A program made the translations under genes and the position numbers. From NCBI RefSeq assembly GCF_030052995.1, contig NZ_JASJPW010000001.1, forward strand, positions 3,028,001-3,092,000: a stretch of 64,000 bases of DNA, read 5' to 3'. The number at the start of each line of letters is the position of its first letter. The first letter of the stretch is position 1. Source of the stretch: Gemmobacter sp. 24YEA27. Lineage in GTDB: Bacteria > Pseudomonadota > Alphaproteobacteria > Rhodobacterales > Rhodobacteraceae. Shown here one piece after another: positions 1 to 64,000 of this stretch. A model generated the notes under the pieces. It was not told the origin of the DNA. It made no database searches and was given only the letters and a program-made list of their open reading frames with translations.

Positions 1-338
1 TGCAGCGACGCATTGGCATAGACCAGATCCTGCGGCCGCGCCGCCGCCCAGGTCGCAATATCCGCCGCCTCGAAATGGCAGTCCGGCAGCGCCGCGCGCG
101 CGGTTCGCAGCATATCCGCATCGGTATCGGTCCCGGTGATCCGCGCCGCGCCGAACCGCGCGCGCAAAAGCGCCGTGGAATTCCCCGGGCCAGAGCCAAG
201 ATCGGTCACCTCCTGCGCCGTCTCCAGCGGGACCGCCGCCAGCAGATCGCGGGCCGGGCGCGTGCGCGCATCAAGGAATTTCGAATATTGGCCCGCAGAC
301 CATCCGCCTTCCATCGGTTCTGCCCCGGTCACTGCCAT
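1..338 (-). CDS. tam: Trans-aconitate 2-methyltransferase-like SAM-dependent methyltransferase (C-terminus cut by window edge)
   Basis: The reverse strand encodes the first 112 residues of a class I methyltransferase. The N-terminus reads [20 protein letters not shown], followed by a [15 protein letters not shown] stretch and then the SAM-binding motif [16 protein letters not shown], near residues 44-58. An acidic residue ends the next strand (ITGTDTD), and FEAADIATW follows. This layout, with the RTRPARDLL lead-in and the GxGxGNST glycine loop, is that of Tam enzymes, which methylate trans-aconitate in the cytoplasm to stop it inhibiting aconitase. The catalytic C-terminal half lies outside the window, so the substrate is inferred from family resemblance only. 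A related small-molecule methyltransferase is possible. Confidence 0.72.
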
Positions 339-608
339 TGTCGCCCCCGTTTCTTTTCAGCTCTGGCCCCGTCTCATCGCACGGGGGCCCTCACGCCTGT
401 CTCACGCGGCTACAAATCAGCCGCCCGGAAATCAGCCAGCGGAATTCTTTCCCATATCCGGGACGGCGGAAAGCCGGTTTTGGGTGTCAAAGATGCTTGT
501 GAGAGAATTTCACCTGTCATAGCCTCACAGAGATCACCGGTGCCCGGATCTGCCCCAGGGGGCCAGACTGACGGCACCTGCCTGATATCAACCGCCAGAG
601 GAGTCACG

Positions 609-1661
609 ATGACCCGTTGCCTTTCTTACCTTGCCGGAGCCGCTTCGGCCATCGCGATTGCCACCGCAGCGCAGGCCGCCGACCCCGAGCTGACCGTTTT
701 CGACTGGGCTGGCTGGGAAATCGATGGCGCGCTCGCCCCCTATGTCGCGAAAAACGGCCAGAAGCCGACCTACGCGTTCTATGCCGATGACGATGAGGCG
801 TTCCAGAAAGTCTCTTCCGGGTTCAAGGCCGATGTTGTCCACCCCTGCCCCGGCGCCGTGCCGAATTACCGCGAAGCCGGGCTGATCGAGCCCTGGGATA
901 CGTCGAAAATCGAGGCTTTCGCCAATATCGACCCGGAATTGCTGGAATCGCATCACATCAAAGATGATGAGGGCGTCTGGTTCATCCCCTATGACTTTGC
1001 CTATACGGCCATCGCCTATAACAAAGACAAGGTCTCCGAGGACAAGGTCGCCTCGCTGAATGTTTTCCTCAACCCCGACTTCAAGGGCAAGATCGCGATT
1101 TCGGACAATTCCGATGACGCCTGGGCGCTTGGTTTCCTCGCCACCGGCACCGACTCCTGGGATGAGGTGACCGATGAACAGATCGAGAAAGCCGCCGCCT
1201 GGCTGCGCGAAGCCGCGCCGAATGTGCGCTCCTGGTGGTCGGATCCGTCGGAACTGGCGCAGCTGATGGCGAGCGGTGAGGTCGAGGTCGCCTGGTCCTG
1301 GAATGACCCGGTTGCCATTTTGCAGGCCGATGGTTTCCCGGTGGGCTTCAATCGCGCACCGGCCGAGGGCTCGACCACCTTCTTCTGCGGTTTCGTCAAT
1401 ATGAAGAACGGCCCCGGCAAGGAAGACAAAGTCTATGACTGGGTGAATTCGATGTTCGCGGTCGAAAGCCTGCCGTCGATCATCGAGGCGATCGGCTATG
1501 CCAATACCAACAAAGCCGCGACCGATGCCATCGATCCCGAAAGGCTGAAATCCGCCTTCCTCGACCCGGTCGAAACCACGCTGTTCCGCCAGACACCGAT
1601 GGACCCGGATCTGCGCGCGCGCCTGCTGGAAGAGTTCGAACTGATCAAGATGGGGCTCTGA
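609..1661 (+). CDS. Periplasmic substrate-binding protein of a polyamine-type ABC transporter (PotD-like)
   Basis: The 350-residue protein begins with a Sec signal peptide (MTRCLSYLAGAASAIAIATA, cleavage near AQAA/DPE). The mature part opens with LTVFDWAGWEID, as in PotD/SpuD family binding proteins, and has the usual two-lobe length. ATG 609 is chosen because GAGGAG lies seven bases upstream and the signal peptide starts there; the open frame extends further upstream without good coding character. Its likely role is to capture a cationic ligand such as spermidine or putrescine in the periplasm. No permease or ATPase gene is adjacent, and a strong terminator follows directly, so it appears to be a single-gene unit. 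The ligand cannot be read from the sequence. Confidence 0.82.
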   Translation: MTRCLSYLAGAASAIAIATAAQAADPELTVFDWAGWEIDGALAPYVAKNGQKPTYAFYADDDEAFQKVSSGFKADVVHPCPGAVPNYREAGLIEPWDTSKIEAFANIDPELLESHHIKDDEGVWFIPYDFAYTAIAYNKDKVSEDKVASLNVFLNPDFKGKIAISDNSDDAWALGFLATGTDSWDEVTDEQIEKAAAWLREAAPNVRSWWSDPSELAQLMASGEVEVAWSWNDPVAILQADGFPVGFNRAPAEGSTTFFCGFVNMKNGPGKEDKVYDWVNSMFAVESLPSIIEAIGYANTNKAATDAIDPERLKSAFLDPVETTLFRQTPMDPDLRARLLEEFELIKMGL

Positions 1662-1683
1662 TCTCATACTGACCCGAAAAGCC

Positions 1684-1714
1684 CCCCCGGCGGAGCGTTC
1701 CGCCGGGGGTTTTT
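1684..1714 (+). terminator. Intrinsic terminator of the binding-protein gene
   Basis: A perfect 11-bp stem, CCCCCGGCGGA paired with TCCGCCGGGGG, has a four-base loop and is followed at once by five T. It starts 22 bases after the stop of the binding-protein gene. Confidence 0.9.
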
Positions 1715-1946
1715 CTGTGAGTGGCGGCGTCGCAGGCCAGGGGCCGACCACATCTCCTGCACCCCCGCGCGCCTGCCGCAGACAGCTGTGACAGAGTTTG
1801 CGCGGCCCGGGCGGCGTGTTCGCTCTCCCAAAGGCACCGCAAGCTTCCCGGCTCGTTCCGCCCCTGCATTTCCACGGGGCCGCGAAATCGCCGACCTGCC
1901 GGTTTCCCCGGATTGCTGCCCTTGTGATGTCTGACCCTCCCGTCTT

Positions 1947-2108
1947 ATGCTCAGACCTATGGGGACGGTCATCGTAAACATTGCCCTGGCCGCCGCGGGC
2001 ATTGCGCTGGTCATTGCCTGTATTGCGGTGCCCAACCTGATCGTTCTTTGGGCGGCGCTTTATGTGGCGCTTTGGGCAGTTACCCTCTGGATACGCAGGA
2101 AGAGATAG
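1947..2108 (+). CDS. Small two-helix membrane protein, function unknown
   Basis: A 53-codon ORF from ATG 1947 (alternative ATG 1959) to TAG 2108. The predicted protein has two adjacent hydrophobic stretches (VNIALAAAGIALVIACIAV and LIVLWAALYVALWAVTLWI), then a positively charged tail, IRRKR. That tail fits a hairpin membrane protein with a cytoplasmic C-terminus. It is the only stretch between 1715 and 2777 that looks protein-like. No clear Shine-Dalgarno sequence precedes either ATG. I do not recognise the family, so the call rests on hydrophobicity alone. Confidence 0.4.
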   Translation: MLRPMGTVIVNIALAAAGIALVIACIAVPNLIVLWAALYVALWAVTLWIRRKR

Positions 2109-2710
2109 GTCCAGCCACCGCAAGAGCACCTTTGCCGGCGCCACGACCTGTCCGGCCTGCGCTTCGGACAGGTGTTGCCTGGCTGCGAGAGCCTTCGTTT
2201 TTCGGCCTTCAGGGGCAGGCCAGCCGGAGGCAGGGATTTCCGTAATACCAGCACAGATCCTGAAAGATGCCGGCGCGAAACCGGAGGCCCAACAGGGAGC
2301 CTGGACAATCGCTTTGCCTGGAACCCGATTACGAAGGCAGGCATCGAAAAATCTGCCTCGGCAAGCGTCGCCGGTTGAGCGACTTCTTTTGAGCCGCTGA
2401 CACGCAGCGGGCCAGAAGCTCAAATTTCCGCCATTTCTATTTTATATCAAATAATTACGCATAAATCTCAGTGCTGAAGATAGCGGGTTGTGGCTCTTCG
2501 GCCTCTGTCGGTTTCCCAGAGCTGGACCAGGCAAGGTACGGGCTGCGAGACAACTGCGCCTGAACCACCCTGGTGGTGCTGTCCTTGATCTATCATGCGT
2601 GGCCGGCGGCACATGCGGCGCCGACAAGAGATTTCAGCCGTCTGCTCTGGCCGTGATACCGACTGTGGCACTCAGATCATCCCTCGCTGTCGTGGGAACC
2701 GTATCAGACG
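2109..2710. other. Gene-free stretch
   Basis: I see no convincing gene here. Frames on both strands are short and lack family-like motifs. The stretch at about 2430-2470 is markedly AT-rich compared with its surroundings. It may be the remains of a decayed gene, but I cannot tell which. Confidence 0.4.
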
Positions 2711-2741
2711 AGAAAAGGCGCATCGGTTGCCCGATGCGCCT
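2711..2741 (-). terminator. Intrinsic terminator of hsp20
   Basis: On the minus strand AGGCGCATCGG pairs perfectly over 11 bp with CCGATGCGCCT across a four-base loop and runs into TTTT. It lies about 37 bases past the hsp20 stop. Confidence 0.85.
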
Positions 2742-2777
2742 CTGTCTCTGCCGCATAGTCTCAGGCAGACCGTTGCC

Positions 2778-3251
2778 TCAGTTCACCTGTTCTGCCCGGG
2801 CCTCAAGCGCGGGGGCCTCTGCGCTGACTGGCCCGGCAATCTCGATCCGGCGCGGCTTCATTGCCTCGGGGATCTCGCGCGCGAGGTCGATATGCAGCAT
2901 GCCAAGCTCATGCGACGCGCCGGTGACGCGGACATGATCGGCCAGCGCGAAGCGGCGCTCAAAAGCGCGGGTCGCGATGCCACGATGCAGGAAGCTGCGG
3001 GGGGCCTCATCGGCGGCCTTGCGGGCGGTCACAAACAGGCTGCCGTCGCGCACTTCGACCGTAAGATCCTCGGGGCCGAAACCGGCAACGGCGACCGAGA
3101 TGCGGTAAGCATCTTCGGCGGTTTTTTCGATATTATAGGGCGGGTAGCCCGGCTGAGCGACATCGGATGTCAGAACCCGGTCCATCAGATCGGCCACACG
3201 GTCAAAGCCGACAGTGGCACGGTAAAGCGGTGCGAAATCATAGCTGCGCAT
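2778..3251 (-). CDS. Small heat-shock protein, Hsp20/IbpA family
   Basis: The 157-residue protein starts MRSYDFAPLYRATVGFDRV, the signature opening of IbpA/HspA chaperones, and carries a complete alpha-crystallin domain (YNIEKTAEDAYRISVAVAGF, then DLTVEVRDGSLFVTA). It would hold unfolding proteins in a refoldable state in the cytoplasm during heat or oxidative stress. An in-frame ATG six bases upstream (3257) touches the AAGGAGG ribosome-binding site, leaving no spacing, so ATG 3251 with six-base spacing is the real start. It has its own terminator and a possible sigma-32 promoter. Family assignment is firm; the paralogue name is not. Confidence 0.93.
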   Translation of the reverse strand: MRSYDFAPLYRATVGFDRVADLMDRVLTSDVAQPGYPPYNIEKTAEDAYRISVAVAGFGPEDLTVEVRDGSLFVTARKAADEAPRSFLHRGIATRAFERRFALADHVRVTGASHELGMLHIDLAREIPEAMKPRRIEIAGPVSAEAPALEARAEQVN

Positions 3252-3348
3252 GATCATCCTCCTTGGGAAGCGATGCTCTTCGGATCAAACCCTCCCCTCA
3301 CGGGGCCGGGCATTGGCGCCGGACCCATCATGGCGTCCGGCATGACCC

Positions 3349-3379
3349 TGATCTGGGAAGCCTGCCCCCCTGCGTCAAG
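3349..3379 (-). promoter_or_regulatory. Possible RpoH-type heat-shock promoter for hsp20
   Basis: On the minus strand CTTGAC is followed after 16 bases by CCCAGATCA, about 100 bases before the hsp20 start. This is near the sigma-32 pattern (CTTGAA, then CCCCATNT) but not a perfect match. It is supported mainly by its position. Confidence 0.3.
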
Positions 3380-3453
3380 GGGCGCGCTACAGCCGGGCAG
3401 AGGTCACATCCGCGTGAGCGCGTAGCTGTGCCGGGAAGGCGCCGCGAGACGCG

Positions 3454-4425
3454 TTACGGCCGGATGAATTTGGCGCCGCCCTGCCCCATGGTAGTAGCCT
3501 GGCCGCCACTGCTGGCCGGGTCCGCAGCTTCCGCCGCAGTCTCTGCCGCCGCCCCGCCACCGCGATTGGCGCCACCGCCTGAGATCACCCGTACCCCCGC
3601 CGCCCCGCGCCCGGGCAAATCGAGCCCGAGTTCATCGCGCAGCCGTTGCAGCGGCGCGTCTACCGCGACGGCGAGCGCGACTTTCTCGCCGTTGTAATCC
3701 GCCTTGGCCGAGATCACCGCCACGACCTCGGGCCGCCCGTCGCGCAGCGCGAAAACCGGTGCACCCGAGGAGCCGAAATCGATGTCACAGGTCAGGACCA
3801 GCGCCGATGTCTCCAGCGCCAGCACGGCACAGTCGCGCTCGATCGAGGGCACTTCCGCGCGGTCCTTCGCATAGGAAACCACGCTGACGGCGGCGTCACG
3901 CATCGGGCGCGGGCCGGTGGGGAAAGGCTCAATCTGCGGCAACATGATCGGCTTGTCGAGTTCCAGAAGCGCCAGATCCCAGGCAACGCGGCCCAGATTG
4001 TCACTGCCGGAATAAACGTAATCCGGATGTGCGACCGAACGGCGGACGCCGCGATAGGCCTCGGCCCGGCCATTGCGCCAGCCCGCCTGAAAGGTGATCA
4101 TTTCATCCCTGAGCCTGGCGCCGGTATCTTTGTCAAAGAGGCAATGCGCCGCTGTCAGCACCAGCTGCCGCTCGATCAGCACCCCGGTGCAAAACCCGCG
4201 ATCCCCCAGCACCAGCTTGCCTACCGGCTGCCAGCCCCGTGCTTCATCGGCCGTCTGCATCCCGATCACTGCCTTCGGATCAGCCGCAGCCGGCGCCGGC
4301 AGCAGGATCGGCGCCAGTGCGGCCCCGGCCAAGGCGATAGCGGTCAGTGAAATTCTGGGCTGCGAGAGCGCCAGTCTGCCCGCACCCACCGCCATTGCGA
4401 CAAAGAAATTCGGCAAACTGATCAT
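3454..4425 (-). CDS. Secreted trypsin-like serine protease
   Basis: A 323-residue protein with a long N-terminal export signal (hydrophobic core about 27-48, ending PAPAAAD). The chymotrypsin-fold triad is visible: His94 in TAAHC, Asp150 in WDLALLEL and Ser220 in FGSSGAPVF. The serine motif is GSSGAP instead of GDSGGP, closer to V8/glutamyl-type proteases. It should act in the periplasm or outside the cell; the substrate is unknown. The C-terminal 50 residues are Gly/Ala-rich and probably disordered. It is transcribed away from the lysR gene at 4671. Confidence 0.85.
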   Translation of the reverse strand: MISLPNFFVAMAVGAGRLALSQPRISLTAIALAGAALAPILLPAPAAADPKAVIGMQTADEARGWQPVGKLVLGDRGFCTGVLIERQLVLTAAHCLFDKDTGARLRDEMITFQAGWRNGRAEAYRGVRRSVAHPDYVYSGSDNLGRVAWDLALLELDKPIMLPQIEPFPTGPRPMRDAAVSVVSYAKDRAEVPSIERDCAVLALETSALVLTCDIDFGSSGAPVFALRDGRPEVVAVISAKADYNGEKVALAVAVDAPLQRLRDELGLDLPGRGAAGVRVISGGGANRGGGAAAETAAEAADPASSGGQATTMGQGGAKFIRP

Positions 4426-4636
4426 TGCTGGTGCAATCGCCCTTTGTATCCATCCGGATCGGCGCGCAGCCGAAGGTGGCGCGCATACTCACCCGGGCAA
4501 GCTCCCGCATCATTCTGGTGAATTTGCGGCAAAAGCAACCCAAACTCACGCCCCTCATTGGGCAGGGGAAGATTTCCCTGCATCCTGGCATGTTTACCCC
4601 GGAGCCCCCTTGCCTCTTGCGCCAATCCGTAATCAT

Positions 4637-4654
4637 CTGTGCGCTGACGCACAG
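4637..4654. promoter_or_regulatory. Inverted repeat before the lysR gene (candidate operator)
   Basis: CTGTGCG-CTGA-CGCACAG forms a perfect dyad with 7-bp arms, ending 16 bases before the lysR ATG. Its placement between a regulator and the divergent protease gene suggests autoregulation, which is inference. Confidence 0.45.
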
Positions 4655-4670
4655 CCAGCCGGGGAACTTC

Positions 4671-5558
4671 ATGGAAAACTGGGACGAGATCCGCACCGCC
4701 TTTCAGGTCGCCCGCCTTGGCACCGTCTCGGGTGCGGCTGAAGTTCTGGGCGTGCATCATGCCACTGTGATCCGCCATATTGATGCGCTGGAAAAACGGC
4801 TCGGCACGCGGCTTTTTCAGCGCCATACCCGCGGCTATACGCCGACCGAGGCCGGGCGCGACCTGCTGACCGTCGCCCAGACCACCGAAGAGCAATTTGC
4901 CCAGCTCGGCTCGCGCATCAAGGGCCATGGCGAGACGGTGCAGGGCGAGTTCATCATCACCTCGATCGCCGGGCTTTCGGGCCTGCTGGTCCCGGTACTG
5001 GCCGATTTCCAGCGCCAGCATCCGGCGGTGATCGTGCGGCTTCTGACCGATATGCGCATCTTCCGGCTGGATTATGGCGAGGCGCATGTGGCGATCCGCG
5101 CCGGCGCAGCCCCCGAAGAGCCCGACAATGTCGTCCAGCCGCTGATCCGGATCCGCTACGGGCTTTACGCGTCGAAATCCTATGTCGAGGCCTGGGGCAA
5201 ACCGGAATCGGAACATGATTTCGCCGGCCACCGCTTTGTCATCGCCGAAAGCGAAGGCAGCCGCGCCGCGTTTTTCCGCTGGCTGCGCGACAAGGTGTCG
5301 AACGAACAGCTCACCTTCCGCTCGACCGAGCCGGCGGCCTGGGATGCGGCGCTGGAAGCTGGAATGGGCATCGGGTTCCTGCCCGCCTGGGAGGCCGCAA
5401 CCCGCCCCGACCTCGTCGAAGTGCTGGCGCCCCGCCCGGAATGGGATTCGCCTTTGTGGATCGTCACCCATGTCGACCTGCACCGCACCCGCAAGGTCCA
5501 GGCCTTTGTCGGGCTTTTGAAGGAAAAGGCCCGCAACTGGCCGCAATGCGCCGGGTAA
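4671..5558 (+). CDS. LysR-family transcriptional regulator
   Basis: A 295-residue protein. The N-terminal winged helix-turn-helix covers residues 5-62 (FQVARLGTVSGAAEVLGVHH, then LEKRLGTRLFQRHTRGY), and a periplasmic-binding-like effector domain runs from about residue 90. The start is set by ENWDEIRTAFQVA, the normal opening of this family; the open frame runs upstream without meaning. It probably controls itself and perhaps the divergent protease, since a 7-bp-arm dyad sits just before its start. The effector and targets cannot be inferred. Confidence 0.88.
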   Translation: MENWDEIRTAFQVARLGTVSGAAEVLGVHHATVIRHIDALEKRLGTRLFQRHTRGYTPTEAGRDLLTVAQTTEEQFAQLGSRIKGHGETVQGEFIITSIAGLSGLLVPVLADFQRQHPAVIVRLLTDMRIFRLDYGEAHVAIRAGAAPEEPDNVVQPLIRIRYGLYASKSYVEAWGKPESEHDFAGHRFVIAESEGSRAAFFRWLRDKVSNEQLTFRSTEPAAWDAALEAGMGIGFLPAWEAATRPDLVEVLAPRPEWDSPLWIVTHVDLHRTRKVQAFVGLLKEKARNWPQCAG

Positions 5559-5788
5559 TCCGCCTGCCCTGACCCTTGCGGGCCCGGACACGCTTGCGTG
5601 ACGCAGGCCCGGGCGGCGGGGAGGATCTGGAAACCCGCCCGCCCACATGCGAAGATAGGCGCATGCGTTCAGCCAGTCAGGGCCGCCACAAGCCGCGCGC
5701 CCCGCTTTCGCCAGAACGGCAGCGCCGGTCTGCCCCCGAAGGCAGAGCGGAGGCGGCTCAGGGATGGGCCAGAGGCGGGGACAGGACG

Positions 5789-7023
5789 ATGCCGGAACAG
5801 GATCAGGACTGCGTGATCGCGGGCGGAGGCCCGGCGGGCATGATGGCGGGGCTCTTGCTGGCCCGCGCCGGTCTGCGGGTGACGGTGATCGAGAAACACC
5901 CTGATTTCCTGCATGATTTTCGCGGTGACACCATCCATCCCTCGACCCTGCAAGTGATCGCCGATCTGGGCTGGCTCGAGGAATTTCTGGCTCTGCCGCA
6001 TCAGAAGGCCCCCGATCTCCATGCTGAGATCGGCGGGCGTCAGGTGACCATCGCCGATTTCCGCAGCCTGAAGACAGATTGCCGTTACATCGCCTTCATG
6101 CCGCAATGGAATTTCCTGAATTTCCTCGCCGGAAAAGCCGCCGCCATGCCCGGGTTCACCCTTCGAATGGGGCATTCGGTCACCGGTCTTTTGCGCGACG
6201 GCGATAAACCCGGCGATAAAACCTGTGGCCTTACCTGGCAATCGGACAGCGGGACGGGCGAGATCCGCGCGCCGCTCGTGATCGGCGCCGATGGCCGACA
6301 TTCGGTGATACGGCGCGAGGCGGGGTTTATCGTCACCGATTTCGGCTCGCCGGTGGATGTGGTCTGGCTAAGGCTCTCGCGTCGGGCCGGTGATCCCGCG
6401 CCCGCGATGAGCCATGCCGGCCCGGGCCAGGGCCTCGTGCTGATCGACCGTGGCGAATACTGGCAATGCGGCTATGTGATCCGCAAAGGGTCTTATGATG
6501 ATCTGCAGGCTGCGGGCCTGCCGGCATTTCGTGCGGCACTGGCAGCACTTGCGCGGCTACCGGCCGGGCGGTTTGACGAGATCACCTCCTGGGATCAGAT
6601 CCATCTTCTGTCGATCCGGATGGACCGCCTGACGCGCTGGTGGGCGCCGGGCGTGCTTTGCATCGGCGACGCCGCGCATGCGATGTCGCCGGTTGGCGGT
6701 TTTGGCGTCAATCTCGCGATCCAGGACGCCGTGGCGACAGCGAATATCCTCGCGGCCCCCTGCGCGAGGGGAGGCTGAGCCCGCGCGACCTGGCTCGGGT
6801 AGAGGCGCGGCGCCTTTTCCCCACCCGCGCGACGCAAGGCCTGCAAAAGATGATGCGCCGCAAACGACGCCCCGATGGCGCAGCCGTCCCCCGTCCGCCG
6901 GGTTTTATCCGCATGATCGCGCGGTGGCCGGTGCTGGCGCGGCTGATGGGGCGCCAGCACCGGCCTCGGTTTCCGTCCGGAACGGATCGCGCCCCTTCCC
7001 CTGAAGCCCGGGAGTGCCCATGA
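5789..7023 (+). CDS. FAD-dependent aromatic hydroxylase (UbiH/PHBH-type), frame broken by one missing base
   Basis: The N-terminal Rossmann motif CVIAGGGPAGMMAGLLLARAG binds FAD, VIGADGRHSVIRREAGF is the DG motif, and GDAAHAMSPVGGFGVNLAIQ is the second FAD motif. These mark a group A flavoprotein monooxygenase, which hydroxylates an aromatic or quinone-like substrate using NAD(P)H and O2. The first frame stops at 6778, but the +1 frame continues with family-typical LREGRLSPRDLARVEARRLF and ends at 7023. That stop overlaps the next gene's ATG (ATGA), as expected of an intact operon. Adding one C to the C5 run at 6756-6760 restores a single frame of 411 residues. I read it as one gene with a sequence error; a true pseudogene is possible. 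Confidence 0.8.
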
Positions 7024-7499
7024 CCGATAAAAGCCCGCAATCCGGCGAAACCGGCAATCCCCCTGACACCAATGGGTTCAGCAGCGAGAGATTCAGCAGC
7101 GAGGCCGGCACCGGCAGCCCGGCCGCCACCAAATCAGTCATCGCCCGCACGCTTTTCCTGGCCCTCGGTCTGTTTCTCACCGGCCTCGGCTTTGTCGGGA
7201 TCTTTCTGCCGGTGGTGCCGACCGTGCCTTTCCTGATCCTCGCTGCCGCCTGTTTCACCCGCTCTTCGCCCCGGCTGGAGCGCTGGCTGCTGGATCACCG
7301 GCATTTCGGCCCGCTTTTGCGCGACTGGCGCGACAAGGGCGCAATCCCGCGCCGCGCGAAATGGATGGCAGCAGGCGGCTGCAGCCTTGGATTCGCCGTG
7401 TTCGTCTGGGGCAGCAGCCCCGGCTGGCCGCTGACCCTCGCGGTTGCCGCAATCATGGCTTTGGGCGTGATCTTTGTCTTCACCAGACCCGATGCCTGA
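7020..7499 (+). CDS. DUF454 (YbaN-like) inner-membrane protein
   Basis: A 159-residue protein. About 38 polar residues are followed by the DUF454 core: LGLFLTGLGFVGIFLPVVPT, PFLILAAACFTRSSPRLERW and LLDHRHFGPLLRDWRDKGAI, then two further helices. Family members are small inner-membrane proteins of unknown role. ATG 7020 overlaps the upstream stop by four bases (ATGA), pointing to translational coupling with the monooxygenase; a GTG at 7014 is a weaker alternative. Confidence 0.88.
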   Translation: MTDKSPQSGETGNPPDTNGFSSERFSSEAGTGSPAATKSVIARTLFLALGLFLTGLGFVGIFLPVVPTVPFLILAAACFTRSSPRLERWLLDHRHFGPLLRDWRDKGAIPRRAKWMAAGGCSLGFAVFVWGSSPGWPLTLAVAAIMALGVIFVFTRPDA

Positions 7500-7595
7500 A
7501 CAATAAATCCCGGGCCGGGCCGCGACGGAAGCTTGCGGTGCAAGCGTATAATCCGGCAACAGACGAGCAGCACAAGCAAGCCGGATCACAGCCAG

Positions 7596-8801
7596 ATGCG
7601 CAAAATCCTTTGGACCACCCTTATCCTCGCACTTGCCGGCGGCGCGGGCTTTGGCCTGTGGCGGATGCAGGTGAACGAGGGCGCCGCCCAGGCCGCGCCG
7701 GTCTCGGAGGCGGTGATCCGCGGCACCTTCCGCAAGACCGTGCTGGCAACCGGCGTGATCGAGGCCGCAAGCCTTGTCTCGGTCGGCGCCCAGGTCGGTG
7801 GTCAGATCCAGTCCCTGCCGGTTGAGCTGGGGCAGAAACTCGCCGCCGGAGACCTTGTGGCGCAGATCGATCCTGAGGATCAGAAGACCGACCAGCTGCG
7901 CGCCCAGGCCTCGCTGGCGCAGATCCGTGCCCAGATCGCGGCCCAGGAGGCCAGTATCGAAGAGGCCCGCCTCGCGCTCGACCGTCAGCGCGAGCTGAAC
8001 AGCCGCAAGCTCGCCACCACCCAGACGCTTGAGGCCAGCGAGGCGCAGTTCAAGGTCGCCGAAGCCAATCTCGCGGCGCTGAAAGCCAGCGAATCCCAGG
8101 CCGAACTTGCCGTTCAGGCCGCGAATATAGCGCTGGAACGCACAAGGATCACCGCGCCCTCTGACGGTACGGTCGTGGCCCTGGTCGCGCGCGAAGGGCA
8201 GACGATCAACGCCAACCAATCCAGCCCGACGCTGATTAAACTGGCCGAACTCGACCGCATGATCATCAAGGTCGATATTTCCGAGGCCGACGTGATCGCG
8301 GTTCATGCCGGCCAAAAGGCAAGTTTCACCCTGTCGGGCGCGCCCGATATGCGCTTTGACGCGGTCCTGCGCGATATCGAGCCGGCGCCGGCCTCGATTG
8401 CAACCTCCGATGAGGTCGATACCAGCTCGGCGATCTATTACCGCGCCATTCTCGAAGTGCCGAATCCGAAAGGCATCCTCAGGATCGGCATGACCGCCGA
8501 AGTGGTGATCGTGATGGAAGAGATCCCCGATGCGCTGATCGTGCCGACCGCCGCGGTGATCTCGGGGCGGAGCAGCGGGAGTAAGCTGCGGGTGCTGGAC
8601 CCGGCCACCGGCGCGGTCGAGATCCGCGATGTCGAGACCGGGGCCGCCACCGCCAGCCAGACCGTGATCCTCTCCGGGATCGGCGAAGGCGAGCGCATCG
8701 TGACCGCCGGTCCTGGCGCCATGCCGCGTGGGGCGGGCCAGCAACCGGGTCAGACCGGCCGGATGCCGGGGACACCGAGGCCCTCGGGCGGGCTGTTCTG
8801 A
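7596..8801 (+). CDS. macA: MacA-like periplasmic adaptor of a tripartite ABC exporter
   Basis: A 401-residue membrane-fusion protein. One N-terminal membrane anchor ([19 protein letters not shown]) is followed by the lipoyl half-motif [19 protein letters not shown], an alpha-helical hairpin rich in Ala/Gln/Glu (about residues 105-180), the second lipoyl half ([19 protein letters not shown]) and a beta-barrel. It would link the MacB ATPase-permease to an outer-membrane channel and help export antibiotics, peptides or lipids. ATG 7596 is chosen because the membrane anchor begins there. The gene ends ten bases before macB. No tolC gene is nearby. Confidence 0.9.
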
Positions 8802-8811
8802 GGCCGGGCAG

Positions 8812-10768
8812 ATGAGTGATCCCGTCAAAAGCGGCCCGCCGCTGATTGAATTGCGCGGCATCAGCCGCAGCTTCACCAGCGGCGGCGAGAGCCTCACCGT
8901 GCTGCAAGATGTCAGCCTGACCATCCATGCCGGCGAGATGGTGGCGATTGTCGGCACCTCCGGTTCGGGAAAGTCGACGCTGATGAACGTCATCGGCTGT
9001 CTCGACCGGCCAAATACAGGCAGCTACCACTATAACGGCATCGATGTGACTGCCCTGCCCGAAGAAGGCCGCGCCCGGCTGCGCCGTCTGCATTTCGGAT
9101 TTATATTCCAGCGCTATCAGTTGCTTGCTGACCTCGATGCCAGCGGCAATGTCGAAGTTCCCTCGATCTATGCCGGCCGCCCTGCCCGTGAGCGGTCCCA
9201 TCGCGCGAAAGAACTGCTCACGCGGCTTGGCCTTGGCGAGCGCAGCGACCACCGCCCGTCAGAGCTTTCGGGCGGCCAGCAGCAACGCGTCTCGGTCGCG
9301 CGCGCGCTGATGAATGGCGGCGAGGTGATACTCGCGGATGAGCCGACCGGCGCGCTCGACAACCGCTCCGGCAAGGATCTGCTGGCGCTGCTCGATGAGC
9401 TGAATGCGCGCGGCCATACGATCATCATCGTCACCCATGACCGCGATGTCGCCGCCCGCGCCGGGCGGGTGATCGAGATCTCGGATGGCACGATCCTCTC
9501 GGACAGCGGCCCCGCCCCTGTGACCGGCACCACGCCCGACCCGCGCCGCCCGAGAAAACCGGCCCCTCGCCCGGGCCGGCCGGCTGCGCGATGCTTTCAC
9601 CATGGCACTGCGCTCGCTCAATGCGCATCGGCTGCGCAGCTTTCTGACCATGCTCGGCATCATCATCGGCATCGCTTCGGTCGTGTCGGTGGTGGCGCTT
9701 GGCACCGGATCGCGCGAACAGGTGCTGGAAAATATCGCCTCGCTCGGCACTTCGACCATCACCGTGCGCCCCGGCACCGGTTTTGGCGACCGCAATGCGA
9801 GGCGGATCAACACGCTGATCGACACTGATGCGACGGTGCTGGCTGGCGAACCCTATACCGCCTCGGCCTCACCCGAGATCTCCACCACGGAAAATGTGAC
9901 GCGCAGCGCGGTAACAGCGAGCCTCTCCGTGCGCGGTGTCGGTGCGGGGTATTTCGATGTCGGCGGGTTTTCGGTGGCCAGCGGGCAGCTTCTGACCCAG
10001 ATTGCGATAGACAGCCGCGCTCAGGTCGGCGTGCTCGACAGTGATGCGCGCAACGCCTTCTTTGCCGCAAGCGAGGATCCGATCGGCAAAGTCCTGTTGA
10101 TCGGACGGGTGCCGATTGAGGTGATCGGTGTGGTCAGCGCCTCCGGCCAGAGCTTTGGCCCCTCAACGCCGCGGATTTTCCTGCCCTATACGACGGTCAG
10201 CCAGCGCATCACCGGCCAGAACCGGGTGGATTCGATCACTGTCCGCGTGCACGACGATGCAGATATGGCCGAGGCCGAAGCGGGGATCACCCGGCTCCTG
10301 ACCCAGCGCCATGGCAAGGAAGATTTCTTCCTCACCAATTCCGATACGATCCGCGAGAATCTGACCGCCACCAACCGGACACTGACGCTCCTGATCTCGT
10401 CGATCGCCGTGATCTCGCTGATCGTCGGCGGCATTGGCGTGATGAACATCATGCTGGTCTCGGTGACCGAACGAACCCGCGAGATCGGCGTCCGCCTCGC
10501 AGTGGGGGCAAGGCGCTCCGACATCATCGCGCAGTTCCTGATCGAAGCGGTGCTGGTCTGCTTCATCGGCGGCGTGCTGGGCGTCGCCCTCGCCCTTGGT
10601 GGCGGCTGGCTTGCGGGCCAGATCGGCCAGGAAATCCGGCTGAGCTATTCCACGCTCACCATCATCGCAGCCTTTCTGTCCTCAACGACGATCGGCATCG
10701 TTTTTGGCTATCTGCCGGCGCGCGCGGCTTCGAAACTCGACCCGGTGGTGGCGCTGGCACGGGAATGA
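8812..10768 (+). CDS. macB: MacB-like ABC ATPase-permease, frame broken by one extra base
   Basis: The first frame encodes an ATP-binding domain with Walker [10 protein letters not shown], signature LSGGQQQR and Walker [13 protein letters not shown]. It loses sense after about 9525. The +1 frame continues [20 protein letters not shown] and then the FtsX-like permease: TM1 [19 protein letters not shown], a large periplasmic domain, and TM2-4 ending [15 protein letters not shown]. The full span is 652 codons plus one base, close to the usual MacB length (about 650). The shift lies between the +1-frame stop at 9521 and about 9560, perhaps in the A4 run at 9555-9558. Two separate proteins starting at 8812 and 9602 are possible but would overlap by 227 bases. 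Confidence 0.85.
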
Positions 10769-10792
10769 TCCGCGCGCCGCTCCCTGCCCGGC

Positions 10793-10905
10793 TGCAGAAG
10801 CCTCCGGCGGGGATATTTAAGGACAGAAAATAATCCTCTCTCTCATTTTCTGTCTCAAAATATCCCGGGGGTGAGCGGCAAAGCCGCGAGGGGGCTGGCC
10901 CCCTC
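10793..10905. repeat. Intergenic palindromic repeat element between macB and bfr
   Basis: The arms 10809-10831 and 10845-10867 form a long imperfect stem (GGGATATTT..GACAGAAAAT against ATTTTCTGTC..AAATATCCC). A second small stem follows (GAGGGGGCTGGCCCCCTC). The motif CTCCGGCGGGGATATTTAA resembles the element at 32225-32340. Between converging genes it may also serve as a two-way terminator. Confidence 0.6.
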
Positions 10906-10978
10906 CTTCCCCAAAACCAAAAGAGCCGCAGCAGATTTCCCCGCCACGGCACTTCAAAGTCACAGTTTCAAGCCGCGC

Positions 10979-11464
10979 TTATTCGGCTTCATTCGCCGGC
11001 GAGGCGTTCAGCAGGCCGTAATTCTTGTCGCCCAGTTCTTTGAACAGACCCAGCTGGGTTTCGATGAAGTCGATATGGCCTTCCTCATCCTGGATCAACT
11101 CGTCAAACAGCGCGCGGCTGACATAATCACCGGCTTCGTCGCAATAGCGGCGCGCCTCGATATAGAGATCGCGGGCGCCATGTTCTGCGGCAAGGTCCGC
11201 CTCGAGGATCTCTTTCACATTCTGGCCGATCCGCAGGCTGTCAAGCTTTTGCAGATTCGGGTGGCCTTCGAGAAAGATGATGCGGGTGATGAACTTATCC
11301 GCATGTTGCATCTCTTCGATCGACTCGGCCCGCGCCTTGGCGGCCAGTTTGCCATAGCCCCAGTCGTCGAGCAGGCGGTAATGCAGCCAGTACTGGCTCA
11401 CCGCGGTCAGCTCGGAGCGCAGGCCGGCATTGAGATATTCGATGACTTTCTTGTCGCCCTTCAT
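10979..11464 (-). CDS. bfr: Bacterioferritin
   Basis: A 161-residue protein starting [19 protein letters not shown], the canonical Bfr opening. Met52, the haem ligand, is present in [11 protein letters not shown], and the ferroxidase residues Glu18, Glu51, His54, Glu94, Glu127 and His130 all fall at the expected places (DEEGHIDF for the last two). It forms a 24-subunit cage that oxidises and stores iron in the cytoplasm. ATG 11464 is chosen over a TTG 12 bases upstream because it matches the family start. An Irr box lies about 100 bases upstream, so expression is probably repressed under low iron. bfd is the next gene upstream. Confidence 0.96.
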
Positions 11465-11563
11465 GGCAAACCCCAATCGTTGCGCGGGCGCAGGGCCCGG
11501 CTTGCTACGGATGGGCAGAAGGTAAATCGACCCGACGCCGCTGTCTATGGGGGAGAGAAACTT

Positions 11564-11580
11564 TTTAGAATAATTCTAAA
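11564..11580. promoter_or_regulatory. Irr (ICE) iron-control box for bfr
   Basis: TTTAGAATAATTCTAAA is a perfect 17-bp palindrome equal to the published alphaproteobacterial Irr motif TTTAGAA-N3-TTCTAAA. It lies in the bfd-bfr gap, 100 bases before the bfr start. Irr would bind here when haem/iron is scarce and block bfr. Confidence 0.85.
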
Positions 11581-11615
11581 TCTGACAAAAACGCCCGGAA
11601 AAATTCTGGTTTTTC

Positions 11616-11873
11616 TCAGCCGAGGCGGCGCGCGCGCATCGGTTTCAGCATTGGAACGGCCGGTCTCGCCGGATCTCCGGCCACACCAAAGCTCTCGCAG
11701 CTGCGCATCGTATCAAGGAAGACCGGCATGCAACCGCCACAATCCGCCTTCTTGCCAAGCGCGTGATAGACCTTGCCCGGGGTGATGATGGTCGAAGGAT
11801 CCGCCGCCCGCATCCAGTCCACGGCGGCGCGGATCTCATGGTCGGAGATGCTCATGCAATGACAGACGATCAT
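11616..11873 (-). CDS. bfd: Bacterioferritin-associated ferredoxin
   Basis: An 85-residue BFD-like [2Fe-2S] protein. All four ligands are visible: Cys4 and Cys6 in MIVCHCMSISDHEI, and Cys45 and Cys48 in KKADCGGCMP. It delivers electrons to the bacterioferritin haem so that stored Fe(III) can leave as Fe(II). It lies 18 bases after the imelysin gene, suggesting co-transcription, and 151 bases before bfr, from which it is separated by the Irr box. The tail after residue 60 (PARPAVPMLKPMRARRLG) is longer than in the short enterobacterial Bfd. Confidence 0.92.
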   Translation of the reverse strand: MIVCHCMSISDHEIRAAVDWMRAADPSTIITPGKVYHALGKKADCGGCMPVFLDTMRSCESFGVAGDPARPAVPMLKPMRARRLG

Positions 11874-11891
11874 GGCGGCGGTTCTCTCAGC

Positions 11892-13181
11892 TTACTGGAA
11901 GACGGCGTTGGGGTTGTCGAGGCTGTCGGACCCCTCGAAATCGATCTTCGATAGGCCCAGCACGGAAACTGCGCGTTCGATCGAGGCGGTCTGGGTCACC
12001 AGCGCATTGACCGCGCCCATGATCAGTTTCTCGCCCTTTTCATTGCCGGCCTCCAGCATCTGGTCATAGGCGAAGCCTTCCTCGGCGGCGGTTTTGATCG
12101 CATTCAGCGCCGCGACCGAGCTGTCCAGTTCGGCCTTCAGCTGGGTATCGACGGCCGCATCCCTCGCTGCCAGCAGTTCCGACACGGACGGGCCGGTCAG
12201 TTTCGTGCCATCAATGCGGGTATATTCGCCGAGATAGACATTCCTGATGCCCAGCCCGTCATAATAATGGCTGTTATGGGTATTGTCGGAGAAGCAATCA
12301 TGCTCCTCTTCCGGATCCGAGAGCATCAGGCCAAGCTTCATCCGCTCACCCGCCAGTTCACCATATGACAGTGAGCCCATGCCGGTCAGGATCGCCATAA
12401 GCCCGGCCGACGGGTCCTGGACAACCGCTTTGCGCGCCTCGCCCTCAGCCCCCCAGTCACCGGTCATCTCTTCGAGATCCGAGACCAAAAGGTCGGAGGC
12501 CGCGATCAGATAGGCGGCGCGGCGGTCGCAATTGCCGCCGGTGCAGGCGTCACCCGTGGCATAATCGGTCCAGGGGCGGTTGCCCGCGCCCGGGCCGGTG
12601 CCGTTCAGATCCTGACCCCAGAGCAGGAATTCAATTGCGTGATAGCCCGAGGCGACATTGGCCTCGATCCCGTCGGCCTCCTGCAACACATCTGCGATCA
12701 GCGCGGGCGTGATGGTGGTGGCGTCGATCTCATTGCCGGACAATGTGAATTTCGGATTCGCGATCACATTCAGCGTGGCCAGCGGGTTCTCCTCGCTCTC
12801 GCCGTAGCTGGCGGCGTCGACATAATCGATCAGCCCCTCATCCAGCGGCCAGGCGTTCACCTTGCCTTCCCAGTCATCAACCAGCGCATTTCCGAAGCGG
12901 AAGGCCTCGGTCTGCTGATAGGGCACGCGCGCGGCAAGCCAGGCGCTGCGCGCCGCATCCAGCGTTTCCTGCGACGGCTGCGCCACCAGGTTGCCAAGTG
13001 ATTCCCGCAGCACCCGCGCGGTGGCGAGGCTGTCGCCGTAAGAGGCTTCGGCGATATCGGCATAATGTGCCACCACGCCGGCAGGGTCTGCCGCGAGCGC
13101 CGGCGCCGGCGCCGCGAGCGTGGTGCTCAGCAAAGCCGCGAGAACAAGGCGGGAATTTTTCACAAGACGCGGATTTTTCAA
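11892..13181 (-). CDS. Imelysin (peptidase M75-like), iron-regulated periplasmic protein IrpA/ICMP type
   Basis: A 429-residue secreted protein with a signal peptide ending ALAAD at about residue 31. The diagnostic HxxE motif is at His181-Glu184 (GYHAIEFLLWG), and SHYYDGLGIRNVYLGEYTRI is the usual second half motif. Imelysins are iron-regulated periplasmic or outer-membrane proteins tied to iron uptake; peptidase activity is not established. The start codon is TTG 13181 with GGAG eight bases upstream; a GTG at 13163 is an alternative. The first residues hold a direct repeat (KNPRLV then KNSRLV). It leads straight into bfd. Confidence 0.9.
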   Translation of the reverse strand: MKNPRLVKNSRLVLAALLSTTLAAPAPALAADPAGVVAHYADIAEASYGDSLATARVLRESLGNLVAQPSQETLDAARSAWLAARVPYQQTEAFRFGNALVDDWEGKVNAWPLDEGLIDYVDAASYGESEENPLATLNVIANPKFTLSGNEIDATTITPALIADVLQEADGIEANVASGYHAIEFLLWGQDLNGTGPGAGNRPWTDYATGDACTGGNCDRRAAYLIAASDLLVSDLEEMTGDWGAEGEARKAVVQDPSAGLMAILTGMGSLSYGELAGERMKLGLMLSDPEEEHDCFSDNTHNSHYYDGLGIRNVYLGEYTRIDGTKLTGPSVSELLAARDAAVDTQLKAELDSSVAALNAIKTAAEEGFAYDQMLEAGNEKGEKLIMGAVNALVTQTASIERAVSVLGLSKIDFEGSDSLDNPNAVFQ

Positions 13182-13614
13182 GACTTAACTCCGGCGGGAT
13201 GAGGGAAACCGGCCAGCAGGTCAGCGCAGGGTGCGACACGTGGTGCCACGCAGAACGAGCGGGCGGACCTGGCAGGGAAACTGAACGAACCGGTCATATG
13301 GCCTCGCGACGGCAAAGGGATGGATTGGAACCATTGCCTGGCTGCCGGAATGGATGACAAGTTTTATCAGAAAAGTAAAGCCGAGAGTTTTAGTTGGTTA
13401 GGATCCGCTGGCCGGTCAGCCAGCCTGGCAAGGCGGCCGCGTGACCTCCGATGCAGCACGGTCTGGCACCCAAACCTGCGCCGTTCGAGCTTTGAACAGC
13501 CAACCCTGAGCCCCCGCCCGCCCCCCGGTTAAACGCTCTCTTAAAGCTCTGCTGCGAGACGCCCGCCGCCGGCTTCACGGATCACCCGAACGCCTGCGAT
13601 GCGGGACGAAACGG
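13182..13614. other. Gene-free stretch upstream of imelysin
   Basis: I see no gene. The pocket 13350-13400 is relatively AT-rich and probably contains the minus-strand promoter of the imelysin-bfd unit. I could not find a second full Irr palindrome in it. Confidence 0.4.
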
Positions 13615-15197
13615 TCATAGCCCAAGATGAATCGCTCTGTCCCAGGCGAGCGATTCAAGGAATTCCGTGTCGTGGCTGATCACCAACACCGCACCATCAT
13701 AAGCGGCCAGCGCGGCCTCCAATGCAGCGAGCCCGTCCAGATCGAGGTGATTGGTCGGTTCGTCCAGGATCAGCAACATCGGCGGCGGCATCGACCCAAG
13801 GGCACAGGCCAGTCCGGCGCGAAGGCGCTCGCCGCCACTCAATTCGCGCGTATAACGCAAGGCATCCGAGGCTCGGAACCCAAATCGGGCCAGTGCGGCA
13901 TGGGCCTTATGGGGATCTGCCACGGGGTTCAGGTGCAGGAAGTTATCGCGAAGGCTGCGGGCGGGATCGAGCAATCCGACATGCTGATCCAGCAGCGCGA
14001 AGGGCACCATCACCTCCGCCCGCCCGGATTGCGGCATGATCTGACTGGTGATGATCTTCAGCAGAGTGGTCTTACCGCTGCCATTCGGCCCGGCAATGAC
14101 GATCCGTTCGGGGCCGGTGACGGTCAGCGACAGATCGCGGATCACAGGGCGGGCAGGATCATATCCGCCGGTCACCCCGTCCAGTGTCAGCACCGTCTTG
14201 CCGGGGCAAGGCCGGTCGGAGGAATGTCCATACGGAGCGGTTGCAGGATTTCGACCTTTTCGCGCGCGGCGGACATTGCCTCATCCGCCGCTTCGCGCCG
14301 GGCATCCCGCAGACGCGCCCCGGCGCCGCCCGAGGCTTCCGCCCGCCCCCTGGCGAAATCCAGCAGGATTTTTGGCTGATCCCCTCTGGCGCGCGCCCGA
14401 TGCCCGGCACTGTCCTTGCGCGCCTTACGCTCGGCCACCTGCTGCGCGCGACGCGCAGCATCCGAGAGGGCTTTTTCCGCGTCGGCAAGACCACGGGACG
14501 CAGCATTCAGCTCCGCATCCTTCCGCTGCCGGAAGGCACTGTAATTCCCGCCATATCGGGTTGCCCCAAGCGAGGTCAGTTCAACGATGGCGTCCATTTC
14601 TTCCAGAAGTTCGCGATCATGGCTGACGATAATCGCCCCGCCCGTCCATCCCCGGATGAGGTCGATGACCGCCCTGCGCCCATCACGGTCAAGATTGTTG
14701 GTCGGCTCATCCAGAAACAGGAAATCCGGCTCTGCAAGGATCAGGGCGGCAAGGGCGGCGCGACTGCGCTGTCCACCGGAAAGTGTCGCAAGCGGTGTAT
14801 GCGCCGCGGCGGAGAGGCCACAGCGCAAAAGCGCGGCCTCGATCCGGGCTGGCAATGTCCAGTCCGCATCCGCCAGTTCATCGGCCTGTGCAAGCCCCGC
14901 CTCGGCCCGGTCCAGCAAATCAAGCGCGGGCCGGATACCGAACAGGTCGGCTATGGTGTCGTCAGGATGCTCCATCGCCTCCTGTCGCATCATCGCTATG
15001 GCACCGGAAATCTGCACCTGACCGGAAGCCGGTGGTAAATCACCAGAAATCAGGCGCAGAAGCGTGCTCTTGCCGGAACCATTGCGGCCAACGACGCCGG
15101 TCCGTTCAGGGCCGAAGGCCAGGCTGAGATCAGTGAAAAGCGGTGTTCCGTCAGGCGTGGACCAAGACAGATCGGACAGAAAAACGGATGCGGGCAT
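13615..15197 (-). CDS. ABC-F family ATPase (ribosome-protection/translation-factor type), frame broken by one missing base
   Basis: Two ATP-binding domains lie on one chain without membrane segments: Walker A GRNGSGKST, signature LSGGQRSR and FLFLDEPTNNLD in the first; GPNGSGKTT, LSGGERLR and LLILDEPTNHLD in the second, joined by a charged helical linker. ABC-F proteins bind the ribosomal E site; many protect against macrolides, lincosamides, streptogramins or pleuromutilins. The frame breaks at 14203-14206: the first part ends PTGLAPARRC and the other frame continues with LTLDGVTGGYDP. One added base gives 527 residues, the family length. The start is overlapped by an upstream ORF and hairpin, which suggests drug-induced control. 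The resistance role is inference. Confidence 0.85.
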
Positions 15198-15255
15198 GGG
15201 TCTGAACTTCTCGTAGCGAAACCGGGAGGGTGGTGGCGGCGAGGTTCAGACGCAT
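15151..15255 (-). CDS. Upstream ORF (34-codon leader peptide) overlapping the ABC-F start
   Basis: ATG 15255 opens MRLNLAATTLPVSLREVQTH and runs to a stop at 15151, crossing the ABC-F start codon (15197) in another frame. GGAG lies 11 bases before the ATG. The peptide start is hydrophobic, like stalling leaders of drug-induced resistance genes. A ribosome stalled in the first 15 codons would keep the downstream hairpin open. Its translation is not proven. Confidence 0.5.
   Translation of the reverse strand: MRLNLAATTLPVSLREVQTHARIRFSVRSVLVHA
15196..15255 (-). promoter_or_regulatory. Hairpin hiding the ABC-F ribosome-binding site and start codon
   Basis: In the minus-strand RNA, AUGCGUCUGAAC (15255-15244) can pair with GUUCAGACCCAU (15207-15196) with a single mismatch, and CUCG pairs further in with CGAG. 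The 3' arm carries the ABC-F AUG and touches its GAGAAG ribosome-binding site, while the 5' arm is the beginning of the leader ORF. This is the geometry of translational attenuation. Confidence 0.55.
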
Positions 15256-15414
15256 AGGGACAGCTTCTCCGGAAGGTATATGACTGACAGGTAAGGGTCG
15301 CACGGCAATTTTACAAGCCAGCGCCAAAGGGGGCTTTCGGCGCAAACCGGACCGCCGCCCCTTCGGGCCGGGACAGCAGCCTGCCTTGCTAGCGCCGCTC
15401 TCCCTGTAGCTGCA

Positions 15415-15969
15415 TCACTGGAACGGGTTTGACGGTGCCGGTGGCGCGCTTTTGCCGGTGATCGCATCGCCGCATTCAAGCAGGGACGTGATCGAGGCTT
15501 TCGACCCCGAAAGCGAGTAATTCTGCACCTCTTTGCCGTCTTTCGAGCGCAGGAACAGCTTGTTGCCTCCGGCGATCTCCATCACGAAACTCACCGCCGC
15601 ATCGCTGTCGGGCAGGTTGAAGCTTACCGAATTCTGCTTGAGGCTGGCGGCGGTCAGATCCCAGCCCTCGCGCTTGTCGATCTGGACCCGCAGATCCGCG
15701 ACCTGGCCTTCGGTGCCGAAATCCCAGGAGGTGGAAAAGAACTGCAGCTGGATCATCGCATCCTGAAAAATCCAGATCGCAAAGCTTTCCTTGTCGTCGC
15801 CGACAACGGCACGACAGCCGACCTCACCATCATCCCAGCCATGGATATCCACCTTCCAGTGCTTGTGCTGGAACAGGATCTCGCTGGAATAGGCCAGCGC
15901 CGGCACAACCTGAGCCAGCGCAAGCAAAGCGGAAAGCGCGATACCGGAAACACCCCTGGCCAGTTTCAT
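15415..15969 (-). CDS. Secreted protein of unknown function
   Basis: A 184-residue protein with a clear signal peptide (GVSGIALSALLALAQVVPAL, cleavage near ALAYS). The mature part is beta-rich, with one Cys in GEVGCRAVVGDD and a second near the end in SLLECGDAI that could form a disulfide. The spacing loosely recalls invasion-associated locus B (IalB)-like proteins, but I would not name it as such. It stands alone between the ABC-F gene and the acyl-CoA synthetase. Confidence 0.65.
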   Translation of the reverse strand: MKLARGVSGIALSALLALAQVVPALAYSSEILFQHKHWKVDIHGWDDGEVGCRAVVGDDKESFAIWIFQDAMIQLQFFSTSWDFGTEGQVADLRVQIDKREGWDLTAASLKQNSVSFNLPDSDAAVSFVMEIAGGNKLFLRSKDGKEVQNYSLSGSKASITSLLECGDAITGKSAPPAPSNPFQ

Positions 15970-16078
15970 TCTGTGATGTCCTTCAACTGTCGTTCAACTG
16001 CCGTTCACAGGGGTGAGAGTGCTGCGAAAGCCGGGAATCATCAAATGAAAACTCCTGTCATATAGCCGGGAAACCCCG

Positions 16079-18007
16079 TCAGTCGGCCCATTCCCAGGGG
16101 CTGGTAAAGCCGCCAAGCACCGCGTCGACCTGCGCCTCGGTAGCACCGTCCACCTTATCGACCCGGGCGACGAGGCCGCGTTTCTTGTCCTCGATCACCG
16201 TCGTGACCCGCACCGCGAGTCCCGCCTTATCGAGGGCTGCGTTGAAACAGCGGATGATCGCCAGCCTTCGCAGATCGGGCTTAAAGACCTTGCCGACAGC
16301 GGTTTTCGGCAATTCGTGCAGGATCTCGATATATTTCGGCACTGCCGCGCGCTCGGAGATATGGCTTTCGGCATAAGTCATCAGCTCAGACACCGTCACC
16401 GTGGCCCCTTTGACCAGCTCGACATAGGCTGCGGGCAATTCCCCCGCATGCAGATCGGGCTGGCCGATGGCGCCGACAATAGCGACTGCCGGATGGCCGC
16501 TCAGCGCCTCTTCGATCACTGCCGGGTCGATATTATGGCCGCCGCGAATGATCAGATCCTTGGCGCGGCCGGTGATGAAGAGATAGCCGTCCACGTCGAT
16601 CCGGCCCAGATCGCCGGTGCGCAGGAACCGGCCTTCGGCGAAGAGATCCCTGTTCTTGTCGTCCTCGGTATAGGTCGAGCCCTCATAGACCCCAGGCGAG
16701 CCGACGCAGATCTCGCCGACCTCATCGGTGCCGGCCTCGGTAAAGCCGCCCTCTCCGTCGCGGTTCAGGATCCGAACATGGCTATAGGGAAAGATCAGCC
16801 CGACCGAGCCATTTTTCTTTACCCCTGCCGGTGGGTTCACCGCCACCAGACAGGTGCATTCGGTCAGGCCGTAGCCCTCGACAATCTCGACGCCGGTTTC
16901 CTTTTTGAACCGGTTATACAGCTCTATCGGCAAGGGCGCCGACCCCGAGAACCCGGCGCGCAGGCTTGAGATATCGGCATTGACCGGGCGCTGCATCAGT
17001 GCGGCCAGGGCGGTCGGCACAGTGATCAGATAGGTACAGCGGTAGCGCGCGATCAGCTTCCACAGATTGTCGAAAACACCCTCTCCCCGGTATCCGGCCG
17101 GGGTGGGGAAAACGACCTGCGCGCCCGATGAGATCATCGACATCAGGATCGGATAGACGGCAAACACATGGAACAAAGGCAGCGGGCACATGACCACATC
17201 GGTCTCGCGGAACAAAAGCGTGCCGCCGATCCAGCCGTTATAGATCATCCCCGAGACTTTGTGCTGCGCGACCTTGGGCATCCCCGTGGTACCGCCGGTG
17301 TGGAAATAGGCGGCAACGCGGTCGGCGGGACTATCCGGGAAGGTCAGCCGGTCGCCAGGCTGACGCGCCAGCGCGGTGTGGAAACTTTGCACATCCGCCG
17401 TATGCGCGACCGGGTTTTTCGGCCGGACCAGCGGCACGATGAATTTCTTCACCCCGGTCAGATAGGTGAGGAGATCAATTTCCAGCACATGTTTCACATT
17501 GGGCGCATGGCGCACGGCCTCGGCCACTTTTTGCGCGATATCTGTCTTGGGAAAGGCACGCAGCGTCACCACCACCTTCGCCTTCGTCTCACGCAGGATC
17601 GAGGAAATCTGCGACGGCTCCAGCAGCGGGTTGATCGGATTGGCGATCCCCGCAACCATGCCGCCCAAAAGCGTCACCGCCGTCTCAAGTGTATTGGGCA
17701 GCACATAGGCCACGACATCGCTCGGCCCGACCCCGAGCGCGCGAAAGAGATTCGCCGCCCGCGTCACCTGGTCATGCAACCCGGCCCAGGTCAGGGTCGC
17801 ATTTGCCGCCCCGGGATCCGAGAGCAACTGATAGCTGATCGCCGGTCGCGCGCCATGGGCCCCTTTCACCCGGCTCAGCGCCTCATAGATGGTGCGGGGA
17901 ACATCGCGGTCCGCCCAGGGCATCTCGGCTTCAAGCGCCCTGAAATCGTCTTTCGTGGCGTAGACCTTCTGCCCTGCAGCTGCAGCGCCTGTCGCGGTTC
18001 CTGCCAT
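16079..18007 (-). CDS. Acyl-CoA synthetase (AMP-forming, ANL superfamily)
   Basis: A 642-residue enzyme. It shows the phosphate loop AAYFHTGGTTGMPKVAQHK, the GYGLTECTC motif, the hinge TGRAKDLIIRGGHNIDP and the C-terminal lysine motif LPKTAVGKVFKPDLRR. These activate a carboxylic acid to its CoA thioester through an acyl-adenylate. ATG 18007 has GGGGAG nine bases upstream. The long N-terminal part and 60-residue tail after the lysine motif match the large acyl-CoA synthetases common in Rhodobacterales. The chain-length preference is not readable. Confidence 0.85.
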   Translation of the reverse strand: MAGTATGAAAAGQKVYATKDDFRALEAEMPWADRDVPRTIYEALSRVKGAHGARPAISYQLLSDPGAANATLTWAGLHDQVTRAANLFRALGVGPSDVVAYVLPNTLETAVTLLGGMVAGIANPINPLLEPSQISSILRETKAKVVVTLRAFPKTDIAQKVAEAVRHAPNVKHVLEIDLLTYLTGVKKFIVPLVRPKNPVAHTADVQSFHTALARQPGDRLTFPDSPADRVAAYFHTGGTTGMPKVAQHKVSGMIYNGWIGGTLLFRETDVVMCPLPLFHVFAVYPILMSMISSGAQVVFPTPAGYRGEGVFDNLWKLIARYRCTYLITVPTALAALMQRPVNADISSLRAGFSGSAPLPIELYNRFKKETGVEIVEGYGLTECTCLVAVNPPAGVKKNGSVGLIFPYSHVRILNRDGEGGFTEAGTDEVGEICVGSPGVYEGSTYTEDDKNRDLFAEGRFLRTGDLGRIDVDGYLFITGRAKDLIIRGGHNIDPAVIEEALSGHPAVAIVGAIGQPDLHAGELPAAYVELVKGATVTVSELMTYAESHISERAAVPKYIEILHELPKTAVGKVFKPDLRRLAIIRCFNAALDKAGLAVRVTTVIEDKKRGLVARVDKVDGATEAQVDAVLGGFTSPWEWAD

Positions 18008-18153
18008 GCCGTTCTCCCCTTCAGCGCCCCGTCTCCCGCGCGGCTCATCACCGGAATGTGGCAACGGGGGCGAGGCTTGCCAACCTTTTTCGCCGCTTTT
18101 CAACGCAAGGTCAAAGCAACAGCCGGGTCATGCATGGCGGAATACCTGACCTG

Positions 18154-19968
18154 TCAGGCCGCCAGCCCGTCGGTGAACTGCAGTTTTGCCAGCCGCGCAT
18201 AAAGCCCGCCTTCGCGCACCAGCGCGTCATGCGTGCCTTCGGCCACGATCCGCCCCCCCTCGAAGACGAGGATCCGGTCAGCGCTTTTGACGGTGGCAAG
18301 GCGATGCGCCACAACCAGCGTGCTGCGCCCTTCCGACAGGCGGCTGAACGCGGTCTGGACCGCATGTTCCGATTCCGAATCCAGCGCGGAAGTCGCCTCA
18401 TCCAGCAGCAGGACCGGCGCATCGCGCAGGATCGCCCGCGCGATGGAAATGCGCTGGCGCTGGCCGCCTGACAGCATCACGCCGCGCTCGCCCAGCCGGC
18501 TGTCATAGCCGCCGGGAAGCCCCATGATGAAGTCATGCGCCTGCGCGGTGCGGGCCGCAGCCTCGACCTCGGCATCGGTCGCATCGGGGCGGCCAAAGCG
18601 GATATTGTCACGCGCCGTCATCGCGAAAATCACCGGATCCTGCGGCACCAGCGCAATTTCGCGGCGGAAATCTTCGCGCGAAAGGCTGTCCAGTGCGATC
18701 CCGTCCAGCGTGATCCGTCCCGATTGCGGGTCATAGAACCGTTCGATCAGTTGCAAAACGGTGGACTTCCCGGCGCCAGACGGGCCGACCAGCGCCACGG
18801 TCTCGCCCGGATTCACTGTGAAGGACACCCCGTCCAGCGCCAGCTGGCCCGGGCGTGTGGGATAGGAGAAGCCGACAGTCTCGAAGGCAATCGCACCTTT
18901 CACCGGGCGCGGCAGCGCCAGGGGCGTCGCAGGATCGCGGATCTCATCTTCGGTGTTCAAAAGCTCGACCAGCCGCTCGGTCGCGCCGGCGGCGCGCTGC
19001 AATTCGCCCCAGATTTCCGACAGCGAGCCGACCGAGCCCGCCACCAGCACCGCATAGATCACGAACTGGATCAGTTCTCCAACACTCATCGTACCGCCAC
19101 GCACATCGCGCGCACCGATCCAGAGCACGCCGACAATCCCTGCGAATACAAGGAAAATCACGATCACCGTCATCACCGCGCGGGTGCCGATCCGGGTCTT
19201 TGCCGAAATGAAGCTTTCTTCCGTCACCCGGGCAAATCTGGCGCGGGTGGCCTCTTCATGGGTAAAGGCCTGGACGGTCTGAATGGCGCCAAGCGCCTCA
19301 GACGCCATGCCCGAGCTTTCCGCGATCCAGTCCTGGTTCTCGCGCGACAGCCGCCGCAGACGCCGCCCCATCACCACAATCGGCGCCACCACAGCGGGCA
19401 CGATCAGCAAGACCAGCCCGGTGAGCTTGGCCGAAGTCAGAAGCAGCATCGCCATGCCGCCGATCAGCATAAGCAGATTGCGCAGCGCGACCGAAACCGA
19501 CGAGCCGATCACCGACAGGATCAGCGTGGTATCGGTGGTGATGCGCGAAACCACCTCGCCGGTCATGGTCTTCTCGAAAAACGACGGCGAAAGGCGGGTC
19601 ACCCGGGCGAACACCGCCTTGCGGATATCTGCGACGACCCGCTCTCCCAGCCGGGTCACGACATAGTAGCGCAGCCCCGTCCCCAGAGCGAGCAGCGCTG
19701 CGATCAGCAGAAAGGCCGAGAAATAGGTGTCCAGAAGTTCGAGGTGATTGCCAAAGCCATCAACCACCCGGCGCACCGCCAGCGGCAGCACAAGCGTGAC
19801 CCCCGCCGTCAGCACCAGCGCAAACAGCGCCAGCAGCAGCATAAGACGGTAAGGCCGCAGGAAAGGTCGCAAGCCCCCAAGCGCCGAAACCTTGCGCGAC
19901 GCACGCTCCTCTCCATTGGCGGCTGAGCTTGTGGCAGCCGCGCGGGCATTTGCTGGCTTACGGGCCAT
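18154..19968 (-). CDS. MsbA-like ABC exporter (transmembrane and ATPase domains fused)
   Basis: A 604-residue half-transporter. About 25 polar residues are followed by six membrane helices (residues about 40-310), then an ATPase domain with Walker A GPSGAGKST, Q-loop LVPQDPVIF, signature LSGGQRQRISIA and VLLLDEATSALDSESE. It would act as a homodimer in the inner membrane and export a lipid or drug. ATG 19968 follows GGAG eight bases upstream; the longer frame to 20244 has no coding character. It is not next to other transporter genes. Confidence 0.88.
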   Translation of the reverse strand: MARKPANARAAATSSAANGEERASRKVSALGGLRPFLRPYRLMLLLALFALVLTAGVTLVLPLAVRRVVDGFGNHLELLDTYFSAFLLIAALLALGTGLRYYVVTRLGERVVADIRKAVFARVTRLSPSFFEKTMTGEVVSRITTDTTLILSVIGSSVSVALRNLLMLIGGMAMLLLTSAKLTGLVLLIVPAVVAPIVVMGRRLRRLSRENQDWIAESSGMASEALGAIQTVQAFTHEEATRARFARVTEESFISAKTRIGTRAVMTVIVIFLVFAGIVGVLWIGARDVRGGTMSVGELIQFVIYAVLVAGSVGSLSEIWGELQRAAGATERLVELLNTEDEIRDPATPLALPRPVKGAIAFETVGFSYPTRPGQLALDGVSFTVNPGETVALVGPSGAGKSTVLQLIERFYDPQSGRITLDGIALDSLSREDFRREIALVPQDPVIFAMTARDNIRFGRPDATDAEVEAAARTAQAHDFIMGLPGGYDSRLGERGVMLSGGQRQRISIARAILRDAPVLLLDEATSALDSESEHAVQTAFSRLSEGRSTLVVAHRLATVKSADRILVFEGGRIVAEGTHDALVREGGLYARLAKLQFTDGLAA

Positions 19969-20324
19969 GGGGGCTCCTGTGGCTGGTCGGGCGGTGTCAG
20001 GCCGGTGACCCCGGATCCCCGGGGCGGGCGCAAACCGCCCCGGCTGGGGTTTCGGCAAGGAGTGCGATGAGAAAATGGCGACAGGTGTAGCAACGGTTTG
20101 GGGGGATTTACGGCTGAACCCCCTGCGCGGCAAGCGGCGTGATGCCGCGCTTGCGGTTTTTGCGCGGCCCCGGGCCCGTGAAAGCCCGGCATTCCAGGTC
20201 AAACCCGAACCGCCCCCCTTCCCCCTGCGCCCCGCAGCGGGCAATCTGGGCCGAGGCCACCGGCCTCTGCCGCCCTATATCCCTGCCCCATCCGCAGCCA
20301 ATGCAGACCCAGGAAGGAGATGCC
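19969..20324. other. Divergent intergenic region with a possible leader for the hydrolase operon
   Basis: The region separates the ABC exporter from the hydrolase operon. On the plus strand AAGGAG precedes a seven-codon ORF (20067-20090, MRKWRQV). About 40 bases later a hairpin (GCAAGCG 20130-20136 with CGCTTGC 20148-20154) runs into T5 at 20157-20161. No plus-strand gene lies upstream that would need a terminator, so an attenuator is possible but weakly supported. Confidence 0.3.
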
Positions 20325-21203
20325 ATGCCAGACCAGGACAGGCTCAGTGCCGAAGATCCGACGGGCGAGACCCTGTTCTTCACCAGCCCCGACGGCGCCC
20401 GGCTGGCCTACTGCCTTGACGGGCCAGAGGATGGCCTGCCGGTCCTGTGCCTCGCCGGTCTGACCCGCACGAAAGAGGATTTCATCCCCGCGCTGCCGGC
20501 ACTGGCAGGCTGCCGCGTGATCCGGATGGATTACCGCGGCCGCGGCGAGAGCGATTTCACCGGCGCCGCGACCTATACGATTGCGCAGGAAGGCGCCGAT
20601 GCGCTGGCGCTGCTGGATCATCTGGGGGTCGGGCGCGCGGCGCTTCTTGGCACCTCGCGCGGCGGGCTGATCGGCATGGTGCTGGCCCAGCTGGTACGGG
20701 AGCGGCTGATCGGGCTTTGCCTCAACGATATCGGCCCCGAAATCGCGCCCGCAGGGCTGTCGGGCATCGCGGCCCGTATCGGCCGTACTCCCCAGGCCCG
20801 CAGCCTTGCCGAAGTGGCGCTGCAAATGGCCGCCAACAGCCCGGGCTTTACCGGGCTCAGCGCAACGGACTGGCTCGCTTACGCGGCGCGGCTGTTTCGC
20901 GAAGTGCCCGGCGGGCTGGCCCTGCGCTACGACCCGGCGCTGCACGACGCGTTTCTCGCGGGCTATGACCCGACCCAGCCGCTCCCCGATCTCTGGCCGC
21001 AATGGGAGGCAAGCCGGGGCCTGCCGGTTGCGCTGATCCGGGGCGTGAATTCCGACCTGCTTTCGCCCGCGACAGTCGCGCGGATGCTGCGGATCCGGCC
21101 CGACCTCGCTGTCACTGAAATCCCCGGGCGCGGCCATGTGCCCTTCCTCGATGAGCCAGAGGCGCTTGCCGCATTGACCTCCTGGACCGGAGCCCTTGCA
21201 TGA
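20325..21203 (+). CDS. Alpha/beta-hydrolase
   Basis: A 292-residue cytoplasmic hydrolase. The oxyanion region is LPVLCLAGLTRTKEDF, the nucleophile elbow is GTSRGG (LLGTSRGGLIGMVLAQ) and the catalytic His is in IPGRGHVPFLDEP. ATG 20325 follows AAGGAG with five-base spacing. It overlaps the next gene by four bases (ATGA), so both are made from one message. The substrate is unknown; family members cleave esters, lactones or C-C bonds. Confidence 0.85.
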   Translation: MPDQDRLSAEDPTGETLFFTSPDGARLAYCLDGPEDGLPVLCLAGLTRTKEDFIPALPALAGCRVIRMDYRGRGESDFTGAATYTIAQEGADALALLDHLGVGRAALLGTSRGGLIGMVLAQLVRERLIGLCLNDIGPEIAPAGLSGIAARIGRTPQARSLAEVALQMAANSPGFTGLSATDWLAYAARLFREVPGGLALRYDPALHDAFLAGYDPTQPLPDLWPQWEASRGLPVALIRGVNSDLLSPATVARMLRIRPDLAVTEIPGRGHVPFLDEPEALAALTSWTGALA

Positions 21204-22159
21204 ACATCACGATGATCGAAGCCGCCGCCACGCGCCTGCGGGGCCATGTGCTGCGCACGCCGCTGCTGAACGCGCCGCTCCTGGACCGGATCGCCGGCCG
21301 CCAGGTGTTTGTGAAAGCGGAATCGCTCCAGGTCACCGGCAGTTTCAAGGCGCGCGGCGGCTGGGCGGCGGTCTCGGCCTTGCCGCCCGGAACGCCGGGC
21401 GTGATCGCGATGTCTTCGGGCAATCACGCCCAGGGCGTGGCGCGCGCGGCCTCGGGCCAGGGGATCGCGAGCGTGATCCTGATGCCTGAGGATGCGCCGC
21501 AGGTGAAGATCGCCAATACCCGCGCCTGGGGGGGCGAGGTCGTGCTTTATAACCGGGCGACCGAGGATCGCGATGCCATCGCCACCCGGATCGCGACAGA
21601 GCGCGGCTATGCCCTGATCCCGCCTTATGATCATGCCGAGGTGATCGCAGGTCAGGGTACCGTCGGGCTGGAGATCGCAGAACAGGCGCAGGAGGCCGGC
21701 CTAGCCCGCGCCGATGTGCTGGTGCCCTGCGGCGGCGGCGGGCTGTCCTCAGGTGTTGCGCTGGCTTTGCAGGCACGCGCGCCCGGACTGCGCCTGCGCA
21801 CCGCCGAGCCCGAGGGCTTTGACGATATGGCGCGCTCGCTTGCCGCCGGCGAACGGCTGCGCAACCCTGCCCTGACCGGATCGGTCTGCGATGCGATCCT
21901 GACGCCCATACCCGGAAAAATGACCTTCCCGCTCCTCTCCGCCCTGGCCGGTCCGGGGCTTGTGGTCAGTGATTCAGAGGCGCTGGAGGCCGTGACGCTC
22001 GCCTTCCGCCATCTGCGTCTGGTGCTGGAACCCGGCGGCGCAGTGGCGCTTGCGGCGGCCCTCTTCCGCCCCGGTCTGCCTGATCAGGTGATCTGTATCG
22101 CCTCGGGTGGCAATGTGTCAGAAGACCTGTTCCGCAAATGCCTCACAAAGGCCTCGTGA
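21200..22159 (+). CDS. Threonine/serine dehydratase-like PLP enzyme
   Basis: A 319-residue fold-type II PLP enzyme. The Schiff-base lysine is in TGSFKARGG (about residue 50), the substrate loop is SSGNHAQGVA and the phosphate-binding loop is PCGGGGLSSG. This is the catalytic part of threonine dehydratase without the C-terminal regulatory domain of biosynthetic IlvA, so it is closer to catabolic dehydratases or serine racemase-like enzymes. It is translationally coupled to the hydrolase before it. Physiological substrate uncertain: threonine, serine or a 3-hydroxyamino acid. Confidence 0.85.
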   Translation: MNITMIEAAATRLRGHVLRTPLLNAPLLDRIAGRQVFVKAESLQVTGSFKARGGWAAVSALPPGTPGVIAMSSGNHAQGVARAASGQGIASVILMPEDAPQVKIANTRAWGGEVVLYNRATEDRDAIATRIATERGYALIPPYDHAEVIAGQGTVGLEIAEQAQEAGLARADVLVPCGGGGLSSGVALALQARAPGLRLRTAEPEGFDDMARSLAAGERLRNPALTGSVCDAILTPIPGKMTFPLLSALAGPGLVVSDSEALEAVTLAFRHLRLVLEPGGAVALAAALFRPGLPDQVICIASGGNVSEDLFRKCLTKAS

Positions 22160-22222
22160 CAAGATCGAACATTTTCTGCCGACGACCGCCGGATTTCCGG
22201 AAAATAATTACAGATATCGAAC

Positions 22223-23008
22223 ATGCCCCTCATCTACCTGCCCGATCTGCGTCTCAATGCCAGCCTCACCGGCCCCGAGGACGGCCCGCCTCTGGTGCTG
22301 CTCCACGCGCTTGGCCTCAGCAATGAGATCTGGCAACCGCTGATCGACCGCCTGCCCCGGCACCGCATTCTAAGTTTCGATCTGCGCGGCCATGGCGCCA
22401 GCGACTGCCCGCCCGCGCCCTATAAGATGGGCGCGCTGATCCAGGACACTGAACGGCTGATCGGGCATTGCGGTCTGAAAGACTGCGTGGTGATCGGCCT
22501 TTCGATCGGGGGCCTGATCGCCCAGGGCCTGGCGGTGAAACGGCTCGATCTCGTGCGGGGCCTCGTGCTGTCGAACACCGCCGCCCGTATCGGTATCGCC
22601 TCGCAATGGCAGGACCGTATCGCGCTGGTGCGCCGCGCAGGGCTCGCCGCCCTGCATGACGCCACGATGGAACGCTGGCTGGGCCGCAACTGGCGCGAAA
22701 GCCCGGCCCTTGCCGGTCTCAGCACCCGCTTCCTCGCGACATCCCCTGAGGGCTGGGCCGGCTGCGCCAGCGCCATTGCCGGCACCGATTTCTACGAGAC
22801 CACCGCGACGCTGCGGCTCCCGACCCTGGTGATCGCCGGCAGCCATGACGGCGCCACCCCCGTCGATCTGGTGCGCGAGACCGCCGATCTGATCCCCGGT
22901 CACCAGTTCCGTCTGATCCGGGGCGCCGGCCATATTCCCCTGGCCGAAAAGCCCGATGACTATGCCGATGCGATCCGCGATTTCCTGACCCGGATCGGGC
23001 ATGGCTGA
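22223..23008 (+). CDS. 3-Oxoadipate enol-lactonase-like alpha/beta-hydrolase
   Basis: A 261-residue enzyme resembling PcaD. It has the oxyanion stretch VLLHALGLSNEIWQPLIDRL, DLRGHGASDCP, nucleophile elbow GLSIGGLIAQGLA, acid in LVIAGSHDGATP and His in RGAGHIPLAEKPD. PcaD opens 3-oxoadipate enol-lactone in the beta-ketoadipate pathway, but no other pca gene is here, so another lactone or ester substrate is equally likely. It overlaps the next gene by eight bases. Confidence 0.75.
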   Translation: MPLIYLPDLRLNASLTGPEDGPPLVLLHALGLSNEIWQPLIDRLPRHRILSFDLRGHGASDCPPAPYKMGALIQDTERLIGHCGLKDCVVIGLSIGGLIAQGLAVKRLDLVRGLVLSNTAARIGIASQWQDRIALVRRAGLAALHDATMERWLGRNWRESPALAGLSTRFLATSPEGWAGCASAIAGTDFYETTATLRLPTLVIAGSHDGATPVDLVRETADLIPGHQFRLIRGAGHIPLAEKPDDYADAIRDFLTRIGHG

Positions 23009-23696
23009 CTTTCTGCTGGTCCACGGCTCGGGCTTTGGTGCCTGGTGCTGGCCCTGGCTGACCGAAGCCCTGGCCGGTTACGGCCACAGCGCCCGCGCAA
23101 TCGACCTGCCGCGCGGCCCAGGGACCAGCCTCAGCGACCAGGCGCGGGCGATCTGCGACAGCCTCACCGGACCCACTCTCCTCGTAGGCCATTCCGCCGG
23201 CGGCTTTCCGATCACCGCCGCGGCCGAAACCGATCCGGCCAAAATCCAGGCCCTCATCTGGCTCTGCGCCTATATCCCCGGGAACGGCAGTTCCGTCGCC
23301 TCACGCCGCCGCAGCCAGAGCGAACAACCACTGCGCCCCGCCCTCAGAATCGATCACGGCACCGGCAGCTACAGCTTCGCCCCCGAAAGCCTGACGCCCC
23401 TGTTCTTCCACGACTGCCCGCCAGAGACCCAGGCTCTTGCCGCCCGCCATATGGCGCCCGAATCCATTGCGCCGCAGGAAACCCCGATCCGTCTCACCGC
23501 GCGCTCACAAAGCCTGCCGCGCTTCGCCATCACCTGCGAAAACGACCGCGCCATCCCACCCGCCTTCCAGCACACCATGGCCGGTGCTGTCCCGCCCGAT
23601 CACCGTTTCTCCCTCGCCTGCGGTCTTGCCCCGTTCTTCGCCAGACCGAAAGAGACCGCCGACCTCCTGCACCGGATCACCGCCCTCATCCCCTGA
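23001..23696 (+). CDS. Alpha/beta-hydrolase of the methylesterase/hydroxynitrile-lyase type, catalytic His not visible
   Basis: A 231-residue protein starting MADFLLVHGSGFGAWCWPW, with nucleophile elbow VGHSAGGFP. These are typical of the small esterase family related to plant methylesterases. At the C-terminus relatives have a His in a GHAPFF/GHSPFF motif; here the segment reads ACGLAPFFARP, with Leu in that place, one base away from His (CTT for CAT). Either activity is lost or changed, or the base is wrong. It overlaps the PcaD-like gene by eight bases. Confidence 0.7.
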   Translation: MADFLLVHGSGFGAWCWPWLTEALAGYGHSARAIDLPRGPGTSLSDQARAICDSLTGPTLLVGHSAGGFPITAAAETDPAKIQALIWLCAYIPGNGSSVASRRRSQSEQPLRPALRIDHGTGSYSFAPESLTPLFFHDCPPETQALAARHMAPESIAPQETPIRLTARSQSLPRFAITCENDRAIPPAFQHTMAGAVPPDHRFSLACGLAPFFARPKETADLLHRITALIP

Positions 23697-23828
23697 TCCC
23701 GACGCCCCCTCGTCGCAAACCATCAAACCTCCTGAAGAAATCCCTGCTACCTTCCTCCTGATCCAGATACTCCACGGGGGTCCGGGGGCGTAAAACCCCT
23801 GGCGCTCCCCAACCAGGAGACACCAGTG

Positions 23829-25064
23829 ATGATCCTGCAAGACCTGGAAATTTTCGTTGTCGCCCCGCCCGCCCCCGGCTGGGGCGGCCGCTACTGGATC
23901 TTTCCGAAACTCACCACGCGCTGCGGCATCACCGGATATGGCGAATGCTACGCCTCGAGCGTCGGTCCCAAAGCGATGAAGGCCGTCATCGAAGACGTCT
24001 TCACCCGCCATATGCAGGGCGAAAACCCCGAAAATATCGAGCTGATGTATCGCCGCGCCTATTCCTCGGGCTTCACACAGCGCCCCGATCTCACCGTCAT
24101 GGGCGCCTTTTCAGGGCTTGAGATCGCCTGCTGGGACATTATCGGCAAGGCGCGCAACCGCCCGGTCTGGGCGCTGAATGGCGGGCGAATGAATGATCGC
24201 CTGCGCTCTTACACCTATATCTACCCCGGTTCAGGCCAGGACCCGACCGAATTCTGGGCCAGTCCCGACCAGCAGGCCGAGGCGGCTTTGCACTATGTCG
24301 AGCAGGGCTTCACCGCGCTGAAATTCGACCCCGCCGGCCCCTATACGATCCGCGGCGGCCATCAACCCGCTCTGTCCGACATCTCGCGCTCGGTCGCTTT
24401 TTGCAAAACCATCCGCGAAGCGGTTGGCGACCGCGCCGATCTGCTGTTCGGAACCCATGGCCAGTTCACCACCGAAGGCGCCATCCGCCTTGGCCGCGAG
24501 CTCGAGCCCTGGAACCCGCTCTGGTATGAGGAGCCGATCCCGCCCGACAATCTTCTGGAATTCGCCGAGGTCGCGAAGCAGGTCCGCATTCCGCTTGCCA
24601 CCGGCGAGCGGCTGACCACCAAGACCGAATTCGCCACGCTTTTACGCGCCGGCGGTGTGCGGATCCTGCAACCGGCGCTTGGCCGGCTTGGCGGTATATC
24701 CGAGGGCCGAAAAGTCGCAGCCATTGCCGAGGTCTATAATGCCGAAATCGCGCCGCATCTCTATGCCGGGCCGGTGGAATGGGCGGCGAATATCCATCTC
24801 GGCGTCACCATTCCCAATCTTTTGCTGGTTGAGACCATCGAGACCGGCGGCGCCTTCCATCAGCGCCTGATCAAAAACACCATCCGCTGGGAAAATGGCT
24901 ATATCCTGCCCCCAGAAGGCCCCGGCCTCGGCATTGATTTCGACGAGGATCTTGCCCGCGCCCATCCCTATAACGGCGAGAAACTGCATCTCCAGATGCA
25001 GGAGGCGCCCTGTTCCTACCAGGCCGAGAACCGGTTCGAAGGCGGCGCGCCCTCCGAGGTTTAA
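23829..25064 (+). CDS. Enolase-superfamily dehydratase (mandelate racemase/galactonate dehydratase type)
   Basis: A 411-residue enzyme. The capping domain starts MILQDLEIFVVAPP, and the barrel carries TALKFDPAGP, LLFGTHGQFT, the metal-ligand region WYEEPIPPDN, ATGERLTTKTEF and the end-of-barrel IAPHLYAGPVEWAANIH. This pattern fits acid-sugar dehydratases of the MR subgroup. ATG 23829 is nine bases from AGGAG; GTG 23826 is equally possible and would add one residue. It follows the hydrolases in the same direction after 132 bases. The sugar substrate is not readable. Confidence 0.85.
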   Translation: MILQDLEIFVVAPPAPGWGGRYWIFPKLTTRCGITGYGECYASSVGPKAMKAVIEDVFTRHMQGENPENIELMYRRAYSSGFTQRPDLTVMGAFSGLEIACWDIIGKARNRPVWALNGGRMNDRLRSYTYIYPGSGQDPTEFWASPDQQAEAALHYVEQGFTALKFDPAGPYTIRGGHQPALSDISRSVAFCKTIREAVGDRADLLFGTHGQFTTEGAIRLGRELEPWNPLWYEEPIPPDNLLEFAEVAKQVRIPLATGERLTTKTEFATLLRAGGVRILQPALGRLGGISEGRKVAAIAEVYNAEIAPHLYAGPVEWAANIHLGVTIPNLLLVETIETGGAFHQRLIKNTIRWENGYILPPEGPGLGIDFDEDLARAHPYNGEKLHLQMQEAPCSYQAENRFEGGAPSEV

Positions 25065-25176
25065 CCTGCCTTCGCAACGGCTTAGCCGCTGTTTTTGCGC
25101 AAGGTCACAGATTTTTACATTTCCCCTCTTGCGCCCCGGCGCAGGCAAGGTTAGATCACCGCCATCCGGACCGGTT

Positions 25177-25251
25177 GCGGGCGTAGCTCAGGGGTAGAGC
25201 ATAACCTTGCCAAGGTTAGGGTCGGGCGTTCGAATCGCCTCGCCCGCTCCA
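25177..25251 (+). tRNA. tRNA-Gly (anticodon GCC)
   Basis: The acceptor arm GCGGGCG pairs with CGCCCGC and is followed by T and an encoded CCA. The D arm is GCTCAGGGGTAGAGC, the anticodon stem-loop is TAACCTTGCCAAGGTTA with GCC in the loop, and the T arm contains GTTCGAATC. All four arms fold. Confidence 0.97.
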
Positions 25252-25285
25252 GTCCAGGATCATCCTCTAAGATGTGATGTGAGAA

Positions 25286-25307
25286 AGCGGCCAGAGGCCG
25301 CTGTTTT
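25286..25307 (+). terminator. Intrinsic terminator of the tRNA-Gly gene
   Basis: AGCGGCC pairs with GGCCGCT across an AGA loop and is followed by GTTTT, 34 bases after the tRNA. Confidence 0.75.
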
Positions 25308-25415
25308 CATTTGTATATCCGCGCCATTTCAATCTGCCGCACCGGTCATCTGCAGTCATCTGCAAGCGCCGTTTCTGATGCGCTGTTCAAAGCGCATCAG
25401 CCTGTAAGCTCTCAC

Positions 25416-26108
25416 TCAGCGGTGGTCGATGCGCCGTGCCAGCGCATCTCCGGCCCATTGCATGATCGACACCATCACGATCAGGATGATCACGACCGCG
25501 ACCATAATCGCCGTCTCGAACCGCTGATAGCCATAGCGGATCGCGATATCGCCAAGCCCGCCGGCCCCGACGGCCCCCGCCATTGCAGAGGCGCCGATCA
25601 GCGTCACCATGGTCACGGTAAAGCCCGAAACAATGCCAGGCAGCGCCTCGGGGATCAGCACATCGCGCAGGATCGTCATCCGCGTCGCCCCCATCGCGCG
25701 GGCGGCGTCGATCAAAGCGCGGTCGACCTCGCGCAGGGACACTTCGGCCACACGTGCGAAATAGGGCGCCGCCGCCAGTGTCAGCGGCACAATCGCCGCG
25801 CTGATCCCGATGGCGGTGCCCACGATCAGCCGCGTCAGCGGGATCGCCGCCACCAGCAGGATGATGAACGGCACCGAGCGCAGCGCATTGACCAGCCAGC
25901 CAAGGCTCCGGTTGATCAGCAGGTTCTGAAAGATACCGCCCTTGTCGGTCGTCACGAGGATCAGTGCCAGAGGCAGGCCGATCACGAAAGACAGCGCGCC
26001 AGAGACGCCGGTCATCACCACCGTCTCCCACATGCCCTTGACCAGCAGGTCGAACATCGGCCGCGTCATCGCCCAGCCCAGCAGCGTCTCAAACAGTTGC
26101 GGGGACAT
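25416..26108 (-). CDS. metI: Methionine ABC importer, permease
   Basis: A 230-residue inner-membrane protein with five or six helices. The EAA loop DAARAMGATRMTILRDVLIP contacts MetN. The sequence FIILLVAAIPLTRLIVGTAI is typical of MetI. ATG 26108 is used; a TTG at 26123 is an alternative. The gene overlaps the end of metN by 20 bases, so the two are translated together. It moves D/L-methionine across the membrane. Confidence 0.93.
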   Translation of the reverse strand: MSPQLFETLLGWAMTRPMFDLLVKGMWETVVMTGVSGALSFVIGLPLALILVTTDKGGIFQNLLINRSLGWLVNALRSVPFIILLVAAIPLTRLIVGTAIGISAAIVPLTLAAAPYFARVAEVSLREVDRALIDAARAMGATRMTILRDVLIPEALPGIVSGFTVTMVTLIGASAMAGAVGAGGLGDIAIRYGYQRFETAIMVAVVIILIVMVSIMQWAGDALARRIDHR

Positions 26109-27150
26109 AGCCGAGCACCTCAATTGCGGTCGTTTCCGGTTTCAGCTTTGCCACCACTGCGGCCAGCTTGTCCTGATCATTGGTCCCAAGTGCGAGAAAA
26201 AGCCTGCCATAAGGCTCGCCCTGAACATCATTCAACCCGCCATGCAGCAGCCGCGCGGGCTGTCCCGTGATCGCCTCGACCCCGGCCAGAAGCGGGCGGC
26301 GGGCATCGGGCCCGTAGACATCAACGCGGATCAGCGCCTGATCCCCTTCGGGTGCGATCTGCGCCACCAGATCCGCCGGCAAGACCGGCGAGAGGCCACG
26401 CAAAAGGCTGCGGGTGGTGTCGGTCTGAGGACTGGCGAGCACCCTGGCCACCGGGCCTTCCTCGACGATCCGGCCCGCATCCAGCACGAGGACGCGATGG
26501 GCGATCTGGCGCACCACCTCCATCTCATGGGTGATCATCAGGATCGTCAGTCCGAGCTGGCGGTTCACATCTTTCAAAAGCGTCAGGATCTGTTGCGTGG
26601 TCTCGGGATCGAGCGCCGAGGTCGCCTCATCCGACAAAAGCAAAAGCGGCTCGGGCGCCAGCGCCCGCGCGATGCCGATCCGCTGCTTCTGCCCGCCCGA
26701 AAGCTGCGCCGGATAGGCGTTAGCCTTGTCGGCCAGGCCCACAAGATCCAGCAATTCCATAACGCGTTTCATCCGGGCGGCGCGGGCCACGCCGGCGATC
26801 TTCAGCGGCAGCGCGACATTCTCGGCAACAGTTTTCGCAGATAACAAATTGAAATGCTGGAAAATCATCCCGATGCGGCGACGCACCGGGTTCAGCGCCT
26901 GCTCCGACAGCGTCGAGATATCGGTGCCATCGATCACAACGCGCCCCGCCTGCGGCCGGTCAAGCCCGTTCAGGCAGCGGATCAGCGTCGACTTCCCCGC
27001 GCCTGAGCGCCCGATCAGCCCGACGATCTCGCCCCGTCCCAGCGTCAGCGATATATCATCCAGCGCCGGCCGGTCATTGAACCGCCTGACCACATGGTCA
27101 AGCTGCACCGCCGGTACATCCGCGCCCGCCACTTTCCCCGCCTGCCCCAT
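26089..27150 (-). CDS. metN: Methionine ABC importer, ATPase with NIL regulatory domain
   Basis: A 353-residue ATPase: Walker A GRSGAGKST, signature LSGGQKQRIGIA and LLLSDEATSALDPETT. The C-terminal NIL/ACT-like domain (about residues 270-350, RVDVYGPDARRPLL) senses methionine inside the cell. Two starts are possible; AAGGAG lies eight bases before ATG 27150 but only two before GTG 27156, so the ATG is chosen. It follows metQ after 76 bases. Confidence 0.95.
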   Translation of the reverse strand: MGQAGKVAGADVPAVQLDHVVRRFNDRPALDDISLTLGRGEIVGLIGRSGAGKSTLIRCLNGLDRPQAGRVVIDGTDISTLSEQALNPVRRRIGMIFQHFNLLSAKTVAENVALPLKIAGVARAARMKRVMELLDLVGLADKANAYPAQLSGGQKQRIGIARALAPEPLLLLSDEATSALDPETTQQILTLLKDVNRQLGLTILMITHEMEVVRQIAHRVLVLDAGRIVEEGPVARVLASPQTDTTRSLLRGLSPVLPADLVAQIAPEGDQALIRVDVYGPDARRPLLAGVEAITGQPARLLHGGLNDVQGEPYGRLFLALGTNDQDKLAAVVAKLKPETTAIEVLGYVPATV

Positions 27151-27226
27151 CGGCACCGCTCCTTCAATCAGTCAGGGCGCCCGGAGCTGATCCGGGCGCC
27201 CTGATCGGTGTCACATAACCCAATTC

Positions 27227-28036
27227 TTACCAGGCGGGAACTGCCGCGCCCTTATAAGCATCGGCATAAGCCGCTTTGACCGCGTCGGACTGGAAGGCTT
27301 CGCGCAGTTTCGCAACCCATTCTGCATCTTTGTCAGCGGTGCGGATCGCGATGAAATTGGTATAGGGGTTGTTTACACCCGATTCCTCGGCGATCCGGTT
27401 GTCGAGCAGGTCAGCCTTGGCCGCCCAGTCGGTATTGACCACCGCCGCGTCAAGGTCGTCAATCGCGCGCCCGACCACACCGGCATCCAGCTCGCGCAGG
27501 TCGAGGTTTTTCGAGTTCTCGGTCACGTCGATCACAGTGGCCAGAATACCGGCTTCCGGGTTGACCTTGATCAGGCCCAGCTGCTCCAGCACCTTGAGCG
27601 CGCGACCGCCATTCGACGGGTCGTTCGGCACGCCGATCACTGCGCCGTCCGGCAGCTCTGCCAGCGAGCCATGTTTCTTCGAATAGACGCCGATCGGGAA
27701 GATCGCGGTGTCGATCTCCGGGATGATCTCATAGCCATGTGCGGCGATCTGCGCTTCGAGATAGGGCAGATGCTGGAAGGCATTGGCGTCGATCTCATTG
27801 CGGGCCAGCGCCTCATTCGGCTGGGTATAATCGTTGAAGATCACCGTCGAGATATCGAGGCCCAGCGGCTTCGCCTGTTCCGCGACCACGGCCCAGACCG
27901 CTTCATCCTCGCCCCCCATAATCCCCACCTTCAGCGCGGCATTATCCGCGAAAGCCGCCGGAGAAAGCGCGGGGGACATAAGAGCGGCAGCGGCAAGCGT
28001 AAGGGCCGCACGGCGGGACAGGGAAAACAACGACAT
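27227..28036 (-). CDS. metQ: Methionine-binding protein of the MetNIQ importer
   Basis: A 269-residue NlpA/MetQ-family periplasmic protein. The signal peptide begins MSLFSLSRRAALTLAAAALM and ends near AAFAD. The mature part opens LKVGIMGGEDEAVWAVVAEQ and has the NDPSNGGRAL and NPYTNFIAI motifs of the family. No cysteine stands at the cleavage site, so unlike E. coli MetQ it is not a lipoprotein; the twin Arg (SRRAALTL) leaves Tat export open. First gene of metQNI. I found no SAM riboswitch in its leader. Confidence 0.93.
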   Translation of the reverse strand: MSLFSLSRRAALTLAAAALMSPALSPAAFADNAALKVGIMGGEDEAVWAVVAEQAKPLGLDISTVIFNDYTQPNEALARNEIDANAFQHLPYLEAQIAAHGYEIIPEIDTAIFPIGVYSKKHGSLAELPDGAVIGVPNDPSNGGRALKVLEQLGLIKVNPEAGILATVIDVTENSKNLDLRELDAGVVGRAIDDLDAAVVNTDWAAKADLLDNRIAEESGVNNPYTNFIAIRTADKDAEWVAKLREAFQSDAVKAAYADAYKGAAVPAW

Positions 28037-28304
28037 GGGGTCAGCCTTCAGAAAATGAAACACGGCGCGAAAAGCCCGCCGCGAGCTGAACGGAATATCA
28101 TTCCTGCCGCAAAAAGGTGCAACCCCTTCGAAGAGAACATTATTTTGATCTGAGCCGCATTCGCAAGACAGAGTTGTCGCTTTCCCGCTTGCCGCAGGAG
28201 TTTTCGCCAGCCCGCGATTTTGCCCGGCGAAGGCCCGCGCGAATCCCCCTTCCGATGCCTCGGGCCGAGCAATAGGGTCAGCCGGAACCTCCTCCGCATC
28301 TCCG

Positions 28305-28667
28305 GTGTCAGACATGCTCAATCTTCCCGTTCCCCTGGTGACGGTCCTTTTGCTGATCGCCTCGAATATCTTCATGACCTACGCCTGGTATGGCCATCTG
28401 AAAGACGGCGCCTCAATGCCGATGTTCAAGGTCATTCTTATCTCCTGGGGCGTCGCCTTCTTTGAATACTGCCTGATGGTTCCGGCGAACCGCATTGGCT
28501 ACACCTATTTCAACGCAGCCCAGCTCAAGACCATCCAGGAGGTGATCACCCTCGCGGTTTTTGCGGCGTTTTCGGTGCTCTATCTCAAGGAATCCCTTGG
28601 CTGGAACCATCTGATCGGCTTCAGCCTGATCGCTCTTGGCGCGTTCTTCATCTTCCAGAAATGGTGA
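28305..28667 (+). CDS. DUF486 small membrane protein (DMT superfamily)
   Basis: A 120-residue protein with four membrane helices. The motifs ASNIFMTYAWYGHLK, SWGVAFFEYCLMVPANRIGY and SLIALGAFFIFQKW are those of DUF486, distant relatives of drug/metabolite exporters, with no known role. A start at ATG 28314 (MLNLPVP) is also possible. It is divergent from metQ and convergent with rne, from which a two-way terminator separates it. Confidence 0.88.
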   Translation: MSDMLNLPVPLVTVLLLIASNIFMTYAWYGHLKDGASMPMFKVILISWGVAFFEYCLMVPANRIGYTYFNAAQLKTIQEVITLAVFAAFSVLYLKESLGWNHLIGFSLIALGAFFIFQKW

Positions 28668-28730
28668 CGCCCCCCCCCGCAGATAAAGACTGGATGGCAA
28701 AGACCGGGCAGCAAAGACCGGGCGGCAAAG

Positions 28731-28759
28731 AAAAAGGGGGCCTGGCGGCCCCCTTTTTT
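28731..28759. terminator. Bidirectional terminator between the DUF486 gene and rne
   Basis: AAAAA-GGGGGCC-TGGC-GGCCCCC-TTTTTT: a 7-bp GC stem flanked by an A-run and a T-run, so it can end transcription from both converging genes. Confidence 0.9.
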
Positions 28760-28773
28760 AATCTCTGCGCGGA

Positions 28774-31700
28774 TCAGCGGCCCTGCGACCACCAGCCCTT
28801 TTTGCGCGGGCGGTCATCATCGCCATCCGCGTCATCGGCCAGACCGGACTGACCCGCATCAGCGACCGGGGCCTCACCCGCATCCGCCACACCGGCAATA
28901 CCAGGATCTGCCGCCATCCTCGCCGGGACCGGTGCCGGAGAAGCCTCAGCCGGGCCACCTGCGGGCGCCTCGGGCGTGGCTTCCGCCGGTGCGGCCTCAA
29001 CCGCTGCAACCTGAGCCCCCGCAACGTCAACCACTGCGACCTCGGCCTCATCGGCCTTCTTCGACCGCGAACGGCTGCTTGCGGCTTTCGGCTTCGCCGC
29101 TGCGCGGCTGCGCGCGGGCTTCTTCGCGGCGGCCGGCTCAGAAGCGACAGCCTCAGGCGCGGCTTCTTCCCCGACAACCGCTGTGCTGGCTTTCGCCCGG
29201 CTGCGGCGCTTTGGTGCCGGGGCGGTGGCAGGAGCCTCTGCCTCAGACGCCACAGCTTCGCCAGCCACGACCGGATCAGTCACAGCGGTTTCAGCCACAA
29301 CCGTGTCGGACACAGCCTTATCAGCCACAACTACCACAGTCTCTGCCGCATCGGCCGCCGCTGCAGCTGCCTTTGCCGCCGCAGATTTCGACCGCGACCG
29401 CGTCGCCCGCTTCGGTTTCGCCGGCGCTGCGGCTTCTGGCGCCACTGCCTCGCTCACGTCACCGGCTGCAACCTCTGCATCGGTGCCGTCAGCGTCATCC
29501 TCATCCGAGCCTTCTTCATCCGACTCGTCGCCCGCATCAGAGCTGCCCTCGGCGCCCTGACCATCACGGCCACCCCGACGACGGCGACGACGACGGCGCT
29601 TCTTCTTGCCGCCCCCTTCTCCGCCTTCCGCCGCAGGCTCGGCCCGGACTGGCGCTGCAACCGCAACTGCCTCTTCCGCGACCTCTTCTTCCTCGTCCAG
29701 GATCTCGTCGACCAGATCCTCATCTTCTTCCTCGACCAGATCGCCCATCAACCCGGCATGGCCAGAGATGACCTGGCTCGGCTCGGGCAGGCTGCGGGTC
29801 GCGGTCTTGAACTTCTCCAGCTCGAAATCGGGCGAGACGAGCGCCGGATCGGCCTCCATCCGCACCGCCATACCGTAGCGGGATTCGATCAGCCCGATAT
29901 GTTCGCGCTTATGGTTAAAGAGGTAGTTGACGATGCCAATCGGCGCCTTCAGCAGCACCTCTTTCGAGCGCTTGCGCGTGCCCTCTTCTTCCAGCGCGCG
30001 CAGGATCGTCAGGGCCATGCTGTCATCCGAACGGATCAGCCCGGTGCCATGGCAATGCGAGCAGGGCTGCGTGGTCGATTCCAGCATCCCCGGACGCAGC
30101 CGCTGGCGCGACATTTCCATCAGGCCAAAGCCCGAGATCCGGCCAACCTGGATCCGCGCACGGTCGGTTTTCAGCCGGTCTTTCAGCCGCTTCTCGACCG
30201 AGGCGTTGTTGCGACGCTCTTCCATGTCGATGAAGTCGATCACGATCAGCCCGGCCAGATCGCGCAGACGCAGCTGGCGGGCGACCTCGTCACAGGCCTC
30301 AAGGTTGGTCTTGAGCGCGGTATCCTCGATGGATCCCTCTTTCGTCGCGCGGCCCGAGTTCACGTCGATGGCGACCAGCGCCTCGGTGATGCCGATGACG
30401 ATGTAGCCGCCGGATTTCAGCTGCACGACCGGATTGAACATGCCGCCGAGATAGCTCTCGACCTGGAAGCGCGCGAAAAGCGGCATCGGCTCGTTATAGA
30501 GCTTCACCTGTTTCGCATGCGCCGGCATGATCATCCGCATGAAGTCTTTGGCGGAACGGTAGCCCGCCTCACCCTCAACCAGCACCTCGTCGATCTCGCG
30601 GCTATAGAGATCGCGGATGGTGCGCTTGATCAGATCGCCTTCCTCATAGATCGCGGCAGGCGCAACCGAGCGCAAAGTCAGATCGCGGATCTGTTCCCAG
30701 AGCCGCATCAGATATTCATAATCGCGCCGGATTTCCGGCTTGGTGCGCTTGGCCCCGGCGGTGCGGATGATCAGGCCCGCGCCTTCCGGCACCTCCAGCT
30801 CGCCCGCGATTTCCTTCAGCTTCTTACGGTCGGCCGCCTGGGTGATCTTGCGCGAGATGCCACCGCCACGCGCAGTATTCGGCATCAGCACGCAGTAACG
30901 CCCGGCAAGCGAGAGATAGGTGGTCAGAGCAGCACCCTTGTTGCCGCGCTCTTCCTTGACGACCTGGACCAGCATGATCTGCCGGACCTTGACCACTTCC
31001 TGGATCTTGTATTTGCGCAGGCGCGACCGGCGCGGGGCGGCGATCTCTTCCGAGACATCCTCTTCCGCAATGGTCTCGATCTCATCTGCACTGGCAGCGG
31101 CGTGATGGTCATGATCGCCATGATCATGGTCGCTGTGATCATGATCTTCATGACCATCCGCAGGCGCGTCATCGCCACGGGCCTCGTCGCCCGCATCGTC
31201 TTCGCCCGCATCAGCTTCACCGGCATCACTTTCACCGGCAGCCTGTTCGACCGCAGCCCGTTCGGACGGCGCGACAGCATCGGGCCCGGTCGAGGCCAGG
31301 CCCTCAGCAACCGCAAGAGCGGAAGCGCCCTCCTCGCCCTCACCGGCCGAGAGATCGATCACATCCATCTCGCTGTGCGAGGCCGCAGCCTCACCTGCCA
31401 CCGGCGCCGAAACGCTGGGATCGGCGGGCGCGCGTTCAGCCCGCGGTGCCGGCTTGCGGCGGCGGGCACGACGATTGTCCTCTTCCTCTTCCTCACGCGC
31501 CATAGCGCGTTCTTCGGCGAGGAGCGCCTGGCGGTCCGCAACCGGGATCTGATAGTAATCCGGATGGATCTCGGCAAAAGCGAGGAAGCCGTGGCGGTTT
31601 CCACCATAATCCACAAAGGCCGCCTGGAGCGAAGGCTCCACCCGCGTCACCTTGGCGAGGTAGATATTCCCCGCGAGCTGGCGCTTGTTTATTGTTTCAA

Positions 31701-31788
31701 AGTCAAATTCTTCAACTTTGTTTCCGTCCACCACAACAACCCGGGTCTCCTCGGGATGGGTGGCGTCGATAAGCATCTTCTTAGCCAT
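28774..31788 (-). CDS. rne: Ribonuclease E
   Basis: A 1004-residue endoribonuclease, the core of RNA decay. The S1 domain is split by a long acidic insert (about residues 95-270) that contains a His/Asp-rich run at about 211-229. The catalytic aspartates are in VAIDVNSGRAT (about 470) and IVIDFIDMEE (about 516), and the Zn-link is CSHCHGTG (about 575). The C-terminal 340 residues are low-complexity: an Arg-rich patch (KKKRRRRRRRRGG), Ala/Glu/Lys repeats, and a final RPRKKGWWSQGR, a tail shared by alphaproteobacterial RNase E. It has a leader of up to about 570 bases, as expected for an autoregulated rne message. Terminator shared with the DUF486 gene. Confidence 0.96.
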   Translation of the reverse strand: MAKKMLIDATHPEETRVVVVDGNKVEEFDFETINKRQLAGNIYLAKVTRVEPSLQAAFVDYGGNRHGFLAFAEIHPDYYQIPVADRQALLAEERAMAREEEEEDNRRARRRKPAPRAERAPADPSVSAPVAGEAAASHSEMDVIDLSAGEGEEGASALAVAEGLASTGPDAVAPSERAAVEQAAGESDAGEADAGEDDAGDEARGDDAPADGHEDHDHSDHDHGDHDHHAAASADEIETIAEEDVSEEIAAPRRSRLRKYKIQEVVKVRQIMLVQVVKEERGNKGAALTTYLSLAGRYCVLMPNTARGGGISRKITQAADRKKLKEIAGELEVPEGAGLIIRTAGAKRTKPEIRRDYEYLMRLWEQIRDLTLRSVAPAAIYEEGDLIKRTIRDLYSREIDEVLVEGEAGYRSAKDFMRMIMPAHAKQVKLYNEPMPLFARFQVESYLGGMFNPVVQLKSGGYIVIGITEALVAIDVNSGRATKEGSIEDTALKTNLEACDEVARQLRLRDLAGLIVIDFIDMEERRNNASVEKRLKDRLKTDRARIQVGRISGFGLMEMSRQRLRPGMLESTTQPCSHCHGTGLIRSDDSMALTILRALEEEGTRKRSKEVLLKAPIGIVNYLFNHKREHIGLIESRYGMAVRMEADPALVSPDFELEKFKTATRSLPEPSQVISGHAGLMGDLVEEEDEDLVDEILDEEEEVAEEAVAVAAPVRAEPAAEGGEGGGKKKRRRRRRRRGGRDGQGAEGSSDAGDESDEEGSDEDDADGTDAEVAAGDVSEAVAPEAAAPAKPKRATRSRSKSAAAKAAAAAADAAETVVVVADKAVSDTVVAETAVTDPVVAGEAVASEAEAPATAPAPKRRSRAKASTAVVGEEAAPEAVASEPAAAKKPARSRAAAKPKAASSRSRSKKADEAEVAVVDVAGAQVAAVEAAPAEATPEAPAGGPAEASPAPVPARMAADPGIAGVADAGEAPVADAGQSGLADDADGDDDRPRKKGWWSQGR

Positions 31789-32357
31789 GTTTTTCCATTG
31801 CGCCCCGGTGGCATAAAGGCCCCCGGCGGCCCTGAGACAGGGCCGGAGAGCAGATCATACGGTTCGGGGCGGCTTGTCTGAGCGCAGACGGCGGGCGCGA
31901 ACGGGCTCAGCCGGCAACAGGTGCCGGTATCGCCAATCGTTACACTGCTCACGCGCCTCATCGCGGTTACGTCCTGGGGGTTCAGGCCCCCACCTTACTG
32001 GCCAGACAGGCACTTCATGGGGAAGCGCTGGTCCATCTGGCAATGTGCACAGCCTTACGGCCGATCCGGCTCCCGGTCATGAGGCGGCGCGGAACGCCGC
32101 GCCATGCCCCGCAAAGGGGAGAGAATTTCTTTGACCGTTACAAAACGGCCATAGCGGGCAACTTACGATCAAAGCTGACTGAAGGGCAATGAAAATCTCT
32201 CGCCCGGCATATGACACCTGCCCAAAGAGAGGGGGCAGAGCCCCCGTCGCGCGTGCCTGGCGCCTCCCCCGGGGTATTTAAATCAAGAGGAAGTTTGCAT
32301 TCCCCAGATCCAAATACCTCCGCCAGAGGCATCCGCAGCCGGTAAAGCGCGCGGCGT
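31789..32357. other. Gene-free stretch: rne leader and intergenic repeat
   Basis: No gene is visible. The part next to rne should hold its promoter and 5' UTR; a small stem (GGGGGTTCAGGCCCCC) lies near 31976-31991. The part next to dctD contains the palindromic repeat at 32225-32340. Confidence 0.5.
32225..32340. repeat. Intergenic palindromic repeat element between rne and dctD
   Basis: GGGGGCAGAGCCCCC forms a small stem. Then GCGCCTCCCCCGGGGTATTT and AAATACCTCCGCCAGAGGC make the arms of a longer imperfect palindrome. The GGGGTATTTAA core and CTCC flanks resemble the element at 10793-10905. Such elements recur between genes in Rhodobacteraceae. Confidence 0.55.
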
Positions 32358-33686
32358 TCAGGTATAATCCGAACGCTGCAGGTTATACTTCGCCATTTTC
32401 TCATTCAGCGTGCGGCGCGGCAGGCACAGCTCTTCCATCACGGCCACGATCGAGCCCTTATGGCGGCGCATCGTATTGTCGATCAGCATCCGCTCAAACG
32501 CTTCAACATATTCCTTCAGCGGCTTGCCTTCGGTGGTCATCGCCGGGCCCGAGGCTTCGTTATCGGCCATCAGCAGGGATGCAATCGAGCCGGAGCCGCG
32601 ACGGTTCTGCAAGACCGCGCGTTCCGCGATATTCACCAGCTGGCGCACATTGCCCGGCCAGGGCGCCTGCAACAGCTGCGCGGCCTCCTGCGCGGTGACC
32701 TGGGGCGCGTCGCAGCCATATTCTTCGGAAAACTGCTCCGAAAGCCGGGTGAAGAGCTGAAGGATATCCTCGCCGCGCGCCCGCAAAGGCGGCAATACGA
32801 TGGTCATTGCGCCGAGCCGGTAAAAGAGATCGGGGCGCAAAGCCTGTTCCAGCGTCAGATCCTGCGCCTGCTGGTTGCGGATCGCAATGATCCGGGTTTC
32901 GGGCGGCAGGCCCTGATCGTTGATGAAGGTCAGAAGCCGCGCCTGCAGCCCCTGGCTCAGTGCCTCGATATCTTCCAGCAGCAATGTGCCGCCCCGTGCC
33001 TCTTCGACCAGCGGGATCGCGCCATCCTCGCCCGGACCAAAGAGTTTGGCGGAAAGCTGATCCTCGGACCAGGCCGCGCAGGAGATCGTCACGAATTTCT
33101 TCGACGCGCGCGGCCCCACCGCATGCAGCGCATGGGCGACAAGGGTTTTGCCGGTGCCGGTCTCGCCATCGATCAGCACATGGCTGTCGGCCTGGCCGAG
33201 ATCGAGGATATCCTCGCGCAGCCGCTCCATCGCGGGCGAGGTACCGACCAGCTTTTGCATGATCGTGGTACCATCGGCCAGCTCGCGGCGCAGCGCCCGG
33301 CTGTCCAGCGTCATCCGCCGTGCATGGGTCGCCTTCTTCGCCAGTTCCGTCATCCGGTCCGGGTTGAACGGCTTTTCCAGGAAATCGAAGGCGCCGACCC
33401 GCATCGCCTCCACCGCCATCGGCACATCGCCATGCCCGGTGATCATGATCACCGGCAAACCGGAATCGAGGCTCATCAGTTTCTTCAGAAACGCCATCCC
33501 ATCCATGCCGGGCATCTTGATATCCGACACCACGACGCCGGAAAAATCCGCGCCGATGGATTTCAGCGCATCTTCCGCCGAAGGATAGGTCTCGGTGTCA
33601 AAGCCCGAGAGCGCCAGCCATTGGCTGATCGAGGCGCGCATATCCGCCTCGTCATCCACGATCGCCACTTTCATCGCGCGTGCCAT
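32358..33686 (-). CDS. DctD-like response regulator, AAA+ domain without the GAFTGA loop
   Basis: A 442-residue regulator: receiver domain with Asp55 (VVVSDIKMPGMDG), AAA+ domain with Walker A GETGTGKT at 174-181, and C-terminal Fis-type helix-turn-helix (SIVAVMEELCLPRRTLNEKM). It pairs with the kinase gene just upstream, as DctBD control C4-dicarboxylate uptake. The loop that touches sigma-54, GAFTGA, is missing: after LFG comes PGEDGAIPLVEEA. The Walker B motif reads GGTLLLEDIEAL, with E-D where D-E is usual. It may therefore not work through sigma-54. ATG 33686 has GAGG five bases upstream. No dctPQM genes are nearby. Confidence 0.85.
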   Translation of the reverse strand: MARAMKVAIVDDEADMRASISQWLALSGFDTETYPSAEDALKSIGADFSGVVVSDIKMPGMDGMAFLKKLMSLDSGLPVIMITGHGDVPMAVEAMRVGAFDFLEKPFNPDRMTELAKKATHARRMTLDSRALRRELADGTTIMQKLVGTSPAMERLREDILDLGQADSHVLIDGETGTGKTLVAHALHAVGPRASKKFVTISCAAWSEDQLSAKLFGPGEDGAIPLVEEARGGTLLLEDIEALSQGLQARLLTFINDQGLPPETRIIAIRNQQAQDLTLEQALRPDLFYRLGAMTIVLPPLRARGEDILQLFTRLSEQFSEEYGCDAPQVTAQEAAQLLQAPWPGNVRQLVNIAERAVLQNRRGSGSIASLLMADNEASGPAMTTEGKPLKEYVEAFERMLIDNTMRRHKGSIVAVMEELCLPRRTLNEKMAKYNLQRSDYT

Positions 33687-33693
33687 ATTGACC

Positions 33694-35469
33694 TCATTCT
33701 GCTGCTTGTCTTGCGTCGCCAAGGATCGGGAGCTGCATCTCGAAGACAGCGCCTCCCTGCGCCCCATCCTGCGCTTCGCCATTATGGGCGGTCAGCCGGC
33801 CGCCCAGATCGGTCACAATCCCGGACGAGATCGCGAGGCCCAGCCCCACGCCCTCACCGGGTTTCTTCGTCGTGTAGAAAGGCTCGAACAGATTATCGAG
33901 ATCGATGATCCCCGGCCCATTGTCGCGCACCGTCAGTGTCGCCGTCTCGCCTGCGGCGAGCAGAAGTTCGATCTGCGGCTTTTCGACTTCGCGCAGCGCG
34001 TCGAGCGCGTTGCGGAGGAGATTGATGATCACCTGTTCCAGCCGGATCCGGTCAGCCATCACCATGACGGGCTGGCGCGGCATGCCGCGCACGATCTTGA
34101 CGACGCGGCTTTTCAGCTGCGGCTCCATCATCGCCAGCGCCGAGGAGACACAGGCGCGCAGGTCCACCGGCTCGAAAGCCTCGCCGCCTTTGCGGGCATA
34201 GGATTTCAGCTGGCGGGTGATAGATCCCATCCGGTCGATCAGATCATCGATCCGCTGGAACGACGACAGCGCCTCTTCCGGCCGTTTGCGCTGCAACAAA
34301 AGCCGCGCGCCCGCGAGATAGGTCTTCATCGCGGCCAGAGGCTGGTTCAGCTCATGGCTGACTGCGGCAGACATCTCGCCCAGAACCGCCAGTTTCGACG
34401 ATTGCTCCAGCGTCTGCTCGGCAACCTGGAGGTTCGCCTCGACCTTTTCGCGCTCGGCGATCTCGCGTTGCAGCCGTACATTCAGCGCCCGCAGTTCCGC
34501 CGATTCGCGGGCCAGCGACCAGGAGCGCGACCAGGCCCGCCGCGTCAGGAAATAAAACGCAATCGACATCAGGATCGCGAACCCCATGATCTCAAGCGCG
34601 AGAATGCCGTTCACCCTTTCGCGGACCTGGGTGTAATCGGTGAAGGTCACGATGCGCCAGCCGCGGAACGGAATACGCGCCTCGGTCTTCATCACCGGAT
34701 CGCCCTGCATCCAGGCGTCGGTGCGCGGCCGCGCCCAGTCAGTCGAGGCCTGGATCGCGCGTTCAAGCGCGCTGAGCGGCTCGCCGCGCGCCATGGCCTC
34801 ATTCAGCGGGCGGCCGCGCCAGGAGGGCACCGTGGTCAGAATGACGGTGCCTTCGGAATTCGTGACCACCACCGCATCATTCAGCCCCGACCAGGCGCGC
34901 TCATATTTCAGGAGATCGACCGAGACGACGATGACGCCGAGGATCTTGCCATCCGAGCGGATCGCCCGGCTGTAGCTGAAATCATAGCCGCCCGATTCAC
35001 GCGGGCTTGAGGTAAAGATCGTCTCATTGGTGCGTTGCGCATCAACGAAATAACCTTCCTGACGGAAGTTCGCCCCCAGGATATTGCGGTTGGTCGCCCC
35101 CACCACGCGGCCATCGATATCGAGAAGCCGGATCGCCGCCACACCGATTTCAGCCTGGAGCGCGATCAGTTTCGCAGAGGTACGCGAGAAGTTCCCATCT
35201 TTCAGTGCCGCGATCAGATCGGGGTCGCGCGCCAGCAGCAAAGGCACCACAGAGGTGCGCTGCAATTCCGAGACAAGGTTGCCGGAATAAAGCGCGAGGC
35301 GCACATCGGAACGGTTGCGGTTGGTTTCGGTAAACCGCTCGGTCAGCCAGCGATTCGAGACCAGCACCACGCCAATGGCCGCCACAACCAGCGCCAGAAT
35401 GACAAGCTTTACCCGCCAGGGAAGACCCTGTGGCTTGTCATTCGGCTGTGTGCTCTCGCTGCGAAACAT
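33694..35469 (-). CDS. DctB-like sensor histidine kinase
   Basis: A 591-residue membrane kinase. TM1 is at about 20-41 (VKLVILALVVAAIGVVLVS), a periplasmic dCACHE sensor domain spans about 45-295 (LLDIDGRVVGATNRN, GYFVDAQRTN), TM2 is at about 300-322, then a coiled coil (SAELRALNVRLQREIAEREK). The phospho-acceptor His is in AAVSHELNQPLAAMKTYLAG, and the ATPase boxes are NLLRNALDAL, DNGPGI and GVGLGLAIS. This is the DctB architecture, sensing C4-dicarboxylates. It ends seven bases before the regulator gene. Confidence 0.88.
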   Translation of the reverse strand: MFRSESTQPNDKPQGLPWRVKLVILALVVAAIGVVLVSNRWLTERFTETNRNRSDVRLALYSGNLVSELQRTSVVPLLLARDPDLIAALKDGNFSRTSAKLIALQAEIGVAAIRLLDIDGRVVGATNRNILGANFRQEGYFVDAQRTNETIFTSSPRESGGYDFSYSRAIRSDGKILGVIVVSVDLLKYERAWSGLNDAVVVTNSEGTVILTTVPSWRGRPLNEAMARGEPLSALERAIQASTDWARPRTDAWMQGDPVMKTEARIPFRGWRIVTFTDYTQVRERVNGILALEIMGFAILMSIAFYFLTRRAWSRSWSLARESAELRALNVRLQREIAEREKVEANLQVAEQTLEQSSKLAVLGEMSAAVSHELNQPLAAMKTYLAGARLLLQRKRPEEALSSFQRIDDLIDRMGSITRQLKSYARKGGEAFEPVDLRACVSSALAMMEPQLKSRVVKIVRGMPRQPVMVMADRIRLEQVIINLLRNALDALREVEKPQIELLLAAGETATLTVRDNGPGIIDLDNLFEPFYTTKKPGEGVGLGLAISSGIVTDLGGRLTAHNGEAQDGAQGGAVFEMQLPILGDARQAAE

Positions 35470-35515
35470 TCCGGTAAAATAGGCTCCGCGCGGGGTTGCC
35501 TCAAGGCGATGGGGG

Positions 35516-36184
35516 TCAGGCCAGCGCCAACCCGCCCATGAGCGAGGCGAAAAGCGCCGCGCCGTCTTTCGACCCGTGCAGCGGCTCGAAAGCGCGTTCA
35601 GGATGCGGCATCATGCCCAGCACGCGGCGGTTCTCTGACAGGACACCGGCGATATCGCCCATCGCGCCATTCGGATTGTCGCCATAGGTAAAGGCGATAC
35701 GGTCCTCGGCCTTCAGCGCCGCCAGCGTCGCGTCATCCACGGTGTAATTGCCGTCGTGATGCGCGATCGGGACCCGGATTTCATCGCCTTTCCGGTAATT
35801 TGCGGTAAAGGCCGACTGTGTGGTCGCGACCTTCAGAGTGATGGTGCGGCAGATATATTGCAGGCCCTTGTTGCGCATCAGCACACCGGGCAAAAGCCGC
35901 ATCTCGGTCAGGATCTGGAAACCGTTGCAGATGCCGATGGCGTAACCGCCGCGCTCGGTATGGGTTTTGACCGCCGCCGAGATCGGCGATTGCGCCGCGA
36001 TGGCGCCGCAGCGCAGGTAATCGCCGTATGAGAACCCACCCGGGATGCCGACAATATCGGTGCCCGCCGGAAGATCGCTGTCCTTGTGCCAGACGCGGGT
36101 GACATCGAAGCCGGCCTTTTCAAAAGCAACGGCAAGGTCACGGTCGCAATTCGAGCCAGGGAAGGTGATGACGGCGGCTTTCAT
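35516..36184 (-). CDS. purQ: Phosphoribosylformylglycinamidine synthase, glutaminase subunit
   Basis: A 222-residue class I glutaminase. The nucleophile Cys86 is in YAIGICNGFQIL and the His/Glu pair is in MMPHPERAFEPLHG. With PurL and PurS it makes FGAM in purine synthesis, supplying ammonia from glutamine. purS and purC, often next to purQ in this group, are not adjacent: the upstream 360 bases hold only repeats and a 31-codon ORF. Confidence 0.95.
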   Translation of the reverse strand: MKAAVITFPGSNCDRDLAVAFEKAGFDVTRVWHKDSDLPAGTDIVGIPGGFSYGDYLRCGAIAAQSPISAAVKTHTERGGYAIGICNGFQILTEMRLLPGVLMRNKGLQYICRTITLKVATTQSAFTANYRKGDEIRVPIAHHDGNYTVDDATLAALKAEDRIAFTYGDNPNGAMGDIAGVLSENRRVLGMMPHPERAFEPLHGSKDGAALFASLMGGLALA

Positions 36185-36225
36185 GGGCGCACTCCGATGG
36201 GCACAGGGTTGGCGGCGGTGCCCTT

Positions 36226-36297
36226 CCTTACTGCGAGCCCGGGCCTTACTGCAAGCCCGCGCCTTACCGGAGCCCCATGCTTCACTGCAAGCCGATG
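36226..36297. repeat. Four tandem copies of an 18-bp unit
   Basis: The units start at 36226, 36244, 36262 and 36280. The first two read CCTTACTGCGAGCCCGGG and CCTTACTGCAAGCCCGCG; the other two are degenerate. They lie in the gap between purQ and recN, outside any convincing gene. Confidence 0.75.
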
Positions 36298-36323
36298 GCC
36301 GGTTCCGGCCTCAGCCAGGCGGC

Positions 36324-36419
36324 TCAGCCCCGCGGGCGCAACCGGCGCTCGAAAACCTCTTGCGAGGGCAAGATCACCGGCAGGCGCCAGGCGGTCAGGA
36401 TGGATTTCAGGGCAGTCAT
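36324..36419 (-). CDS. Possible 31-residue protein
   Basis: ATG 36419 with GGAG eight bases upstream opens MTALKSILTAWRLPVILPSQ and ends at TGA 36324. The peptide is basic with an amphipathic N-terminus and an Arg-rich C-terminus. It lies between recN and purQ in the same direction. I do not recognise it; the good ribosome-binding site is the main support. Confidence 0.35.
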   Translation of the reverse strand: MTALKSILTAWRLPVILPSQEVFERRLRPRG

Positions 36420-36544
36420 GTCTTGGCTCCGAAGGATATAGGCCTCCCGGTGGTAAGATAGCAGCGCGGCACTGCGGCGAGAAGCCTCAGCCCGGCAAAG
36501 CCGTTGGTTGCGGGCTGCATGTCTGACCTCGCGTCAGGGGGAGG

Positions 36545-38188
36545 TCAGGCGCTGATCAGGCTGCGCGCGGCCTCGCGGGCGGCGTCAGAAATAGTATCAC
36601 CCGAGATCATGCGGGCGATTTCCTCGACGCGCTCGGTGTCGGAAAGCGCCACCACCGTCGAGAGGGTGACGTTATTTTCGACCCGCTTTTCCACCCGCCA
36701 GTGATGTGCGCCAAGGGCCGCGACCTGGGGCGAATGGGTGACGACCAGAACCTGAGCCTCATCTGCCAGAGCGCGCAGGCGCCGGCCGACCGCATCGGCG
36801 GTGGCACCGCCGACACCGCGGTCGATCTCGTCAAAGATCAGCGTGAGGCCGGTGGCGCCGCCGGTCAGGCAGACTTTCAGCGCGAGGAGGAAGCGCGACA
36901 GCTCGCCCCCGGAGGCGATTTTGTTCAGGGGGCCGGGCGGCGCGCCCGGGTTGGTTGCCACGGTAAAGGTGACCTGATCCTGGCCATCGGGGCCAGGATC
37001 TGCGCCGGTGATCACGCTGCGAAACACCGCGCGCTCCATCTTCAGCGGCGCGAGTTCGGCGGCCATCGCGGCATCGAGCCGCTCGGCCGCCCGCTGCCGC
37101 AGGCCTGTGATCCGGACGGCCTCGGCCTGATAATCTGCATCGGCTTTGGCCAGCGCAGCAGCGAGGCGGCCCAGCCCGGCCTCGCCCGCATCAAGCGCCG
37201 CGAGACGGGCGGAGAGATCGACAGCATGGCGCGCCAGATCATCCGCCGGGATACCATATTTGCGTGACGCGGCGCGGATCGCGAAGAGCCGCTCTTCGGC
37301 AGATTCGAGCGCCGCCGGGTCGAAATCCAGCGCCTGAAGCGCAGCCTCCACCCCGGATTGCGCCTCGGAAAGCTCGATCATCGCGCGGGACAATGCGGCC
37401 AGCGCCTCGTCGAGACGGCCCGCCGCCTTGTCAGCCGCCGCCTCGAGCCAGCGGGTGGCATCGCGCATCCGGCCCTCGGCGCCCTCTTCCGACAGCGCCC
37501 CAAGCGCCTTGGCGACATCTTCGCGGATACGGCCCGCAGCCTGCATCAGCCGCCGCTTCGCATCCAGTGCTGCTTCTTCGCCCGGTTCGGGCGCGAGCTT
37601 TTCCAGCTCGGCCACCGCATGGCGCAGAAAATCCTCTTCGGTCTTGGCCCGGGCAATCTGCGCCTCAGCCGCCGCGATCGCCTCGCGCGCGCTGCGGCGC
37701 GCCGTCCAGAGCGCGCGCAGGGTTGCGAGATCAAGGCTGCCAAAGAGATCGAGCAAGGCCCGGTGTCCGCGCGGGTTCAGGAGCCCGCGATCGTCATGCT
37801 GACCGTGCAGTTCAACGAGCGTTTCCGACAGGCCCCGCAGCACCTCGGCCGAGACGCGGCGGTCATTGGCCCAGGCCTGGCGGCGACCATCGGCATGGGC
37901 CAGACGACGGAGAATAAGCTCGCCCTCGGTTTCCACGCCGGCCTCTTCAAGGATCGCATGGGCCGGATGCCCGGCGGGCAGATCGAAAATGGCCGTGACC
38001 TCGCCCCGGTCGGCGCCCTGCCGCACCAGATCGGCGCGGCCCTTCCAGCCCAGCACCATGCCAAGCGCATCAAGCAGGATCGACTTGCCCGCCCCGGTCT
38101 CGCCGGTCAGCACATTGAGCCCCGCGCCGAGATCCAGCGTGAGGCGGTCAATGATCAGAATGTCGCGAATGTCGAGCGAGATCAGCAT
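36545..38188 (-). CDS. recN: DNA repair protein RecN (SMC-like)
   Basis: A 547-residue SMC-family ATPase. Walker A is GETGAGKS near residue 31 in LNVLTGETGAGKSILLDALG; two helical arms follow, then the signature IASGGELSRFLLALK and Walker B LTLIFDEIDRGVGG. RecN helps pair broken DNA ends during double-strand break repair. It is the last gene of the lpxC-bamD-recN run, 65 bases after bamD. Confidence 0.95.
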   Translation of the reverse strand: MLISLDIRDILIIDRLTLDLGAGLNVLTGETGAGKSILLDALGMVLGWKGRADLVRQGADRGEVTAIFDLPAGHPAHAILEEAGVETEGELILRRLAHADGRRQAWANDRRVSAEVLRGLSETLVELHGQHDDRGLLNPRGHRALLDLFGSLDLATLRALWTARRSAREAIAAAEAQIARAKTEEDFLRHAVAELEKLAPEPGEEAALDAKRRLMQAAGRIREDVAKALGALSEEGAEGRMRDATRWLEAAADKAAGRLDEALAALSRAMIELSEAQSGVEAALQALDFDPAALESAEERLFAIRAASRKYGIPADDLARHAVDLSARLAALDAGEAGLGRLAAALAKADADYQAEAVRITGLRQRAAERLDAAMAAELAPLKMERAVFRSVITGADPGPDGQDQVTFTVATNPGAPPGPLNKIASGGELSRFLLALKVCLTGGATGLTLIFDEIDRGVGGATADAVGRRLRALADEAQVLVVTHSPQVAALGAHHWRVEKRVENNVTLSTVVALSDTERVEEIARMISGDTISDAAREAARSLISA

Positions 38189-38253
38189 GAGAGGATCAGC
38201 ATTTGAGGACTGGCCTTGATCGGAGGGGACGCATCACGCCCCCTGCCCGACCG

Positions 38254-39129
38254 TTACAGCCACTCACCACGGACCATCTGACGATAAGCCTTCGACAGCC
38301 AGCTGTCGCCTTTGACCTCGGGCGAGAGGCCTTTGCCTTTCAGCAGATCATAGCCGTCCTGGTAGAAGGGCGAGGACTGGTAGTTATAGCCGAGTATCGC
38401 ACCGGCAGTCTGTGCCTCGGCTTCGAACCCAAGCGCCAGATAGCATTCGATCAGACGATAGAGCGCCTCGGCGGTATGCGTCGTGGTCTGGTAATCCTGC
38501 ACCACGGTGCGGAAGCGGTTCAGCGCGGCGGTGTAGTGACGGCGCTTGAGATAATAGCGCCCGATCTCCATTTCCTTCGCCGCGAGATGGTCGAAGGCGA
38601 GATCGAATTTCATGATCGCCGAAGTGCTGTATTCGCTGTCCGGATAGCGTTCGATCACATCGCGCAAGGAGACCAGCGCCTGATAGGTCAGGCCCTGGTC
38701 GCGGCCGACATCCTCGATCTGATCATAATAGCTGAGCGCCATCAGATAGGCCGCATAGGGCGCATCTTCATCATCTGGGTAGAAATCGAGGAAGCGTTGC
38801 GCCGCGGCGCGTGCCTCTTCGTATTTCTTCGTCTTGTGATTGACGAAAGCCTGCATGATCAGGGCGCGTCGGGCGAATTCCGAATAGGGATAAAGCCGTT
38901 CAACTTCCTGGAAATACATCAGGGAATCACCGGCACGGCGGGCTGTTTCCAGCTCCAGCTCGCCCTTGCGGTAGATTTCCTCGGCATTGAGGGCCTCGAG
39001 CGACTCGGTCTTTGAAGCTTTGCCGCCACCGCAGGCCGAAAGCGACACCGTGAGCAGCAAGACTGCCCCGATCTTCAGCGCCGGAATGCCTGATCCCGGT
39101 CCCTTGCCTGCCATCTTCCGCTTATCCAA
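38254..39129 (-). CDS. bamD: Outer-membrane protein assembly lipoprotein BamD
   Basis: A 291-residue lipoprotein. The signal ends in the lipobox LSAC at about residue 33. The mature part has TPR-like helical repeats beginning EIYRKGELELETARRAGDSL, with YPYSEFARRALIMQAFVNHK typical of BamD/ComL. As part of the BAM complex on the periplasmic face of the outer membrane it helps fold beta-barrel proteins. It lies between lpxC and recN, the usual Rhodobacterales order. Confidence 0.94.
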   Translation of the reverse strand: MDKRKMAGKGPGSGIPALKIGAVLLLTVSLSACGGGKASKTESLEALNAEEIYRKGELELETARRAGDSLMYFQEVERLYPYSEFARRALIMQAFVNHKTKKYEEARAAAQRFLDFYPDDEDAPYAAYLMALSYYDQIEDVGRDQGLTYQALVSLRDVIERYPDSEYSTSAIMKFDLAFDHLAAKEMEIGRYYLKRRHYTAALNRFRTVVQDYQTTTHTAEALYRLIECYLALGFEAEAQTAGAILGYNYQSSPFYQDGYDLLKGKGLSPEVKGDSWLSKAYRQMVRGEWL

Positions 39130-39359
39130 ACCTGACTTCCTTGCCCGGATCCGCCACGTCGCGACCGGGATACACCCCTGCCCCAGACCGATGGACCCGG
39201 TTTACCCGGGGCTCATCCTGGCGATTTGCCTGTGTCCTAGCACAGAAAAATCGGTTGCGCAAAATGCCTTTCTTATCCGCCATAAAGCCGCCTGCCTGTG
39301 GGGTGAGGGTCGCCGAACTGCCACTTTGCAAGGCCGGCCCGCCCCTCTGCGGCGCGCAA

Positions 39360-40340
39360 TCAGGCAGCGCGGCGGCGCGAGGACGGCAGATCTCCGCGAT
39401 GAACGCCGATTCCAGGCAGTTTCCCGCCGATGCCGCTGCTGCATTCCTCGATCCGGAAATTGGCCGGGTCGGCGAACAACGCGCGCAGGAGGCGGTTGGT
39501 CAGCGCGTGACCCGCACGAATGCCGGTGTAACGCCCGAGAATCGGACCGCCGGCAAGCGACAGATCGCCCACAGCATCGAGCATCTTATGGCGCACCGGC
39601 TCGTCCTCATGGCGCAGACCGCCGGGCGAAACCACACGGTCACCGTCAAACACAACGGCATTGTCCAGCGTGCCACCAAGCGCGAGGCCACGCTCACGCA
39701 TCGCATCGACATCGGCCTGACGGCAGAAGGTGCGGCTGTCGGACAATTCGCGCACGAAAGCGCCGTTCGACATGCGCAGATGGCGTTCCTGGGTGCCGAT
39801 TGCGGCCTCAGCGAACTCGATGCGGAAGTCGATTTCCAGCATATCGGCGGGCTCAAGACGGGCAATCGCCTCGCCTTCGCGCACTTCAACCGGTTTCAGC
39901 ACGCGGATGGCGCGGATTTCCGACGCCTGTTCGCGAATGCCGGCCGCCAGAAAACCCTGCACAAAAGGCTCGGCCGAGCCGTCAAGGATCGGCACTTCGC
40001 CGCCATCAATCTCGATCAGCGCGTTATGGATCGCGCAGCCGGCAAGGGCCGCGGTCAGATGTTCGATGGTCGAGACCGAAACCCCATCGGCATTCTCGAC
40101 AAAGGTGCAAAGCCGCGATGGCGTCACCGCCGACCAGATCGCCGGGATATCGGCGCGCTGCCCGCTGGTTCCGGCCAGAATATCGGTGCGGCGAAACCAG
40201 ATGCCGTGATCGGCCGGAGCCGGGCGCACCGTCATGCGCGCAGACTGCCCGGTGTGGAGACCCACGCCGCTGAAGCTGACTGCCGTGTTCAGTGTGTTTT
40301 GCACCCTGGTGCCTCTTTCTCTCGCCGTCTGGTCCTGCAT
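39360..40340 (-). CDS. lpxC: UDP-3-O-acyl-N-acetylglucosamine deacetylase
   Basis: A 326-residue Zn enzyme for the first committed step of lipid A synthesis. It opens with QNTLNTAVSFSGVGLHTG. Zn ligands are seen in STIEHLTAAL and in RHKMLDAVGDLSLAG (His and Asp). ATG 40340 is used; a GTG at 40304 closer to the conserved start is an alternative. It is preceded by a ftsZ terminator and a 206-base gap, so it probably has its own promoter. Confidence 0.95.
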   Translation of the reverse strand: MQDQTARERGTRVQNTLNTAVSFSGVGLHTGQSARMTVRPAPADHGIWFRRTDILAGTSGQRADIPAIWSAVTPSRLCTFVENADGVSVSTIEHLTAALAGCAIHNALIEIDGGEVPILDGSAEPFVQGFLAAGIREQASEIRAIRVLKPVEVREGEAIARLEPADMLEIDFRIEFAEAAIGTQERHLRMSNGAFVRELSDSRTFCRQADVDAMRERGLALGGTLDNAVVFDGDRVVSPGGLRHEDEPVRHKMLDAVGDLSLAGGPILGRYTGIRAGHALTNRLLRALFADPANFRIEECSSGIGGKLPGIGVHRGDLPSSRRRAA

Positions 40341-40492
40341 CAGGACAATCAGAACGGGTCCGCCGCATTCCGGGCTCTGGGAGAACCCCCACGCCTTCGT
40401 TAAGATTAGTTAGTAAATGGTGAGGGGGATCACAATTCACCTTTTGCAACGGTTTGTGACACTGTTTGCGACTGCGGCAAGACGATGATTTC

Positions 40493-40524
40493 AAAAGAAA
40501 AAGGGCCGGTTTCCCGGCCCCTTT
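40493..40524 (-). terminator. Intrinsic terminator after ftsZ
   Basis: On the minus strand a GC stem (GGGCCGG/CCGGCCC type, loop GAAA) is followed by CTTTTTCTTTT, 25 bases past the ftsZ stop. Confidence 0.8.
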
Positions 40525-40546
40525 GTAACATAGGATTCTGCTCGTT

Positions 40547-42355
40547 TCAGTTGGCCTGTCTTCTGAGGAATGCAGGAATCTCGATCTTGTCCTGATCGTT
40601 GCCGGTCTCGCCTTCGTCATCATAGGCGGTGACCGGAGGTTGTTGACGATGCGACTGTGCGGGGCTGCGCTCGGCCTGGGTGCCACTTTCGAGATGGCCG
40701 GCCATGCGGTTGATCAGCGAGCCGATGCCAAAGCGCGGGCGCGCGGCCTGCGCAGGTTCCTGGGCAAGCGGCTGTTGTTGCGGCTGCGCCTGACGCGGGT
40801 TTTTCTGCACCGCATTGGCCAGACGGGCCAGCGCGGCCGGGGTCGGCGTGCCGGGCACATGCGGGCGCGGTGCGACGAAGGAGCCGGCTTCGGCCTCAAT
40901 CGAAGCGGGCGTCGGACGGGCCGAAGTCATGCCGGCCTGGCCAGCGGCCGGACGCGGGCGATAGACCGGCGGCGGCACGTCGTTCACGTGGCCGTGGTGG
41001 TCTTCGTTCTCATAGCGCGGCTGAAAATCATGTCCATGGGTCTCGCCGGCACCGAAAAGATCTTCGGTATGCGCGGCGCGCGGCGCCGCAGCAGGCTGGG
41101 CGGGCGCGTAGGACGGAGCGGGCGCGTAAGCCTGGGGCGGTGCCGGGGCATAGGCCGCAGGCTGCGGAGCCGGCTGGTGCGCAACGGGTTGCGGTGCTGC
41201 CGGAGCGTGCGACATCGGCTGCATCGGGGGTTGCGCGGCGGGCTGCCAGTTCTGCTGCGGGGCGGCGGCGGCCGGCACGAAGGCCACATCCGGCACATCG
41301 CTGTGTCCGGCGCCATGGCCCGGCTGCAGTTGCAGCGGCTGCGCCATCGGGCGACGCGTCAGGGGTTGTTCGGGCTTCAGCTGCTGGCCCGCGTCGATTC
41401 CGGTGGCCACGACCGAGACGCGGATGCGCCCTTCCATCGTATTGTCCAGCGTCGAACCGACGATGATATTCGCTTCCGGATCGACTTTCTCGCGGATGAT
41501 ATTCGCGGCTTCGTCCAGTTCGAACAGGGTCAGATCATGGCCGCCGGTGATCGAGATCAGCACGCCTTTGGCGCCATTGAGGCTGATTTCATCGAGGAGC
41601 GGGTTGGCAATCGCCTTTTCGGCTGCCTGAACAGCGCGGTCATCGCCATCAGCCTCACCCGTCCCCATCATCGCCTTGCCCATCTCATCCATCACCGAAC
41701 GGACATCGGCGAAGTCGAGATTGATGATGCCCGGGCGGACCATCAGATCGGTCACACCTTTGACGCCCTGATAGAGAACGTCATCGGCCATCGCGAAGGC
41801 TTCGGTAAAGGTGGTACGGTCATTCGCCAGACGGAACAGGTTCTGGTTCGGAATGATGATCAGCGTATCGACGACCTTTTGCAGCGCCTCGATACCCTCT
41901 TCGGCCTGACGCATGCGCTTGCCGCCTTCAAACGAGAAGGGCTTGGTCACGACACCGACGGTCAGAACGCCCAGCTCACGCGCGGCCTGCGCGATGATCG
42001 GCGCGGCGCCCGTGCCGGTGCCGCCGCCCATGCCGGCGGTGATGAAGCACATATGCGCGCCGGCCAGATGGTCGACAATCTCTTCGATGGTTTCTTCGGC
42101 GGCGGCAGCCCCAACCGACGGACGCGCCCCTGCGCCAAGCCCCTCGGTCACCTTCAGACCCATCTGGATCCGGGCATGCGCCATGGACTGCTGAAGCGCC
42201 TGGGCATCGGTATTCGCCACGACGAATTCGACGCCTTCAAGCTGCTTGTCGATCATATTATTGACCGCATTACCGCCTGCCCCGCCCACACCAAACACGG
42301 TAATGCGCGGCTTCAGCTCTTCCCGCTGGTTCGCCATCGTCAGATTGAGTGCCAT
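40547..42355 (-). CDS. ftsZ: Cell division protein FtsZ
   Basis: A 602-residue tubulin-like GTPase. The GTP-binding T4 loop [10 protein letters not shown] is in [20 protein letters not shown], and NTDAQALQ and T7 NLDFADV are present. The core ends near residue 320. A linker of about 260 residues rich in Pro, Ala and Gln follows, as in other Rhodobacterales FtsZ. The C-terminal peptide [10 protein letters not shown] binds FtsA and other partners. A 260-base gap separates it from ftsA and probably contains its own promoter. It builds the Z ring at midcell. Confidence 0.97.
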
Positions 42356-42615
42356 GGTTCCGCCTGTCCGTTTTTTCCCAGGTCAACATCAAGGTTATCG
42401 CCCGTAAACCTTAATGAGCCGTTTTTGTGATCGTTACGCGCGAGGTATTCTTTTCAGCTCTGTCTCATCCGTCCCGGGGCGAGACACACCGATTTGCCTC
42501 CGAGTCTATCGACATCGGCCAGGGAGGTCACGGAAAAAATAACTTACTCCCACAAAATATGGGGTATTCGTCGCCCCGATCGGCGGGATTTCGCGAGTGA
42601 CGCTGTATCCTGGGG

Positions 42616-43950
42616 TTACCAGTTGTCCTTGAACCATCTGAATGCCCTGCGCAAAGATCTCGCCGGATAGCGTTCGGCGGGAACTTCAAAATCCCACCAC
42701 TCATCCTGAGGATGTGCCGCAAAGAGACAGAGCCCCACCGCCGAGGCAAAAGCCGGCCCGGTCGCAGCCTGCGGCAGACCCTGGACCCGCAGCGGGCGGC
42801 CCAGCCGGACGCGCTGCCCGAGGATCCGGTTCGCGAGCATATCGAGCCCCGGGATCTGGCTGCCGCCCCCCGTCAGCACGATCTGCTGCGACGGCAGATG
42901 GTCGAACCCGGCGGCATCCAGCACCGTGCGCGCCTCTTCGAGGATCTCCTCGACCCGGGGGCGCATGATGCCGATCAGTTCGGTGCGGGAAATTCGGCGG
43001 CGGTCTTTCTCCCAGTCGCCGCTTTCGCCGCCGAGTTCAATCATCTCACGGTCGTCCATGCCGGTCGCAAAAAGGCCGCCATGCCGGGTCTTGATCTTCT
43101 CGGCATCCGCCGTCGGAATATAGAGCCCTTTGGAAATATCCGCCGTCACGTGATCGCCGCCCATCCGCACAGAATCGGCATAGATCATGTGCTTTTTCAT
43201 GAAGATCGAGACGCCGGTCGCGCCGCCACCCAGATCGATACAGGCGGCACCCAGCTCCTGCTCGTCCTCAACAAGGCTCGAGATTGCCGAGACATAGGCC
43301 GAAGACGCGATCCCCGCCAGTTCCAGATCACAGCGCTGGATGCAGTAAAGCAGATTCTGAATCGCGGAATCTTCCACCGAAAGCAGGTGCATGTCACAAG
43401 CCAGCCGGTTGCCGATCTGGCCGCGCGGGTCGGCAAGACCCGAGCGGTGATCCAGCGCGAAATTCACCGGCTGTGCATGCAGCACTTCACGACCCGGCCC
43501 GATATCGGGCACATCACAGGAGGCCAGCACGCGGGCAATGTCATGTTCGGTGACGACATTGTCTTCAAGATCGATCTCGCCCGCCAGCCCATAAGAGCGC
43601 GGCTCGGCGCCCGAGAAACAGGCGATCACGTGATCGACACGGACATTCGCCATTTTCTGCGCCGCCTGGACGGCGGTGCGGATGGCGCGCTCGGTCTCGT
43701 TCATCACCGAGATCTCGCCGAAACGCACCCCGCGCGAGCGGGTGGTGGCGGCGCCGATGATGCGGAATTTCGACTGGCCGGCCATCGGGCCAACGCCCTC
43801 GACCTCGCGCAGACGGGCTTCGCCGTCGAATTTCAGGATGAGGCAGGCAATTTTCGAAGTGCCCACATCAAGAATGGCAATCACGCCCCGCTGCATGGCA
43901 GCCCGGCGCATGTTCCGCATGACGCGTTGGGTCTGGTAGAGGTCGGTCAC
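42616..43950 (-). CDS. ftsA: Cell division protein FtsA
   Basis: A 444-residue actin-like protein. It starts at GTG 43950, overlapping the ftsQ stop by four bases (GTGA). After about 20 basic residues the phosphate-1 motif reads GVIAILDVGTSKIACLILKF; later come GAACIDLGGGATGVSIF and QQIVLTGGGSQIPGLD. The C-terminal amphipathic membrane-targeting helix is SLRRAFRWFKDNW. It ties the Z ring to the membrane. Confidence 0.96.
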   Translation of the reverse strand: MTDLYQTQRVMRNMRRAAMQRGVIAILDVGTSKIACLILKFDGEARLREVEGVGPMAGQSKFRIIGAATTRSRGVRFGEISVMNETERAIRTAVQAAQKMANVRVDHVIACFSGAEPRSYGLAGEIDLEDNVVTEHDIARVLASCDVPDIGPGREVLHAQPVNFALDHRSGLADPRGQIGNRLACDMHLLSVEDSAIQNLLYCIQRCDLELAGIASSAYVSAISSLVEDEQELGAACIDLGGGATGVSIFMKKHMIYADSVRMGGDHVTADISKGLYIPTADAEKIKTRHGGLFATGMDDREMIELGGESGDWEKDRRRISRTELIGIMRPRVEEILEEARTVLDAAGFDHLPSQQIVLTGGGSQIPGLDMLANRILGQRVRLGRPLRVQGLPQAATGPAFASAVGLCLFAAHPQDEWWDFEVPAERYPARSLRRAFRWFKDNW

Positions 43951-44911
43951 AATTCGGTCTCCACGGTTTCGGGCAGGGGCTGAAGGCCTTTGGCGCGACG
44001 AAGCTCGTTCATCGCATAGGTGGTGAGGCGCAGGGTCGGACGGTTCGGCAGCCGCAGATCGACCGCCGCCAGATCGCGGGCGAGCATGTCCTGGGCCTGA
44101 TCCAGGGCCAGCAGACGTTCCAGCGCGCGCACCGGACGGTCTTCGGGCAGAAGAATGCGCTGGCCGCGATCCAGCACGATGTCCCAGCGGCGCTCGCCCA
44201 TGCGGACAAGGCCCCGGATCCGGGGCGCAATCGGCCCGGCGGCGGCAAGGATCTCCAGCGCCTCAGGGGCTGCGGCATCCGCCCCCTCGCCCGCGATCAG
44301 CGACAGGTCGTCGCGGTCGGCCCGTTCAAAAAGGCCTGCGACGCGGTGACCGGTCTCGTCAACCAGCGAGAGCCCGGAGGCCTGACGCCAGACGAGGACA
44401 GGCTGGCGTTCGGTGATCAGGACCGAAAGCACGCCCCCGACCGCACCCTCAATTCGGCCCCCTTGACGGCGTCCAGTTCTTCCACCCGGGCACGGGCGGC
44501 TTCGAGATCCAGGTCAAACGAGCTTTGCGGCAGGTTCAGATCCAGCCGCGCGCGCACGGCATCCGCCAGCTCGACCGAGGAGCCCTCGATCGAGACCAGC
44601 GTCACCATAAACTCCGGGCGGCTCTGGAATTTCTCTCGCAGGTCGGTAAAGACTTGGACCACGCTGTTGCGGCGCTCTTCGCCCGACATATAGACGCCGG
44701 CCATCGCCGCCACTGCAAGCACCGGCAGCCCGACCCGCAGGAAAGCGCGCAGGTAAGGCGTCAGCATCACCCGCTGCATCCGATAGGCCCAGAGCGAGGG
44801 CGACGGATCATGCGCGACCTTCTGGCGCGTCAGCGGCGGCTCGGCGCGACCAAACCCCGGCTGGCGGCCATGGCGCGCAGGGCGCAGGCGAAAGGGGATC
44901 AGCGATCGCAT
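43947..44911 (-). CDS. ftsQ: Cell division protein FtsQ, frame broken by one missing base
   Basis: The N-terminal frame (44911 down) has a basic cytoplasmic tail, one membrane helix ([18 protein letters not shown]), and a POTRA domain from about residue 75 ([18 protein letters not shown]). It runs out as [10 protein letters not shown]. The other frame carries on [15 protein letters not shown] and ends with LPETVETEL at 43947. Adding one base to the C5 run at 44434-44438 (plus strand) gives one protein of 321 residues. FtsQ is essential in most bacteria, so a sequence error is the likely cause. It overlaps ddl (13 bases) and ftsA (4 bases). Confidence 0.9.
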
Positions 44912-45815
44912 GACGCATCCTCGACCAGCCAGGAGCAGAGCTCGGGGAAGGAAATCCCCTGATACGCCGCCTGTTCGGGCGCGAGCGAGGTCGGTGTCAT
45001 GCCAGGCTGGGTATTGACCTCCAGCAGGATCAGCCCCGCAAGGCCGCGGCTTTCATCCCAGCGGTAATCGGCGCGCGACAGGCCACGACAGCCAAGCGCC
45101 CGATGCGCCTTCACTGCAATGTCGAGGCAGGCGTCAGAGATTTCTTGCGGCAGATCCGCCGGGATCACGTGGCGCGATCCACCCGCCTTGTATTTCGCAT
45201 CGTAATCATACCAGCCATCGGTGACAATATCGGTCACACCAAGTGCGCGGCCCCCATCACGGCAACCGTCATCTCGCGGCCCGGCACATAGGTCTCGACC
45301 ATCACCATCTCGGGCATGGTCTCTGCGAGGCGCGGCGCATTCGAGCCGGGATGGACCAGATAGACCCCGACCGAGGAACCCTCATTGTTCGGCTTCACAA
45401 CATAGGGCGGCGGCAGAACATGATCGGCCTCGACCTCGTCGCGCGAAGCGATCACGCTTTCAACCACTGGCAGGCCGGCGGCGCGAAACACTTCTTTCGA
45501 GCGGGTCTTGTCCATCGCCAGCGACGAGGCCAGCAGGCCGGAATGGGTATAGGGGATACGCAGCCATTCAAGAATGCCCTGGACGCAGCCATCCTCACCC
45601 CAGCGGCCATGAAGCGCATTGAACACGGCATCCGGGCGCAGCTCGGTCAGGCGCGCGGCCAGATCGCGGCCGGCATCGACCTCGATCACCTCATAACCCG
45701 CCTCACGCAGCGCCGTCGCACATTCCGCACCCGAGGAGAGGGAAACCTCTCTCTCGGCAGACATGCCACCTTTCAGAACCGCCACGCGGGGAAATCTGCC
45801 CGATCCCGCCGCCAT
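44899..45815 (-). CDS. ddl: D-alanine--D-alanine ligase, frame broken by one missing base
   Basis: The ATP-grasp enzyme joins two D-Ala for the peptidoglycan stem. The first frame has [54 protein letters not shown] and [13 protein letters not shown], then drifts to [11 protein letters not shown]. The next frame resumes [20 protein letters not shown] and [17 protein letters not shown]. One base added to the C5 run at 45251-45255 (plus strand) gives 305 residues, the family length. It is placed between murB and ftsQ as expected. Confidence 0.92.
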
Positions 45816-45917
45816 TTACTGCCTCTCGGGGTCTTGTTGACCCCTTTTTGTTATTCCCGGCTTTATCGCCGCTTTATCACCCGGATCCCATCCCTGGATC
45901 CAGGGCCTTGACTCTTG

Positions 45918-46850
45918 TCAGCGACCTGGCTCGCCAACCCGCATGATTTCCCATTCTAGCGTGATCCCGCTGGATTGGAACACCTTTTTTCGCACTTCTT
46001 CCCCAAGTGATTCGAGATCCGTGGCCGTAGCGCCACCGGTATTGATCATGAAATTGGCATGCATCGGCGACATCTGCGCCGCGCCGACCGATGCGCCGCG
46101 CATTCCGGCGTCATCAATCAGCTTCCATGCCTTCAGCTCATGGCTGTCATCCGCCCGGCCCGTCGAGGAAAACCCGGCCGGATTGCGGAAGGTCGAGCCT
46201 GCCGTGCGCTCTTTCGTGGGCTGCGAAGCGTCGCGTTTCGCGAGTTGCTCTGCCATGCGCGCGGCCAGCGCCCCGGGGTCGCCTTCGGGTGCGCGGAAGG
46301 TGGCCGAGATCAGCACGGCGCCCTCCGGCAGGTCCGACTGGCGGTAGCGCAGGTTCAGCACCGCCGCTGGCAGAATCTTTGTCTCGCCCTGGCGGGTGAT
46401 GATCTTCACTTCCTCCAGATGGTCGGCGACATATAGCCCGTAACAGCCCGCATTCATCCTGACCGCGCCACCGATACTGCCCGGGATGGTGCGCAGAAAG
46501 GTCAGATCCCGCCCGACCTCGGCCGCCTTTTTCGCGACATGCGCGTCAAGCGCTGCGGCACCGGCAATCACCCGGTCGCCCTCGACTTCAATCCCGTTGA
46601 ACCCGCGTCCGAGCCGGATCACCACAGCACGCAGCCCACCATCGCGGATGATCAGGTTTGAGCCGACCCCCATCGGGAAAACCGCGATCTCCGGAGGCAA
46701 CGCGCGCAGAAATTCGGCCAGGTCCGCCTCATCCGCCGGCTGGAAGAACCAGTCCGCCGGGCCGCCAACCCGAAGCCAGGTCAGATCGGCAAGCGGGCGA
46801 TCAGCGGTCAGCGGGCCGCGCGGGGTGGGAAGTGCCAGAGCATGTGTCAT
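45918..46850 (-). CDS. murB: UDP-N-acetylenolpyruvoylglucosamine reductase
   Basis: A 310-residue FAD enzyme that reduces UDP-GlcNAc-enolpyruvate to UDP-MurNAc. FAD motifs [27 protein letters not shown] and [17 protein letters not shown] are present, and the catalytic serine region is [12 protein letters not shown]. It is the type I enzyme. In the dcw block it sits between a small membrane gene and ddl. Confidence 0.96.
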
Positions 46851-46917
46851 GGGCCTCAGCTATCCGCGAAGCCCGGCTTTGTGCAAGGGGGGGCCATGGA
46901 TCAGCGCCGCCTGCAGA

Positions 46918-47295
46918 TCACCCCTGGCGGCGTTTTGCCCGGATCTGCAGGACTTTCAGCACCAGCACTGTGAACACGACCAGTCCAGGCACCACCAGGG
47001 GCAGCCATGGCAGGATCTGGACAAGCACGCCCTCTCCGGTGCCGCTGCCGCCCCTGCCCCCGACGCCTTCACCGCCCATGAGCCAGACGAGCGGGGCCAG
47101 CAGCACAAGTATCCAGATCGCGAAGAAGTCGAAGATATTGCGCGCCTCGAGCGCTGCAATCGCCGGCGGCAGCGCCACAATACAGAGGATCAGGATCAGC
47201 CGCAGCGCAATGCCAGAGGCCTCCCCTCTGACAAAGGGGATCACCACCAGCAACAGCATCGCGACTGAGACCGGGATAACATAGGAGAGCGGCAT
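46918..47295 (-). CDS. Membrane protein of unknown function between murC and murB
   Basis: A 125-residue protein starting MPLSYVIPVSVAMLLLVVIP with about four hydrophobic helices and a Gly-rich loop (GGEGVGGRGGSGTGEG) before the last. The C-terminus (LQIRAKRRQG) is basic and likely cytoplasmic. It shares direction with the wall genes; I do not recognise a family. Confidence 0.6.
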   Translation of the reverse strand: MPLSYVIPVSVAMLLLVVIPFVRGEASGIALRLILILCIVALPPAIAALEARNIFDFFAIWILVLLAPLVWLMGGEGVGGRGGSGTGEGVLVQILPWLPLVVPGLVVFTVLVLKVLQIRAKRRQG

Positions 47296-47363
47296 GACGG
47301 ACCCCGGGCTGGACACCGGCCGCAATATTGCCCGGAGCTTTGTCCGGAATATGGCTTTCCGGC

Positions 47364-47609
47364 TCAGCCCGTTCTGCGCATCGAACGCCAGAACCAGATC
47401 AGCGGCCAGCGCATCACACTCGCGCCCCCGATCAGGAAGACAAGGCCCCAGACCGGGCCGTTGCTCCATGTCACCCAGCCCAGCAGCGGAATGCCGATCA
47501 CCACCAGCATCATCGCCGCCCGGATATGTTTGTCACGGGTGGGAAACATCGCGATCACATTGGCCAGAACCAGCCAGAGACAGGCCAGGATCAGAGAAAG
47601 GTCAATCAT
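47364..47609 (-). CDS. DUF2484 family membrane protein
   Basis: An 81-residue protein starting MIDLSLILACLWLVLANVIA, then FPTRDKHIRAAMMLVVIG and GLVFLIGGASVMRWPL, with three helices. This is the small DUF2484 family found between murC and murB in Rhodobacteraceae; its role is unknown. The open frame extends upstream to 47729 but the family start is 47609. Confidence 0.75.
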   Translation of the reverse strand: MIDLSLILACLWLVLANVIAMFPTRDKHIRAAMMLVVIGIPLLGWVTWSNGPVWGLVFLIGGASVMRWPLIWFWRSMRRTG

Positions 47610-47676
47610 GGCAGCCCCGTGCGTTCGGGCGCGTTGCAAGGCGCCTTCGGTGTCAACAATGTTACAGTCAGGCCCG

Positions 47677-48012
47677 TCACAGGCTATCGGCCAGTGTGAG
47701 CGCAAGAATACAGAGGTGAAGGACCGCACAACCGATCCCCACCGGCATGGAATAGGCGGCGATCACGCCGATGATCAGCCCGATCCCGGGCCCGGCCGCC
47801 AGCGCAACCGCGACCAGCATCTCACCGAGACCGGCCAGATAACTGCCACTCGCAATGGTCGAGAGATAGAAAAACAGCCCCACAAACCCCGCCACGACCA
47901 GCAGGGCCAGAAGAACCGCCAGCTTCCACCCGCGCCTCCAGGCCACCCAAGCCCCTGCCGCGCTCAGCCAGGTGGCGGCGAAGAAGGCAAGGAGCAAGAG
48001 GGCCACGTCCAC
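47677..48012 (-). CDS. Four-helix membrane protein of unknown function, just after murC
   Basis: A 111-residue protein with GTG start at 48012 (GTG 48006 also possible), four bases after the murC stop. Four hydrophobic segments: LLLLAFFAATWLSAAGAW, LAVLLALLVVAGFVGLFF, MLVAVALAAGPGIGLIIGVI and VGIGCAVLHLCILALTLA. Tight spacing to murC suggests co-translation. I do not recognise the family. Confidence 0.62.
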   Translation of the reverse strand: MDVALLLLAFFAATWLSAAGAWVAWRRGWKLAVLLALLVVAGFVGLFFYLSTIASGSYLAGLGEMLVAVALAAGPGIGLIIGVIAAYSMPVGIGCAVLHLCILALTLADSL

Positions 48013-48016
48013 CCGT

Positions 48017-49444
48017 TCAGGCCGCCTGACCAAGCAGTTTCGCCGGCAGCCCGTTCGCCCAGGCCGAGATGGTCCCGGCGCCAAGGCAGACAAAGATATC
48101 GCCCGGCCGCGCCTGTTCGCGGAAGAGCCGGGCAAGATCCGCCTCGTCGATCACCGCCCGGGCATGACGATGGCCATGCGCGATCAGCCCGGCCACGAGA
48201 TCATCGCGGCTCGCGCCCTGGATCGGGTCTTCGCCCGCCGCATAGACCTCGGCGATGCCAACCACATCGGCCTCGTTGAAACAGGTGCAGAAATCATCGA
48301 ACAGGTTGGAAAGCCGCGAATAGCGATGCGGCTGATGTACCGCGATTACCCGCGCGCCTGGCGTGCCCGATACCGCCTGGCGTGCCGCTTTCAGCACGGC
48401 GGCGATCTCGACCGGGTGATGGCCGTAATCATCGATGATCGGCACGCCGTTCACCTCGCCCACCCGGGTAAAGCGGCGGTTGACGCCGGCAAAGCCTGCC
48501 AGCGCCGCGCGGATCTCTTCTCGCTTCATCCCGAGATGGCGGGCGACAGCCACCGCCGAAAGCGCATTCGACACATTGTGGTCGCCCGGCATCGGCAGCT
48601 CGCAGCCTTCGATAACCGAGCCTTCGCCCTCATTTTGCAGCTGGATATCGAAGCAGGACATGCCCTTTTCGAACCTGAGATTCACTGCCCGCACATCGGC
48701 CTGGGCGTTGAAACCAAAGCTGATCACCCGGCGGTCGGCGACGCGGCCGACCAGCGCCTGCACTTCCGGGTGGTCGGTGCAGCAGACCGCCACGCCGTAA
48801 AACGGGATATTGGAGACGAAATCGAGGAAGCCCTTGCGCAAAGCCTCGATGGTGCCCCAGTGCTCCATATGTTCGGGATCGATATTGGTCACGATGGCGA
48901 TGGTCGCGGGCAACCGGTTGAACGAGCCGTCAGACTCGTCGGCCTCGACCACCATCCATTCACCGGCGCCTGCGCGCGCGTTCGACCCGTAAGCATGGAT
49001 CACGCCGCCATTGATCACGGTCGGATCAAAGCCGCCTTTGTCGAGCAGCGTCGCCACCATCGTCGTCGTGGTCGTCTTGCCATGGGTGCCCGCGACCGCG
49101 ATGTTTGACCGCAGGCGCATGAGTTCTGCCAGCATCTCGGCGCGGCGCACCACGGGAAGCTTACGGCGGCGCGCCTCTTCCAGCTCCGGGTTGCCGCGTT
49201 TGATCGCCGAGGAAATCACCACGACCGAGACGTCTTCGCCGATATTCTCGGCCCGCTGCCCTTCATGGAATTCCGCACCGAGGGCCACCAGCCGGTCGGT
49301 GATATTCGACGCCTTGCTGTCCGAGCCCTGCACCCGGTAGCCCAAAGTCAGCAGGACCTCGGCGATGCCCGACATGCCGATGCCGCCGATGCCGACGAAA
49401 TGGATCGGCCCGAGCTCCAGCGGGAGTTTGGTTGCGGCGTTCAT
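48017..49444 (-). CDS. murC: UDP-N-acetylmuramate--L-alanine ligase
   Basis: A 475-residue Mur ligase adding the first stem residue to UDP-MurNAc. Opening [19 protein letters not shown] is the MurC signature, with ATP loop [14 protein letters not shown], then [20 protein letters not shown] and the C-terminal domain [11 protein letters not shown] and [12 protein letters not shown] 49444 overlaps the restored murG stop by four bases. Confidence 0.97.
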
Positions 49445-50531
49445 CTTTTATCTCCTGCGAGCTCTTCGACCAGCGCCACCAGAGTTTCGGTCGCATCCGG
49501 GCGGCCACAGCTCAGCGCATTGGCGGCCATCTGCCGCGCGCCCCGGGATTTCCGAGGACGGCGGCGACTTGCGCGCTCAGGCTGGCGGGGTCAAGCAATT
49601 TCTCAGGGATCAGCACCGCTGCCCCTGCGTCAACCAGGCCGCGCGCATTGGCGGTCTGGTGATCGCCCGTCGCGGCGGCAAAGGGGATCAGCACCGAAGG
49701 GCGCCCGATCACCGAAATATCCGCCACCGATGAGGCGCCGGACCGCGAGATCACCAGCTGCGCCTCGGAAAGCCTGCGGGGAATATCGTCGAAGAACGGC
49801 CTGATCTCGGCGCGGATCCCGGCCTCGTAATAGCCGGCCTGCGCCCGTTCGGCATCCTCGGCCCGGGCCTGATGCGCCACGCGCAGATTGTCGCGCAGGC
49901 GCCCGGGCAGCAAAGCGAGTGCCGCTGGCACCACATCCGAAAGGATGCGCGCGCCCTGGCTGCCACCGATCACCAGCAGGCTCATCGGGTAGTCACCCGG
50001 CTCGATATAGGGGGCGCCGGCGCGTTCCAGGACGCTCGCGCGCACCGGATTGCCGACAGGCTGGCCCTCGACCCCCTCCGGCAAAGCGGTCGGCCAGGTG
50101 CCGCAGGCGACAAGGTCAACGCGTTTGGCAAAAAGCTGGTTCACCCGCCCCAGCACGCCGTTTTGTTCATGGATCATCCGGGGCCGGCGCAAGAGGAACG
50201 CCGCCGACAGCGCCGGTATGGTCGGATAGCCGCCAAAGCCCACCACAATGGCGGGCTTGTCGGACAGCATTTTCACCGCCGCCCCGATCACCCCGCCCGC
50301 GATGCGGAAGGGCGCTGCCAGTTTCGCCACCGCGCCGCCGCGCGCGAAAGTGGCCGAAGACACTTTCTCGACAACCACCGCTTTGGGAAATCCGCCAGCA
50401 TAGCGCGTGCCGCGCTCATCGGTCGAGAGCTTCACCCGCCAGCCGCGTGCCAGCATGGCTTCGGCCAGGGCCTGGGCGGGGAACATATGTCCGCCGGTGC
50501 CCCCGGCCGCGATCAGCAGCAAAGGCGCCAT
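49441..50531 (-). CDS. murG: UDP-GlcNAc:lipid I transferase MurG, frame broken by one missing base
   Basis: The start is ATG 50531, overlapping the ftsW stop by one base (TGATG). [20 protein letters not shown] is the membrane-face glycine loop; [23 protein letters not shown] and [13 protein letters not shown] follow, and the UDP-GlcNAc site is [20 protein letters not shown]. The frame breaks near 49535-49545: it reads [13 protein letters not shown] and stops, while the other frame gives [14 protein letters not shown] and a stop overlapping murC (ATGA). One added base restores 363 residues. It forms lipid II at the inner membrane. Confidence 0.94.
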
Positions 50532-51694
50532 CAGCGCCTCCGCCCGAAGAGTTCCGCCATCCGGTCGCGCGGCCTCGTGCGGGTCAGTGCCAGAAGCATC
50601 CCCACCGTGATCCCGGCGGCGATGATCGAAGAGCCCCCGTAAGAGACGAAGGGCAGCGTCATGCCCTTTGCGGGCAACAGACGAACGGCAACGCCCATAT
50701 TGATCATGGCCTGGACGCCGAAGATGCAGGCAAGGCCCGATCCGGCAAGGCGGGTGAAAGTGTCGCGTTCGGCGGTCAGCCGCACCAGCGAGCGCACCAC
50801 GACGATCCCGAACAGCGCGAGGATCACGAGGACGAGCACAAGGCCGTATTCCTCGGCCGCGACCGCGATGATGAAATCGGTATGCGCATCGGGCAGCGAC
50901 CATTTCACCTGGCCCTCACCGACGCCGACGCCGAAGAAACCGCCTTCCTGGATCGCGTTTGCCGCATAGCCAAGCTGGGTGCGCGGGTCGACATCCGGGG
51001 ACAGGAACCCGTCGATGCGGCGGGCAAAGTGTTCAGACGCGCCATAGGCGGTAAAGCCGCCGAATGCGACAATGCCGATCACGCTTGCAATCAGCACCAT
51101 CGGCGCTCCGGCGATGAAATAGATCACGCCCCAGGAGAAAACGATCAGCGCGGACTGCCCGAAATCGGGCTGCATGGCCAGAAAACCGACCACAAGCCCA
51201 AGGATCCCGAAGGAAATCAGCTTGCCGGGTGGCCCGTTGATATCCTGGGCCGCCGCCATCATCCAGGCGGTGACGATCACGAAACCGGGCTTGAGAAATT
51301 CAGAGGGTTGCAGCGAAAAGCCGCCCAGCGACAGCCAGCGAATGGCGCCCTTGCCGTGATCCTGACCGACGAGAGGCAGCGCCATGACAAGCACCAGCGC
51401 GATCACGAAACCAAGGATCCCAAGCCGCCGCACCACCGCAGGCGACATGGTCGAAATCGCCAGCATCACCACGAGCGCGATACAACCGAAAATCGCCTGA
51501 CGCTGCACATAGAAGAACTGGTTCAGCTCGTTCCGGCTTGCAAGCGGCACCGAGGCCGCAAGGCCCAGCAGCAGCCCGATCCCGAACAGCATGAAAACCG
51601 AACACATGGTCCAGCGATCAACCGTACGCCACCAGCGCGGCAGCACAGGCTCGCGTACAGCAACGGGTGAGGAACCATAGACCATCTCAGTCAT
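50531..51694 (-). CDS. ftsW: Septal peptidoglycan polymerase FtsW (SEDS family)
   Basis: A 387-residue protein with ten membrane helices. SEDS motifs include [58 protein letters not shown] and [19 protein letters not shown]. With a class b PBP it polymerises septal peptidoglycan from lipid II. It begins the wall-gene run in this window; the 208 bases upstream should contain its promoter, since the previous gene is an unrelated glycosyltransferase in the same direction. Confidence 0.95.
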
Positions 51695-51902
51695 GGGGAG
51701 CCGCCTCGATAAATCGGTAAACCGAATTTCTGCCTCTGGCCCGGGTGTCCCCCGGGTCCGTAATGTGAAACTCTACCGGCAAAGAGGCCGGAAGGCCAGC
51801 GAAAATCCGGCCGGATTGTGGCGGCATCTGCTGGCTTTTACCTGGCAGGCGGGGGTCGCCCGGCGCCATGTCTCAGGTCGCTTCAGCCCGGCCCGTTTGA
51901 CG

Positions 51903-52974
51903 TCAGGCCGCTTCGTCAGGGTCGCTCGCCAGATGCTGATATTGCTGCAGGAGACGCAGATCTCCCGCAGGGCCAAGAGCCTGGCTGCCGGCCGCATGCA
52001 GGCAGGCCGCCCAGAGCCGATAGCACCCGGCCTGCCGGATCAGCTGGTCGAAGCGCGCGCGATGCCAGGCGACCGCCGCTTCATGTAAAGAGGCCACCCC
52101 CGGAAGCGCCATCAACGCGGCGACCTCTTCGGCCAGCGGCGCCGCAAGCGCGAGCGCTGCGCTATTTTCCTGGCTGTTGAAATTGCGCTCGACCCAGTAA
52201 TGCAGGTCGATCTCTTTCTGGCTGCGATTGGGCAGGCCGCGATCTGACTTGACCACAAAAGCCGCAGCCGAGCGCAGCGAATAGTGGTGCATTTCGGCAA
52301 GGTCACGATAGCCGGTCAGCGGGATCAGGGACAGCCGGCCGTCCTGGCTCAGGACAGGAGACAACGCGCGGCCGCTGCCATCAACCCAGGCTGCAGGCCC
52401 CTGCCCTGCGCGGCGCTGTGGACGATGCACCCCCGGGCGCTGAAACGCCGCTGGCCGGAACAGGCTCTTGAACATCGTGGCCGCAACCGGATGCATCATA
52501 TCGGGCGGCGCCGAGCGGAGAAACTGCGCCGTCACCGGCCGCTCTTCGAACCCTGCGATACCGCCCGCACCGAACAGACGCCAGGCCAGGGCCACCGCCT
52601 CCGCCCCTCGGGCAATGCCGCGATCAGATCGGCAAAGCGGCCATTGCCGCAATGGATCACCGGGAATTCATCGACATCCGAGATCAGCATCCAGTCGGCG
52701 GCCTTGCGCTCCGGCCCGGCCCAGATCGCCTTGAGCGCGCGCCATTGCACGCTGGCAGCTTTGCCTTTCGCAGAGGCCAGCGCGGCCATCGGCGGCTGCG
52801 GCAGATGGCGCAGCACGCCTGCCTCGGCCAGGGCGTCCAGCAGCCGGTCGGTCCCATCGCGACAGTCATTCGAGGCGATCAGAAAATCGCTCGCCCGAGC
52901 AGCCGGTGCCAGGCGAGCCATTCAATCAGATAGGGCCCTTCATCGCGGACCGAGGTGGCACAGAGAATACGCAT
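51903..52974 (-). CDS. Glycosyltransferase family 2-like protein, frame broken at two sites
   Basis: The start MRILCATSVRDEGPYLIEWL at 52974 and the following ASDFLIASNDCRDGTDRLLD are the opening of PF13704-type glycosyltransferases. DWMLISDVDEFPVIH holds the metal-binding DxD. Frame changes are needed at the C3 run 52894-52896 and the C4 run 52614-52617 (plus strand); one base added at each gives about 357 residues. The C-terminal part has LTGYRDLAEMHHYSLRSAAA and LHYWVERNF. The acceptor is unknown. A true pseudogene is possible, but errors of the same kind occur in essential genes nearby. Confidence 0.72.
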
Positions 52975-53035
52975 CTTTCATGCGTCGCGCAGATCCGGCG
53001 GCGGAGCAAGCCCCCCTCGCCCGGGCCGCGCGCCC

Positions 53036-53607
53036 TCAGCCGTCACGCAGGGCCTTTTTGCCGGCCATTTTCGCCAGCGTGCCGTCTTTCCACATCGCCT
53101 CATGCAGGCCGACCATCGCGATATGGCCGATCAGCAGCGCGCCAAAGACCCAGCCCAGTTCGCCATGCACCGCATCCCGAAAGTGACCATCCAGGCAATG
53201 GGCTCTTCGCGGGTCGGAAACAGCGGGAAGCCAAAGGGCGAAAAGCCGCGCCCCGAGCCGAAAGCCCGCGCCAGCGCCGCCAGCGGCACGATCAGCATCA
53301 CCAGGTAAAGGATGCCATGCCCGGCTTTGGCCGCGATGCCGATGAACCCGCGCCCATGATCGGGCCGGCGCCCGGCATTCGCGAAAGCCCAGGCCACCCG
53401 GATCACGATCAGCACGAAAACCGCAGTTCCAACCGGCCCATGCGAGCCGACAATGGCGCTTTCCCTAGGCGAGACGCCAAATCCCACCTTGAGGATCATC
53501 GTCATGAACTGCCACAGCACCAGGGCCGCGATCGACCAGTGCAGCGCACGGGTCACTTTGCCATAGGCGCGGGGCGTGTCTCGCAGGGGGAGCCTCATCC
53601 GGGTCAT
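53036..53607 (-). CDS. Cytochrome b561, frame broken by one missing base
   Basis: A four-helix haem b protein of the inner membrane (YodB/CybB type) that passes electrons from quinol. Haem-ligand His candidates are in KVTRALHWSIAALVL, SAIVGSHGPVGTAVF, AAKAGHGILYLVML and, after the shift, AVHGELGWVFGALLIGH. The first frame ends wrongly after WMVTFG; one G added at 53176-53178 restores HEAMWKDGTLAKMAGKKALR and a stop at 53036, 190 residues in all. The start is ATG 53607; ATG 53598 is an alternative. It is divergent from the siderophore operon. Confidence 0.8.
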
Positions 53608-53820
53608 GCTCGTTATCTGTTTCACCTGGTCTCGCAGCGCGGGTGTTCCGTTCAGGGTTCTGGCCGCGCCTTTCTTACCGCCTAAGGGATAATGCTGCAC
53701 CTGCCAACCGCCAGAGGTAAAGTTGACTATTTTTCCAGGTGGCTTTATCCCGGCGCCACGAGCGTCATCCCGGCCCGCCGGACATGCCGCAAAACGCCGT
53801 CACTGTTCCGCAGGTGCGCC

Positions 53821-55539
53821 ATGACCGAAGCCCCCCGTCCTGATGTGGCCCGTCCTGATGTGGCCCTGCCAGATGTCGCCACTCCCGAAGTTGCCGCGCC
53901 ACACCAGACCTGGCCCGCAGATCTCGCAGCGCGCTACCGCGAGAAAGGGTATTGGCGCGGCGAAACCTTCGGCACCCTGTTGCGCCGGCTCGCGGCTGAA
54001 CACGGGCCACGGATCGCCGTGGTCGGAGGGGAAACCCGGCTCAGCTATGCGGATCTGCTGACCGCCGCCGAGCAGGCGGCACGGGGCTACCTGGCGCTTG
54101 GCCTGCGGCCTGGTGAGCGCGTGGTGGTGCAGCTTCCGAATATCGCGGGCTTCTTTCCTTCGGTCTTTGGCCTGTTTCTGGCCGGGCTTATCCCGGTCTA
54201 TGCCCTGCCCGCGCATCGTCGGACGGAGATCTCGCATTTCATCGCCCGCTCGGATGCGAAAGCGCTGGTGATCGCCGACAGCTGGGAGGGGTTTGATTAC
54301 CGCGCCCTCGCCCGTGAGCTGCGCGAAGAGGCCGCAGGCCTCGAGGTCATTGTGATCGGCGAAGCGCAGGAATTCACCAGCTTCGCAGATCTTGGCGCAT
54401 CAGGTGAGGGCGCATCAGATCAGGACGCAGGCGCGCTGCCTGAGACCGATCCGTCCCGGGTCGCCTTCATGCAGATTTCTGGTGGCACCACGGGGCTTTC
54501 GAAACTGATCCCGCGCACCCATGACGATTATATCTACAGCTTCCGCGAAAGCGCGGTGATCTGCGGGCTGACCCCAGACAGCGTCTATCTCTGCGCCCTG
54601 CCGGTCGCACATAATTTCCCGATGTCCTCGCCCGGCGTGTTCGGGGCGCTGTCAGTGGGCGCGAAAGTGGTGCTCTGCCCCAACCCCGCCCCCGCCACCG
54701 CCTTCCCGCTGATCGAGGCCGAGCGGGTCACCATCACCGGCCTTGTGCCGCCGCTGGCGCTTTTGTGGATGCAGGCGGCCCCCGGAAGCACGCATGACCT
54801 TTCCAGCCTCGAAGTGCTGGGCGTGGGCGGCGCGAAATTCATCCCCGAAGCGGCGGCGCGGGTGCGCCCCACTCTGGGCTGCACGCTGCAACAGGTGTTC
54901 GGCATGGCCGAGGGGCTGGTGAATTATACCCGCCTTGATGACCCGGAAGAGATCATCATCTCGACGCAGGGCCGCCCGATCAGCGAGGATGACGAGGTGC
55001 TGGTTCTGGATGATGAAGGCCAGCCGGTCGCCCCGGGCGAAGCGGGCTACCTCCACACCCGTGGCCCCTACACGATCCGCGCCTATCACAACGAGCCGGC
55101 GGCCAATGCCCGCAGCTTCACCCCCGACGGGTTCTACCGCACCGGCGACATGGTGAAGCAGCTGCCCGGCGGTTACCTGGTCGTCCAGGGCCGCGCAGGC
55201 GACCATATCAACCGCGCCGGCGAAAAGATCTCGGCCGAAGAGATCGAGGATCACCTGCTGGCCCACCCGGCGGTGTTTGACGCTGCCGTGGTCTCGATCC
55301 CGGATGCTTTCCTGGGCGAGCGCATCTGCGCCTTTGTGGTGGTGAACCCGGGCGTTGAACGGCCAAAGCCCGCCGCCGTGAAGGCCTTTGTCAGGGGGCG
55401 CGGTATCGCCGCTTTCAAAGTGCCCGATGAGGTGGTTTTCGTGACGGAATTCGCCACCACCGCCGTTGGAAAGATCAGCCGCAACAAGCTGCGCGCCGGG
55501 CTGCGCGCGCGCTATCTGGAAGAAGAAGCCGCAAAATGA
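53821..55539 (+). CDS. entE: 2,3-Dihydroxybenzoate-AMP ligase (EntE/DhbE type)
   Basis: A 572-residue stand-alone adenylation enzyme that activates 2,3-dihydroxybenzoate and loads it on an aryl carrier protein. Visible are [20 protein letters not shown] (phosphate loop), the aryl-acid motif [45 protein letters not shown] and catalytic Lys in [12 protein letters not shown]. The HNFP triad marks aryl-acid enzymes; salicylate instead of DHB cannot be fully excluded. The N-terminus carries a degenerate repeat [20 protein letters not shown] not found in typical EntE. It is coupled to the carrier-protein gene (ATGA overlap). Confidence 0.9.
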
Positions 55540-55787
55540 CTGTTTCCGGTGAGACTGTGACCCTTGAAAATATGCGGGCCGATATTGCGCGGCTGATCGA
55601 CCTTGAACCCGAAGAGATCGGCAATGACGATCACCTGCCCGATCTGGGGCTGGATTCTCTCCGGCTGATGCGGCTCGTGAGCGCCTGGGAACAGGACGGG
55701 CTGAAAGTGGATTTCGCGGTCTTCGCCGAAAGCGCGACGCTCGGCGAATGGTGGGAGGCGATCTCGCACCTGCGGGCGGCTGGTTGA
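55536..55787 (+). CDS. Free-standing aryl carrier protein
   Basis: An 83-residue four-helix carrier. The phosphopantetheine serine is Ser41 in [14 protein letters not shown]. It overlaps entE by four bases and precedes the NRPS gene by one base. In E. coli this domain is fused to isochorismatase in EntB; here it stands alone, so isochorismatase must be encoded elsewhere. It would hold the DHB group for transfer to the NRPS condensation domain. Confidence 0.88.
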
Positions 55788-55788
55788 A

Positions 55789-58700
55789 ATGGCACAGGAT
55801 GTTCAGGACACGCGCCCGCTGACCGAGGCGCAGGAGGGGCTGTGGTATTTCCAGGCGCTCGATCCGGCCAATCCGATCCTGAATACCGGGCAATATCTCG
55901 AGCTGACCGGCGCCGCTGATCTGGCGGCTTTGCGCGAGGCGGTGGCGCGCACGGTGCAGGAGACCGAGGCGCTGCATCTGCGTTTTCGCGCGGCCCCCGC
56001 GGGCCGGAGCAATGGCTGGCCCCCGGCGGCATCACCTTGGGCGAGGTCGATCTGACGGCCCATCCGGATGCCGGGGCCGAGGCGCTGGCGCGGATGCAGG
56101 AAGACAGCGCCCGCCCCCTTGATCTGGCGCGAGAGCCGGTGGCGGCCTTTACCCTTTTCCTGCTGCCAGACCGGGTGTTTCTCTATGAACGCATCCATCA
56201 CCTCGCGACAGATGGCTATGGGATGGTGCTGGTTTCGAACCGGATCGGCGAACATTACGGCCATCTGACCGGCGCAGGGCCGGCGCCGCTGCCCTTCCCG
56301 CCGCTGGCGCGCGCGGAAGACGAGGATGCGGCTTACCGCACCGGCCCGCGCCGGGCGGCGGATGCGGCCTGGTGGAAGGCAGAGATGACCGGCGCGCCTG
56401 TGGTGACAAGCCCGGGCACGCTTGCGGGCGAACGCGCTGTCAGCGCCCATGATTTCCGCCGCGAAAGCCTCTGGCTGCCGGGCACGCTGACCAGACGGCT
56501 GGCGGCGTTCTCCGAGGAACATGACCTCGGCTGGCCCGATGTGCTGACCGCTTTGACCGGCGCCTGTCTCGCGCGCTGGTCGGGGGTGGATGGTGGCGGG
56601 GGCGAGGCGGTGATCGGCATGCCCTTCATGGCGCGGATGGGACGAAAGATCGCCCGGCTGCCCTGTATGGCGATGAACGTCCTGCCGCATCGGATCCGCC
56701 CCGAGGAAGAGGCACCGCTGGCGGAATGGCTGGCAAGCGAGGCGAGGCGGATGCGCGAGGCGCGCAAACACGGGCTGTACCGCTCGGAACAGCTGCGCCG
56801 CGATCTGGGGCTGATTGGCGGGGTAAGGCGGCTGCACGGGCCGCTGGTCAATGTGCAGCCCTTTGACCGGCCTCCGGTTTTCCCGGGGCTGGATTGCAGG
56901 CTGCATATTCTGGGCGCCGGCGCGGTCGAGGATCTGACCTTTACCTTCCGGGGCGATCCCGATGCGGGGATCCTTTTTGAGACCGACAGCAATCCAGGCC
57001 TGTACAGTCCCGATGAGACACAGGGTCATGCATTGCGGCTGGTGGCTTTCCTGGAAGGAGCACTTGCGGCAGAGCGGCTGCGGGATGTGCCTTCGGCCAG
57101 CCCGGCAGAGATCGCGGCGCAGGAGGCAAGAGCGGCGGCGAGCCGTTGTGATTTGCCGGACACCACGCTGACCGACCTGATTGTTGCACAGATGCAGGCG
57201 ACACCAGAGGCGCCGGCGCTGCGTTTCGGCGCGACAGGGTTGAGCTACGCCCAGCTTGATGTGGCGAGTGCCGCACTTGCGGCTAAACTGCGCGCGCGGG
57301 GCGCCGGTCCGGAACGGATCGTCGCAGTGGCGATCGAACGGTCGCTGGAACTCTCAGTGGCGCTGATCGCGATCCTGCGGGCCGGGGCCGCCTGGCTGCC
57401 GCTCGACCCCGATCACCCGCCAGAGCGCCTGGCCCGGATCATCGCCATGGCACAGCCGGTGCTGGTCATGACCAGCGAGGCAATCGCGCCGCTGCTGCCG
57501 CAGGATGCCCCGCTTTTCCGGCCTGTGGACTGGCCTGCAGACCGTGCCACAGACTGGCATGAAATCTGGCCCGCAGATTTGCCCCGAAATCAGACGGCCG
57601 GCCCGATCCTGAATCCCGGCTCAGGCCCGGGCGACAGCGGTGCGACAGCGGTGAAGCATCCCGGCTCTGCCGGGATGCTTCCGGGGGGGGCAGGGGGGGC
57701 TCTGCCCCCCCTGCCCCCCCCCGCGCCAGGCCCTCAGGCCGCAGCGCCACGGGCCAAAGGCGGCCCGGCCAGCACTGAAATCGCGCGGGAAACAGCGGTC
57801 CATTTTGGTGCCGCAACCCTCTCACCCGCGCTCTCCGAAACTCCGGCACCCGCCGCCTCCGGTGACGGCCTCGCCTATGTCATCTACACCTCCGGCTCTA
57901 CCGGCGAGCCAAAAGGTGTGATGATCGAACACCGCGCCATCGTGAACCGCCTGCTCTGGATGCGTGATCACTACGGCATCGGCCCCGGCGACCGCATCCT
58001 GCAAAAGACCCCTGCAACATTCGACGTCTCGGTCTGGGAGTTCATCCTCCCCTATATTTCAGGTGCCGAACTGGTCATGGCGCCCCCTGACGCCCATCGC
58101 GACCCGTCGGAAATCGCACGGCTGATCCGCGACCACCGGATCACCACGCTGCATTTCGTGCCCTCGATGCTCTCGGCCTTCCTTGCCGCACCCGCCTCAG
58201 AGGGCCTCGCCATCCGCCGCACCTTCTGTTCCGGCGAAGAGCTCACCGCCGATCAGCGCGCGCGCTTTCACCGCCGCATCACCGGCGAATTGCACAATCT
58301 TTACGGGCCGACCGAGGCTGCGGTCGATGTTTCCTTCTGGCCCGCAACGCCAGAGGACCAGTCCAACCCGCTGCCGATTGGCTGGCCGGTCTGGAACACC
58401 TCTTTGCCGGTGCTGGATGAATACCTGCGCCCGGTGCCTGCCGGGATGCCCGGCAATCTTTACCTCGGCGGCGTGCAGCTGGCGCGCGGCTATCTTGGCC
58501 GCCCGGATCTGACAGCCGAGCGATTCATCGAAGACCCGCGCCACCCCGGCCAGCGGCTCTATGCCACCGGAGATGTTGCGAAAACCCGGGCTGATGGGGC
58601 GGTTGTCTATCTCGGGCGCTCGGATCACCAGGTCAAGATCCGGGGTCTCCGGATCGAGCTGGGTGAGATCGAGGCCGCGATCATGGCGACCGGTCAGGCG

Positions 58701-59978
58701 CGCGAATGCGTGGTGCTGGCGCGCGAAGACCGCGCCGGGGAAAAGCGCCTCGTGGCCTATCTTGTGCCCGAGCTGGCACCCGAGACCGGCACGGCGGCAG
58801 ACTACCGGCCGGGCAGTCTTGCGCCTTTGCTCGCAGCCCGCCTGCCCGCTTACATGGTGCCTGCGGCCGAGATCGCGCTGACCGCTCTTCCCGTCACATC
58901 GAACGGCAAGCTTGACCGCAAAGCACTGCCTGCACCCGAATTTACCGCCTCGGGCCGCGCGGCCGGGACCGGGGCCGAGCGCCTTCTCGCCCGGCTCTAT
59001 GCCGAGGTCCTGCATCTCGACGCCCCGGCCCCGGCCGAGGCCGATTTCTTCGCGCTTGGCGGCGACAGTCTGTCGGCCGTGCGCCTCGCGCTGCGGATTG
59101 AGGAAGAGACCGGGCGCGCGCCTGGGCTTGGCACGATTTTCGGCGCGCCGGTCCTTGATATGCTGGCGGCAACGCTCGACGCGGCTGGACCGACCGATGA
59201 CGGGCTCAGGTCACTGATCCGGCTGGCGCAGGGCAACCCCGGCAAAGCGCCTCTGTTCCTGATCCATCCCGCAGGCGGGCTTGGCTGGGGCTATCGCGCC
59301 CTCGCCCGTGCGCTTGCGCCTGACCGCGCGGTCTATGCGGTACAGCATCCGGGGCTTGATCCGGCGCAGCCGCTGCCCGACAACCTCGGGGCCCTGGCGG
59401 CGGATTACGCGGCGCTGGTGGCGCAGGCACAGCCCGAAGGCCCGATCCACCTTGCGGGATGGTCTGTGGGCGGCATCATCGCCCAGGAAATGGCGGTGGA
59501 GCTGGCGCGAACGGGCCGTGAGCCCGGGCTCGTGGCGCTGCTCGACAGCTATCCGACCGATGTCTGGCGCGACGAGCCGGAACCCGATCCGGCGGCCGCA
59601 CTCAGGGCGCTGCTGGCAATTGCCGGGCATGACCCCGAGGCGCATCGTGACCTCGACAGCCGGGACAAGGTGGTCGCGTTCCTGCGCGCCGGAGACAGCG
59701 CCATGGGCGCCCTGCCCGAAGAAGTGCTCAATGGTGTCGTGCGGCTGGTGACGGATACCAATCGTCTGGTGCGCAGCCATCAGCAGCGGCAGTTCGCAGG
59801 CCAGATCACCCATATTCGCGCCGGGCACGACCATGCCGGGCGCGATCTCACCGCCGCGCTCTGGGCGCCCTATGTCGGCCAGACAGAGATACTGGAAGTC
59901 CCGTTCCTGCATTCGGAGATGATCTCGCCCGCCGCAGTTGCCCTGATCGCACCGGAACTGGCAAAACGGATGGGCTGA
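55789..59978 (+). CDS. entF: EntF-like nonribosomal peptide synthetase (C-A-PCP-TE), serine-specific; one missing base near 56000
   Basis: Domains in order on the restored 1396-residue chain: condensation (HHLATDG near 137), adenylation from about 460 (YVIYTSGSTGEPKG near 698, NGKLDRKAL near 1040), carrier (ALGGDSLSAVRL near 1088) and thioesterase (GWSVGG near 1225, His in PFLHSEMIS). The adenylation pocket reads D-V-W-H-F-S-L-V-D, the EntF serine code. It would join DHB to serine, and the thioesterase would trimerise and cyclise. The first frame runs into ASPWARSI; the next resumes GEVDLTAHPDAG; one base added at 55992-56008 joins them. About 80 extra residues before A3 contain a palindromic insertion. 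Confidence 0.9.
57654..57722. repeat. Double palindrome inside the NRPS adenylation domain
   Basis: Hairpin 1: AAGCATCCCGG (57654-57664) pairs with CCGGGATGCTT (57670-57680). Hairpin 2: G8-CA-G7 (57683-57699) pairs with C7-TG-C8 (57705-57721), a perfect 17-bp stem. Both loops are CTCTG. The block stays in frame and encodes Gly/Pro-rich low-complexity sequence. An 11-bp direct repeat (GCGACAGCGGT) lies just before it at 57631-57652. Confidence 0.85.
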
Positions 59979-60005
59979 CCGCCCCTCCGCTTCAGCCCAT
60001 TCGCT

Positions 60006-60857
60006 TCAGCCCAGTGCGAAAGGCAGCGCGAGCGGCAACGATCCCGCGATGGTCTGGATATGCGCGTGATCGGGCAGAACATGGATTTCCGGCGCGAAAC
60101 CGGGATGTTCGGCGAGGCCCTTCACGAAATCCATCGTCGCAGGCGCGGGCCCGTCGGGCGGCGGGCCAGAGGCGCCGCTGCGCTTTTCCTTATCGCCCAG
60201 TGCCATCATCAGCGCCGGAGGGGTGTCGAGCTTTGCTGCCCCCGCCGCAACCCGGCGGATCAGATCCTCATCCCACCAGATCGACGGGCTGATCGCGGCA
60301 TAGCGTGCAAAAGCCGAAGGCCGCGTCAGCGCCGCGTAAAGCGTGAAGAGCCCGCCGAAGGAATGGCCCCAGAGGCTGCGGCGCGCGGGGTCGACCGGCA
60401 GGCCATCTTCCGCCGCCAGACGCAGATCGCCGGTCAGCCGGTCGAGAAACTGCGCCGCGCCCCCTGCCATCCGCCCCTCATGGACATGATCCGGCCGGAT
60501 CCCGTCCCCCGGCCCGTCCGTCGCCGTAAAGTCCGGCGCGGTGAAATCCAGCGTCCGGCGCTCGCGCGAGAACTGGCGGTCGGTATCATACCCCACCCCC
60601 ACCAGCATCAGCCCGGGCACCAGCGCCAGATGGTCTTCCGTCAGGAAATCAAAGGCCGCATTGCCGTCGAGCATATACAGCACCGGCCAGCCCGCCGCCG
60701 GCGCCATGCCCTTCGGGACCGCGAGATAAAGCCGGTGGCCTGGCCCGGTCTTCACGGTTTTTTGCGACAGGCTGTGGCTGGGAAGATCGGCGTCCATGAT
60801 CTTCAGCTCTGCCGGTTTTCGGGCATGATCGGGGCCGGTCTTGCCGTTTACAGACAT
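60006..60857 (-). CDS. Siderophore esterase (Fes/IroE-like alpha/beta-hydrolase)
   Basis: A 283-residue hydrolase. WPVLYMLDGNAAFDFLTEDH and LVGVGYDTDRQFSRERRTLD are typical of enterobactin-type esterases, with nucleophile elbow LWGHSFGGLFTLYAAL, SPSIWWDEDLI and His in LPDHAHIQTIAGS. It lacks the N-terminal domain of Fes and any signal peptide, so it resembles cytoplasmic IroD/BesA or an IroE without a leader. It would cut the trilactone and free iron after uptake. ATG 60857 follows GAGGAAG. It converges on entF with a 27-base gap. Confidence 0.86.
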   Translation of the reverse strand: MSVNGKTGPDHARKPAELKIMDADLPSHSLSQKTVKTGPGHRLYLAVPKGMAPAAGWPVLYMLDGNAAFDFLTEDHLALVPGLMLVGVGYDTDRQFSRERRTLDFTAPDFTATDGPGDGIRPDHVHEGRMAGGAAQFLDRLTGDLRLAAEDGLPVDPARRSLWGHSFGGLFTLYAALTRPSAFARYAAISPSIWWDEDLIRRVAAGAAKLDTPPALMMALGDKEKRSGASGPPPDGPAPATMDFVKGLAEHPGFAPEIHVLPDHAHIQTIAGSLPLALPFALG

Positions 60858-61257
60858 GGTATTCTTCCTCTGGCAGGGGAAAACACAGCAATCGCGCCAC
60901 ATCAGCCGCCGATAACCGCGGCAGGCACATAGTCAGGCGCATCCTCCTCTGCCAGTTAGCCCCGGGCGAATTAGTTGACAATCCCTCTCAAGAATATACT
61001 GCTGCACCGGAAGACCGGCGTCAGACCGGATGGGGGCGCGGCAACAATTTCGCGGCCCGGTATCCTGTCTGACCGATTGTCTCCTGTCTGACCGATTATT
61101 GCCTGACCGATTGCAGCCCTGATGACGACACCCGGAACACCACCCGCTTCAGATCCTGCGTCCGGCCCGGTGGCCGCCGCCCCACAGCCCCCTTCCCGCG
61201 CCAGACCCGCCAGGGACCATTTCTGAGCCGATCCAGCATGATATCGAGGAGACCAAT
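60858..61257. promoter_or_regulatory. Divergent promoter region of the esterase and propeller genes
   Basis: No gene is visible. The stretch 60970-61005 is AT-rich, with TTGACA at 60975-60980 and TATACT 14 bases later. Three direct copies of TGACCGATT lie at 61070, 61089 and 61104. I see no Irr-type palindrome here. Confidence 0.4.
61070..61112 (+). repeat. Three direct repeats TGACCGATT
   Basis: Copies at 61070-61078, 61089-61097 and 61104-61112. The first two are part of an 18-bp duplicated unit (TCCTGTCTGACCGATT..) spaced 19 bases apart, close to two helical turns. They could be operator half-sites or a simple duplication. Confidence 0.6.
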
Positions 61258-62694
61258 ATGGCATTCCCCCCGCTGCACCGCTTTCGCGGCATTCTTGGCG
61301 CCTCTGCCCTGGCCTTTGCCGTGATGGCGGGCCCGCTGAGCGCCGAAACCATCTTTTCGGCCACAACCGACGGCTTCCCTGGCGTGGTGCGTGCCGGTGC
61401 GGTGGATCAGGGCGCGGCCGTGGTTGCGGGATCGGCCGTGTCGATCACCGGCGAGCGGATGATCCCGGGTCAGGAAATCACGCTGATGCGCGGCAATACT
61501 GTCCTGAATGAAGGCGGGCCGATCCGCGTTGGCGACGACGGAAAATTCCGCTTTGACCTCAAGCTGGACGCCAAAGCCGTGACCGGCTTGCAACCGATCC
61601 TGGTGATTGCCGAGAAGCCATCAGCCGCGACGGTGGTGGATCTGAAGATCTCGCCGGACCTTGCGACTGAAGGCGCGGATAAATTCGACATCACCAGCGC
61701 GCCGGTGACGCGTGGTCTTTATCAGCTGGCTTACAGCCCCTCGCGGCATGTGTTCTATGTCACCTCGGCGGTGGGCCGTCCGCCGGTGAAAGACTCGGCA
61801 CTGTCCAAAGTCGATCCCGACACGCTGAAAGTGATCGAACAGATCACGCCCGGTGCAGAACCTGCGCCAGAAGGCAGCGCGGCCCCGGCAGTGGATGAGG
61901 ATGGCCGCCCCGCGCTTTACGCGGTTTACGGTCTGGGCCTTGATGAAGCGGCGGGCCGGCTCTGGACCACCAATACCCGGCAGAACACCATCGCCGTCTA
62001 CAGCGCTGATGACCTCTCGCTGGTGAAACAGTTCGAGCCGGATTTCATCGCACATCCGTTCTCGGTGCAGATCGATGAGGCGGCGGGCCGTATCTATATC
62101 TCTTCGGCGCGCTCGCCGGTGATCGAGGTGATCGATTCGAAAAAGCTCGAAAAGCTCGCGCCTTACACGATTCCCTCGCAGCTTCGCGGCGAGAGCTTTG
62201 GCACCCAGGTCATCCATTTCGACGCAGAGACCGGCAAGCTGTTCGCCGCCTCGAACGCGACGCCGGAGCTTGCGGTGATCGACACCAGAACCGGCGAGAT
62301 CCGGGTGACGCCGCTGCCGGGTTCGATCGGCGCGGCTTCGGTGGCTTATGATGCGGCGGATGATCTGGTGTTCGTGGCCTCGCAAACAACCGATAACCTG
62401 CTGATCGTGAACGGCGCCGATGGCTCGGTGCTGCATGATGTCGAAACCGGGGCCGGGGCGCTTTACGTGACCTATGAGCCGAAATCGAAGCTGGCTTTCG
62501 TCGGAAACCGGGGCGCGGGCACCATCACCGTGGTCGATACCGAAGGCCAGGTCGTGGCAAATTTCGACGCCGGCAGCCTGCCCAATGAACTGGTCGCCGA
62601 TGCCGAGGGCACCGTCTGGGCGGTGAACAAATCGCGCGGCGAAGATGATGACAGCGGCGACCGCATCTGGCGGATCAGACCGAAAGCCGATTAA
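61258..62694 (+). CDS. Secreted beta-propeller protein (YncE-like)
   Basis: A 478-residue exported protein (signal ends near PLSAE, residue 30). An N-terminal beta domain of about 110 residues is followed by repeated blades with D-AAGR motifs (LGLDEAAGRLWTTNTRQNTI, QIDEAAGRIYISSA, FDAETGKLFAASNA, YDAADDLVFVASQT), as in YncE seven-bladed propellers. In E. coli YncE is iron-regulated; here it stands next to siderophore genes, so a role in iron uptake is likely but undefined. Confidence 0.78.
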   Translation: MAFPPLHRFRGILGASALAFAVMAGPLSAETIFSATTDGFPGVVRAGAVDQGAAVVAGSAVSITGERMIPGQEITLMRGNTVLNEGGPIRVGDDGKFRFDLKLDAKAVTGLQPILVIAEKPSAATVVDLKISPDLATEGADKFDITSAPVTRGLYQLAYSPSRHVFYVTSAVGRPPVKDSALSKVDPDTLKVIEQITPGAEPAPEGSAAPAVDEDGRPALYAVYGLGLDEAAGRLWTTNTRQNTIAVYSADDLSLVKQFEPDFIAHPFSVQIDEAAGRIYISSARSPVIEVIDSKKLEKLAPYTIPSQLRGESFGTQVIHFDAETGKLFAASNATPELAVIDTRTGEIRVTPLPGSIGAASVAYDAADDLVFVASQTTDNLLIVNGADGSVLHDVETGAGALYVTYEPKSKLAFVGNRGAGTITVVDTEGQVVANFDAGSLPNELVADAEGTVWAVNKSRGEDDDSGDRIWRIRPKAD

Positions 62695-62817
62695 GCGGTC
62701 CGCTGCCGCGACCGCTCTGCGACGGGGGCGGATCACCGCCCCTGTCCTCGTAAGAAAGCCGCCCGTCACAGGCATCGCGCCCCGATGCCAGAGATGTCCG
62801 GTGCCAGAGGTAACCCG

Positions 62818-63918
62818 ATGATCCGCTTCCGCCCGCTTTCCCTGACCGCTGCGCTGCTGACAGCGCTGGCACAGCCAGCACTGGCCGAGATCCGCGCCAC
62901 CGATATCCTCGGGCGCGAGGTGGTGCTTGAGGCCCCCGCGACCCGGATCGTATTGGGCGAAGGGCGGCATTTGGCGGTGCTGGGCCTCCTCCATGACGAT
63001 CCGGTGGCGAAAGTGATCGGCTGGCGCACCGATAAGGGGCTCGATGAGCCGACACTGGCCGCATATCGTGCGAAATTCCCCGCGATTGACGCGATCCGCC
63101 CGGTCGGCACCGGCAATCGCGAAATCTCGGTCGAGACGATCATCTCGCTTGATCCCGATCTGGTGGTGCTTTCGCTGATGGACGAAGGCAATCCGGCGAT
63201 GGAGCGCGCCCGTGACCAGATCGAGGCTGCCGGTATCGCCGTCGCCTATGTCGATTTCTTCGCGCATCCGCAGGAAAACTCGATCCCGTCGCTGCGGCTT
63301 TTGGGCGAGCTGACCGATGGCACCGCCCGGGCGGAAGAGTTCGCCGAATTCTACGAGACCCGGCTGAAGCGGATCCGCGACCGGCTCGCGGATCCTGCGA
63401 TCAGACGGCCACGCGTCTTCTTCCATGTCCATGCCGCGCCCACGAATTGCTGTTCGACCGTTGGATCAGGGGTGTTTCGCGATTTCATCGAGACGGCGGG
63501 TGGCGCGAATATCGGGTCTGACGTGGTGCAGGGGGTGCTGGGGAATGTCAGCCTCGAATTCCTGATCGGCGCCGATCCTGAGTTTTATGTCGCGACCGGC
63601 GGCGATCACATGCGGGCGCGCGGCGGCCTGGTGCTGGGGTCGGATATCACCGCGCCAGAGGCGCGCGAAAGTTTCGACGCGCTGATTGGCGCCACCGGGT
63701 TCAACGCGCTGACCGCCGTGGCCGAAGGCCGCGCTTACGGGGTCTGGCATCTCTTCAACGACACGCCGAGCCATATCGCGCTGATCGAATATCTCGCAAA
63801 AGCCTTCCACCCGGACCTTTTCGAAGATGTCGCCCCCGCAGCGACGCTGAACGAAATCGAGACCCGTTTCTCGCCGGTTCAGGTGCCCGGGACCTGGTGG
63901 ATTTCGGAAGAGACCTGA
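62818..63918 (+). CDS. Iron-siderophore ABC importer, periplasmic binding protein
   Basis: A 366-residue protein of the FepB/BtuF-like family (class III binding proteins). The signal peptide ends ALAE. The mature part begins IRATDILGREVVLEAPATRI, then VSLDPDLV-type motif IISLDPDLVVLSLMDEG, and NVSLEFLIGADPEFYVATGG. ATG 62818 has GAGG eight bases upstream; the frame runs further but without a signal. It would deliver the ferric siderophore to the permease that follows after six bases. Confidence 0.87.
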   Translation: MIRFRPLSLTAALLTALAQPALAEIRATDILGREVVLEAPATRIVLGEGRHLAVLGLLHDDPVAKVIGWRTDKGLDEPTLAAYRAKFPAIDAIRPVGTGNREISVETIISLDPDLVVLSLMDEGNPAMERARDQIEAAGIAVAYVDFFAHPQENSIPSLRLLGELTDGTARAEEFAEFYETRLKRIRDRLADPAIRRPRVFFHVHAAPTNCCSTVGSGVFRDFIETAGGANIGSDVVQGVLGNVSLEFLIGADPEFYVATGGDHMRARGGLVLGSDITAPEARESFDALIGATGFNALTAVAEGRAYGVWHLFNDTPSHIALIEYLAKAFHPDLFEDVAPAATLNEIETRFSPVQVPGTWWISEET

Positions 63919-63924
63919 TCCAGC

Positions 63925-64000
63925 ATGTCCGGCTCCGAACTTCTTGACCGCTATCACCGGCAAAACCGCCGCCGTGCCGCCCTGGTGGGGGCAATGGCGG
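63925..64000 (+). CDS. Start of a probable FecCD-type iron-siderophore permease (cut by window edge)
   Basis: ATG 63925, six bases after the binding-protein stop, opens MSGSELLDRYHRQNRRRAAL and continues to the window end. Short basic N-termini like this precede TM1 of FecCD permeases. The identity is inferred mostly from its place in the operon. Confidence 0.5.
   Translation, partial: MSGSELLDRYHRQNRRRAALVGAMA

Follow-up and report, generated by a model that had tools for sequence, protein, structure and literature searches.

The window, i.e., the whole stretch of 64,000 nucleotides of Gemmobacter sp. 24YEA27 DNA that was analysed, carries on its minus strand a gene for an ABC-F protein and, 5' of this gene, a short leader ORF with a Shine-Dalgarno (SD) sequence of its own, the start of which is predicted to pair with the SD sequence and the start codon of the ABC-F gene (Table 1). 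The 34-codon leader is contained in a longer open frame (15345–15151) of the window's ORF list. The ABC-F frame is broken in the window into two ORFs, and at a locus from the same genus (L002) it is one intact ORF of 527 amino acids; from the leader SD sequence through the ABC-F start the DNA of L002 and that of the window are identical. Because the downstream gene is broken, the switch considered here may now drive no working product in the window itself. Between the stop of the first ORF and a GTG of the second there is an overlap of some bases (14187–14193), and a split translation of the two ABC-F halves is conceivable.

Table 1. Features of the leader region and of the ABC-F gene in the window.
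Feature	Position	Strand	Basis or remark
Promoter-like pair TTGTAA (15316–15311), 17 nt, TACCTG (15293–15288)	15288..15316	-	Best-scoring pair; −10 starts 38 nt 5' of leader ATG
SD sequence of leader ORF, GGAGAAG	15264..15270	-	Read from sequence
Leader ORF, 34 codons, ATG 15255–15253, stop ending at 15151	15151..15255	-	Runs out of frame across ABC-F start
Hairpin, 5' arm (leader codons 1–5)	15240..15255	-	Predicted fold and arm-swap test
Hairpin, 3' arm (ABC-F SD sequence GAGAAG, 15212–15207, and ATG, 15197–15195)	15195..15213	-	Predicted fold and arm-swap test
ABC-F, first part (ABC1 and linker), 336 amino acids	14187..15197	-	ORF; 95% identity to intact L002, amino acids 1–334
ABC-F, second part (ABC2), 192 amino acids, different frame	13615..14193	-	ORF; part of a single intact ORF in relatives

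Relatives were gathered by a scan of named genomes (best 80 loci) and by whole-genome searches. An ATG 47–63 nt 5' of the ABC-F start is found at 76 of the 80 alphaproteobacterial loci and at 4 of 25 control loci; together with an SD-like 4-mer it is found at 68/80 and 2/25, respectively. It should be noted that the controls (L006–L030) are the longest ORF per locus from the same search, mostly ABC-F paralogs and unchecked individually, and that the 76 include L120 and L146, in which the ABC-F start is badly placed (74/78 without both). At L120 the leader was later detected by a covariance model (match G250), and L146 is without its N-terminus. The four relatives without an ATG at the leader distance are L050, L064, L141, and L145. 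When these four, L120, and L146 are set aside, 74 loci are left, and after removal of nine near-copies the 65 loci that were used in the pairing tests. Named hosts include Paracoccaceae, Roseobacteraceae, Rhizobiaceae, Phyllobacteriaceae, Erythrobacteraceae, and Sphingopyxidaceae; 13 Curtobacterium homologs (about 40% identity) have no ATG at the leader distance.

Among the 65 relatives, a GGAG or GGAGG starts 12–15 nt 5' of the leader ATG in 46, and the distance from the leader ATG to the ABC-F start is 58 nt in 42 and 55 nt in 11. The promoter-like pair reaches a mean score of 9.92 in the relatives (7.70 ± 1.05 in shuffled sequences) with a 17-nt spacing in 46/65, and its −10 element begins 35–40 nt 5' of the leader ATG in 43/65. 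Conserved ATG, SD sequence, and promoter-like pair thus describe, as far as sequence can tell, a translatable leader 5' of the gene and on one transcript with it. A transcription start downstream of position 15255, which the preliminary description of this DNA had named as an objection to a switch, is made unlikely by the position of the promoter-like pair, whereas a stricter consensus scan (positions 15000–15450 of the window) found no promoter.

The predicted fold of 140 nt of the window (−36.9 kcal/mol) contains the hairpin and has a z-score of −2.33, 2 of 200 shuffled sequences being equally stable, so that the stability signal from the window sequence alone is modest. In the 65 relatives the mean z-score is −2.67 (60/65 below −1), as compared to +0.15 in the 25 controls (3/25 below −1). 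In an arm-swap test, every 5' arm of the 65 non-redundant loci was combined with each of the 65 3' arms, its own included. Own arms pair with a mean of −17.48 kcal/mol versus −13.78 kcal/mol (standard deviation 0.34) for permuted arms, and none of 10,000 permutations was as low. With 30, 19, and 15 representatives of less than 70, 60, and 55% protein identity, respectively, the z-scores are −8.5, −6.4, and −5.8. Control segments gave z-scores between −2.0 and +0.7, the lowest (−2.0) being that of the 5' arm with the ABC-F segment from +10 to +40 in all 65 loci, which was matched by 264 of 10,000 permutations. For the 5' arm of the window its own 3' arm ranks first of 65, and the two AUGs are paired with each other in 46 of the 65 predicted folds.

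This does not mean that every measure of pairing is positive. In the alignment of the 29 sequences of the window's clade, 80.4% of the cells pair (21–45% on sliding), but within this clade all five measures of covariation are below the shuffle mean and double-sided changes are fewer than in shuffled alignments. The stem is frozen in sequence there, and conservation inside the clade alone therefore proves little; since column covariation is negative in it, the evidence for pairing rests on the distant arm swaps and on energy. The co-variation of the arms lies between clades and distant relatives. RNAalifold found no consensus structure on a MAFFT alignment of all 65 sequences, probably because the pairing registers differ. 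The leader ATG and the hairpin reaching to the ABC-F start, which the preliminary description had pointed out, as well as the SD sequence of the leader are thus present in the window and kept in relatives, so that its first objection to a switch, a lack of conservation, does not apply. As to the compensatory changes that it proposed to look for, co-variation of the arms is seen between distant relatives and not inside the 29-sequence clade. That there is no RNA switch at all, and that chance pairing or the conservation of overlapping signals accounts for the data, would agree with a single-sequence z-score of just −2.33 and with the clade lacking covariation; we nevertheless hold it to be extremely improbable, because leader start, SD sequence, and arm pairing are conserved and co-vary across distant relatives and are absent from the control loci.

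What a ribosome on the leader would do to the hairpin was computed with an assumed footprint that extends, counted from the first base of the P-site codon, 14 nt upstream and 17 nt downstream, the 5' end being set 30 nt before the leader. Opening the ribosome-binding site (RBS) of the ABC-F gene costs on average 14.4 kcal/mol in the free RNA and 6.0 kcal/mol with a ribosome on leader codon 1, the drop being at least 2 kcal/mol in 62 of the 65 loci and less than 2 kcal/mol in three. In the window the cost falls from 19.1 kcal/mol (free RNA) to 5.6 kcal/mol with the ribosome at codon 1 and stays low through codon 8; from codon 9 on, no more than 16 nt separate the edge of the stalled ribosome from the ABC-F ATG. 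By computation, therefore, the structure hides the RBS and can be opened by a stalled ribosome. Stalls at leader codons 1 to approximately 8 would fit this model, in which a stall on the start codon should be enough.

We consider it quite probable that the leader is a translational attenuator of the ermC/cplR/toiL kind which responds to ribosomes arrested while they start translation. As long as no drug is present, the RNA from the leader AUG on would pair with the SD sequence and the AUG of the ABC-F gene and keep the ABC-F start closed; in the case of the long-form leaders, ribosomes traversing the overlap may occlude this start further. A drug acting on the peptidyl transferase center would hold a ribosome at the leader AUG or at one of the next few codons, the footprint of this ribosome would cover the 5' arm, the hairpin would open, and a second ribosome could start on the ABC-F gene about 40 nt downstream. 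The ABC-F product, if it confers resistance as we infer, would in turn remove the drug, and the loop would be closed.

What senses the drug is probably a ribosome that stalls on the leader AUG or directly after it, rather than one stalled by a specific peptide. A start-proximal stall is favored because the leader has no coding signature and because 11 of 65 leaders stop within seven codons (e.g., MDK*, MDRN*, MDCTLAH*, from several clades). In codons 3–13 of the 29 long-form leaders, to which the test of synonymous changes was applied out of the 65, 548 of 1758 single-base codon differences are synonymous (0.312). This is no excess over column-permuted alignments (0.311 ± 0.067; 149 of 300 permutations as high), and it is the third codon positions that are least variable. 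The alternative, that a nascent-peptide-specific stall of the macrolide or phenicol type inside the leader peptide frees the ABC-F start, could appeal to the apparent peptide L-A-A...V-S-L-R-E shared by the 29 long forms and to Asp or Asn at codon 2 in 56 of 65 leaders. A good part of the shared sequence, however, belongs to the stem, the SD sequence, and the ABC-F start; Asp/Asn at codon 2 may be explained by stem pairing, with a small requirement of the peptide being possible; and in the window a ribosome arrested further on than about codon 8 would extend to the ABC-F SD sequence. Given the synonymous changes and the occurrence of leaders of 3–7 codons in several clades, a peptide-specific arrest was judged unlikely, and we regard it as quite improbable. 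ErmCL and MsrDL are leaders of the peptide-specific arrest kind; a conserved arrest peptide of this kind, under selection for its amino acids, was not found in codons 3–13 of the 29 long-form leaders. The preliminary description had located the stall within MRLNLAATTLPVSL, a proposal that could not be upheld in view of the missing synonymous excess, the short leaders, and the prediction that in the window a ribosome past approximately codon 8 reaches the SD region of the ABC-F gene.

Of the leaders that are out of the usual frame, 7 of 8 have an early stop, as compared to 4 of the 57 that are in it (Fisher p = 3.6e-6, uncorrected for kinship); when the two other frames are read, early stops occur in 34 of 130 cases. 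Since the out-of-frame leaders carry early stops, the sequences suggest that the leader is translated and must terminate soon, the peptide mattering little. Translation of the leader might also merely unwind the hairpin and keep the ABC-F gene constantly on, without any sensing of drugs. In favor of such plain translational coupling are the predicted opening of the hairpin by a ribosome that covers the 5' arm and the overlap between leader and ABC-F start, which 54 of 65 loci have. Coupling by reinitiation is a poor fit, however, as most leader stops lie either well 5' of the ABC-F start (short forms) or 44–47 nt 3' of it, and the hairpin would have little purpose, yet its arms co-vary; we therefore find plain coupling improbable. 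Transcription attenuation via an intrinsic terminator (vmlR/msrD kind) was considered and rejected for positions 15000–15450 of the window, where a consensus scan found no terminator-like site between leader and ABC-F gene. The leader corresponds to no known RNA family: a search of the whole window at gathering thresholds gave only one tRNA-Gly. No structured RNA besides this tRNA-Gly(gcc) (25177–25251, plus strand) was listed in the window.

A covariance model of the window-type leader, trained on 29 sequences, was run on 388 genomes of the family. With E < 1e-7 there were 13 matches, 12 directly 5' of ABC-F genes and one before an ABC-F remnant; before other genes no such leader was found at this threshold among the 388 genomes. 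Because the 13 include nine training sequences and two near-copies of such sequences (G325, G286), only those in G181 and G337 being independent finds, the search shows specificity more than reach. There were 25 matches in all, of which two weaker ones (E = 3.2e-4 and 5.6e-4) also precede ABC-F genes; of the ten remaining weak matches six were inspected, and all six overlap other large ORFs. The remnant (L169, G337:C1:969936–970003, leader match E = 2.8e-8) appears to be a degraded ABC-F gene with 38% identity over query amino acids 19–170. A second, apparently broken ABC-F gene (L132, G153:C12) has a well conserved leader that lacks an SD-like 4-mer, and its genome contains another ABC-F gene.

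In a tree of 84 ABC-F proteins the alphaproteobacterial branch comprises 74 rows, 68 of which have the leader. The tree was made by a quick method, which leaves 32 of 81 inner branches open, and the broken copy of the window as well as rows too short or nearly identical were left out. The two loci with an MDK-stop leader, L005 and L147, are on a long branch outside the alphaproteobacterial one, alongside the leaderless L141, L145, and L156. MDK-stop is also the tripeptide of a functional variant of the vmlR leader in Bacillus; the two occurrences are possibly convergent. Of the nine plasmid loci fetched, four have the leader (L148, L150, L151, L153) and five do not: L149, L154, and L155 from Sinorhizobium, L152 from Azospirillum, and L156 from E. 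coli. Just 5' of the ABC-F start, L152, L154, and L155 have an operator-like inverted repeat of 22–28 bp with perfect arms of 10–12 bases, and a similar, imperfect one can be seen by eye at L149. A TetR/AcrR gene is annotated next to L149 and L152, and at L154 it was read from an unannotated ORF. The four TetR rows of the tree group with L050; L064 lost its leader separately. The homolog on pSymA of S. meliloti 2011, from the leaderless plasmid group, likewise has no leader, there being only a chance ATG at −50 without SD sequence. The ABC-F protein of L156 (E. coli plasmid NZ_CP064008.1; 35% identity) is encoded next to a recombinase gene, and such ABC-F genes occur on several enterobacterial plasmids.

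By fold and domain order (two ABC domains joined by a helical linker) the downstream protein is an ABC-F. Four intact relatives score 315, 331, 328, and 357 with the ribosomal-protection-like model NF000355, which is below the curated cut-off of 380; NF000355 is nevertheless the top-scoring model for each of them. With the models of the named resistance families (Vga, Msr, Sal, Lsa, CplR, OptrA, TlrC/CarA; cut-offs 680–1450) the four score at most 227. Among solved chains, Uup and EttA are the closest in sequence, and the six top structural matches are resistance ABC-Fs, with EttA almost level. The gene is patchily distributed, being found in 3 of 13 genomes of the same genus and in 23 of 394 of the family (E ≤ 1e-60).

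Drug-sensing leaders of ABC-F genes have been described in Gram-positive bacteria (PMC9226507; PMC10201436; PMC12421871); the comparisons that follow refer to parts of the published texts. In the case of vmlR from Bacillus subtilis, the leader MIN is said to be where lincomycin and retapamulin arrest initiating ribosomes, the natural variants MDN and MDK functioning at least as well as MIN and MRK less well (PMC9226507). The present leaders resemble it in the ABC-F gene, in the tiny and loosely constrained leader ORF, and in the use of MDK-stop (L005, L147). The vmlR leader, however, combines a terminator/antiterminator with an SD-hiding hairpin over 219 nt, whereas the alphaproteobacterial one is a single hairpin of about 60 nt, with no terminator found in the window. 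Conserved leaders of 3–4 codons also precede cplR, lsaA, and vmlR2, ABC-F genes with similar spectra of resistance to pleuromutilins, lincosamides, and streptogramin A, and for the induction of cplR stalling on the leader is essential and premature termination is not (PMC10201436). These are Gram-positive systems, and cplR, as portrayed there, has separate leader and terminator/SD hairpins and no direct start-to-start pairing. In Streptomyces, toeprinting of the leaders of the ARE5 genes tiaA and are5sc showed arrest at the leader start codon by lincosamides, pleuromutilins, and streptogramin A but not by erythromycin (PMC12421871). They, too, precede ABC-F genes, but in Actinobacteria, within 5' UTRs of 194–232 bp, and with terminator/antiterminator models (PMC12421871).

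Two Gram-negative systems come close in other respects. In Escherichia coli the toiL leader forms base pairs with the RBS of topAI, the gene that follows it, and stalling at the start codon by tetracycline or retapamulin opens the pairing (PMC12121999). This leader-RBS pairing is shared, but toiL-topAI is a toxin-antitoxin operon without ABC-F, in which Rho is involved, the whole leader pairs, and there are several stall sites. The leader of a DUF1127 gene in Sinorhizobium meliloti, an alphaproteobacterial leader ORF as is ours, senses impaired initiation under tetracycline, for which Rho-dependent transcription attenuation was proposed; it differs in that the gene is not an ABC-F and that no start-to-start hairpin is described in the part of the report cited (PMC12218461). 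The working principle is thus already known; for the vmlR, ARE5, and toiL leaders, sensing by ribosomes stalled at the leader start has been published.

As with toiL, the same RNA mechanism could serve a general sensor of translation stress, responding to all agents (tetracycline among them) that make initiation or early elongation slower, with the ABC-F as a stress translation factor and not a resistance protein; only the range of inducers and the function of the gene would then differ from those of the attenuator proposed here. Besides the toiL precedent itself, the scores below every resistance-family cut-off and the sequence proximity to Uup and EttA are in line with such a sensor. The patchy occurrence and the plasmid copies are more like those of a resistance gene, however, and the top structural matches point the same way, even if EttA is almost level. 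We regard a general stress sensor as a possible though rather unlikely interpretation. For the attenuator, which we prefer, the inducers predicted from the published leaders are pleuromutilins, lincosamides, and streptogramin A.

Among the top 10–30 open-licence PubMed Central papers of each text search, no drug-sensing leader of an ABC-F gene was found for Alphaproteobacteria, nor the one-hairpin, start-to-start form. Whether the leaders form a so far undescribed, ancestral alphaproteobacterial family of minimal drug switches we consider evenly poised: a hairpin of about 60 nt with mutually masking starts would sense arrest of initiation without a peptide code, would have travelled with an ABC-F resistance family across orders and plasmids, and would have been replaced by a TetR-type repressor in one sub-lineage. 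That the leader precedes most ABC-F copies sampled from the class suggests induction of these proteins by drugs, and it points to an unrecognised, partly plasmid-borne resistance family as well as to its likely class of drugs. With start pairing to start, no terminator seen, and no peptide code seen, the design is among the simplest of its kind and would therefore be a clean system for asking how a gene can be switched by nothing more than a ribosome stalled at initiation. The leader would also be a ready reporter for inhibitors that act at the stage of initiation.
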